Positions 1 to 38,484 of a stretch of DNA of 38,484 bases are shown piece by piece; positions within the stretch are counted from its first letter, which is position 1, and each line of letters opens with the position of its first letter. Origin of the DNA: Acidobacteriota bacterium (GTDB taxonomy: Bacteria; Acidobacteriota; Vicinamibacteria; Vicinamibacterales; UBA8438); contig DQNS01000135.1 of NCBI GenBank assembly GCA_015659035.1, positions 1-38,484 of the forward strand. Reading direction: 5' to 3'. The notes beneath the pieces were generated by a model that did no database searches, was not told where the DNA came from, and saw only the letters and a program-made list of their open reading frames with translations. The position numbers and the translations under genes are program-made.

Positions 1-5
1 ACACG

Positions 6-2387
6 TCACCGCAGATACCCCAGGCTGCGCAACCGGTCCAGCTCGTCGGCCGACAGTGTGTCGGCCAGCTCCGCGTCGGCCGGCAGCCGCGCCGCGTCCG
101 CGCGCCGGCGCCATCGTTCCAGCGCCGCGGCCAGCCGTTCGACGACCTCGGGGTGGTCGCCCGTAATGTCCCTCAGGCTCAACGGGTCCGCCCGCTGGTC
201 GTAGAGCTCGTACTCCGGCTCGTCCTCGTTGCGTGTCACGTTGTGAATCAGCCGCCACCCGTCGAGGACGAGGGCATATGCCGCGTGGCGGTCGTCGACT
301 CCCGCCTCGGTCCGCACGTGTTCCTCGGAGACTGCGGGCCGCACGGTCCATCCGGGTCCCTCCGAGATGCCGTCCCCGCCGAGCAGCGGCAGCAGGCTCT
401 GTCCCTGCAGGCTGTCGGGTGCCGGCAACCCACTGAGCTCGAGCAACGTGGGCATCAGGTCGATCGTCCGCACTGTGTCACTGACCTGTCGACCGGCTGG
501 AATACGACCGGGAGCCCAGAGGATGAGCGGGACCTGTGTGAGCTCGCCGTAGACCGACTGCCCATGCCAGGAGTTCCCATGCTCGAGGAACTCTTCACCG
601 TGGTCGCCGACGACGGCCACCACCACGCGGTTCCTGAGGCCCAGTTCGTCGATGCGCTCGAGGAGCCGGCCGATCTCGGTGTCCATCCCGCGGATCGAGC
701 CGTCATACCAGGCCGTGCGATACGACAGGAACGCCTCCACGTCGATTCCGGAGGCGTCGAGATCAGCCCGACTGGGCATCACCTGTCCCCGCAGGAACGG
801 GCTGTCGATCTGCCGGCGAACCTGAGCGACCCGGTCTCGGTGCGCGGCGCGCTCACTCGGGTCGGCCCACATCGTGTTGTAGGGGGGACGGGGCTCGAAC
901 GGACTGTGCGGGTCGAACAGGTGCAGGAACACGAAGAACGGCACGTCCCGGTGGAGGTCGAGCCACGGCAGCAACCGGTCGACGAACTCTCGTGCCGACT
1001 TCTCGCGTCGGGGTCCGGTTCGCGATGCCGCCTCGTGCAGCTCCTCGAATCCCTGGTGCAGGTTCGTGGCGGCCCCCGTGAAGGTGATCGACGAGAACGA
1101 CAGCGTGGCGTAGCCGGCGTCCCGGTAGATCTCCGCCAGGGTGGTGGCCGAGCTGGGGAGCCGGTCCGACACGTCCGTGACGGTGTGGGACAGCGGATAC
1201 AGCGACGTCAGGATGGACGGAGTCGACACCTTGGTCCATGTTGCCTGCGCCATCGTGTCGTCGAACCGCGCGCCGCCGGTCGCCAGACGGTCGAGTACCG
1301 GTGTCGTGTCCCGGCCGTACCCATAGACTGCGAGATGGTCGGGGCGGATCGTGTCCGCCATGATGAGGATGACGCCGTGCGGCGTCGCCGGGATCTCTGA
1401 GGGGGATGGGGCGCGGCTGCGGACGACCGGCGAGCCCCACAGTCCGAGGACTCCCGGGTCGCTCGCCGCCAGCTTCAGGGAGAGGGTGACCTGTCGACCC
1501 GCCAGTGACGTCAGGTCCACCGGGACCCGCTCCCATCGGTCGGGTGTCGTGACCGTGCGCTCGAGCAGTACCCGGGTGTCGTGGGAGCCGCGGACCTGCA
1601 CCTCGACCCGGAAGGTGGCCGGCGTTTCGTCCAGGGTGCCGATCGAGAGATCGAGCCACGGCCGTTCCCCCAGCGTGAGGGGGATCCGGATCGTTTCGGG
1701 CACCTTGGTCACGAGCGATTCGTGAAAGATGTCGCCCAGACCGCGCCACGAGACACCGGAGGGGGTTTCGGCCAGGTGTTCACGGTCGAACACCAGACGC
1801 ACGGACCGGATCGCGAACCGGGCGCCGACAGCGTCGCTCGGTCGCAGGAAGACGCGTCTGATGGCCGACGACGGGCGGTTGTCGCGCGCCCTCAGACGGT
1901 AGGTCCGAACCTCACCACCCGGCAGCAGCGGGGTCGACAACGCCCAGGCTTCGTCGGCGTGTACGTTGTCGAGGTTCAGCTCGCCGCGACCACGGAATTC
2001 GACTTCGAGGGTGGTGCCGTCTGAGACCTGCAGTTCGACGTCGACCGCGTGCAGGCGGTCTCGCCGCTCCAGCTCGTCGTGCCACTCGACATACACGATC
2101 GCCGACTCGGCGCTCGTCTCGCCGGTCAGCAGGCCGCCTCGCACCTCCAGCTCGGTGACGCCACCTCCGTCCATCCATCCGCCCAGTGGGTCATCATCAG
2201 GGTCAGCGGCATCGAAACGCCAGAGGGCCCGGGGCGACGTTCTCGCGGTCGGGCTGTCGAGCACCTCGACGTCGTCCCTGCTCAGCAGATCGACGAGGGG
2301 TTGGGTGAGCGCCGTTTCCGGGGCTCCGGTGCACCCCATCAGCAGTGCCGTGAGGGCGATGAGCAGGGCACTCGTGTGGCGCGGCAT
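6..2387 (-). CDS. Lipoprotein sulfatase (AlkP superfamily)
   Basis: 793 aa. The start at 2387 is chosen because the ATG follows a lipoprotein signal (MPRHTSALLIALTALLMGC, lipobox LMGC, Cys19) and overlaps the upstream gene's stop as TGATG. Residues about 25-335 form a beta-rich N-terminal region, perhaps two jelly-roll modules. The sulfatase domain begins near residue 336 (GVILIMADTIRPDHL, metal-binding Asp344). The modified-residue motif is S388-T-P-S-I: a serine-type sulfatase site with the usual Arg of S/C-x-P-S-R replaced by Ile. A second metal motif, VVGDHGEEF, and a sulfatase-like C-terminus (RSLGYLR) are present. It is probably outer-membrane anchored and hydrolyses sulfate esters or a related phosphoester or phosphonate. 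It is the last gene seen in a minus-strand run with AlkP-type enzymes and a sulfotransferase. The substrate is unknown. Confidence 0.85.
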   Translation of the reverse strand: MPRHTSALLIALTALLMGCTGAPETALTQPLVDLLSRDDVEVLDSPTARTSPRALWRFDAADPDDDPLGGWMDGGGVTELEVRGGLLTGETSAESAIVYVEWHDELERRDRLHAVDVELQVSDGTTLEVEFRGRGELNLDNVHADEAWALSTPLLPGGEVRTYRLRARDNRPSSAIRRVFLRPSDAVGARFAIRSVRLVFDREHLAETPSGVSWRGLGDIFHESLVTKVPETIRIPLTLGERPWLDLSIGTLDETPATFRVEVQVRGSHDTRVLLERTVTTPDRWERVPVDLTSLAGRQVTLSLKLAASDPGVLGLWGSPVVRSRAPSPSEIPATPHGVILIMADTIRPDHLAVYGYGRDTTPVLDRLATGGARFDDTMAQATWTKVSTPSILTSLYPLSHTVTDVSDRLPSSATTLAEIYRDAGYATLSFSSITFTGAATNLHQGFEELHEAASRTGPRREKSAREFVDRLLPWLDLHRDVPFFVFLHLFDPHSPFEPRPPYNTMWADPSERAAHRDRVAQVRRQIDSPFLRGQVMPSRADLDASGIDVEAFLSYRTAWYDGSIRGMDTEIGRLLERIDELGLRNRVVVAVVGDHGEEFLEHGNSWHGQSVYGELTQVPLILWAPGRIPAGRQVSDTVRTIDLMPTLLELSGLPAPDSLQGQSLLPLLGGDGISEGPGWTVRPAVSEEHVRTEAGVDDRHAAYALVLDGWRLIHNVTRNEDEPEYELYDQRADPLSLRDITGDHPEVVERLAAALERWRRRADAARLPADAELADTLSADELDRLRSLGYLR

Positions 2388-3217
2388 CAGACCTCGACGC
2401 CCAGGACCCCTTTGAACGCGAACCCGAACGCCATCGACAGGATGAGGAAGCCGATGAGCCAGTTGACCCGGATGCCGAGCAGGCTGAGATCTTGCGGCGG
2501 ATATGCAACCTCGACCGCCTCGAGCGGGTGATCGGCCGCAATCGGCGGTTCGCCGGGATAGAGCAGCGTGTCGAGGGTGTGGCCGCTGCGAAGGTACGCC
2601 GCTGGTCCCCATCCGCGGCCGGCGACGATCCGCTTTTCCAGTACCTCGTCGCCCACTCGCACGACCAGGGCGTGATCACCCGGGCGGTCTACACGCAGGC
2701 GCCAGACGATTTCACGGGTCGAACGAATCTTGACCGGCGGCGTCTCGACGGTGACCCCTTCCGGCACCTCGAGCGTAATGGTGCCATCGAGTGTCGACGC
2801 CTCACGTACCAGCGCCTTCACAAGAACCGGTTCTCCGACCTCGAGTGGTCTGACGTCGAATCGCAGCTGGAGCTGCGTCATGATCAGCAGGACCGGCACC
2901 AGCATGATCAGCAGCGGCACCAGCGCCAGACCCATGAATCGGAACGTGTCACCAAAGATCTTTCCCTGCAGGCTCAGGACGACACCGATCTCGTGCTGAA
3001 ACAGCCGCACGCCGATCAGGTTGCCGCGGATGCGGTCGCGGACCTCGCGGACCCGCTTCTGGTCGGAGGTCTTGCCGAAGAGCCACACGAGGAAGATGCC
3101 CGAGGCGAACGAGATGACCCCAAGCGCCCAGATCGGCGGCAGCGCGCGGAACGGCCAGCAGATGACGTCGAAGATCCGCGTCAACACGCTATTGATCAGG
3201 TTGACGAGCGCGCCCAT
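2387..3217 (-). CDS. Membrane protein resembling the EMC3/TMCO1/YidC superfamily
   Basis: 276 aa. The N-terminal half has an amphipathic start, a TM segment (about residues 29-48), a basic helical segment of coiled-coil type (KTSDQKRVREVRDRI onward), and then a hydrophobic hairpin around residues 95-115 (FMGLALVPLLIMLVPVLLIM). That order resembles EMC3/TMCO1 (DUF106) members of the Oxa1/YidC insertase superfamily; this is judged by eye only. Residues about 118-235 look like an extracytoplasmic beta domain, followed by a final TM (about 252-270). The stop overlaps the sulfatase start by one base (TGATG), so the two are probably translationally coupled. The function could be membrane insertion or folding of partner proteins, or something unrelated. 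Confidence 0.7.
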   Translation of the reverse strand: MGALVNLINSVLTRIFDVICWPFRALPPIWALGVISFASGIFLVWLFGKTSDQKRVREVRDRIRGNLIGVRLFQHEIGVVLSLQGKIFGDTFRFMGLALVPLLIMLVPVLLIMTQLQLRFDVRPLEVGEPVLVKALVREASTLDGTITLEVPEGVTVETPPVKIRSTREIVWRLRVDRPGDHALVVRVGDEVLEKRIVAGRGWGPAAYLRSGHTLDTLLYPGEPPIAADHPLEAVEVAYPPQDLSLLGIRVNWLIGFLILSMAFGFAFKGVLGVEV

Positions 3218-3228
3218 CAGTCGATGGT

Positions 3229-3316
3229 TCCAAGGAGACAGGAGACAGGAAACAGCAGCCAGAAGGAGTCGGGTGGCGTGGCCGTCATGATCTCCTGACT
3301 TCTGCCTTCTGACCTC
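3229..3316. repeat. Low-complexity GAGACAGG-type intergenic repeat with inverted arms
   Basis: The gap between the RHH-like gene and the membrane-protein gene holds AAGGAGACAGGAGACAGG repeats. It also has imperfect inverted arms (AGAAGGAGT near 3261, then CTCCTGACTTCT near 3292). Similar purine-rich tracts occur at about 9262, 12085 and 17694, so this is a dispersed intergenic repeat family. Confidence 0.5.
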
Positions 3317-3329
3317 TGTAGAGAGTTTT

Positions 3330-3521
3330 TCAGGATATGTACCCCAGCCCCTTCAGGCGCTTCTTGATCTCCTCTTCGGAGTCGGCGCCTTCGAGCTTCG
3401 AGATCTCCTTCTCGAGCGCGTGGTTGATGAATTCCTCCACCGTCGAGTACCCGGCTATTCCGGAATACCGAGTCGCCTTCTCGAGCAGCGCCTTGTCGAT
3501 CTTCACCTTCGACCCAAACAT
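3330..3521 (-). CDS. Small ribbon-helix-helix-like protein
   Basis: 63 aa. The start at 3521 is preferred over an upstream ATG at 3560 because AAGGAAG lies just upstream of it. The layout suits a CopG/MetJ-type ribbon-helix-helix fold: a short strand (SKVKIDKAL), a helix (LLEKATRYSGIAGYS) and a helix (VEEFINHALEKEISKLE), then an acidic tail ending KKRLKGLGYIS. It lies 64 bp after the AlkP gene and 112 bp before the membrane protein, on the same strand. It could regulate the operon as a DNA-binding dimer. No toxin partner is seen, so an antitoxin role is not supported. The family assignment is by pattern only. Confidence 0.65.
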   Translation of the reverse strand: MFGSKVKIDKALLEKATRYSGIAGYSTVEEFINHALEKEISKLEGADSEEEIKKRLKGLGYIS

Positions 3522-3585
3522 GCTTCCTTGCTCCTCGAGCGCCCAAAGCCAATAGCCCAAAGCCCAACGCCGAGGGGGCCGGGAC

Positions 3586-5601
3586 TTACCTCGCCTCGAT
3601 CGTATCCTCCCCGATCATCTCGGGCAGCGGGGCGACCCCGAACTCGTCGAGCACGGCGACGGTGAGGTCGTGCAGCGCCGGCGAATCCAAGCTGATTCGC
3701 TGGTTCGTCAGCAGCACCCCTGGCACCAGCCGGTAGTCGTTCAGGTGGTCGCCGCTCCACTCGTCGTCGTTGTCGGCGATGATCTCGTCCGACAACTGGC
3801 CGAGCGGGCTCTCCCACGAGTAGCGATAGCCGCGGTTGTAGCCGACGATGATGTCCGGCCCCTGGTCCAGATACGGTCCGTTGAACCGTTCCGCTGTCTG
3901 GTAGACCAGGCTGATCGGGTTGGCGCCGGTCCGCTCGTCTACCATCGCGAGCAGATCGCGCTCGAGGTCGTCGAGCAGTCGCGCGGTCTCGGCGCCCGGC
4001 TCGACGATGCCATCACGGTCTCTGCCGCGCTGGTTCACATACAGCCCGCCCACCCCGAACGCGTAGGCGCGTGTCTGGGACCAGTCGACGTTGACGAACA
4101 ACGGATAGCGGCCCTTCTGCGACGGGTCCTTCAGCGCGAGATAGCCCTGCTCATACAGCCACGTGTTCAGGTTGACGCCCCAGTAGAACGGGGCGAACCC
4201 GTGGTCGGACATGACGATGAGCGTCGTGTCGTCGTCGACCACCTCGAGCACGCGCCCGAGCGCTTCGTCCATCTCCTCGTAGAGCGTGCGGATGCCGTTT
4301 CGCAACAGCTCGTCCGGCTCGTGCATCGGGTGTTCGGTGTCGGCGTAGTGGTAGAGCATGTGCGAGCCCTGGTCGACACTCGAAAAATAGAAGAACAGCA
4401 GCCCCTCCTCGAACGTATCGACGAAGTATTCCAGTGCGCGCCTGCGCTCACCGAAGACGAACTGCGACTGGTCCCAGAACTCGCGTCCACTGAAGACCCC
4501 CTCCGAGAACGCCTTGGTGTCCTCGGGGAGCTCCTGGGTGTAGAACGGGCCCAGCTCGTCGTGCAGGTCGGTCGACCAGCTCGCAGGGTTCGAGATCGGG
4601 GCGTGCGGGTCCTCAGGATTGATCTGCAGCGGCGTGACATAGAGCTTGAAGTCGGGTCGCACCTCCTGGAGATAGAAGCGCCCGACCGCGCTGAAACTGA
4701 AGACGTAGGGAATCGCGTCAAAATCAACACGGACCCAATCGCTCCACTCACCCTCGTTCAGCACCAGCTCGGTGTCCTGCACCACGATCTTCGCCACCGG
4801 CGCGTCCGGGTCGACCAGCACCTCGAAGTCGACCACCAGATCCGGGTTCTCATACTCCACTTCGTCGCTCACGCTGAAACCGCCGCTACCGACCGGTTCC
4901 TGCTTGAAGGGGTGAGGCGGGCCGTGAAGCTGGGCCTCGACTCGGTCGTTGACCACCTCGACGATCTCGACGTAGCCGGTCATCGCGGCCATGTCGTCAG
5001 GGGGGAAGTCGGTGTAGAACGAGTAGGTACCGTGCCCGCCGATGAAATCCGGCGTGCCCATGCCGGCGAACGAGCGACCGCCGGTGTCGACCGGTGGGTA
5101 GTTGACCGGCATCCGGAAGATCGTCGTTTCGATGCCGGCGGCATCGAGCAGCTCCCACCACGCCTGTCCGCGCCGATACAGCTCGACGTCGCCACCCGTG
5201 AGCGGCAACGTCCAGGCCCCGAGCTCGAGGCTGAAGCCCTCGGGTCCGATGGTGTAGAACGGCTCCACCGGTTGCATCGTCTCCGGGTCTCGGTGCAGGA
5301 AGTCGAAGACACCGTGACCGCCCGGGTCCATGCCAGTGATAAAGGTAGACCAGGCCACTGGGCTGAGCGGCGGCATCGTCGTTTCGAGTGGGCTGAAGTC
5401 TCCCTCTTCGGCGAGCCGGGCGAAATTCGGAAGTCGGCCTTCGGCGATGAATGCCTCGAGCATTCCGTGATCCATGCCGTCGATGCCGAGCACGATCACC
5501 TTCTTCCCGCCGCCCCCGCCCCCGCACCCGGCCGCACCGAGGATGACGGCGAAGAGCGCGATGGCGGCTCGAACCGCCGGGAGGTGTGCGCGGAGTGTCA
5601 T
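3586..5601 (-). CDS. Lipoprotein type I phosphodiesterase-like protein (AlkP superfamily)
   Basis: 671 aa. The start at 5601 gives a signal peptide with a GAAGC lipobox (Cys26) followed by six glycines and KK. It also forms a 4-bp ATGA overlap with the upstream paralogue's stop. Metal-binding motifs are VIVLGIDGMD (Asp41) and MSDHGFAPF; a later WSGDHLNDY supplies another metal His. The segment LSPVAWSTFITG corresponds to the nucleophile loop of nucleotide pyrophosphatase/phosphodiesterase-like enzymes. The protein is a divergent paralogue of its upstream neighbour and probably hydrolyses phosphodiester- or sulfate-linked groups at the cell surface. The stop codon is TAA. Confidence 0.82.
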   Translation of the reverse strand: MTLRAHLPAVRAAIALFAVILGAAGCGGGGGGKKVIVLGIDGMDHGMLEAFIAEGRLPNFARLAEEGDFSPLETTMPPLSPVAWSTFITGMDPGGHGVFDFLHRDPETMQPVEPFYTIGPEGFSLELGAWTLPLTGGDVELYRRGQAWWELLDAAGIETTIFRMPVNYPPVDTGGRSFAGMGTPDFIGGHGTYSFYTDFPPDDMAAMTGYVEIVEVVNDRVEAQLHGPPHPFKQEPVGSGGFSVSDEVEYENPDLVVDFEVLVDPDAPVAKIVVQDTELVLNEGEWSDWVRVDFDAIPYVFSFSAVGRFYLQEVRPDFKLYVTPLQINPEDPHAPISNPASWSTDLHDELGPFYTQELPEDTKAFSEGVFSGREFWDQSQFVFGERRRALEYFVDTFEEGLLFFYFSSVDQGSHMLYHYADTEHPMHEPDELLRNGIRTLYEEMDEALGRVLEVVDDDTTLIVMSDHGFAPFYWGVNLNTWLYEQGYLALKDPSQKGRYPLFVNVDWSQTRAYAFGVGGLYVNQRGRDRDGIVEPGAETARLLDDLERDLLAMVDERTGANPISLVYQTAERFNGPYLDQGPDIIVGYNRGYRYSWESPLGQLSDEIIADNDDEWSGDHLNDYRLVPGVLLTNQRISLDSPALHDLTVAVLDEFGVAPLPEMIGEDTIEAR

Positions 5602-7754
5602 AGTGCTGCGGCCCGCGCGGACCCCGAGCGGGTCTTCGTGGCATCTTCCGTGTCCGCGTCCGCCTCGGCCGGCATCAGGGACTGCCCGTCGCAATACGAA
5701 GGGACGGCGACCCCGAACAGATCGAGCACCGTCGGGCCGATGTCCATGATGCCGGGGGAGTCGACTGCGATCGGGCGGTTCGAGAACAGCATGCCCGGCA
5801 CGTCGGGCGGGTTGAAATTATGGTCGCCGCTCCAGTACCGGGTGTTGTCCTCGATGACCTCGTCGCCGATGCCGCCGGTGACAGACGCCCATCCGACACG
5901 GTGTCCCGGCCGGAATCCGACGATCAGGTCCGGTGCGTCCGCCACATAGGGGCCCGAGTAGACCTCGGTCGCGTCGTAGACCTCGCGCACCGGCCGTACC
6001 TCCTCGACCTTGTCGACCAGCGCGCGGAGGCCGTCGCTGATCTCCCGCTTTAGCTGCTTTACCGCGTCCAACTTCACGATGCCCTTCGCCTCGCGACCTT
6101 CCAGGTTCAGGTAGATGCCGCCGAAGCCGACGGCGTAGGCCTTGGTGCGTGCCCAGTCGACGTCCCCGAACATGTCGGCGCCGGTCGGTCCGTCTCCCTT
6201 CACCGCGAGGAAGCCGTGCCGATAGAGCCACGTATTCAGGTTGACGCCCCGCCGGAACGGCTTGAACCCGTGGTCCGACATGACGAACAGGGCCGTGTCG
6301 TCGCCGGCCGCCTCCATCGTTCGGCCGACCAACGCGTCCATCTCGATGTAGAGCTTCCGGATGGCGCCCTTGTGTTTGTCGTCGCGTCCCCGGTTGGCCG
6401 GGTGCGTCTCGTCGAGATGTCGGAAGAACATGTGCTGCAGCCGGTCGGTGATGTCGAACACGCAGACCACAGCGCCGCGTGATGTCTTGTCGAGGGCGTC
6501 GAAGAACATCCGCTCGCGTTCCTCGTGGATGAGATAGGTCTGCTGGAGGAAGGCGTCCTCGTTGAGGACCTCCTCGTTCAGCGCCGACGTGTCCTCGCAC
6601 AACCCGAGCGTCGAGTAGCGTCCCTGGGTCTTCGATAGATAGATAGCGTAGGTGAACGGGTGCGAGATCGGTAGCGCCGGCTGATCGGGATCGATGTTGA
6701 TCGGCGTCATGTAGAGCTTGAGATGCGGTGCGGTCTCGATCAGGTAGAACCGCACGATGCCGGTAACCGTCATCGCGAGTCCGGGCTTGAAGTCGAGGGT
6801 GATCCAGGGCGTGTACTCGCGCCGCTTCAGCGGATGCACCACCCCGTTGATGTCCAGCTCGGCATGGCCGTTGGACCCGGCGCGGACCTCGAACGGCAGG
6901 CTGAGCTCGCCGCCCGAGGCGCGCAGGCTGTTCTCGGGGCCCGTGAAGACGCCGCGCGCGACCCCGTTCGTCCACTCGAGCGGGACGCGAACGCCGCTTG
7001 TCATGGTGAGCTGCTCGTCGGTGTCGCTGCTGAAGTAGTAGTAGGTGCCCTGGCTCCCGTTGAGGTCCGGTACGCTCATCGCCGAGAGCAAGGTGCCGTT
7101 GAATTTCTCCGCCGGGAATGTGATCGGCACCCGCAGGATCATGCTGACGATGCCGTGGTCGCCAAGGGTCTTCCAGAATGGCTGGCTACGCCGGCCCGCC
7201 GTGATCAATGGTTTGCCCAGCGGGATCCGGAACGGCCCGAGTGGCAACGTCCGCTTCGGTGGCTCGACTCGCGCAGAGGCCAGCTCGGGCAGGTGCGACT
7301 TGCGGTTTGGCACCAGGAAGTCGAAGACCCGGTGCTTCCCCGGGTTGCAGCCGGTCTGGAACGAGGTCCAGGCGACCGGCGACTCGGCGAGCAGCGTGGT
7401 CCGCAGCCGATGAAAGCTGCCCTGCTGGCGCAGCTTGGAGAAGTTGGGCAGCACGCCCTCGTCCATCAGCTGCTCGGTCAGCTCCGGGTCCTGCCCGTCG
7501 AGCCCCAGCACGATCACGCGTTTTACCCGGCTGGCGGCCAGCGCCCGGTTGCCTCGAATCTTCTGCACGGCCAGGCGGACCGGCCAGGTCAGCAGCGTCA
7601 CCACTGCCAGCAGCATCGTGAACAAGAGGATGAAGATCGAGGAGACGAAGGCGAAGCCGGCGCCGGGACCGACATAGGCCTCGGCCGGCGCGGGTGCCGA
7701 CAGCAGACCGCAGACCAGCACGCATGTTGCGATCAGTACGAGTCTCGGTGTCAT
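5598..7754 (-). CDS. Membrane-anchored type I phosphodiesterase-like protein (AlkP superfamily)
   Basis: 718 aa. Residues 1-26 are a signal peptide (APAEA, then Y27). A YVGPGAG motif and one strong TM (about 36-58) come next, followed by a basic stretch. The catalytic domain begins at VIVLGLDGQD (Asp86). Further motifs are ESPVAWTSFQTG (nucleophile loop), VMSDHGFKPF and WSGDHNFN, matching those of the downstream paralogue, so the pair arose by tandem duplication. It starts 15 bp after the sulfotransferase stop and overlaps the next gene by 4 bp, so it is operonic. The enzyme is probably periplasmic and membrane-tethered. Its substrate cannot be read from sequence. Confidence 0.82.
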   Translation of the reverse strand: MTPRLVLIATCVLVCGLLSAPAPAEAYVGPGAGFAFVSSIFILLFTMLLAVVTLLTWPVRLAVQKIRGNRALAASRVKRVIVLGLDGQDPELTEQLMDEGVLPNFSKLRQQGSFHRLRTTLLAESPVAWTSFQTGCNPGKHRVFDFLVPNRKSHLPELASARVEPPKRTLPLGPFRIPLGKPLITAGRRSQPFWKTLGDHGIVSMILRVPITFPAEKFNGTLLSAMSVPDLNGSQGTYYYFSSDTDEQLTMTSGVRVPLEWTNGVARGVFTGPENSLRASGGELSLPFEVRAGSNGHAELDINGVVHPLKRREYTPWITLDFKPGLAMTVTGIVRFYLIETAPHLKLYMTPINIDPDQPALPISHPFTYAIYLSKTQGRYSTLGLCEDTSALNEEVLNEDAFLQQTYLIHEERERMFFDALDKTSRGAVVCVFDITDRLQHMFFRHLDETHPANRGRDDKHKGAIRKLYIEMDALVGRTMEAAGDDTALFVMSDHGFKPFRRGVNLNTWLYRHGFLAVKGDGPTGADMFGDVDWARTKAYAVGFGGIYLNLEGREAKGIVKLDAVKQLKREISDGLRALVDKVEEVRPVREVYDATEVYSGPYVADAPDLIVGFRPGHRVGWASVTGGIGDEVIEDNTRYWSGDHNFNPPDVPGMLFSNRPIAVDSPGIMDIGPTVLDLFGVAVPSYCDGQSLMPAEADADTEDATKTRSGSARAAAL

Positions 7755-7769
7755 GCTGGACTTTCTGGA

Positions 7770-8393
7770 CTACCGGGCGCGGTTGCGATACAGCTGCTGG
7801 TCTACCACCGCGGTCATCTTCTCGACATCCAGGCGGTGGTCGAGGAACCGGTTGACCTGGGTCGCCACCTCGCGCGGGGTGTGCAGCGTCGCGCGGTGGT
7901 CCACGTAGAGCACCTCGCAGTTGGGCCGGGCGGCGAGCTGGCGTTCCATCTTTGTGAGGTGGGCGGCGAACATCGTCGCCATCTCCTCGTCGCTGGCGTC
8001 GCCACCCGACTCGCCGCGGCGCTCGAGCATCTTGCGCTGGGACGCCAGCACTTCCTGGAGGTTTCGCCGGACGAACACGATCTTGTAATGGTGCGTCGAC
8101 GGCAGGTGCTGGAGGAGGAACGAGATGACCTTCAGGCACTTCCCGCGGGCGTCGTCGAGCCACGACGTGTCGCCGCCCTTGTCGAGGTCCTTGACCTGTT
8201 CCAACTCGTGGTAGCCCTTCGGGTTGTCGTCGTCCGCCTCGCGGATGCCGTCGACCACCGCCTCGAGTCCGCCGGCTGCGAGCATACCCATGAGCATCGA
8301 CGTTCCGGAGCGCGGCAGCCCCGAGACGATGACCACCGACTGCTCGACACCCGGCGTTCCGCGACCCAAGAGACGGCGCAGAAGCCCTGCCAC
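7770..8393 (-). CDS. PAPS-dependent sulfotransferase
   Basis: 207 aa from a GTG at 8393. A TTG at 8429 is an alternative, and neither has a clear ribosome-binding site. A longer in-frame extension to 8543 would overlap divergent cysQ and is rejected. The 5'-phosphosulfate loop SGLPRSGTSML sits near the N-terminus. The 3'-phosphate motif VFVRRNLQEVLASQ (Arg and Ser) lies mid-protein. Both are hallmarks of the sulfotransferase fold that uses PAPS. It is encoded head-to-head with cysQ, which removes the PAP by-product, and close to the PAPS synthase. It probably sulfates a glycan, lipid or peptide in the cytoplasm. The acceptor is unknown. Confidence 0.8.
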   Translation of the reverse strand: MAGLLRRLLGRGTPGVEQSVVIVSGLPRSGTSMLMGMLAAGGLEAVVDGIREADDDNPKGYHELEQVKDLDKGGDTSWLDDARGKCLKVISFLLQHLPSTHHYKIVFVRRNLQEVLASQRKMLERRGESGGDASDEEMATMFAAHLTKMERQLAARPNCEVLYVDHRATLHTPREVATQVNRFLDHRLDVEKMTAVVDQQLYRNRAR

Positions 8394-8480
8394 GACAGCT
8401 ATTTGAATCGATGGACCGGTGAGCGTCAAGACGGCGGGGTTTGCGGCTTGGCAGTGACGGACGCTACACTGCGGCTCGCG

Positions 8481-9257
8481 ATGGTGACGATCGACGCGGT
8501 CAACGAGGTGGCGCTGCGTGCCGGCGAGGTGGTGCTCAGGCACTACCGCGCCCGGGACACCTGGGTGAGGGAGAAGACGGACGGGTCGCCGGTGACCGGC
8601 GTGGACCTGGCGGCGGAGGCGATCATCCGGGACGGGCTGCTACGGCTGGACGATACGATCCCCTATCTGTCCGAGGAGCACGAGCTGCCGACCTACGAAG
8701 TGCGGCGCGCGTGGTCGCGCTACTGGCTCGTCGACCCGCTCGACGGGACCAAGGAGTTCATCAAGCGGACTGACGAGTTCACCGTGAACATCGCCCTGAT
8801 CGAGGATGGCGAGCCGGTGCTCGGCGTGGTCGTGGCGCCGGCGTCCGGCTTGCTGTACTACGCGCGGACGGGGGAGGGCACCTGGAAGCGGGAGGGCGCC
8901 GGCGAGCCGCAACGGCTGCAGTCGATTCTGTCCGACCCGTCTGAGCCGTTGCGTATCGTGGAGAGCCGGTCGCACCCCAGTCCGGCCCTCGAAGCGTTTC
9001 TCAAGCAGCTCACGGTCGCCGAACGGGTCAGGAGCGGCAGCTCCCTGAAGTTCTGCCTGGTGGCCGACGGTCGCGCCGACGTCTATCCGCGGCTCGGTCC
9101 GACGATGGAGTGGGACGTGGCCGCCGGCGACTGCGTGTACCGCAACTCCGGGCATCCCGAGCCTCACCCGGGGACGCTCCGCTACAACAAGCCATCCTTG
9201 AAGAACGGGAACTTCGTTGTCGGGCTCAAGCCCGGGACGTATGAGTTACCCGAGTGA
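8481..9257 (+). CDS. cysQ: 3'(2'),5'-bisphosphate nucleotidase CysQ
   Basis: 258 aa, inositol monophosphatase family. It shows KTDGSPVTGVD near the N-terminus, SEEHE (metal Glu), the core DPLDGTKEF (Asp85), and near the C-terminus SSLKFCLVADGRADVYPR with EWDVAAGD. This combination is typical of CysQ. The enzyme converts PAP to AMP, relieving product inhibition of sulfotransferases. The ATG at 8481 is used; an in-frame GTG at 8454 is possible. A TACACT element at 8465-8470 lies only 10 nt before the ATG and may serve as a -10, which would give a nearly leaderless transcript. It is divergent from the sulfotransferase with 87 bp between the starts. Confidence 0.93.
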   Translation: MVTIDAVNEVALRAGEVVLRHYRARDTWVREKTDGSPVTGVDLAAEAIIRDGLLRLDDTIPYLSEEHELPTYEVRRAWSRYWLVDPLDGTKEFIKRTDEFTVNIALIEDGEPVLGVVVAPASGLLYYARTGEGTWKREGAGEPQRLQSILSDPSEPLRIVESRSHPSPALEAFLKQLTVAERVRSGSSLKFCLVADGRADVYPRLGPTMEWDVAAGDCVYRNSGHPEPHPGTLRYNKPSLKNGNFVVGLKPGTYELPE

Positions 9258-9543
9258 TGCCAGAAGACAGGGGACAGGAGGCAGGAGAAGCTTGAGGGCT
9301 TCGCCCGCTTTGTTTTCAACGTTCCATCCGAGTGGTTCCCGGTCGGTGGCTGAGATCTCGCCGATCTTGTCCGCGCGCCCGCTCGATGTGGCGGACCTGT
9401 CCGCCGGAAGCCTTGGCGAAGGCGGAATCGTGATAAATTAAGGTGTTTGTCAGTACGACTCGAGACACTGCCGTCCAGGTTCCACCGTTTCGCTCATCCC
9501 TGACCCGTCAACCGCAGACCGGGACCTGTTGCGTCGGTCCGCC
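9258..9543. other. Intergenic region after cysQ
   Basis: No convincing gene is seen. The region begins with the dispersed purine-rich repeat and a small hairpin. Further on is GATAAATTAAG (about 9432), an AT-rich patch that could be a -10 region for the sat-cysC leader, with TTGGCG at 9413 as a weak -35. It runs into the structured element upstream of sat-cysC. Confidence 0.4.
9262..9310 (+). repeat. Dispersed intergenic repeat with GAAGC hairpin
   Basis: AGAAGACAGGGGACAGGAGG is followed by a hairpin at 9287-9302 (GAAGCT, loop TGAG, GGCTTC). A second copy lies at about 17694-17733 with hairpin GAAGCC, loop GGAG, GGCTTC. In the two copies the closing pair is T.G in one and C-G in the other. 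It sits immediately downstream of cysQ and may act as a weak terminator. Confidence 0.5.
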
Positions 9544-9717
9544 GGCGGTCCGTGATGGAGGTCCAGCGTCGCACCGAGGCTCGTCGTGATCGGTGCCGCA
9601 TCTGGCCAGTGCAAGGCGCGACGAGGGAGAATACCGGTAGCATTCGATCGAGGAGTAACGTGGTCAGGCGGGATGCAACGCCTGCCGAATGCACTTGGAC
9701 TTCCATCACGGACTGCC
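9544..9717 (+). ncRNA. Candidate structured leader, copy 1 (upstream of sat-cysC)
   Basis: The arms at 9544-9565 and 9696-9717 form a 22-bp stem with G.T wobbles and no mismatch; the core reads GTCCGTGATGGAGGTCC. The interior shares long blocks with copy 2 at 18404-18552: CGTCGCACCGAGG, CGAGGGAG and GTCAGG...GATGCA.CGCC.GCCGA.TGCA. Between copies, stem position 8 changes A-T to G-C and position 11 changes G-C to A-T. Three other positions change to or from wobble pairs. The stem core ends 25 nt before the TTG start. It could be a cis-regulatory RNA or a palindromic mobile repeat. Strand is assigned from the downstream gene. Confidence 0.6.
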
Positions 9718-9723
9718 ACTGCC

Positions 9724-9730
9724 AAAGGAG
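9724..9730 (+). promoter_or_regulatory. Ribosome-binding site deciding the sat-cysC TTG start
   Basis: AAAGGAG lies 8 nt before the TTG at 9739. It favours that codon over the in-frame upstream ATGs, which fall inside the structured element. Confidence 0.7.
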
Positions 9731-9738
9731 TCATCACG

Positions 9739-11463
9739 TTGTCAGACCATCTCATCGCCCCGCACGGCGGGACGCTCGTCGATTTGATTGCCGGCTCGGC
9801 CCGTGCCGAGGAGATCACGGCGGAGTCGCGCGACTGGGTGTCGCACGACGTCACGCCGCGTCAGCTCTGCGACCTCGAGCTGCTGCTCAACGGAGGATTC
9901 TCTCCGCTGGCCGGGTTCATGACCTCCAGCGACCACGACGCGGTCTGCGCCGACATGCGGCTCGCGGACGGCACGTTGTGGCCGATGCCGATCACGCTCG
10001 ACGTGTCGGAAGCGACGGCGGACAAGCTGTCGACCGGGTCCCACCTGGCGTTGCGCGACGCGGAAGGGGTCATGCTGGCCGTGCTTCGCGTCGAGGACAT
10101 TTGGCGCCCGGACCGCGAGGCGGAGGCCCAGGCCGTGTTCGGCACCACCAACAGCGAGCACCCCGGTGTGGCGCATCTCCTCGATCGCACCGAGCCGGTC
10201 TACGTCGGCGGGCGGCTCGAGGGGTTGCACCCGGTCTCGCACTACGACTACAAGGAGCTGCGCCACACGCCGGCCGAGTTGCGGGCGGCGTTCGCCAAGC
10301 TGGGGTGGACCAAGGTGGTCGCGTTCCAGACCCGCAACCCGATGCACCGGGCGCATCACGAGCTGACGCTTCGTGCCTCCAAGGAGGTCGAGGCGAACCT
10401 GCTGATTCACCCCGTCGTCGGCATGACCAAGCCGGGCGATGTCGACCACTACACCCGGGTGCGCTGCTACCAGGCGTTGTTACCGCGCTATCCGCAGAAA
10501 ACCGCGATGCTGTCGCTGCTGCCGCTGGCGATGCGCATGGGCGGTCCGCGCGAGGCGGTGTGGCACGCGATCATCCGGAAAAACCACGGGTGCACCCATC
10601 TGATCGTCGGTCGCGACCACGCGGGCCCGGGGAGCGACTCGCGCGGCACCCCCTTCTATGGTCCGTACGATGCGCAGGAGCTGTTGAGCACACACGAGGC
10701 TGAGCTTGGTGTTGCGATGGTGCCGTTCAAGCTGATGGTGTTCGTCGAGGATACCGACTCGTACATGCCGATCGACGAAGTGCCCGAAGGGAAACGGACG
10801 CTGAACCTGTCGGGCACCGAGCTACGCGACCGGTTGGCCGGGGGGAAGGAGATTCCACACTGGTTTACGTTTTCCACCGTTGCCGAGGAACTGAAGCGCA
10901 GCCATCCGCCCCGCCACGGGCAGGGGTTCACGCTGCTGTTCACGGGGTTGTCCGGGTCGGGCAAGTCGACGATCGCCAACGTGCTGTTGGTCAAGCTGCT
11001 CGAGATGGGCGGCCGGCCCGTGACCCTGCTCGACGGTGACCTGGTGCGCAAGAACCTGTCGTCGGAGCTCGGGTTCTCGCGTGAGCACCGCGACATCAAC
11101 ATCCGTCGGATCGGGTATGTCGCCTCCGAGATCACCAAGAACGGGGGGGTCGCCATCTGTGCGCCGATCGCGCCGTTTGACGCCGTTCGCAAGCAGGTGC
11201 GCGCCATGATCGCGCCGCTCGGCGGGTTCATGATCGTCCACGTCGCCACGTCGCTCGAGGTGTGCGAGCAGCGGGACCGCAAAGGGCTCTACGCCAAGGC
11301 GCGCGCCGGGATCATCAAGGAGTTCACCGGGATCTCGGATCCGTACGAGGCGCCGGAGGACGCGGAGATCATCATCGACACTGCCGATCTGACCGCGGAA
11401 GAGGCAGCGCAGCAGATCATCCTGCACCTGGAGAAAGAAGGCTACGTCGCCGGGTCGGGGTGA
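9739..11463 (+). CDS. sat/cysC: Bifunctional ATP sulfurylase-APS kinase (PAPS synthase)
   Basis: 574 aa from TTG, supported by AAAGGAG at 8 nt spacing. Residues about 1-385 are ATP sulfurylase (PUA-like N-domain, then the catalytic domain) with QTRNPMHRAHHEL (from Gln197) and VGRDHAGPG. Residues about 395-574 are APS kinase with P-loop GLSGSGKST (403-411), DGDLVRKNL, GFSREHRDINIRRIG and KARAGIIKEFTG. The protein makes APS from sulfate and ATP and phosphorylates it to PAPS. The order is sulfurylase then kinase, as in some bacterial and fungal fusions and opposite to animal PAPSS. No reductase is nearby, and cysQ plus a sulfotransferase are adjacent, so PAPS is likely used for sulfation. Confidence 0.94.
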   Translation: MSDHLIAPHGGTLVDLIAGSARAEEITAESRDWVSHDVTPRQLCDLELLLNGGFSPLAGFMTSSDHDAVCADMRLADGTLWPMPITLDVSEATADKLSTGSHLALRDAEGVMLAVLRVEDIWRPDREAEAQAVFGTTNSEHPGVAHLLDRTEPVYVGGRLEGLHPVSHYDYKELRHTPAELRAAFAKLGWTKVVAFQTRNPMHRAHHELTLRASKEVEANLLIHPVVGMTKPGDVDHYTRVRCYQALLPRYPQKTAMLSLLPLAMRMGGPREAVWHAIIRKNHGCTHLIVGRDHAGPGSDSRGTPFYGPYDAQELLSTHEAELGVAMVPFKLMVFVEDTDSYMPIDEVPEGKRTLNLSGTELRDRLAGGKEIPHWFTFSTVAEELKRSHPPRHGQGFTLLFTGLSGSGKSTIANVLLVKLLEMGGRPVTLLDGDLVRKNLSSELGFSREHRDINIRRIGYVASEITKNGGVAICAPIAPFDAVRKQVRAMIAPLGGFMIVHVATSLEVCEQRDRKGLYAKARAGIIKEFTGISDPYEAPEDAEIIIDTADLTAEEAAQQIILHLEKEGYVAGSG

Positions 11464-11484
11464 GGGGTTCTTGAGGAACAACCG

Positions 11485-12078
11485 ATGGCGCCGTCCGAAC
11501 AATTCGACCGCGCGATCGAGCGTTTCGATGCGGCGAACCGCGAGGACCCCAACCTGGAGGTCGCCGATGGCGTGGAACAGCCCAAAGAGCTGCTCTACGC
11601 CCGTCGGATGACCGCCGGTCTCGACCGGTTCGGTCCGGACGCTTCAGAGGCGGTGCGGCTGGCCGCTCGCTGCCAGCACATCCGCCGCTGGACCATTCCC
11701 CGCACCGACTACCCCGAGGGCCGCAACGGCTATCGCCGGTGGCGCACCGATCTGGCGCGGTTCCACGCATCGACCGCTGCCGCCATCCTGCGGGAGGTCG
11801 GGTACGACGATGCCACGGTTGCGCGGGTCGAATCGCTCCTACGGAAGGAGCGGTTGAAGACCGACCCCGACGTGCAACTGCTCGAAGATGTGATCTGTCT
11901 CGTCTTCTTGGAGCATTACCTGTCCGATTTTGCCCCAAAGCACGACGAAGAGAAGCTGCTCGAAGTGCTGCGCAAGACCTGGTCGAAAATGTCTGACGAC
12001 GGCCGTCGCGCCACGCGCGCGCTCGACCTCGCGCCCGATCTGCGCGCGCTGGTCGCGCGAGCGATCGCTTCCACGTAG
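11485..12078 (+). CDS. DUF4202 family protein
   Basis: 197 aa. It matches the DUF4202 pattern: an N-terminal FDAANREDPN segment, PKELLYARRMT, CQHIRRWTIPR, then GRNGYRRWR and a C-terminal KHDEEKLLEVLRKTWSKMS helix. The His and Arg residues in CQHIRRW and the all-helical look suggest an HD-like fold. The start is 21 bp after sat-cysC with GAGGA upstream, so it is probably cotranscribed. Members of this family are often linked with sulfur assimilation genes. The molecular role is unknown. Confidence 0.8.
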   Translation: MAPSEQFDRAIERFDAANREDPNLEVADGVEQPKELLYARRMTAGLDRFGPDASEAVRLAARCQHIRRWTIPRTDYPEGRNGYRRWRTDLARFHASTAAAILREVGYDDATVARVESLLRKERLKTDPDVQLLEDVICLVFLEHYLSDFAPKHDEEKLLEVLRKTWSKMSDDGRRATRALDLAPDLRALVARAIAST

Positions 12079-12083
12079 GCCCG

Positions 12084-12183
12084 AGAAGTCAGGAGTCAGA
12101 AGCCAGCAGTCGGAAGAAAGCAAAAAGGCTTCGGGCGCTCCGGTTTCTCCCTCTCCCTCTGGGAGGGGGCCGGGGTGAGGGCC
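12084..12183. repeat. Intergenic repeats with CCCTCACCCCGG block
   Basis: The first part is a purine-rich tract (GAAGTCAGGAGTCAGAAGCC). The second part, read on the minus strand from 12183 to about 12137, is GGCCCTCACCCCGGCCCCC followed by GAGGGAGAGGGAGAAA. It matches the plus-strand block at about 26410-26449. It lies between convergent genes and contains a CCCTC/GAGGG hairpin that could terminate transcription. Confidence 0.5.
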
Positions 12184-12195
12184 AAAGGACACTCT

Positions 12196-13137
12196 CTAGG
12201 TTTCTTCGGGTGCCGAGCGTCGCCACCAGGCCGCCACGAGGCTGCCGACCAACGAGTGGAACACGCTGGAGAGGGCGCTCGGAATCGCCACCAGCGGGCT
12301 CGCGAAGTTCTGCTGGGCCAGCAGCACCCCGAGGCCCGAGTTCTGCATCCCTACCTCGATCGACACGGTTCGCGCCGCGATCTCACTCCCCAGGAGACCC
12401 TTTCCGGCAGCATAGCCCACCAGGAACCCGAAGACGTGCAGGCTGAACACCGCGAGCACCAGCCGTGGCCAGGCCTCGAGAATTTGCTCCCGTCCGGCGC
12501 CGATGATCGAGGCGACGATCAGGGTGATGGCAACCACCGCCACGAGCGGTGCGACCGGCAGCACCGCCTCGATGGCGCGCGGGAACCGCCACTTGATGAG
12601 GGCGCCACCGACCACCGGAAGAATCACCACCTGCACCGTGCTCAGGAGCAGGCCACGGGCCGGCACGTCGACCCGGCTGCCCGCGAGCAGCTCGGTCAAC
12701 GTCGGCGTCATCAGCGCCGCCACGAGGGTCGACAGCATGGTCATCGTGACCGACAGCGCCACGTCAGCCTTGGCCAGGTAGGAGATGACATTCGACGCGG
12801 TGCCGCCGGGGCAGCAGGAGACCAGTATCAGCCCGACGGCGAATGGGGTGGGGAGGTCGAAGAGGTACCCTAGGCTCCAGCCGAGCGTCGGCATCACCGT
12901 ATATTGCAGCAGCACCCCGGGCAGCACCCGGCCTCGCTCGCGCCCGACCCGGCGGAAGTCCTCGAAGCCGAGCGTCATCCCCATGCTGAGCATGATGACG
13001 CCGAGCCCGATCGTGATCAGGGGGCCGCTGAACCAGGTGAACAGCGTCGGGCGGATGACTGCGAGGATACCGGCGGCCAGCACCCAGAGCGGAAACGCCG
13101 ACGTCAAAACCGAGAGAATGCGCAAGACCGGCCGCAT
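12196..13137 (-). CDS. BASS family transporter (bile acid:Na+ symporter-like)
   Basis: 313 aa, about nine to ten hydrophobic segments. Family signatures are SGPLITIGLGVIMLSMGMTL in the N-half, VSCCPGGTASNVISYLAKAD in the crossover region, and EVGMQNSGLG in the C-half. The start at 13137 is used because the 19 extra residues of the longer ORF are polar and overlap the promoter of the divergent SDR gene. It is an inner-membrane sodium-coupled importer of an organic anion. BASS proteins carry bile acids, pyruvate, pantoate and others, so the substrate cannot be named. It is head-to-head with the SDR gene, 45 bp apart. Confidence 0.88.
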   Translation of the reverse strand: MRPVLRILSVLTSAFPLWVLAAGILAVIRPTLFTWFSGPLITIGLGVIMLSMGMTLGFEDFRRVGRERGRVLPGVLLQYTVMPTLGWSLGYLFDLPTPFAVGLILVSCCPGGTASNVISYLAKADVALSVTMTMLSTLVAALMTPTLTELLAGSRVDVPARGLLLSTVQVVILPVVGGALIKWRFPRAIEAVLPVAPLVAVVAITLIVASIIGAGREQILEAWPRLVLAVFSLHVFGFLVGYAAGKGLLGSEIAARTVSIEVGMQNSGLGVLLAQQNFASPLVAIPSALSSVFHSLVGSLVAAWWRRSAPEET

Positions 13138-13182
13138 TGTATAGCGGCGACCACGCGGCGACGAAGAAAGGAAGGAGCGTCC

Positions 13183-13992
13183 ATGTCTTTTCAATCAAAT
13201 CTGCTGTCCGGCCGCACCGCGCTGATCACGGGCGGCGGCACCGGCATCTGCCGCGGCATCGCGCTCGCGCTGGCCGCGCATGGTTGCGATGTGGCCATCA
13301 CGAGCCGGTCGGCAGACCACCTTGAGCCGACCGCCGACGAGATCCGGGCGAAGGGGCGCCGTGCCGTTGCCGTGCCGGCCGACGTCCGGGACCCGGCGGC
13401 CGTCGAGGCCGCGGTCACGCGGACCGTTGAAGAACTGGGCGGTCTCGACATCCTGGTCAACGGCGCCGCCGGCAACTTCCTGTGTCTGGCGGAGCAGCTG
13501 TCGCCGAATGGCTTCGGCGCGGTGGTCGACATCGATCTCAAGGGAACGTTTCACTGCTCGAAGGCGGCGCTGCCGCATTTGAAGAAGAACGGCGGGGTCG
13601 TCCTGAACATCAGCGCCACGTTGCACTACCTCGGCACGCCGGCCCAGTTGCACGTCGCCTCGGCCAAGGCGGGTGTCGACGCGCTGACGCGGGTCCTGGC
13701 CGTTGAGTGGGGCCCCTACGGCATCCGCGTCAACGGCATTGCCCCCGGCCCGATCGCCGACACCGAAGGGGTGCGGCGGTTGCTCGATGACGCGGCGAAG
13801 CAGAGGGCAGAGAAGACCACGCCGTTGCAGCGGCTCGGTCTCGTCGAGGATGTCAGCAATGCCGCGCTGTTCCTCTGCTCCCAGGCCGCCTCGTACATCA
13901 CCGGTGTCACTCTCGTCGTCGACGGCGGGCTCTGGCTGACGTCAAGCCGCCACGCCTTCGCGCCCCCACCGGAGGTTTCTCCAGGTGGGTAG
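13183..13992 (+). CDS. SDR of the 2,4-dienoyl-CoA reductase type
   Basis: 269 aa from ATG with AAGGAG 5 nt upstream. NADP-binding TGGGTGI (residues 16-22), NGAAGNF (93-99), Ser144 and Lys162 are present. Position 158, where classical SDRs have the catalytic Tyr of YxxxK, is Val. Together with GAAGNFLCLAEQLS, DIDLKGTFHCSK and VNGIAPGPIADTEG, this resembles peroxisomal-type 2,4-dienoyl-CoA reductase (DECR2/PECR branch), which also lacks that Tyr. The probable role is NADPH-dependent reduction of 2,4-dienoyl- or enoyl-CoA in fatty-acid metabolism. Confidence 0.85.
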   Translation: MSFQSNLLSGRTALITGGGTGICRGIALALAAHGCDVAITSRSADHLEPTADEIRAKGRRAVAVPADVRDPAAVEAAVTRTVEELGGLDILVNGAAGNFLCLAEQLSPNGFGAVVDIDLKGTFHCSKAALPHLKKNGGVVLNISATLHYLGTPAQLHVASAKAGVDALTRVLAVEWGPYGIRVNGIAPGPIADTEGVRRLLDDAAKQRAEKTTPLQRLGLVEDVSNAALFLCSQAASYITGVTLVVDGGLWLTSSRHAFAPPPEVSPGG

Positions 13993-14027
13993 GCGCTGGT
14001 CGACGACCTCGTGAAAGGAGATCCTTC

Positions 14028-15086
14028 TTGACGACAAAGGACGTGCCACCTGGCCGAGCCCTCACTGACATGGCGATGGGCTATATCCGTGGCAAGACCT
14101 TATGCGCTGCGGTCCGCCTCGAGATCGCCGACGCGCTGGGAAACGGCGAACAACACCTTGACGAGCTCGCCGTCGCCACCGGGTCGGACCGGGACGCGCT
14201 GTATCGGCTGCTGCGCGCTCTGGCGGGCATCGGCGTGCTCACAGAGGTCACACCGTTCTGCTTTGCACTGACGCCCTTGGGCCAGCCGCTCCGCAGGGAT
14301 GTTCCCGACTCGGTCTGGGCCTCGATTGTCTTCTGGGCCGACCTGCTGGCAGATTCGTGGACGTATCTGGCAGAGTGTGTGCGGGCGGGCGGAGACCTGG
14401 GCGCTCTGGCGGTCATGGAACGCGAAGGTGTGAAATCGCGCTGGTCGCGGGAACCCGACGCCCAAGCCATCTTTCACGCGGCGTTCGCCGAACCCACTGC
14501 CAGTGATATGGCCACCGTTGCCGGCGCATATGACTTCTCGCGATGCCACGTCGTCGCCGACCTCGGCGGGGCGGGTGGTGGACTGCTGTCGGCGATCCTC
14601 GCTGCACATCCGGAGGCGCGCGGCATCCTTGTCGACCGCAAGGAGGCCATCGACGGCGCAGCGGCGCGGCTCGCGGCAGCCGGGATGGCGGACCGGTGCG
14701 ATCTCGTGGCCGGGGACCTGTTGGAAGCGGTTCCTGGAGGCGCGGATGCCTACATCATGAAGTCGGTGCTCCACGGCTACAATGACGCCTCCGCGCGGCG
14801 CATTCTCACGAACTGTTTCACGTCGATGACGGCCGAGAGCCGGCTGTTGCTCATGGAGGTCGTGCTGCCGGTGCAGATTGACCGGGCCGACCCGCGGCTC
14901 GAGCGCCTGCTGCTTGCCGACCTCAACATGCTCGCGGTCACCGGTGGCAGGGAGCGCAGTGCGACTGAGTGGGAGCCCCTCCTCGCATCAGCCGGCTTCG
15001 AGCTTCGCCGGGTTATCTCAGTGCCCGGCCAGGACTACAGCATCCTCGAAGCGGTACCAGACCGTCGCGGTTCGAAGATGCAATGA
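14028..15086 (+). CDS. SAM-dependent O-methyltransferase (hydroxyneurosporene/ASMT-like)
   Basis: 352 aa from TTG at 14028, supported by AAAGGAG 7 nt upstream. The N-terminal winged-helix dimerisation region (about 10-95; KTLCAAVRLEIADAL, RDALYRLLRALAGIGVL) is followed by a class I methyltransferase domain. That domain has the SAM loop VADLGGAGGGLLSAI (about 176-190), an acidic strand end ILVDRK, and DAYIMKSVLHGYND, where plant-type O-methyltransferases carry the catalytic His. It resembles the PF00891 family that methylates small hydroxylated compounds. No biosynthetic cluster surrounds it, so the substrate is open. Confidence 0.87.
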   Translation: MTTKDVPPGRALTDMAMGYIRGKTLCAAVRLEIADALGNGEQHLDELAVATGSDRDALYRLLRALAGIGVLTEVTPFCFALTPLGQPLRRDVPDSVWASIVFWADLLADSWTYLAECVRAGGDLGALAVMEREGVKSRWSREPDAQAIFHAAFAEPTASDMATVAGAYDFSRCHVVADLGGAGGGLLSAILAAHPEARGILVDRKEAIDGAAARLAAAGMADRCDLVAGDLLEAVPGGADAYIMKSVLHGYNDASARRILTNCFTSMTAESRLLLMEVVLPVQIDRADPRLERLLLADLNMLAVTGGRERSATEWEPLLASAGFELRRVISVPGQDYSILEAVPDRRGSKMQ

Positions 15087-15144
15087 GCCACACTATCGGT
15101 CGCGCACAGAATCGTAAACCCGTTCAACGGACGAAGGACGCGAG

Positions 15145-15465
15145 ATGCAAGCAATCTGGAAGGGCGAAATCATCGCCGACAGCGAGAACACGGTTGTTAT
15201 GGAAGGGAACCACTACTTTCCGGCTGAGTCCGTCGACAAGAAGCATCTCAAGCCGAGCCCGACGACCAGTGTATGCCCATGGAAGGGTACCGCTCATTAC
15301 TACAGCGTCGTGGTCGGGGGCGAAGAGAATCGGGATGCGGCATGGTATTACCCGGACCCCAAGGAGGCGGCCGCGCAGATAGAGAACCACATCGCGTTCT
15401 GGCGTGGGGTCGACGTGCGAGAACCTGACGAGGCCGCTGAACAGCGGACGGCACAAGACCAATGA
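15145..15465 (+). CDS. DUF427 family protein
   Basis: 106 aa with GAAGGA about 6 nt before the ATG. The pattern MQAIWKGEIIADSENTVV, YFPAESV, SVCPWKGTAHYYSVVVGG and AAWYYPDPKEAA is the compact beta-barrel DUF427 signature, here in nearly full length plus a polar tail. The function of the family is unknown. It is a single gene on the same strand as the methyltransferase, 58 bp downstream. Confidence 0.88.
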   Translation: MQAIWKGEIIADSENTVVMEGNHYFPAESVDKKHLKPSPTTSVCPWKGTAHYYSVVVGGEENRDAAWYYPDPKEAAAQIENHIAFWRGVDVREPDEAAEQRTAQDQ

Positions 15466-15613
15466 GAGTGTCGAAGCCGAACCGCGCTTTCGACGCGTCT
15501 TCCCGACTGTCGGAAGTGGGAGGGCGGTGGGCCGGCGCTTGATCGCGAATCCGCGGCACGGCCGGGGACAATGCGGGACATCACGTTCCGCCACGCCCGA
15601 CCAAACGAAGTGG

Positions 15614-16051
15614 CTACACCCGGAAATAGTCACCCTGCCAGTCCGTGATCATCTTCTTGATCGACGTCGATTTCGTGATGTTCTCGTCCAGTACCTTGCG
15701 CGCCAGCTCCGGCAGCTCGGCGTCACCGGCGAACCGCAAGCTAACCATCTGGGTCGGCGTGAAGTCGTTGATGCGTCCCTGTCGGTCCTCGGGCAGCAGC
15801 TCCCGCATGCGCAGCCGCATCTCGAGGCGAATCACGCGGTCCTGGGCCTTCAACGCGAAGACACGGGCGAACAGTGCCACGATGATCAGCGCCACCGCGA
15901 CCAGCACATGCAGGCTTGCGTCCCACGTGATGCCGTTGAAAAGCCCGACCACCGCCGAGACGAAGTTGACGAGCAAGATCGGTAAGGCGACGTAGTGAAA
16001 CGCCGGTACGAAACGAGTATGGTTGGCGAAGTTCTGTCCCTGGTTGGCCAT
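15614..16051 (-). CDS. DUF6526-like small membrane protein
   Basis: 145 aa. The start at 16051 is preferred over the longer ORF because of AAGGAGG 7 nt upstream. Features are NHTRFVPAFHYVALPILLVNFVSAVVG (TM1), a second TM (about 50-70), then a cytoplasmic basic helix (RVIRLEMRLRMRELLPED) and a soluble tail. It resembles the DUF6526 family, whose function is not known. It is convergent with DUF427 and divergent from the pterin dehydratase gene. Confidence 0.78.
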   Translation of the reverse strand: MANQGQNFANHTRFVPAFHYVALPILLVNFVSAVVGLFNGITWDASLHVLVAVALIIVALFARVFALKAQDRVIRLEMRLRMRELLPEDRQGRINDFTPTQMVSLRFAGDAELPELARKVLDENITKSTSIKKMITDWQGDYFRV

Positions 16052-16087
16052 TGTGGTCCTCCTTAGATGTGCCGAATGTCGGCTCGC

Positions 16088-16093
16088 TATAAT
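16088..16093 (+). promoter_or_regulatory. Candidate -10 element
   Basis: A perfect TATAAT lies in the divergent intergenic region. The best -35 is TTAGAT at 16063 with 19-bp spacing, which is poor. It could drive the pterin dehydratase gene through the adjacent repeat, or the reverse strand could be used for the membrane-protein gene. Confidence 0.35.
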
Positions 16094-16097
16094 ACGT

Positions 16098-16209
16098 GGG
16101 GCGGAGCCCCGGAGTTGTAACGGCGCGCGATAATGCGCGCCCGCGACGGAGTGGCGCGGGGCAGCGGGGCCTCCGCGAGCGACCGAGCCGGGGTTTGGGG
16201 CGGAGCCCC
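16098..16209 (-). repeat. GGGGCnnnGCCCC-bounded intergenic repeat, copy A
   Basis: 112 bp bounded at both ends by the palindrome GGGGCGGAGCCCC (16098-16110 and 16197-16209). On the minus strand it contains GCGCATTATCGCGCGCC, which matches GCGCATTGTCGCGCGCC of copy B at 20005-20112. Copy B is 108 bp and bounded by GGGGCTTCGCCCC. It lies directly before the pterin dehydratase start. Confidence 0.65.
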
Positions 16210-16221
16210 ATGGAAAAAACG

Positions 16222-16557
16222 ATGAGCGATCTGGCATCGAAGCAGTGCGTGCCGTGTCGGGGGGGCGTGCCCCCGTTAGCGGGGGACGAGCTGGTCACCT
16301 ATCAGCAGCAGCTGGGCGGCGGCTGGCAGGTGGTCGACGAGCACCATCTCGAGCGTGAATACCGGTTCGCCGACTTCCGTCAGGCGCTGGATTTCACCCT
16401 CCGAGTGGGAGAGATGGCCGAGGAGCAGGATCATCATCCCGACATCTTCCTGACATGGGGCCTGGTCAAGGTGACGATCTGGACCCACAAGATCGACGGC
16501 CTGACCGAGAGCGACTTCGTGTTTGCCGCCAAGGCCGGTCAGCTCGTGTCGGCCTGA
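16222..16557 (+). CDS. Pterin-4a-carbinolamine dehydratase
   Basis: 111 aa from ATG at 16222, giving the usual N-terminus MSDLASKQCVPCRGGVPPL. An in-frame ATG at 16210 overlaps the repeat palindrome and would add four residues. The active-site motif EEQDHHPDI (His71-His72-Pro73) and the downstream VTIWTHKIDGLTESDFVFAAK are characteristic. It dehydrates 4a-hydroxytetrahydropterin to the quinonoid form for recycling. No aromatic amino-acid hydroxylase is in the window. Length is normal for the family. Confidence 0.92.
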   Translation: MSDLASKQCVPCRGGVPPLAGDELVTYQQQLGGGWQVVDEHHLEREYRFADFRQALDFTLRVGEMAEEQDHHPDIFLTWGLVKVTIWTHKIDGLTESDFVFAAKAGQLVSA

Positions 16558-16577
16558 TCCTGTAAGATCACTAGTTC

Positions 16578-17681
16578 ATGAGTACGGAGGGTCCGGTAAC
16601 CGAGACGCCGGCAACCGAGGCCGGCGTGGCGCTTGACGGGTGGGTGCGCGAGATCATCGCCTGGCATTTCGATCCCGCCACCGGGTGTCCCTTCTGGCTC
16701 GATTGGGCCCGGCAGGCTGGGTGGGACCCGCGCCAGGAAGTCACGAGTTTCGCCGACCTCGCGAAGTTCCCGCATTTCGAGGACGGGTGGCTTCGGGGTG
16801 GCCCGGTGCGCCGCTGGGTGCCCAAGGCCTACGCCGATCGGCCGACCTTCGTCTTTGAGACCGGCGGTACCACCGGCATCCCGAAGAGCCGGGTAACGCA
16901 GGAGGACTTCCGCATCGACTACGAGCTGTTCTCCGAGACGCTCCCCGACGAGTATTTCCCGAAGGGCAGCGACTGGCTCATGCTGGGGCCGAGCGGCCCG
17001 CGCCGTCTCCGGCTGGCGGTCGAGCATCTGGCCCAGCATCGGGGTGGCATCTGTTTTTGTGTGGACCTCGACCCTCGATGGGTCATCAAGCTGATCAAGA
17101 AAGGCTGGATGGACCATCTGAAGGCGTATCAGGCTCACGTCATCGACCAGGCGGTGACGGTGCTGACGGCCGGGCACGACATCAAGTGCATGTTCTCCAC
17201 GCCGAAGCTGCTCGAGTCGCTGGCCAACCGACTCGAAGAGGACGGGTCGAGTCTGAAAGCGGCCGGCATCACCGGCATCTTCGCCGGTGGCACCGAGTTC
17301 ACGCCGCAGTGGAACCGGTTCGCGCACGAGGAGCTGCTCGACGGCATCTACATGACGCCGACCTACGGCAACACGCTGATGGGGCTGGCGGCGAGCCCGC
17401 CGAGCGGCCCGGAGAACGGGTACAAGATCACCTATTACGCGCCACAGCCCCGCGCCGTGATCCAGGTGGTGGACCCCGACGATGGGGGTCGGGTGGTTGG
17501 CTACGGCGACACCGGACGGGTGATGTTGACGACGCTGACGAAGGAGTTCTTCGTGCCGCGTTTCCAGGAGCGTGACGAGGGCGAGCGCGAGCCGCCGTGC
17601 GAGCAGTACCCGTGGGACGGCGTCAGCGGGGTCCGGCCATTCAGCCGGCTAGCCTCGGCCACGACGGTTGGAGTGTACTAG
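16578..17681 (+). CDS. Acyl-activating enzyme, LuxE/phenylacetate-CoA-ligase-like
   Basis: 367 aa. The adenylate-forming P-loop FETGGTTGIPKS lies at about residues 94-105. GIFAGGTEFTPQW, YMTPTYGNTLMG and YGDTGRVMLTTLTKEFFVPRF follow the layout of adenylation enzymes. The length is close to LuxE acyl-protein synthetases and shorter than phenylacetate-CoA ligases (about 430), as the usual small C-terminal domain is mostly missing. An ALDH-family reductase-like gene lies two genes downstream, so a LuxE/LuxC-like acid-to-aldehyde route is possible. It begins 20 bp after the pterin dehydratase stop, with a weak ribosome-binding site. Confidence 0.72.
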   Translation: MSTEGPVTETPATEAGVALDGWVREIIAWHFDPATGCPFWLDWARQAGWDPRQEVTSFADLAKFPHFEDGWLRGGPVRRWVPKAYADRPTFVFETGGTTGIPKSRVTQEDFRIDYELFSETLPDEYFPKGSDWLMLGPSGPRRLRLAVEHLAQHRGGICFCVDLDPRWVIKLIKKGWMDHLKAYQAHVIDQAVTVLTAGHDIKCMFSTPKLLESLANRLEEDGSSLKAAGITGIFAGGTEFTPQWNRFAHEELLDGIYMTPTYGNTLMGLAASPPSGPENGYKITYYAPQPRAVIQVVDPDDGGRVVGYGDTGRVMLTTLTKEFFVPRFQERDEGEREPPCEQYPWDGVSGVRPFSRLASATTVGVY

Positions 17682-17693
17682 AGAGGGTTCCGG

Positions 17694-17733
17694 AAGGAGA
17701 CAGAAGACAGGAGAAGCCGGAGGGCTTCGCCGC
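17694..17733 (+). repeat. Dispersed intergenic repeat with GAAGCC hairpin
   Basis: Second copy of the element at 9262-9310: GACAGAAGACAGGAGAAGCC with hairpin GAAGCC, loop GGAG, GGCTTC at 17713-17728. It is immediately downstream of the acyl-activating enzyme. Confidence 0.5.
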
Positions 17734-17787
17734 TGTCTTCGGTCTGCTCGAGTGACCCAGATCTTAACGAGCAAGGGAGGAAACACT

Positions 17788-18216
17788 GTGCGAACTGTAG
17801 AGAACGGACTGCAGGGATGGACCGGCGTGCTTGCGGTGGTGTTGGCCAGCGGCCTCGTCGCGTGCGGGGGCGGCACCCCGTCGGTGTCGTTCGTGACGCC
17901 GGCCGACGGCGCAACCGTGTCGAGCCCCGTGGCGATGGAGTTCATGGCTTCGAATCTGAACATCTCGCCGGTGCCGGAAGAGGTCGAGACGCCGCGTGAG
18001 GGGATCGGCCATCATCACGTAGCCATCGACACCGAGTGTCTGCCGGTCGGTGAGGCCATTCCCAGGGCCGATCCATGGGTGCACTTTGGCGACGGGTCCG
18101 AGACATACGAGACGTTGCTGCCGGCGGGGCAGTACATGCTGACGTTGCAGATCGGCGACGACGAGCACCGGACGCAGGAAGGCCTGTGCACGACGATCTC
18201 AATCACGGTCGAGTAG
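17788..18216 (+). CDS. DUF4399 lipoprotein
   Basis: 142 aa from GTG at 17788, with GGGAGG 7 nt upstream. The signal peptide ends in lipobox LVAC (Cys26). The mature part shows SFVTPADGATVSSPVAMEF, GIGHHHVAID and VHFGDGSETYETLLPAGQY, the DUF4399 signature with its HHH cluster. It is a small immunoglobulin-like, probably outer-membrane-anchored domain. The family function is unknown; the histidines could bind metal. Confidence 0.85.
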   Translation: MRTVENGLQGWTGVLAVVLASGLVACGGGTPSVSFVTPADGATVSSPVAMEFMASNLNISPVPEEVETPREGIGHHHVAIDTECLPVGEAIPRADPWVHFGDGSETYETLLPAGQYMLTLQIGDDEHRTQEGLCTTISITVE

Positions 18217-18403
18217 GCGGTCCGTCCACCGTTCGCCCTAGACATCTCCGATGGGCCAGATCGTCACGTTTGGATCAACTTTTTCGTCGCCGCCGGGGAT
18301 GTCTAGCCCCCGCGTAGCGGGACTGTAAAAAAGGTCTGGCAGCGATGCGGAGCCCCCGCACCGGGGCCGGGTACTCGTCGGTTTGAGGCGGAGCGTCGCT
18401 GCC
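18217..18403. other. Intergenic region with two inverted repeats
   Basis: No gene is supported. CTAGACATC (18238-18246) pairs with GATGTCTAG (18298-18306). CTGGCAGCGATGC (18336-18348) pairs with GCGTCGCTGCCAG (18393-18405), with one G.T wobble, and abuts the structured element copy 2. Confidence 0.45.
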
Positions 18404-18552
18404 AGTCCGTGGTGAAAGTCCCGCGTCGCACCGAGGGTCGTCGAGATCGACGCCGCGCCGGGTCCCTGCAAGCCGAGGCGAGGGAGCATGGAACAACGCA
18501 GTCAGGGCGGATGCAGCGCCAGCCGACTGCAGCTGGACTTTCACTACGGGCT
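18404..18552 (+). ncRNA. Candidate structured leader, copy 2 (upstream of ALDH gene)
   Basis: The arms at 18404-18421 and 18535-18552 form an 18-bp stem with two wobbles and no mismatch. The core is GTCCGTGGTGAAAGTCC. The interior is homologous to copy 1 (9544-9717) but about 21 nt shorter between CGAGGGAG and GTCAGG. The stem core ends 22 nt before the GTG start of the next gene, against 25 nt in copy 1. Compensatory changes between copies are described under copy 1. Confidence 0.6.
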
Positions 18553-18573
18553 GCTTGAGGGATCGACACAACC

Positions 18574-19998
18574 GTGATTCATTTTCCGATTCTCCGGTGG
18601 GGTCAACCGTACACGAGTCTCGAGACCACACAGGTCGAGCATTTCGCGACCGGCGAGCCGGTGGCCGAGGTCAGCCAGGCCAACCCGGGTATCGTCGCCC
18701 GCGACCTGCGCAAGGGGGCGGACCGCGCCCGCAACGTGCTGCGGGAGATCCCGTGCGCCGAGCTGCTGGCGATGGTCAAGCAGGCTGCCGAGCTCTTCTC
18801 ATCGGCCGAGTTGCCGCTGGGTGACGGCACCCAGACCCCGGACGACTTCGTGCGCCAACAGTCGGCGACGACCGGACTGCCCGAGCACATGTGCCGCATG
18901 AACATGGAGAAGCTGCGGTACGTGCTCGACCACCTCGACGAGGTCCTCGCCTCGCTGACCCGCAAGCTCGACTACGACATCTTGACGCGCGGGTACGGGG
19001 AGGAGCACGGGGTGATGCGCAGCTACCAGGCGACGACCCCGATGGTCGGCCTGGTGCTGCCGTCGAACTCGCCCGGAGTGCATAGCCTGTGGCTGCCGAT
19101 CATTCCGTTGCAGATCGGGTTGGTGCTCAAACCGGGACCGCAAGAGCCCTGGACGCCCTGGCGCATGTCGCAGGCGTTCTTCGAGGCGGGGGTGCCGCGC
19201 GAGGCGATCGCCGTCTATCCGGGCCTGGGCGAGGTCGGGGCCGCGGTGCTGAACAACTGTCCCCGCAGTCTCATCTTTGGCGGAACGGGCACCGTTGAGC
19301 AGTACGCCGCCAACCCCGCGGTCCAGGTGCACGGCCCCGGGTTCAGCAAGATCCTGTTCGGCGAGGACCAGGTCGACAACTGGGAGCAGTATCTCGACCT
19401 GATGGTTGACAGCGTCCTGATCAACAGTGGCCGCGGTTGCATCAACTGTTCGGGTATCTGGGCCCCGCGGCACACGCGTGAGATCGCCGAGGCGGTGGCC
19501 GAGCGGCTGGGGCCGATCGCGCCGTTGCCGCCCGATGACCCGCAGGCGGCGCTGGCGGCGTTCACCGTGCCGGGGCAGGCGGCCGCGATCTCGGCCGACA
19601 TCGACAACGCCCTGAAAGAGGACGGCGTCGAGGAGGTCTCCGCGAAGCATCAGGACGGCGGCCGGCTGGTGTCGCAGGAGCGGTGCGACTATCTCCGTCC
19701 AACGGTGGTCCATTGCGCGTCACCCGAGGCGGCGATGGCCAAGAAGGAGTACATGTATCCGTTCGTGACGGTCGTGGAATGCCCGCAGGACAAGATGATC
19801 GGGGCGATCGGCTCGACGCTGGTGGCGACCGGCCTCACCGAGGATCCGGCCTTCACCCGTGCGCTCCTCGATGCACGCAACATCGACCGGCTGAACATCG
19901 GGCCGGTCCCGACCATCAAGCTCAACTGGCTCCAGCCGCACGAGGGGAACATCGTGGACTTTCTCTTCCGGCCGCGAGCGTTCCAGCGCGCGTCGTAA
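18574..19998 (+). CDS. Aldehyde dehydrogenase-family, acyl-CoA-reductase-like enzyme
   Basis: 474 aa from GTG. It has the ALDH-superfamily layout: VGLVLPSNSPGVHSLWLPI (cofactor side), LIFGGTGTVEQY, and the catalytic loop NSGRGCINCSGIW with Cys289 (a second Cys at 292). The glutamate-containing VTELGG motif of classical ALDHs is not obvious, as in LuxC and other CoA-acylating reductases. It probably reduces an activated acyl group to aldehyde, or the reverse, in the cytoplasm. The structured element precedes it. Confidence 0.75.
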   Translation: MIHFPILRWGQPYTSLETTQVEHFATGEPVAEVSQANPGIVARDLRKGADRARNVLREIPCAELLAMVKQAAELFSSAELPLGDGTQTPDDFVRQQSATTGLPEHMCRMNMEKLRYVLDHLDEVLASLTRKLDYDILTRGYGEEHGVMRSYQATTPMVGLVLPSNSPGVHSLWLPIIPLQIGLVLKPGPQEPWTPWRMSQAFFEAGVPREAIAVYPGLGEVGAAVLNNCPRSLIFGGTGTVEQYAANPAVQVHGPGFSKILFGEDQVDNWEQYLDLMVDSVLINSGRGCINCSGIWAPRHTREIAEAVAERLGPIAPLPPDDPQAALAAFTVPGQAAAISADIDNALKEDGVEEVSAKHQDGGRLVSQERCDYLRPTVVHCASPEAAMAKKEYMYPFVTVVECPQDKMIGAIGSTLVATGLTEDPAFTRALLDARNIDRLNIGPVPTIKLNWLQPHEGNIVDFLFRPRAFQRAS

Positions 19999-20004
19999 TG
20001 AGAC

Positions 20005-20112
20005 GGGGCTTCGCCCCGGACCCCCGCGGGCGCTTGCGGGGACCCCATGGCCCCGGCCGCGCCCGCGAGGTGCGCATTGTCGCGCGCCTGGACCCAGACG
20101 GGGCTTCGCCCC
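20005..20112 (+). repeat. GGGGCnnnGCCCC-bounded intergenic repeat, copy B
   Basis: 108 bp bounded by GGGGCTTCGCCCC at 20005-20017 and 20100-20112, with GCGCATTGTCGCGCGCC inside. It is the inverted counterpart of copy A at 16098-16209. Confidence 0.65.
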
Positions 20113-20152
20113 GAGCCCCCGCCGGCGCTGCACGGGGCCCTAAGGTTCGCCA

Positions 20153-20827
20153 GTGCTCGAAATCACCGACCTCGCCAAGTCGTATCCGACCCCGCGCGGG
20201 CCGCTCGACATCCTCTCCGGTCTGTCACTGTCGCTCCGACTTGGCGAGGCCGCTTCGATCGTCGGGCCGTCGGGCAGCGGGAAGAGCACGCTGCTCTATA
20301 TTCTCGGTGCGCTCGAGCCACCCACCTCCGGCACCGTCACCCTAGACGGGGTCGACCCGTTCACGCTGCCGCCGGCCGAGCTGGCGGCATTCCGGAACCG
20401 GCGTGTCGGTTTCGTCTTTCAGGACCACCTGCTGCTGCCGCAGTGCACCGTGCTCGAGAACGTGCTCATCCCGACGCTGGTGGGGGGCACCGACGCCGAT
20501 GCGCCGGCCCGAGCCCGGGACCTGCTCGAGCGGGTCGGTCTGGCCGACCGGCTCGACCATCGCCCGGCAGAGCTGTCGGGTGGCGAGCGGCAGCGGGTGT
20601 CGCTGGCCCGGGCGCTCATCCGTCAGCCGCCGCTGCTGCTGTGTGACGAGCCGACCGGCAACCTCGACCACGCCGCCGGCGACGTGGTGGCCACCATGCT
20701 GTTCGACCTGCACCAGCGGCAGGAGACGGTGCTCGTGGTGGTGACGCACAACACCGGGCTGGCGGCGAAGTGCCCGACCCGCTTCGAGCTGGTCGGGCAG
20801 CGGCTGGAGCCGCTAGACACCTTATGA
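20153..20827 (+). CDS. ABC transporter ATPase, LolD/MacB type
   Basis: 224 aa from GTG. Walker A GPSGSGKST, Q-loop VFQDHLLLPQ, signature LSGGERQRVSLARAL, Walker B LLLCDEPTGNLD and the H-loop VVTHN are all present. Length and sequence match the LolD/MacB/FtsE class that energises FtsX-type permeases. Its stop overlaps the permease ATG by ATGA, so the two are translationally coupled. It likely drives lipoprotein release, peptide or small-molecule export, or enzyme regulation. Confidence 0.92.
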   Translation: MLEITDLAKSYPTPRGPLDILSGLSLSLRLGEAASIVGPSGSGKSTLLYILGALEPPTSGTVTLDGVDPFTLPPAELAAFRNRRVGFVFQDHLLLPQCTVLENVLIPTLVGGTDADAPARARDLLERVGLADRLDHRPAELSGGERQRVSLARALIRQPPLLLCDEPTGNLDHAAGDVVATMLFDLHQRQETVLVVVTHNTGLAAKCPTRFELVGQRLEPLDTL

Positions 20828-23800
20828 CCTTTGGCACCCTGCTCCGACGCAGCCTCACCCATTACTGGCGCACCAACCTCGCGGTCATCGCCGGTGTCGG
20901 TGTCGCGGTGTCGGTGCTCGCCGGCGCGTTCCTCGTCGGCACCTCCGTGCGGGCGAGCTTGCGCGACCTGGCGCTGCTGCGCCTCGGCCGCGTCGACCAC
21001 GTCGTCACGTCCGGGCTGTTCTTCCGCGAGGCGTTGGCCGACGAGCTGCTGGCGTCCGGCGCGTTGGAGGCCGCCGCGAGCGACGCGGTGCCGATGATCG
21101 CGCTCGAGGGGTTCGCGACCCATCAGGAGACCGGCAGTCGGGCGGGCGGCATCCAGGTGTACGGGGTCGACGAGCGGTTCTGGGTCTTCCACGGACTCGA
21201 GGCTGGGCGGGTGCCGGTGCCGGGCGCCGTGCTGGTCAGCGCGGGGCTCGCGCGGGAGCTTGGGGCGGTGGCGGACGATACGCTGTTGGTTCGCGTCCAG
21301 AAGCCGTCGGCCATCCCCCTCGGCTCGCTACACGGGCGGCGCGACGATCTCGGGGAGACGATGCGGTTACGCATCCAGCAGGTGCTGGCGTCGGACGATC
21401 TCGGCGAGTTCTCGTTCCGGCCGCAGCAGGGGCTCTCGCGTGCCGTGTTCGTCACCCTCGGTCGGATGCAACGGGATCTGGGGCTTGACCGGCAGGCCAA
21501 CACGATCCTGCTCGGGACCGGTGCCGCTGACACCCCCGCCCAGGACACGACGGCGGCGGTCGCCGCCATCGAGACTGCGCTGCGCGCCGAGACGCGGCTG
21601 GACGACCTCGGGGTGCGGGTGCGGGTCCTGGAAGGGCGCGGCCAGCTTGTGGTCGAGTCGGCGGCCGGGCTCCTGTCGGACGACACCGTGGTGGCCGCCC
21701 GGGCGGCGGCCGTCGAGGTCGGGATGACTGACCAGCCGATCCTGACCTACCTGGCCAACGAGATCCGGTTCGGCGACCGGCTCACCCCCTACTCGCTGGT
21801 CACAGCGTTCGACCTCGAGGCATTCGCGCTGGACGATGTCGACCTCGGCACCACGGGGACCGGTCCGCTGCCGATCGTGCTGAACAGCTGGACGGCTGAC
21901 GACCTCCAGGCGGCACCGGGTGACGTCGTGTCGGTTCAGTACTACCTGTGGGAGGACGCCGGCGCGTTGTTGACGGAGGAGACGGAGTTCCGGGTCGCGG
22001 CCGTCGTGCCGCTGGAGGGGCTGGCGGCCGACCAGGACTTCGCGCCCGAGTATCCCGGTATCACCGAGGCGACCAACGTGTCCGACTGGGACCCGCCGTT
22101 CCCGATCGACCTCGATCTGGTCCGCCCGAAGGACGAGGACTACTGGGACGAGTACCGAACCGCCGCGAAGGGGTTTCTCCCGCTCGCGGTAGGGCAGGAT
22201 CTGTGGCGGTCGCGGTGGGGGCAGGTCACCTCGCTGCGGGTTGTGCCTGCGACGGGCCCGCCCGAGGCGGTCATAGAGGCCTACCGCGGCGCACTGCGCT
22301 CCGCGATCGACCCGCTGACCACCGGCTTCGTCGTCTATCCGGCCCGGGGACTCGCCCTCGAGGCGGCGGACGGGGTGACCGATTTCGGCTTGTACTTCAC
22401 TTATTTCAGCTTCTTTCTGGTGGTGTCGGCGTTGCTGCTGGCCAGCCTGTTCTTCCGGCTGGGTGTCGAGCAGCGACTGACCGAGATCGGCACGCTGCGC
22501 GCGCTGGGGTTCGACCAGACGGAGGTGCGCCGGCTGTTCTGGACTGAAGGGGCGGTGCTCTCGTCCGCCGGGAGTCTCGTCGGGGTGGCGGGCGCGGTCG
22601 GCTACTCCGGCCTTATCATGTGGGGGCTGCGCACCTGGTGGGTCGACGCGGTGGGGACCACGCTGTTGACGCTCCACGTGTCGCCGCTTGCGCTCGGGGT
22701 CGGCGTGGTGGGTGGCATGCTGGCCGCAGTGATCTCGATCGCCTGGACGCTGCGTGGGGTCGCTGCGGCAACCCCGCGCGCCCTGATCAGCGGGTCGCTG
22801 CCCGACGCCGCCGGTCGCCGCGGGGAGGGGTCGCGCGCAAGTGGTCTCGCGCGGCGTGCGCCGGTCGTGCTCGGATTGGTGGGGGCGGTCGTGGCGGCCG
22901 CCACCCGCGCCGGACTCGTCGACGACACCGCCGGGTTCTTCGGTGCCGGATTGCTGTTTCTGGCGGCGCTGCTCACCCTGGCGTGGGTCCTGCTCGGCCA
23001 GCCCGATCGGCAGGGCGTCGCCGCGCCGACCGCCTGGTCCGTCTCCCGCGTCGGGCTCCGGAACGCCACCGCGCGACCCGGTCGCTCCGTCCTCTGCATC
23101 ACGCTGATCGCCTTCGCGGCGTTCATCATCGTCGCGGTCGACGCGTTCCACAAGGAGGGCGGGGAGGCGACCACCGACCGCTCGTCCGGCACCGGCGGGT
23201 ACCCGCTGCTCGCCGAGTCGCTGCTGCCGATCGTGCTCGACCTGTCTTCCGAGAATGGCCGGGCCGAGCTGGGGGTGTCGTCGTTCGACGACGAGATCTT
23301 CGCCGCCGCCGCGTACGCCCGCTTCCGGGTGCGCCCCGGTGAGGACACGAGCTGTCTCAATCTCTATCAGGCTAAGGACCCGCGGCTGCTGGCGCCCGAC
23401 GCAGCGTTCGTCGCCGAGGGCCGCTTCGGGTTCGGGCGCACGATGGCGGACACCGAGGCCGAGGAGGCAAACCCCTGGCGCCTGCTCGATCGCGTGTTCG
23501 ACGACGGCGCGGTGCCGGCCATAGCCGACGCCACCTCGCTGGCCTACGCACTGCACCTGTCGGTGGGCGACGACTTCATCCTGAACCCGGACAGCGACAA
23601 CCCGATCCGGTTGCGATTCGTCGCGGCCCTGACAGACAGCATTTTCCAGAGCGAGCTGATCATCGGCGAGCAGCACTTTGTCCGGCTCTTCCCGGCGCAT
23701 GAGGGCTACCGGTTCTTTCTGGTCGATGCTCCGGCCGACCAGACCGCCGAGGTGACCGCGGCGCTCGAGGACCGGTTGGCCGATTACGGCTTCGACGTCA

Positions 23801-24225
23801 CCTCCGCGCCGGAGCGGCTCGCCGCGTTCCATCGTGTCGAGAACACGTATCTGGCGACGTTCCAGACGCTGGGGGCGCTCGGGCTGCTGCTCTGCACGCT
23901 CGGGCTGGGGACGGTACTGGTGCGCAACGTGCTGGAGCGTCGCCGGGAGCTGGCGCTGCTCCGCGCGGTCGGCTACAGCACCGGGCACGTCTCGCTGATG
24001 GTGCTGGTCGAGAACGGGTTGCTGCTGTTCGGCGGGCTTGGCGCCGGCACCGTCTGCGCGCTGGTGGCGATCGCGCCCGCCTGGATCGAGCGTGGCGGGC
24101 AGTTTCCAATCATGTCGCTGGGCGGGCTGCTGCTGGCGGTGGCGCTCGCCGGTGTGGTCTCGTCACTCGTGGCCACCATGGTGGCGGTCAGGTCGCCGCT
24201 GCTCGCTGCACTACGGTCAGAGTGA
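20824..24225 (+). CDS. FtsX-like ABC permease, large two-module type
   Basis: 1133 aa. It has an N-terminal TM (about 19-42) and a long extracytoplasmic region to about 520. A first FtsX block of TMs follows (about 520-730, with RLTEIGTLRALGF after the first TM), then another TM (about 757-777) and a second extracytoplasmic region. A second FtsX block completes it (about 1005-1133, RRELALLRAVGY). This duplicated architecture is that of DUF214-type/LolCE-like single-chain permeases. It overlaps the ATPase by 4 bp and the oligopeptidase by 4 bp (GTGA), so all three are probably one operon. Confidence 0.88.
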   Translation: MTFGTLLRRSLTHYWRTNLAVIAGVGVAVSVLAGAFLVGTSVRASLRDLALLRLGRVDHVVTSGLFFREALADELLASGALEAAASDAVPMIALEGFATHQETGSRAGGIQVYGVDERFWVFHGLEAGRVPVPGAVLVSAGLARELGAVADDTLLVRVQKPSAIPLGSLHGRRDDLGETMRLRIQQVLASDDLGEFSFRPQQGLSRAVFVTLGRMQRDLGLDRQANTILLGTGAADTPAQDTTAAVAAIETALRAETRLDDLGVRVRVLEGRGQLVVESAAGLLSDDTVVAARAAAVEVGMTDQPILTYLANEIRFGDRLTPYSLVTAFDLEAFALDDVDLGTTGTGPLPIVLNSWTADDLQAAPGDVVSVQYYLWEDAGALLTEETEFRVAAVVPLEGLAADQDFAPEYPGITEATNVSDWDPPFPIDLDLVRPKDEDYWDEYRTAAKGFLPLAVGQDLWRSRWGQVTSLRVVPATGPPEAVIEAYRGALRSAIDPLTTGFVVYPARGLALEAADGVTDFGLYFTYFSFFLVVSALLLASLFFRLGVEQRLTEIGTLRALGFDQTEVRRLFWTEGAVLSSAGSLVGVAGAVGYSGLIMWGLRTWWVDAVGTTLLTLHVSPLALGVGVVGGMLAAVISIAWTLRGVAAATPRALISGSLPDAAGRRGEGSRASGLARRAPVVLGLVGAVVAAATRAGLVDDTAGFFGAGLLFLAALLTLAWVLLGQPDRQGVAAPTAWSVSRVGLRNATARPGRSVLCITLIAFAAFIIVAVDAFHKEGGEATTDRSSGTGGYPLLAESLLPIVLDLSSENGRAELGVSSFDDEIFAAAAYARFRVRPGEDTSCLNLYQAKDPRLLAPDAAFVAEGRFGFGRTMADTEAEEANPWRLLDRVFDDGAVPAIADATSLAYALHLSVGDDFILNPDSDNPIRLRFVAALTDSIFQSELIIGEQHFVRLFPAHEGYRFFLVDAPADQTAEVTAALEDRLADYGFDVTSAPERLAAFHRVENTYLATFQTLGALGLLLCTLGLGTVLVRNVLERRRELALLRAVGYSTGHVSLMVLVENGLLLFGGLGAGTVCALVAIAPAWIERGGQFPIMSLGGLLLAVALAGVVSSLVATMVAVRSPLLAALRSE

Positions 24226-26345
24226 GCGTTCGTGTGACGGCCCGCACAGCTGGTCAAGACCCTGTGACCCAACCCCCATCGCGCACCATACCCGAGCCGC
24301 CCCGCGCCCGGGTCGCGCCGACGCGGCTCGAAACGCACGGAGTGGTCCGCGTCGACGACTACTACTGGTTACGCGAGCGGGACAATCCGGAGGTGACCGC
24401 CTATTTGGAGGCGGAGAACGAGCACACGCGTGCGGTCATGGAGCCCACCGAGGCGCTGCAAGAGACGCTGTTTGCCGAGATCAAGGGACGGATCAAGCAG
24501 ACCGACATGTCGGTGCCCTATCGGGAGGGGGACTACACCTACTACACCCGATTCGAGGACGGCCGCGAGTACCCGATTTACTGCCGCAGACCGATCGAGA
24601 GCCCTCAGCCCTCACCCCGCCCCTCGGAGCAGGTGCTGCTCGACGTCAATCTGCTGGCCGAGGGCCACGACTTCTGTGAGGTGTCCGGCCGACAGGTCAG
24701 TCCGAACCAGCATCTGATCGCCTACGCGACCGATCTCGAGGGCCGACGTATCCACACCATCCGCATCAAGGATCTGACGACCGGCAAGACGCTCGGTGAC
24801 GAGCTGACCGGCGTGACGAGCAACCTGGTCTGGGCCAACGACAGTCGAACCCTCTTCTACGCCAGCCAGGACCCGGCGACCCTGCGTTGGTTCCGGGTCT
24901 ATCGCCACCGGCTCGGCGCCTCGCAGGCGGACGACACGCTGGTGTTCGAGGAGCCGGACGAGACGTTCCACTGCGAGGTGGGGAAGAGCCGGTCGAAGCG
25001 GTATCTGTTGATCGCGTCCTACCAGACCCTCTCCACCGAGTATCGGTATCTGGATGCCGATGCGCCCGATGGCTCCTTTGCCGTCTTCCTGCCGCGTGCC
25101 CGCGACCACGAGTATCACATCGACCACTACCGCGACCGGTTTTACATCCGCACCAACCGCGACGCCCGGAACTTCAAGCTGATGGAGGCGACCGCCGGGC
25201 AGTCGGATCCGGACGCGTGGGTCGAGCTGATCCCGCACCGGGAGGATGTGCTGTTGGGCGCGTTCGAGCTGTTCACGGACCACCTGGTGGTCCAGGAGCG
25301 GCGCGGCGGGCTGGTCCACCTGCGTGTACGCCCCTGGGTCGGGGAGGGAGCGCACGATATCGTATTCGACGAGCCGACCTACGACGCGTATCTGTCGACC
25401 AACCGCGAGGCGGATACCGCGGTGCTGCGGTTCGGCTACGAGTCGCTGACCACACCGGTCTCGACCTACGACTACGATATGGTGACCCGCACGCGGACGC
25501 TGCGGAAGCGGGAAGAGGTGCTCGGTGGGTTCGACCGGTCGCGGTATCGGGCCGAGCGGTTGACGGCGACGGCCCCCGACGGCGAGTCGGTCCCGATCTC
25601 GCTGGTCTCCCGGGTCGGGACGGCGCGTGACGGGATGAACCCGGTGCTGCTGTACGGCTACGGCGCGTATGGCCTCAGCATGGACGCCACGTTCAACTCG
25701 GCGCGGCTCAGTTTGCTCGACCGCGGGTTCGTGTACGCCATCGCGCATGTGCGCGGAGGCCAGGAGCTCGGACGCCGCTGGTATGACGACGGGCGGCTGG
25801 GGCACAAGCCGAACACCTTCAGCGACTTCATCGCGTGTGCGGAACACCTGGTCGCCGAGCGGTTCACGAACCCGGCGCGGCTGTTCGTCATGGGTGGCAG
25901 CGCCGGTGGGCTGCTGGTGGGCGCCGTCCTCAACATGCGCCCGGACCTGTTCGCCGGTGCGGTGGCCCAGGTGCCGTTCGTCGATGTCGTGACGACGATG
26001 CTCGACGACAGCATCCCTTTGACGACCGGCGAATACGACGAGTGGGGCAACCCGCACGAGCGCGCCGCCTTCGACGACATCCTCGCCTATTCGCCCTACG
26101 ACAACGTCGAGGCGAAGGATTACCCGAGCCTACTGGTGCTGGCCGGGCTGCACGACTCGCAGGTGCAGTACTGGGAGCCGGCGAAGTGGGTCGCGAAGCT
26201 GCGCGCGGTGAAGACGGACACGAACCCCGTGTTGCTCAAGACCAGCATGGACGCCGGACACGGCGGCGTCTCGGGGCGCTATCGCCGATACCGCGAAACG
26301 GCGCTGCAGTACGCCTTCCTCCTGGCCGAGGCTGGCCTCGCGTAA
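24222..26345 (+). CDS. ptrB: Oligopeptidase B (prolyl oligopeptidase family, S9A)
   Basis: 707 aa from GTG overlapping the permease stop; a GTG at 24264 is an alternative and would give a more usual N-terminus. The N-terminal seven-bladed propeller region is followed by an alpha/beta-hydrolase domain with GGSAGG (Ser560), LHDSQVQYWEP (Asp645) and DAGHGG (His680). It cleaves peptides after basic residues. There is no signal peptide, so it is probably cytoplasmic. Coupling to the ABC exporter suggests a shared peptide substrate, which is inference. Confidence 0.92.
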   Translation: MSVRVTARTAGQDPVTQPPSRTIPEPPRARVAPTRLETHGVVRVDDYYWLRERDNPEVTAYLEAENEHTRAVMEPTEALQETLFAEIKGRIKQTDMSVPYREGDYTYYTRFEDGREYPIYCRRPIESPQPSPRPSEQVLLDVNLLAEGHDFCEVSGRQVSPNQHLIAYATDLEGRRIHTIRIKDLTTGKTLGDELTGVTSNLVWANDSRTLFYASQDPATLRWFRVYRHRLGASQADDTLVFEEPDETFHCEVGKSRSKRYLLIASYQTLSTEYRYLDADAPDGSFAVFLPRARDHEYHIDHYRDRFYIRTNRDARNFKLMEATAGQSDPDAWVELIPHREDVLLGAFELFTDHLVVQERRGGLVHLRVRPWVGEGAHDIVFDEPTYDAYLSTNREADTAVLRFGYESLTTPVSTYDYDMVTRTRTLRKREEVLGGFDRSRYRAERLTATAPDGESVPISLVSRVGTARDGMNPVLLYGYGAYGLSMDATFNSARLSLLDRGFVYAIAHVRGGQELGRRWYDDGRLGHKPNTFSDFIACAEHLVAERFTNPARLFVMGGSAGGLLVGAVLNMRPDLFAGAVAQVPFVDVVTTMLDDSIPLTTGEYDEWGNPHERAAFDDILAYSPYDNVEAKDYPSLLVLAGLHDSQVQYWEPAKWVAKLRAVKTDTNPVLLKTSMDAGHGGVSGRYRRYRETALQYAFLLAEAGLA

Positions 26346-26409
26346 GACACTGATTCACAAGGCTTTGGGCTTTTTGTTTCGGACTTCGGGCGCTCGTCTC
26401 ACTGCCCTT

Positions 26410-26449
26410 GGCCCTCACCCCAGCCCTCTCCCGGAGGGAGAGGGAGAAA
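26410..26449 (+). terminator. Candidate terminator within a CCCTCACCCC repeat
   Basis: CCCTCTCCC (26424-26432), loop GGA, GGGAGAGGG (26436-26444) form a perfect 9-bp hairpin downstream of ptrB. No T-run follows. The block GGCCCTCACCCCAGCCCTCT is also present in reverse at 12137-12183. Confidence 0.5.
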
Positions 26450-26493
26450 TCTGAGCGCTTTTCTTGGCACAAGACTAAAGGTCAGGCCAAGTT

Positions 26494-29100
26494 GTGTCGA
26501 AAAGTGCAATTGTGAGAACACGGCACGCGACGTTTGCCTTGCTCTGCGCCTTTTTCCTGACCGGCGCCACCTCCCTCATCTTCGAAGTCGTCTGGGCCCG
26601 TCTGCTGCTGCTGTCGCTGGGGACGACACCGATGGCCATGGGTATCGTGCTCGGCGCCTTCATGGGGGGCATGGCGGTCGGCAGCTGGTCTGCCGGACGC
26701 GCCCTCATCCGGCGCCTCGAGCCGATAGCGGTCTACGCGGGGCTCGAGGCCTGGATCGGTCTGTACGCGCTTGCGACACCGTTTGTGCTACGGCTGGTCG
26801 ATCTGGCGCCACCGACGTTCCAGCTCGCGCTGGGCGTGCTTGCGTTGCTGCCGGCGACGGTGGCCATGGGGACGTCGCTACCGGTCCTTGTCCGGGTGCT
26901 TGAGGGGGGCACGACGAATCGTGCGACGACGGTCGGCTGGCTCTATGCGGTCAACACCGCCGGGGGCGTGGCAGGCCCGTTGCTAGCGGTCTTTCTGCTT
27001 TTCCCGCTGGCCGGACTGTCGCGAACACTGGTCATGACGGCGCTGGTGAACCTGCTCGTCGGCGGCGCCGTTTGGCTGGGGCGGTCGTGCTGGGCACCCG
27101 CGGATCTTCGGCGGCTCGCCGTGGCGCCCGCCGGCGCGACCGGCGCGCAGGGCGCGACGACACCGATCCCACGACTGCTCTACCTGATTCTGGCGGTGTC
27201 CGGCGCGACCGCCATGGTCTACGAGATGGCCTGGAGCCGCACGCTGTCGATGGTCTACGGCTCGTCGGTCTACGGCGTGTCGATCATGCTGTCCACCTTC
27301 CTCGTGGGCATCGCGCTCGGGTCCTGGCTCGCGGCGGCCCGGGTCCGGCGGCGCCCGGCGACGATGCTTGGTGCCGTGTGGTTGCTGGCGGGCTCGGCCT
27401 GGGCCGCGTTCGTCAGCCTGTATGTCGGGGGACGCCTGCCGTTCCTGTTTCTCGATCTCTACCGCCGGGTGGACGGGGGGACCACCGGGCTCTTCGGCGT
27501 GCAGTTCCTGCTGGCGGCGTTTCTGATGCTGCCGGCCACCCTGTGTCTTGGCGCGCTGCTACCGGTGGTGGTCAGTGTGGCGTTGCGCGGCGTGCGTGGA
27601 CAATCTGTGGTGTCGTCGCTCTACGCCGCCAACCTGCTCGGCTCGGCCGCCGGCGCGCTGGTCGCGGTCGGGCTGCTGCTGGCGAGTGTCGGGCTGAACG
27701 TGTCTGTGCAGGTGGGGGTGCTGGTCGCGCTCGGACTGGCACTTGTAATCACCGTTCGCTTGCCTGGACCGCACGCCCGCACCATCGGCGTGACCGTGGC
27801 GGCCCTCATGCTGGTCCTAGCGCTCGACGGCGGCGCGCGCCAGCTGGCGCTCAGCTTCGGTCTCTATCACGGCGCCCCGAGCTACGCCGACACCGACGAT
27901 CGCGGTATCCGCGATCTGCTGGCGTCGCATGAGCTGCTGTTCTACCGCGACGGCCCGACGGCGTCGGTCGCCGTCCAGAAGGTCGACCGCTACGTCCTGC
28001 TGAAGATCAACGGCAAGACCGATGCGTCCACCGGCGCCGGTGACATCGAGACGCAGACCTTGCTGGGGCACCTGCCGGTGATGGCCGCCCCGCGGGTCGA
28101 TCGGGTCGCCGTGGTGGGGTTCGGCAGCGGGATGACCGTGGGCGCGGTGCTGACACACCCGGTGCGGGAGGTCGACGTGTTCGAGATCGAGCCGGCCGTC
28201 ATCGAGGCGTCTCGCTACTTCGAGCCGATCAACGGTCGTCCGCTCGACGACGATCGGCTCCATCTCGTCATCGGTGATGCCCGGGGCGAGTTGCGGCGCG
28301 ACGTCGAGCCCTACGACGTCATCATCTCCGAACCGTCGAACCCCTGGATCACCGGTGTCGCCAATCTCTTCACGCGGGACTTCTTCGAGCTGACCGCGTC
28401 GCGGCTGGCACCGGGCGGTGTCTTCGCCCAGTGGTTTCAGCTGTACGGCATGTCGGAGGACTCGGCCCGCGAGGTGATGGCCAGCTTCCGGAGCGTGTTT
28501 CCGCACGTGGTCGCCTTCAACGACCGCGACCTGATTCTGCTCGGCTCGGACCGCCCGATCACGTTCTCGCTGGACCAGATGACCCGGCGGTTTGCCGACC
28601 CCGGCGTGCGGGCGAGTCTCGCCGAAGCCTTCGTGCGGTACCCCGCCGATCTGCTGGTGAAGCTCAGGCTCGACGAACGCGGCACGGCGGCGTTCGCGGC
28701 CGGTGCCGCGCTGAACACCGACGACAACATGCGGTTGGAGCTGGCCGCGCCGCGGACCCTGTACCAGGACCGTCTCATCGCCATCCGGGCCGAGCTCGAC
28801 CGGCACCCGCCGGCGCCGCTCGACCTGGTGACCGGTTACGGGTCGCCGGCCGAGGCGGAGGTCGAGCTGGCCGCCTCCTACTTCACCGCCGGGCGCGACG
28901 ACGAGGCCCTGCGGCACTGCGAACGGGCGCTGGCGCTCGAGCCGTCGTTCGAGGGGCTGAAGCTCTTGGGCCAGATTGCCGAGCGTGGCGGCGACCGGCG
29001 CCGAGCGCGCCACGCCTGGCGGCTCGCCCTGGCCACCGGTGGAGACCCCCCTCAGCGAGCGCTGGTGCAGGCGCTGCTCCTCGGCGTTGAGCCAGCCTGA
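26494..29100 (+). CDS. Fused membrane spermidine-synthase-like protein with TPR tail
   Basis: 868 aa from GTG (a GTG at 26512 is also possible). Residues about 10-460 carry many TMs in a duplicated arrangement, each half starting with similar signatures (GATSLIFEVVWARLLLLSLG; GATAMVYEMAWSRTLSMVYG). Residues about 535-720 are a spermine/spermidine-synthase fold with VVGFGSGMTVG, DVFEIEPAVIEASRYF, IGDARGELR and ISEPSNPW. The last about 75 residues look like TPRs (DDEALRHCERALALEPSF). Such fusions are common in Acidobacteria and Deltaproteobacteria, and true polyamine synthesis is unproven for them. Confidence 0.85.
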   Translation: MSKSAIVRTRHATFALLCAFFLTGATSLIFEVVWARLLLLSLGTTPMAMGIVLGAFMGGMAVGSWSAGRALIRRLEPIAVYAGLEAWIGLYALATPFVLRLVDLAPPTFQLALGVLALLPATVAMGTSLPVLVRVLEGGTTNRATTVGWLYAVNTAGGVAGPLLAVFLLFPLAGLSRTLVMTALVNLLVGGAVWLGRSCWAPADLRRLAVAPAGATGAQGATTPIPRLLYLILAVSGATAMVYEMAWSRTLSMVYGSSVYGVSIMLSTFLVGIALGSWLAAARVRRRPATMLGAVWLLAGSAWAAFVSLYVGGRLPFLFLDLYRRVDGGTTGLFGVQFLLAAFLMLPATLCLGALLPVVVSVALRGVRGQSVVSSLYAANLLGSAAGALVAVGLLLASVGLNVSVQVGVLVALGLALVITVRLPGPHARTIGVTVAALMLVLALDGGARQLALSFGLYHGAPSYADTDDRGIRDLLASHELLFYRDGPTASVAVQKVDRYVLLKINGKTDASTGAGDIETQTLLGHLPVMAAPRVDRVAVVGFGSGMTVGAVLTHPVREVDVFEIEPAVIEASRYFEPINGRPLDDDRLHLVIGDARGELRRDVEPYDVIISEPSNPWITGVANLFTRDFFELTASRLAPGGVFAQWFQLYGMSEDSAREVMASFRSVFPHVVAFNDRDLILLGSDRPITFSLDQMTRRFADPGVRASLAEAFVRYPADLLVKLRLDERGTAAFAAGAALNTDDNMRLELAAPRTLYQDRLIAIRAELDRHPPAPLDLVTGYGSPAEAEVELAASYFTAGRDDEALRHCERALALEPSFEGLKLLGQIAERGGDRRRARHAWRLALATGGDPPQRALVQALLLGVEPA

Positions 29101-29195
29101 GCTTTCCGATAAACGTGACACGTCTGCCGTCGTCTTAAGGGGTGCGTCCACCGTACTGATATACGATGGTCGTTCCGACGGCGGAGGATTTGCGT

Positions 29196-30524
29196 GTGAC
29201 TGAAAGACGACCGCAGCGACGCGGCTGCAGCCACTGGCGGACGGCTCGCGGCTTGGGACTGGCCATCCTGGTGATGGGTGGCATCGTGGCGGTCCCGACT
29301 CTGGCTGGCGCCGGCGAGAACTGGCCGAGCTGGCGGGGACCGGCACGCACCGGCGTCAGCACCGAGACGAACCTGCCGACCGAGTGGGACACCGAGACCA
29401 ACATTGCCTGGAAGGTGGAGATGCCGGCGTGGAGCGGGTCGACGCCGATTATCTGGGGCGAGCGCATCTTCCTGAACGTCGCCGATGGCGAGAACATCAG
29501 CCTCAGGTGTCTCGACCGCAACACCGGCGAGACGCTGTGGACGCGGCATCTGAGTGACGGCGACCACCGGGAGCGGAAGCAGAACATGTCGTCACCCTCG
29601 CCGGTCACCAATGGCGAGCAGGTCTACGTGATGACCGGCACCGGGGTGCTGACGGCGTTTGACGTCGCCGGTACCGAGCTGTGGAGCCGCAACATCCAGA
29701 CCTCCTACGGCCGATTCGGGCTGAACTGGGGCTACGCCTCCTCGCCGCTGCTGGTCGACGACGCGTTGTTCGTGCAGGTCATTCATGGCATGCGGACCGA
29801 CGACCCCTCCTATGTGCTGCGCATCGACCGGCACACTGGGGAGACCGCCTGGCGCGTCGAGCGACCGACCGATGCGCGGCGTGAATCACCGGACTCCTAC
29901 ACGACCCCGGCGCTGCTCGAGTACGGCTCGACCCGGGAGATCGTTATCACCGGCGGCGACGTGGTCACCGGGCACGACGCCCGGACCGGGCAAGAACTGT
30001 GGCGCGCCGATGGGTTGAATCCGCGGGACAACGGGGCGTATCGGATCATCGCATCGCCGCTCGTGCACGGCGAGATGATCTACGCGCCCACCCGGGTGCG
30101 GCCGTTGCTGGCCCTCCGGGCCGGCGGCCGCGGCGATGTCACCACGTCACATCTGGTGTGGAAGACCGACAACGGGCCGGACGTGCCGACCCCGGTGACC
30201 GACGGCACGTACTTCTACGTGGTCAACGACCGGGGCATCGTCTGGGTGCTCGACGCGCAGACCGGGGAGGAGATCTACGGCCGCCAGCGGTTGCGACCCG
30301 GCACCTACAGCGCGTCGCCCGTGCTTGCCGACGGCAAGATCTACATCACCAACGAGAGTGGGCTGACCAGCGTCTTCACGGCGGGGCCGGAGTTCGAGCT
30401 GCTCGCCGAGAACGACCTGGACGACTACGTGCTCAGCTCGATCGCGGTCTCGGACGGGCAGCTCTTCCTGCGCACCACGACCCACCTCTACGCGATCGGC
30501 GAACGGGCGAGCTCGGGCCATTAG
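29196..30524 (+). CDS. PQQ-binding-like beta-propeller repeat protein, exported
   Basis: 442 aa from GTG at 29196, chosen because GGAGG lies 8 nt upstream; an ATG at 29166 has no ribosome-binding site. The N-terminus has a basic start and a hydrophobic signal segment ending VPTLAGAGEN. The body starts with NWPSWRGPARTGVS and has repeated blades such as LDRNTGETLWTRHL, IDRHTGETAWRVE, HDARTGQELWRADG and LDAQTGEEIYGRQR. This is a periplasmic WD40/PQQ-like propeller. No dehydrogenase motifs are seen, so PQQ binding itself is not established. Confidence 0.88.
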   Translation: MTERRPQRRGCSHWRTARGLGLAILVMGGIVAVPTLAGAGENWPSWRGPARTGVSTETNLPTEWDTETNIAWKVEMPAWSGSTPIIWGERIFLNVADGENISLRCLDRNTGETLWTRHLSDGDHRERKQNMSSPSPVTNGEQVYVMTGTGVLTAFDVAGTELWSRNIQTSYGRFGLNWGYASSPLLVDDALFVQVIHGMRTDDPSYVLRIDRHTGETAWRVERPTDARRESPDSYTTPALLEYGSTREIVITGGDVVTGHDARTGQELWRADGLNPRDNGAYRIIASPLVHGEMIYAPTRVRPLLALRAGGRGDVTTSHLVWKTDNGPDVPTPVTDGTYFYVVNDRGIVWVLDAQTGEEIYGRQRLRPGTYSASPVLADGKIYITNESGLTSVFTAGPEFELLAENDLDDYVLSSIAVSDGQLFLRTTTHLYAIGERASSGH

Positions 30525-30590
30525 CAGCGCCGTTGCGCTCTGCGCAGGGCGACCCTTCGACAAGGCCTCACGATCGAGCCTCCTTCCGGC

Positions 30591-33500
30591 TCAGAAACTG
30601 TAGCGCAGACCGAACTGCATCTCGCGGGCGTGCTGAGCGCTGAAGATGCGACCGAAGTTCGGGGTGCCGAAGACCCGGTTCGGCACGTCGAAGTTGGCAC
30701 GGTTGAGCAGGTTGAAGATCTCCCAGCGGAACTCCAGACGGCCCTGCTCGTCGAAGTACCAGCCCTTCACGATCGAGAGATCGACGTTCGCCAGGCCCGG
30801 AGCGAAAACGCTGTTGCGGCCGGCGCTGCCGAAGGTGAAGGGGGCCTGCAGGGCGAACGCGGCGGTGTTGAACCACTGGCCGGCCGACCGCTGGCCCGCC
30901 GGCAGGTTCGGGTCGCTGATCTGGTCGGGGCGCTGCGCCGGGCCGGACCCGATGTTGGCGCGGTCCTGCCCGAGGTTGACGGTGAACGGCGCCCCCGACT
31001 GCAGGGTGACGATGGTGTTCAGGCGCCAGCCTCCTGCCAGTGCCTCGGTCGCCCCACCCGCCCCCTCGAAGAACGGGAACTGGTAGCTGCCGCTGGCGAC
31101 AAACTGATGGCGGTGGTCGAAGCTCGACAACGCGTTCTCACCCGGGAAGATGTTGCGCACGTCCTGCGGAACGTTCGACTCGAACGCGGTGGCGCCCGGA
31201 CTCGACGCGTCGTCCTGCGATTTCGACAGCGTGTAGGCGACGTTGAACGAGTAGCGCCCATCGAACCGGCGCTCCGTCTTGAGGGTCACGGCGTGATAGA
31301 TCGACCTGCCGTCGAACCGGATCGCGCGAATTGCGCTGAGCTCGGGAATCAGCCGGCGCGCGTCGATCTGGCCCGGCCCCGGCTCCGGCACGTTTCGGAT
31401 GGTGGAGTTGTCGGCCCCGATGGTGTACGAGCCCATGTAGGACACTTCCAGCATCGTCCGCGGCAGCGCCTCCACCTGGATGCCGCCGCTCCAGGTCTGC
31501 GTGTACTCCACCTGGAAGTCGTGGTCCATGATGGCGCCCGCGATGGTGCCGGTCGCGTCGCCGGTCAGGATGTCCCGGGTCTGGAGCGTCGGCACCAGCT
31601 GGTCCGACGGCGTGTCCACCTGCTTCAAGAAAAAGAACGGCAGGTTCCGCGTGAACGCCGTCTGCACGCTGTAGGCCCACTGGTTGAGGAAGATGCCGTA
31701 GCCGCCCCGGATTACCGCCGGGTGCGTCTCGCCAAGCGCCAGCGCGAACCCGACACGGGGCGCGAACCGCTTCTTGCTCGGTCGCAGCAGGCTCCGCTCC
31801 CACCCGATCTCACTGGAGGTGACCCACGGAATCGGGATCAGCGGCAGCAGCGCCTCGGCGTCGGGCGAGATGTTGCCCGCGTCGTCACTCGCGATCACGT
31901 AGCGCCCGCCCGGCACCGAGAGGTCGATCGACGACAGCCGGTTGTCGACGTCCTTCAGGTGCGAGTTCAGCTCGTATCGCAACCCGTAGTTGAACGTCAG
32001 ATTGTCACGGGCCCGCCAGTCGTCCTGCACGTAGAGGTGCAGCCAGGTGGTGCGCGCGTCCTCGTCACCACCCCCGATGCCTGACCGTGCCGAGGTGGGA
32101 AACCCGAGCAGCAGGTCCCCCAGCGCGTTGCCGGTCCACTGTCCGGTGTAGGTGAAGGCGCCCCGCGCGGTGTCGGCGTTGCGGGGATGGAGCTTCAGGT
32201 GGAACAGGTAGCCGCCGAACTTGAGGCGGTGGTTGCCCCGGTTGATCAGGAAATTGTCGTAGACCTCGAAGTGCTCGTTGTCCCGTGACACGAAGGTCGT
32301 CGGGTCGCCCATCGTGCTGTAGAGTCCGGCGGTCGAGATCTGCGGGAACCCGACGTTGCGCGGATTTCGGGTGACCCCCCGCAGGCCGACCTGACCGGCG
32401 AAGTCGACCCCGGCGTTCAGACTCGCCTGCCCGCCATTGACCGACATGTAGCCGAAGCGGAGCTCGTTCAACATGCTGATGCCGAACGTCCGTGTGTGGC
32501 TGACCCCGAGATTGCGGGTCGTCGTATCGAGCGTGCGCCCGAAGCCGGGCACCAGCGCCTCCTGCTGCACGCTGGTGCCGAACGGCTGGATCTCGTTGGC
32601 GTCGAAGCTGCTGAATCGGACGAACAGCTGGTCGGTGTCGCTCAGCCGGTGGTCGACACGCACACTGAACTGGTGGGCGGCCTTGTCCTGCGGTTCCACC
32701 GCCGTCAGGTTCTGGAACCGGCCCTCGCCGTTCGGGAGCGGGACGTAGGCGAGAAACGCCTGCGCGATTGGGTCGAGCCGGTCGACCGGGATCTGGTTGT
32801 TGGCGAACGGCGTACACGCACCGGTCGCCGGGTCGATGGCGCCGGGGTCGCAGATCGGCCCGAACCCGGAGAAATCGCCGGCTCGCAACGCGGCGTCCGG
32901 CACCGAGAAGGTTTTGGTAATCGACCGGCGTGTGCGCTGCCGCTCGTAGCTGATGAAGAAGAAGGTGCGGTCCTTCACAAAGCGCCCGCCGAGCGACCCG
33001 CCGAACTGATGCTGCTCGAGCGGCGGCACCGGCGCTCTCTTGTCGTCGAAGAAGTTGTGCGCGTCGAACCGGTCGTCACGGACGAACTCGAACAGGCTGC
33101 CGTGGACGCGGTTGCTGCCGGCCTTGGTCACCACGTTGATCAGCGCCGACGCCTTCCCCCCGAACTCGGGCGGATACATCGACTTCTGGATCTTGAACTC
33201 CTGGATCGAGTCGATCGAGGGATTGATCACCAGGTTGTTGAACAGCTCGTCGGTCACCTTGAACCCGTCGAGCATGTAGATGTTGTGACCGGCGCGCTGC
33301 CCGCCGATGTTCGGCAGCGGACCGGCCTGCTGCAGCGCCCCGCCGCGGGTGCCGCCGGGCGGAATCACGACCGCGTCGCTCAGCTGCGCGAGCTGGAGGA
33401 ACTGCCGGCCGTTGAGGGGGATCTGCTCGACCTCACGGGCCTCGATGACGTCGCTGATTTCGGCGGTGGTCACCTGCAGGAGCGGGGGGGTGATCTCGAC

Positions 33501-33866
33501 CGTGACCTCCTCGCTGATCGCCCCGAGCGACAGCGTGAACTCCAGCTGCAGGGTGCGTCCAAGCTCCAGGGTGATCCCGGTCTGGGTGACCCGCTGGAAG
33601 CCGGGCAACTCGGCGGTTACCTCCCACCCGCCGGTGGGCAGCGCCGGCAGAAAGAAGCGCCCCCCGGCGTCGGTCACCCGCTCGATGGTGAACCCGCTGG
33701 CCGGATGGGTGGCCACGACCGTGGTGCCGGGTAGCACACCGCCGCTGGCGTCGACGACGACACCGCCGATCTCTCCGGTGTTTGTCTGCGCCGACGCCGC
33801 AACGCCGATCGAGATCAGGCCGGCGAGCAGCGAGACCCACCGCCGCTGTTTGGTCCCGCGCGCCAT
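30591..33866 (-). CDS. TonB-dependent receptor, Oar-like, with carboxypeptidase-regulatory domain
   Basis: 1091 aa from ATG at 33866. The signal peptide ends at about ASAQT, followed by a carboxypeptidase-regulatory-like domain (about 30-110: GGVVVDASGGVLPGTTVV, GRFFLPALPTGGWEV). A plug domain comes next (IPLNGRQFLQLAQL, NIGGQRAGHNIYMLDG, SALINVVTKAGSNRVHG), and then a long beta-barrel ending in an aromatic LRYSF C-terminus as outer-membrane proteins do. This architecture is greatly expanded in Acidobacteriota. The receptor takes up an unknown substrate. It is convergent with the PQQ-like gene. The start lacks a strong ribosome-binding site. Confidence 0.92.
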   Translation of the reverse strand: MARGTKQRRWVSLLAGLISIGVAASAQTNTGEIGGVVVDASGGVLPGTTVVATHPASGFTIERVTDAGGRFFLPALPTGGWEVTAELPGFQRVTQTGITLELGRTLQLEFTLSLGAISEEVTVEITPPLLQVTTAEISDVIEAREVEQIPLNGRQFLQLAQLSDAVVIPPGGTRGGALQQAGPLPNIGGQRAGHNIYMLDGFKVTDELFNNLVINPSIDSIQEFKIQKSMYPPEFGGKASALINVVTKAGSNRVHGSLFEFVRDDRFDAHNFFDDKRAPVPPLEQHQFGGSLGGRFVKDRTFFFISYERQRTRRSITKTFSVPDAALRAGDFSGFGPICDPGAIDPATGACTPFANNQIPVDRLDPIAQAFLAYVPLPNGEGRFQNLTAVEPQDKAAHQFSVRVDHRLSDTDQLFVRFSSFDANEIQPFGTSVQQEALVPGFGRTLDTTTRNLGVSHTRTFGISMLNELRFGYMSVNGGQASLNAGVDFAGQVGLRGVTRNPRNVGFPQISTAGLYSTMGDPTTFVSRDNEHFEVYDNFLINRGNHRLKFGGYLFHLKLHPRNADTARGAFTYTGQWTGNALGDLLLGFPTSARSGIGGGDEDARTTWLHLYVQDDWRARDNLTFNYGLRYELNSHLKDVDNRLSSIDLSVPGGRYVIASDDAGNISPDAEALLPLIPIPWVTSSEIGWERSLLRPSKKRFAPRVGFALALGETHPAVIRGGYGIFLNQWAYSVQTAFTRNLPFFFLKQVDTPSDQLVPTLQTRDILTGDATGTIAGAIMDHDFQVEYTQTWSGGIQVEALPRTMLEVSYMGSYTIGADNSTIRNVPEPGPGQIDARRLIPELSAIRAIRFDGRSIYHAVTLKTERRFDGRYSFNVAYTLSKSQDDASSPGATAFESNVPQDVRNIFPGENALSSFDHRHQFVASGSYQFPFFEGAGGATEALAGGWRLNTIVTLQSGAPFTVNLGQDRANIGSGPAQRPDQISDPNLPAGQRSAGQWFNTAAFALQAPFTFGSAGRNSVFAPGLANVDLSIVKGWYFDEQGRLEFRWEIFNLLNRANFDVPNRVFGTPNFGRIFSAQHAREMQFGLRYSF

Positions 33867-34095
33867 GTGTTCTGCCCGTTGTGGGGAAGCCCAGATCGTC
33901 CCCCCTCCGCCCGACTCCAGGACATACTGTGCTGCAAAGTCGTCTGCTTGTGGATAGTCGGTTGCTCGCACCCGCGCCGCAGCGTTCGCCTCATCCGGCT
34001 GACCGAACGCGCGCTCCAGCACCCGCCGCACGCCGACAGGACCTGTTCGCGGCCCGGGCTCGGGAGCGGGCGGTCAAGCGGTTCGCCCCGGCCGG

Positions 34096-34629
34096 CTAGC
34101 CGCCGCTCAGCGGCTTCGTCATCACGACCCTGTCGACGCCAGACGCTGCCTCGTAGTATGTGCGCACGGTCGTGTAGCCACGCGACTCGTAGAACGCGAT
34201 GCTCGCGCGGTTCGGTGCGAAGCACTCAAGCGCTGCCACGTCGTGGTCCGCCGCCAGCGTCGATTCCGCCTGCTCCATCAGCACCGAGCCGATGCCCCGG
34301 CCCCGGCGGTCGGCCCGGATCCACAGCAGGTCGATGACATGACCGTCGAGCGCGACCACGCCGAGGACCTGCCCATCGTCCACGGCGACGGTCATGCGTG
34401 GCCACATCCTCGCGACATAGTTCTCCACCTCCGGGCCATCGACCCAGGGGCGCATCCGTTCCGGGTTCATGAAGACGCCGTAGGTCGTCGTGATGGACGT
34501 CTTGCAGATGTCGACGATGGCCGGCTGGTCCACCTCGGTCGCAGGCCGAAGCTCCAAGGGTTCCGCGCCCGGAGCAGTGTCAGCTGACAACCGTGGTCCT
34601 GGACCGGTGGCTCGCGGACGGGCGACCAT
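34096..34629 (-). CDS. GNAT family N-acetyltransferase
   Basis: 177 aa from ATG at 34629. A TTG somewhat downstream is possible, since the first about 25 residues are proline-rich and may not be translated. The acetyl-CoA-binding motif is LLWIRADRRGRGIGSVLMEQAE, preceded by VAVDDGQVLGVVALDG and followed by FAPNRASIAFYESRGY, the full GNAT core. It probably acetylates an amine of a small molecule or protein. It is 46 bp downstream of the DUF2007 gene on the same strand. Confidence 0.87.
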   Translation of the reverse strand: MVARPRATGPGPRLSADTAPGAEPLELRPATEVDQPAIVDICKTSITTTYGVFMNPERMRPWVDGPEVENYVARMWPRMTVAVDDGQVLGVVALDGHVIDLLWIRADRRGRGIGSVLMEQAESTLAADHDVAALECFAPNRASIAFYESRGYTTVRTYYEAASGVDRVVMTKPLSGG

Positions 34630-34675
34630 CAGCCACGGCCGGCGATACGGCAATGCTGGGGCTCGAAGTAAAGCC

Positions 34676-34951
34676 TCATTCGATCGCGTCGCCCAGGTCG
34701 GTCGTCTCGTCGATGGCGAGCTCACCCCGTTCGGCTCGGGCGAGCAGGTCGCGGGCCGTGTCGGCCAGCGCGGCCGGTACGAGCACCTCGGCGGCGCCGA
34801 TTCCGTCGACCGAGATGGCATGGGTGATGCGAAGCGACTCTCCGCGGAGCTGACAGGGGATGTCGTGGGCCTCGAGGAACGCCTTGATCTGCGCTTCGAC
34901 GAACTGGCCCCCCACGGTCGAGATGACGACATACCCGTCCTGGTCGCTCAC
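34676..34951 (-). CDS. DUF2007 family protein (putative signal-transducing)
   Basis: 91 aa from GTG at 34951, with AAGGAG 8 nt upstream. The compact sequence YVVISTVGGQFVEAQIKAFL, EAHDIPCQLRGES and VLVPAALADTARDLLA matches the DUF2007 fold, a small ferredoxin-like domain of unknown role. It is probably cotranscribed with the GNAT gene. Confidence 0.82.
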   Translation of the reverse strand: MSDQDGYVVISTVGGQFVEAQIKAFLEAHDIPCQLRGESLRITHAISVDGIGAAEVLVPAALADTARDLLARAERGELAIDETTDLGDAIE

Positions 34952-35000
34952 GCCGGTGCTCCTTGCTTGTCCCGCCCGACCCCCTTTTCCTGGAGACGTA

Positions 35001-35846
35001 CTACCGCCGGGGCACCGTTCCCTCGATCGGCGCAACACTCTCGGATGCCTCGAGCGCCGCACGCGCCCCGCCACGGATGAGCGAGGTCGTGCCCGGGCCC
35101 TGGAAGAACAGGAACCCGTCGCGGTTGCGCCAGGCTGAGGGTCCACCCAGGATCTTCCCGGCTCCCAGGGTGTCGTCGTGGATCGTCGTGACCAGCGCCT
35201 CGTACTCCGGATCCCCCTGGCGCTTGCCCGAGAAGCTGCCGAGGTCGCTGCTGGCGACGAACACAACGTCGACCCCGGGGACGCCCGCGATCTCGGCCGC
35301 TCGCGCGACACCGTCCGGCTGCTCGATCATCGCGATAACCATGATGTTGTCGTTCGCGGTCCGCCGGTAGTCACGACCCCACAGGGCGCCGTACTGGCCG
35401 CCCCCCTGGCTTCGGATACCTTCGGGGGGGTACTTCGCGTATTTGACGGCGTCCTGCATTTCCTCCGGCGTGATGACCATCGGCACGATGATGCCCAGGG
35501 CTCCGATGTCGACCGCCTTCTGGATGTCGCCCTCGGTTGCGTCCGGGACGCGGATGAACGGAATGGCCGGCGCATCCTTGCAGGCCCAGATCATCCGGGC
35601 GACCTCCTGGTAGCTCAGCGGGCTGTGCTGCATCTCGATCCAGATGAAGTCGAACCCGGCGTTGGCCATCGCGCAGTAGATCTGCGGGTCCGGGGTCGAG
35701 ACGGTGCCGCCGACGATCTGTTGTCCCTCCATCAGCTTCTGCTTCGCCGTGTTGTAGATGCGACCCTGCGCCTCGGCGGCCGAGACGGCTACTAGACCCA
35801 CAATTGCGAAAACGACGCCTGTCCGGACGATTTGTGTCGCGCGCAT
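35001..35846 (-). CDS. HpcH/HpaI-type aldolase with a signal peptide
   Basis: 281 aa. The N-terminus (MRATQIVRTGVVFAIVGLVA, then AAEAQG) is a clear export signal, unusual for a family that is normally cytoplasmic. The TIM-barrel core is intact: FIWIEMQHSPLSYQEV, FIRVPDATEGDIQKAVDIG, PEGIRSQGGGQYGALW, the metal Glu in AMIEQPDGV and the metal Asp in FVASSDLGSFSG. It probably catalyses aldol cleavage or condensation of 2-oxo acids outside the cytoplasm, or has been recruited for another function. It is followed upstream by an exported NIPSNAP protein on the same strand, 30 bp away. Confidence 0.85.
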   Translation of the reverse strand: MRATQIVRTGVVFAIVGLVAVSAAEAQGRIYNTAKQKLMEGQQIVGGTVSTPDPQIYCAMANAGFDFIWIEMQHSPLSYQEVARMIWACKDAPAIPFIRVPDATEGDIQKAVDIGALGIIVPMVITPEEMQDAVKYAKYPPEGIRSQGGGQYGALWGRDYRRTANDNIMVIAMIEQPDGVARAAEIAGVPGVDVVFVASSDLGSFSGKRQGDPEYEALVTTIHDDTLGAGKILGGPSAWRNRDGFLFFQGPGTTSLIRGGARAALEASESVAPIEGTVPRR

Positions 35847-35876
35847 GTGTCCTCCTCTCGCTATCTGGTCCCCGGC

Positions 35877-36323
35877 CTACTTCAGGCCCGAGAAGTCGGT
35901 CGCTTCCATGAAGACCGCTACGGGTGCCTTGGCGAGGATCCGGCCGTCCACCTGGGATGCCCGGCTCACTTCCTGCCATTCGGGGTCGGCGATGAAGTTC
36001 TTCCAGCTCTCGGTTGCGGCGTCCCGGCTGTCGTGGGCGATGATGTAGATCAGCGTGTTTTCTGACTCCGGCGCGTCCTGCGGCACCCAGTAGGCTATGT
36101 TCTCGATGCCGTGCTTTTCAAAGATCCGCCTGGTGTGGTCGCGGAAGCGGGCCAGCAGGTTGGGCAGCTTGCCCTCATTCGTCGTATACGTTCGGAGCTC
36201 GAACACCTTGCCGTTCGATTGCGCCTGGACGACGGTGTTCGGCTGCCACAGGGTGCCCGCGGCGAAGCCGGCAACAAAGACCGCGACGGCGAAAACAACG
36301 AGATAATGTCTGCTGGTTGTCAT
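35877..36323 (-). CDS. NIPSNAP family protein, exported or membrane-anchored
   Basis: 148 aa. The N-terminal hydrophobic segment (HYLVVFAVAVFVAGFAAGTL) ends before VVQAQSNG, giving either a signal peptide or an anchor. The remainder is a dimeric alpha/beta-barrel NIPSNAP domain: VFELRTYTTNEGKLPNLLAR, IFEKHGIENIAYW, NTLIYIIAHDSRDAATESWK and DPEWQEV. The biochemical role of the family is unsettled. It forms a same-strand pair with the exported aldolase. Confidence 0.87.
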   Translation of the reverse strand: MTTSRHYLVVFAVAVFVAGFAAGTLWQPNTVVQAQSNGKVFELRTYTTNEGKLPNLLARFRDHTRRIFEKHGIENIAYWVPQDAPESENTLIYIIAHDSRDAATESWKNFIADPEWQEVSRASQVDGRILAKAPVAVFMEATDFSGLK

Positions 36324-36533
36324 CGATGCTCCTTCATGGGGTGTACGGTTTCAAAGGTCTGACGGCACAGACTGCTGACGGGCCGGCTCCGGCGGCCGCC
36401 ATGACGGCCGGGCCACCGGCGCTGCCTCTTCATCGCCGCCAGCCAGGTGCTGTCATAGTACCCGACTCGTCGCCCAATGCGGACCAGCGGGCCGCCGACG
36501 ATAGGTCCACGGACGGAGCTGGTTGGGTTGTCC

Positions 36534-36968
36534 TCACGTCGGTCCCGTGCTCGCTCGATCGTCGAGACGGGCGGAGAGCCACAGTATCGACAGACCGAAG
36601 AGGAACACGAACGGTCCCTCCCAGAGCGCCCAGGACAGCGGCAGCCCCTCCAGCCAGTCCACCCCCAGCAGGACCACTCCGAACACCGCCGTCGTCGCGC
36701 CGAGATACCGCACGACGGGGCGATAGCGGACCAGGTCGAACGAGACCACCCAGAACAAGCCCCCTTCGATGGCGTAGAACGCCGAGGTCGACCGCGCCAG
36801 ATAGCCGACGATCGGTGCGTCCGGTAGCCGGCCGAGTCCTAGATCGGCGTGAATCGCGACCATCCAGGACTCCGGTGCCACGACGAAGATGAGCGCGAGC
36901 AGCGACGCGCTGCCGACCACCCTGAGCAGCAGTTTGAGCGCGGCGACAGTCGATGGTTCGGTTCCCAT
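36534..36968 (-). CDS. Small four-TM membrane protein, unrecognised
   Basis: 144 aa with four hydrophobic segments (about 10-30, 60-78, 84-102, 112-130). Notable stretches are LARSTSAFYAIEGGLFWVVS and RYRPVVRYLGATTAVFG. No catalytic motif is visible and the family is not recognised. The C-terminus is polar. The ATG at 36968 has no strong ribosome-binding site. Confidence 0.65.
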   Translation of the reverse strand: MGTEPSTVAALKLLLRVVGSASLLALIFVVAPESWMVAIHADLGLGRLPDAPIVGYLARSTSAFYAIEGGLFWVVSFDLVRYRPVVRYLGATTAVFGVVLLGVDWLEGLPLSWALWEGPFVFLFGLSILWLSARLDDRASTGPT

Positions 36969-37123
36969 CGCGCCCTATTGTAGCCGCTGCGCGTCAGCTC
37001 CAGCGCGTGACCTCGACGTGTTCGCTCAGCCGGCGGGTCGAACCGTGTGGTTGGGGTATCGCGGTGGCCGACGGGTCGGTCTTCGGTGGGGGGCGGCGGA
37101 GGGTGACGAGACGGGAATGTGCG

Positions 37124-37161
37124 CCCGGGCGCTACCGTTGACGGCAACGGCAGCGTCCGGG
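37124..37161 (-). terminator. GC-rich hairpin downstream of the DUF411 selenoprotein gene
   Basis: A 17-position stem with 16 pairs (one A.C mismatch, one G.T) closes on the loop ACGG: CCCGGGCGCTACCGTTG pairs with CAACGGCAGCGTCCGGG. It begins about 15 nt past the final stop at 37177. No T-run follows, so it may be a Rho-independent-like or transcript-stabilising hairpin. Confidence 0.55.
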
Positions 37162-37176
37162 GGGCACGACATGCCG

Positions 37177-37620
37177 TCAGGGCGTGTGTGTCGCGAAGAC
37201 CGTCATCTGGCCGTCGTCGTCGAACGAGATGACGGCGAACTCCTGCGGGTTCGGGCCTTCCATGCCTGGTGCGCCGACCGGCATGCCGGGGACCGAGATG
37301 CCCGCAATGTCCGGCCGCTCCTTGAGCAGCCGTTCGATGTCTTCGGCGGGGACGTGTCCCTCGATGACGTAGCCGTCGACCAACGCCGTGTGGCAGGAAC
37401 CCAGCCGTGGGGGCACCTCGTTCTCGATCTTGATCGGTCTGACGTCAGGCACGTCGGTCGTCCGTACCGTGAAACCGCTGTCTTGGAGATGTGAGACCCA
37501 TCCCATGCAACACCCTCACGTGGGTGACTTGTAGACCTCGATGACCGGTTTCTGGCTCTGTGCGGTCGTCGAACCGAAACCGACCAGCAGCAGGAACATC
37601 GCTGTGAGTAGAGTGCGCAT
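37177..37620 (-). CDS. DUF411/CopG-like protein with in-frame TGA: candidate selenoprotein
   Basis: 147 aa if the TGA at 37516-37518 is read as selenocysteine (U35). The ATG at 37620 has AAGGAG 6 nt upstream. Residues 1-20 are a signal peptide (MRTLLTAMFLLLVGFGSTTA). The core is VIEVYKSPT-U-GCCMGWVSHL. DUF411 proteins have VYKSPTCGCC here, so Sec replaces the first Cys of CxCC. The rest is a full family match: GFTVRTTDVPDVRPIK, PPRLGSCHTALVDGYVIEGH, VPAEDIERLL and ISVPGMPVGAPGME. Known CopG proteins have a thioredoxin-like fold and bind copper through these cysteines. The normal stop is also TGA (37177-37179). A standard gene caller would report only the C-terminal part from 37506. The alternative, a nonsense mutation, is less likely given the hairpin. 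Confidence 0.85.
37483..37510 (-). promoter_or_regulatory. SECIS-like hairpin
   Basis: On the minus strand, GGGATG pairs with CATCTC (one G.T) closing the loop GGTCTCA, with a lower TTG/CAA stem below a three-base CAT bulge. The loop GGTC falls 18-21 nt after the TGA. In E. coli fdhF the GGUC loop lies 19-22 nt after its UGA, and that hairpin also has a bulge. The element lies within the coding sequence, as bacterial SECIS elements do. Confidence 0.7.
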
Positions 37621-37793
37621 ACAAGCTCCTTCAACTAACGGGAATATGCGACGGCGCTCGGGGCCACAACCCCAAGCATATCAGGCTACTCGTTGCGCGG
37701 CGCATTGGCAACCCACCTGTGCGCGTTCCGTTTCTTGGCGCCCCGCCCCGTTCCGCATCGTCTCCCCGTTGTCTCTCCCCGTGTCTCGACCGA

Positions 37794-38484
37794 TCATCCG
37801 ATGCACTGCGAGCGCACGGCCCGATCGATGATCGCCAGTCCCTGCTCGACGACCGGTTCCCGCCAGCGGTCGCTCCGTGGACAGAAGCACTCCAGCAGCT
37901 CGGCCTTCGCACGCCGGTGGGCTCGGCTGCTCGGTTGGCCAAAGAAGTGCACGCGGTTCTCGGCGCGCAACGATCCCAGTACCCGGACGATCGGGTAGGT
38001 CCCGACTTCGGCGCAGACGAAACGATACCGTGTATCGCCGAGGTGCGTCACGGCCCAGCCGCCTAGTGTGCCTGAGGCTTCGTAGGCGGTGCCGCCGCCG
38101 CCGCTACCGGCCTCGACGACCTCGGACCCGAAGGTGTCACGATACCACTCGACGTTGGGCGAGGGTGCCGACTCCTCCAGCAGCAGCCTGTAGCGGCCGT
38201 GTGCCCCCAGACCGCTGTGCAGATCGACGTGCACCGCCCGCGGCGCTCCGCCAAGCCACCCGGCCAGATGGTGCCGCATGATCCGGGTCGAGGATGCTGG
38301 GCCGTGTCCACCGAAGAACAACCCCCGCGGAAACCGGTACTGCCCTCCGGCAACGGCGTCCTTCAGAGCCGACAACCCGTGCCGTCGGATATGCCAGAGC
38401 GCCTTCAGCCGGAACGGCTCGAGCCGGGAGGGGGGCGACGCCGGGTTCAGGAATGGGTCCAATGTCTCGTAGCCGTCGGGTGCG
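37794..38484 (-). CDS. DUF2817 (M14 carboxypeptidase-like) protein, 5' part beyond the window
   Basis: About 230 residues are visible. The frame stays open through the window edge (APDGYETLDPFLNPASPP), so the N-terminal part is missing. Motifs include RGLFFGGHGPASSTRI, VHVDLHSGLGAHGRYRLL with a zinc-ligand-like His, and TYPIVRVLGSLRAENRVHF. These match DUF2817 proteins, which are M14-related zinc hydrolases. The first zinc motif and the usual Glu are expected outside the window. The product is probably cytoplasmic or secreted; this cannot be judged without the N-terminus. Confidence 0.8.
   Translation of the reverse strand, partial: APDGYETLDPFLNPASPPSRLEPFRLKALWHIRRHGLSALKDAVAGGQYRFPRGLFFGGHGPASSTRIMRHHLAGWLGGAPRAVHVDLHSGLGAHGRYRLLLEESAPSPNVEWYRDTFGSEVVEAGSGGGGTAYEASGTLGGWAVTHLGDTRYRFVCAEVGTYPIVRVLGSLRAENRVHFFGQPSSRAHRRAKAELLECFCPRSDRWREPVVEQGLAIIDRAVRSQCIG

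What the first reader, a model, noticed from the sequence alone, without database searches (positions are those of the whole stretch)
37177..37620. Candidate DUF411/CopG selenoprotein with Sec in the CxCC metal site
Directly seen: an intact signal peptide plus DUF411 domain interrupted only by TGA, at the exact column where the family has the first Cys of CxCC (SPT-TGA-GCC). Both sides match the family in one frame. Many other genes here stop at TGA, so the code is not reassigned. Known: DUF411 CopG proteins are thioredoxin-like copper-binding proteins. Inference: Sec replaces a copper-ligand or redox Cys, which would tune redox potential or Cu(I) binding. I do not recall this family as an established selenoprotein family.
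Basis: partly seen in the sequence, partly recalled or inferred. Interest (0 to 1): 0.93.

Follow-up and report, generated by a model that had tools for sequence, protein, structure and literature searches.

The report
Selenium-containing CopG-like copper protein
In this bacterium and 68 other genomes from two bacterial phyla, the gene for a CopG-like protein has a TGA "stop" codon exactly where relatives encode a copper-site cysteine; the TGA is predicted to be read as selenocysteine, which would likely put selenium into a copper site, and this selenoprotein family is missing from the 2026 catalogue that was checked.

Summary
The gene (minus strand, 37620-37177) is an intact DUF411/CopG gene with one in-frame TGA, at codon 35, the first Cys of CxCC. 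The host genome has selA, selB, selD and a tRNA-Sec. Of 162 genomes of the order 91 have DUF411; in their 94 loci this codon is TGC in 48, TGA in 42, TGT in 3 (one not covered). It is also TGA in 5 of 15 loci elsewhere in the phylum and 21 of 46 loci of a Chloroflexota class. Codons before the TGA are under purifying selection. A SECIS-like hairpin fits in 44 of 47 acidobacterial Sec genes (30 of 60 Cys genes); Chloroflexota show none above their Cys background. A single clade of all Sec forms is rejected (p-AU 7e-5). The other ligand-like residues of CopG are kept (76 of 76 Sec loci). A 2026 review of 119 selenoprotein families and NCBIfam lack it. That selenium ligates or tunes copper is inferred: no copper gene lies among the 24 other window ORFs scanned. 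Verdict: a new, recurrent selenoprotein form of a known copper-protein family.

The parts
37177..37620 (-). DUF411/CopG-like gene, 147 codons with TGA (Sec) at codon 35, terminal TGA
   Evidence: PF04214 97.7 bits
37516..37518 (-). in-frame TGA, predicted Sec codon, first position of UxCC (CxCC in relatives)
   Evidence: TGA at this column in 42 of 94 loci of the order
37470..37515 (-). predicted bacterial SECIS; apical stem GGGAUG/CAUCUC at 37504-37499 and 37491-37486, loop GGUCUCA at 37498-37492, 17 nt after the TGA
   Evidence: the outer part is from a single-sequence fold
37507..37512 (-). C37 and C38, the two remaining Cys of the motif
   Evidence: Cys in 76 of 76 Sec loci at both columns
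37261..37404 (-). Pfam DUF411 domain, residues 73-120, with C76, H77, H89, M113, M120
37558..37620 (-). signal-peptide-like N-terminus (residues 1-21)
   Evidence: reading translation, no predictor run; conserved MRTLL-type start in relatives
37626..37632 (-). Shine-Dalgarno-like GAAGGAG
37177..37506 (-). 109-codon ORF starting at the ATG of codon 39: the form in which databases record relatives

Best explanation
The gene has TGA at the exact codon where its relatives encode the first cysteine of the CxCC motif, and this TGA is predicted to be translated as selenocysteine, giving a probably secreted CopG/DUF411 protein whose selenium likely serves as a ligand and redox-active atom of a copper cluster. 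Shown: intact frame, position, conservation of the TGA, Sec machinery in the genome, selection before the TGA, a SECIS-like hairpin after it, and conservation of the other ligand-like residues. Inferred: SelB delivers Sec-tRNA at the UGA with the help of the hairpin; a signal peptide takes the protein to the periplasm; UGCC with the two Met of VPGMPxGxPGM holds Cu(I) as CxCC and two Met do in CopG; the selenolate binds soft Cu(I) tightly and is easy to re-reduce, so that Cu(I) is buffered, oxidised or handed on. I hold Sec at about 0.95 and copper handling through the selenium at about 0.6; the confidence given is for the whole statement, weighted to its first part.
For: Codon 35 is TGC 48, TGA 42, TGT 3, not covered 1 in all 94 loci of the order; TGA in 5 of 15 further loci of the phylum and 21 of 46 loci of a Chloroflexota class. 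selB, selA, selD over cut-off and tRNA-Sec over gathering score in the host. dN/dS 0.31 for codons 2-34, 0.15 for codons 24-34, 0.22 after the TGA. SECIS model met by 44 of 47 acidobacterial Sec sequences against 30 of 60 Cys ones; folding stronger than synonymous shuffles. U35, C37, C38, C76, H77, H89, M113, M120 in 76 of 76 Sec loci. The AlphaFold2 model (pLDDT 90.8, Cys in place of Sec) matches CopG 6wis/6wje at TM 0.90-0.92 by target length, next best E 0.01. Review passages: CopG binds a tetranuclear Cu cluster by CxCC and two Met (PMC7558416).
Against: No direct evidence of selenium or copper. SelB is about as common beside Cys forms (32 of 48) as beside TGA forms (33 of 42), p 0.24, so co-occurrence shows capacity only. 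Chloroflexota Sec genes show no SECIS above their Cys relatives (6 of 22 against 6 of 21). Covariation in a 16-sequence group does not beat shuffles. A pooled synonymous control gives only p 0.023 within Acidobacteriota. No copper gene among 24 other window ORFs scanned with Pfam.
Confidence: 0.72

Rival explanations
1. It is a selenoprotein, but the selenium works as the catalytic selenol of a thioredoxin-like thiol/disulfide or metalloid reductase in the periplasm, and copper is not its main partner.
For: Residue 35 stands between the first strand (27-31) and first helix (36-47), the active-site place of thioredoxin folds; most characterised selenoproteins are thioredoxin-like oxidoreductases (PMC13188914 section 7); no copper gene among 24 other window ORFs.
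Against: All ligand-like residues of CopG, including the two Met, are kept in 76 of 76 Sec loci; the fold matches CopG far better than thioredoxins.
Confidence: 0.27
2. The TGA is a true stop; the cell makes a shorter protein from an internal start, or the gene is decaying.
For: An ATG follows the TGA at codon 39 in the window, and 23 of 69 distinct TGA sequences have ATG (43 of 69 ATG, GTG or TTG) within the next seven codons; databases record the 109-residue form.
Against: Codons before the TGA are under purifying selection; the other 46 of 69 have no ATG there; the short form lacks the first strand and the motif; TGA, never TAA or TAG, stands at the column in the loci read.
Confidence: 0.03
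3. TGA is read as another amino acid, by a changed code or near-cognate readthrough.
For: The frame through TGA is open in the loci read.
Against: 3 of 7 neighbouring genes and the gene itself end in TGA; the whole Sec machinery is in the genome; relatives have Cys at the column, apart from one locus with Ala at all motif positions.
Confidence: 0.02

Closest known systems
CopG (DUF411, PF04214), P. aeruginosa, PDB 6wis/6wje
   Same: Same Pfam family and fold; CGCC aligned with UGCC; the C76, H77, H89, M113 and M120 columns kept
   Different: Sec codon in place of the first Cys; no linked copper genes seen in the window
(2Fe-2S)-binding CopZ-type selenoproteins and SO_0444 Cu/Zn efflux selenoprotein (PMC13188914 Table 1)
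   Same: Selenoproteins linked by name to copper handling
   Different: Other domains (cd10141, NF033936) and other motifs; not DUF411
Thioredoxin-like selenoproteins, e.g. Sec.1 and Sec.2 (PF13192), HUIPC type (PMC13188914 Table 1)
   Same: Named thioredoxin-like in the table, with a UxC, CxU or UxxC motif
   Different: Different family; no DUF411 domain, no UxCC with two Met
Mercuric transport selenoprotein (PF02411), Sao and UXX-star selenoproteins (PMC13188914)
   Same: Sec proposed as a metal ligand
   Different: Other families; linked to Hg or organometals, not copper

Membership tests
DUF411 / CopG | Pfam PF04214 over its gathering score | tested here: met
   97.7 bits, cut-off 27
DUF411 / CopG | CxCC motif, or Sec at its first position, with two conserved Met | tested here: met
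   UGCC; strictly CxCC is not met because the first codon is TGA; M113 and M120 present
DUF411 / CopG | CopG fold | tested here: met
   predicted model, TM 0.90-0.92 by target length to 6wis/6wje
DUF411 / CopG | binds a tetranuclear copper cluster | not testable with these tools
   only residue conservation
DUF411 / CopG | gene linked to copper export or oxidase genes (often, not always) | tested here: not met
   24 other window ORFs scanned, none copper-related by Pfam name; not a defining feature of the family
bacterial selenoprotein (criteria as in PMC13188914 sections 5-6) | in-frame TGA aligned with a conserved Cys of homologues | tested here: met
bacterial selenoprotein (criteria as in PMC13188914 sections 5-6) | TGA-containing homologues in other organisms | tested here: met
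   68 other genomes
bacterial selenoprotein (criteria as in PMC13188914 sections 5-6) | bSECIS downstream of the TGA | tested here: met
   window: loop GGUCUCA 17 nt after TGA, -12.0 kcal/mol; for Chloroflexota relatives not met
bacterial selenoprotein (criteria as in PMC13188914 sections 5-6) | SelA, SelB, SelD and tRNA-Sec in the genome | tested here: met
bacterial selenoprotein (criteria as in PMC13188914 sections 5-6) | selenium in the protein | not testable with these tools
   needs 75Se labelling or mass spectrometry

The most novel reading that the evidence does not exclude
A widespread natural selenolate-copper protein: selenium is a direct, bridging ligand of a periplasmic polynuclear copper cluster, and Acidobacteriota and Chloroflexota have switched many times between the sulfur and the selenium form of this cluster.
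Probability: 0.45. Interest if true: 0.86.

Novelty: new variant of a known kind. Interest (0 to 1): 0.74.

Why it matters
It adds a selenoprotein family that the 2026 catalogue and gene callers miss (its relatives are recorded as 109-residue pieces), it is common among the DUF411 genes of one acidobacterial order and one Chloroflexota class, and it offers many natural Sec/Cys pairs of one small protein whose Cys relative has been crystallised. That makes the question of what selenium does for a metal site directly testable. The review names Mo, Fe, Zn, Hg and As as examples of metals bound near Sec; copper is not among these examples, though two copper-related transport or chaperone families are in its table.

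Tried and rejected
Rejected: sequencing error or pseudogene (TGA conserved, dN/dS under 1 on both sides); changed code; internal start as the rule. Stops TAG and TAA reported inside some matches looked like other recoded codons; they are the genes' own terminal stops. ARAGORN did not see the tRNA-Sec, which lies at a contig end; Rfam's model did. Rfam found nothing in the window at gathering thresholds. SelB co-occurrence was tried as a test and is not informative. A SECIS for Chloroflexota was sought in seven windows round the TGA without success. Covariation in the f13/f3 group is not above shuffles.

Rows dropped: loci whose match does not reach column 35 (L188, L267, L268, L276); repeated downstream sequences (76 Sec loci, 69 distinct); for the clade test six long or odd rows (L275, L187, L186, L264, L265, L266), rows under 105 residues, loci reached only through, and near-identical rows, leaving 111 rows of which 47 are Sec. 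Neighbour comparison covered 46 TGA loci, most with 1.5 kb flanks; neighbours outside the window were not scanned for families. Not read because not held: Hausrath 2020, the CopG structure paper, and Haft and Tolstoy 2025. Seen only as citations, not looked up: Deng 2026, Haft and Gwadz 2023.

Full report
What is there. On the minus strand, 37620 to 37177 is one frame of 147 codons that starts at an ATG with GAAGGAG before it and ends at TGA. The only interruption is TGA at codon 35 (37518-37516). The product has a signal-peptide-like start (my reading; no predictor was run) and a DUF411 domain at 97.7 bits against a cut-off of 27. The one solved relative found is CopG of P. aeruginosa (6wis/6wje, E 7.4e-31); there the TGA falls on the first Cys of CGCC. 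Gene callers cut the gene: of the 120 listed database relatives (of 7993 hits), 30 are 108-109-residue pieces that start MGWV just after the site, and the other 90 are longer proteins with a CxCC motif. The host is an acidobacterium by the titles of its nearest named relatives (L015, L016), the second titled Vicinamibacterales.

Is it more than chance? A search of 162 genomes of the order found DUF411 in 91. I read the DNA of all 94 matches. The codon at column 35 is TGC in 48, TGA in 42, TGT in 3; one match (L188) does not cover it. None has TAA or TAG there. Of the 25 genomes of the window's family with DUF411, 24 have TGA and one has TGC. No genome has both forms. A sample of 396 genomes of the phylum had 43 with a match; its 15 loci outside the order give 5 TGA, 7 TGC, 2 TGT, one not covered. 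A class of Chloroflexota (396 genomes, 45 with a match, 46 loci; it also holds the genome of L050, titled Anaerolineae) gives 21 TGA, 17 TGT, 5 TGC, 1 GCA, 2 not covered. One more Chloroflexota genome (L068) has TGA. That makes 69 genomes (42 + 5 + 21 + 1). Of the 80 best loci of a species-wide scan 8 have TGA, titled Acidobacteria, Vicinamibacterales, Vicinamibacteria, Anaerolineae or Chloroflexi, and 72 have Cys.

Can the host make selenocysteine? By gene content, yes. The window's genome (3.18 Mb, 150 contigs, 89% complete) has selB (349.8 bits), selA (526.8) and selD (291.1), each over its cut-off, and a tRNA-Sec over its gathering score (51.9 against 47) at a contig end; I read its anticodon as UCA. 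Of the 42 TGA genomes of the order, 33 have SelB over cut-off; 8 of the other 9 have SelA over cut-off and the ninth (74% complete) a partial SelA of 126.6 bits. Of 44 Chloroflexota-class genomes searched 39 have SelB over cut-off; 3 of the 21 TGA genomes do not. SelB is about as common beside Cys forms of the order (32 of 48, p 0.24), so this shows capacity, not a link.

Is the part before the TGA alive? In 16 close relatives dN/dS, summed over pairs, is 0.31 for codons 2-34, 0.40 for the signal-peptide part (2-23), 0.15 for codons 24-34 and 0.22 after the TGA. Of 69 distinct TGA sequences 23 have an ATG, and 43 an ATG, GTG or TTG, within the next seven codons, so an internal ATG is not the general rule. 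In the AlphaFold2 model (Cys for Sec, pLDDT 90.8) residue 35 stands between the first strand (27-31) and first helix (36-47); the short ORF would lack that strand.

SECIS. In the window a six-pair stem with loop GGUCUCA lies 17 nt after the TGA, which fits the bacterial model given in PMC13188914 section 5. The model is met by 44 of 47 distinct acidobacterial Sec sequences against 30 of 60 acidobacterial Cys sequences and 34 of 66 Cys sequences of other groups; a GG or GU near the loop start is seen in 35, 8 and 14. Folding is stronger than synonymous shuffles: mean z -1.32 for the window's family (22) and -2.02 for other Sec genes of the order (18), against -0.42 for Cys genes of the order (51), p 0.0015 and 1e-6. 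With mononucleotide shuffles it is -2.2 (43 Sec, three of them Chloroflexota) against -0.51 (48 Cys of the order), p 6e-9. Against this: a pooled synonymous control gives only p 0.023 within Acidobacteriota; covariation in a 16-sequence group does not beat shuffles (96 of 500 as high), though 96% of cells pair against at most 56% when slid; and Chloroflexota show nothing above their Cys relatives (6 of 22 against 6 of 21, z -0.02 against -0.01). Their signal, if any, is of another form.

History. On a quick tree of 218 proteins the Sec/Cys label needs at least 17 changes, but many forks are weak and the well supported ones force only 2. With 111 thinned rows 15 changes are needed, and a tree in which the 47 Sec rows are one clade is rejected (p-AU 7e-5). 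One well supported pair (98) holds a Cys and a Sec row, L119 and L143. The counts cannot tell gain from loss.

How it likely works. A review (PMC7558416, passages read) says that CopG proteins are periplasmic, help copper resistance without oxygen, bind a tetranuclear copper cluster by CxCC and two Met, and have been proposed to oxidise Cu(I) and to hand copper on. Apart from the first Cys, C37, C38, C76, H77, H89, M113 and M120 are kept in 76 of 76 Sec loci (which of the last five bind copper I did not establish beyond the review's 'two methionines'). The model matches CopG (TM 0.90-0.92 by target length, 1.3-1.5 A) far better than any thioredoxin. I therefore infer a copper site in which selenium is a ligand and the redox-active atom. 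Copper as the partner is the weaker step: none of 24 other window ORFs scanned is a copper gene by Pfam, and the neighbours shared by the window's relatives (NIPSNAP, a small membrane protein, DUF2817) are not either. A thiol or metalloid reductase is the main rival.

Is it known? Table 1 of PMC13188914 (May 2026; 119 families and subfamilies; sections 5, 6, 7 and 10 read) has no DUF411, PF04214 or CopG. NCBIfam release 20 gave no selenoprotein or DUF411 model for it. No held paper contains both DUF411 and selenoprotein; 42 papers hold DUF411 (the term also matches longer numbers), and the 40 listed titles do not name selenium (listing); CopG with selenocysteine gave 12 papers, none on this by title (listing); two searches gave nothing on it (listings). 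PMC12013277, PMC5029168 and PMC2398784 were searched for terms only and do not contain 'copper'. Papers that might list it but were not read are named under Tried and rejected, so prior publication cannot be excluded. It is a new selenoprotein family inside a known protein family and a known recoding system: a new variant of a known kind.

Noticed in passing
L264 (genome G352, Chloroflexota class), DUF411 locus: The motif reads AAAA instead of CGCC (codon 35 GCA, codons 37-38 also Ala): a DUF411 relative that seems to have lost the metal-site Cys.
   Followed up: no
window 35001-35846 (-) and 35877-36323 (-): An HpcH/HpaI aldolase-like protein and a NIPSNAP protein, both with signal-peptide-like N-termini (my reading), lie near the DUF411 gene; a NIPSNAP-like ORF is shared by 21 of 46 TGA loci compared.
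   Followed up: partly
L009 1-89 (G000 contig C68, minus strand): The tRNA-Sec gene ends at the contig edge; ARAGORN misses it, Rfam RF01852 finds it at 51.9 bits.
   Followed up: yes
Chloroflexota Sec loci such as L200-L228: No canonical bacterial SECIS was found after the TGA although SelB is present in most of these genomes; third codon positions look more conserved at some codons than in Cys relatives (not tested).
   Followed up: partly
window 36534-36968 (-): A 144-residue hydrophobic protein without Pfam match lies downstream of the DUF411 gene; similar ORFs occur beside it in many relatives of the family.
   Followed up: no
L140 (genome G150): The only genome of the window's family, among 25 with DUF411, that has Cys (TGC) at the column; it groups beside Sec rows of the same family (support 93), so it may be a Sec-to-Cys reversal.
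   Followed up: partly
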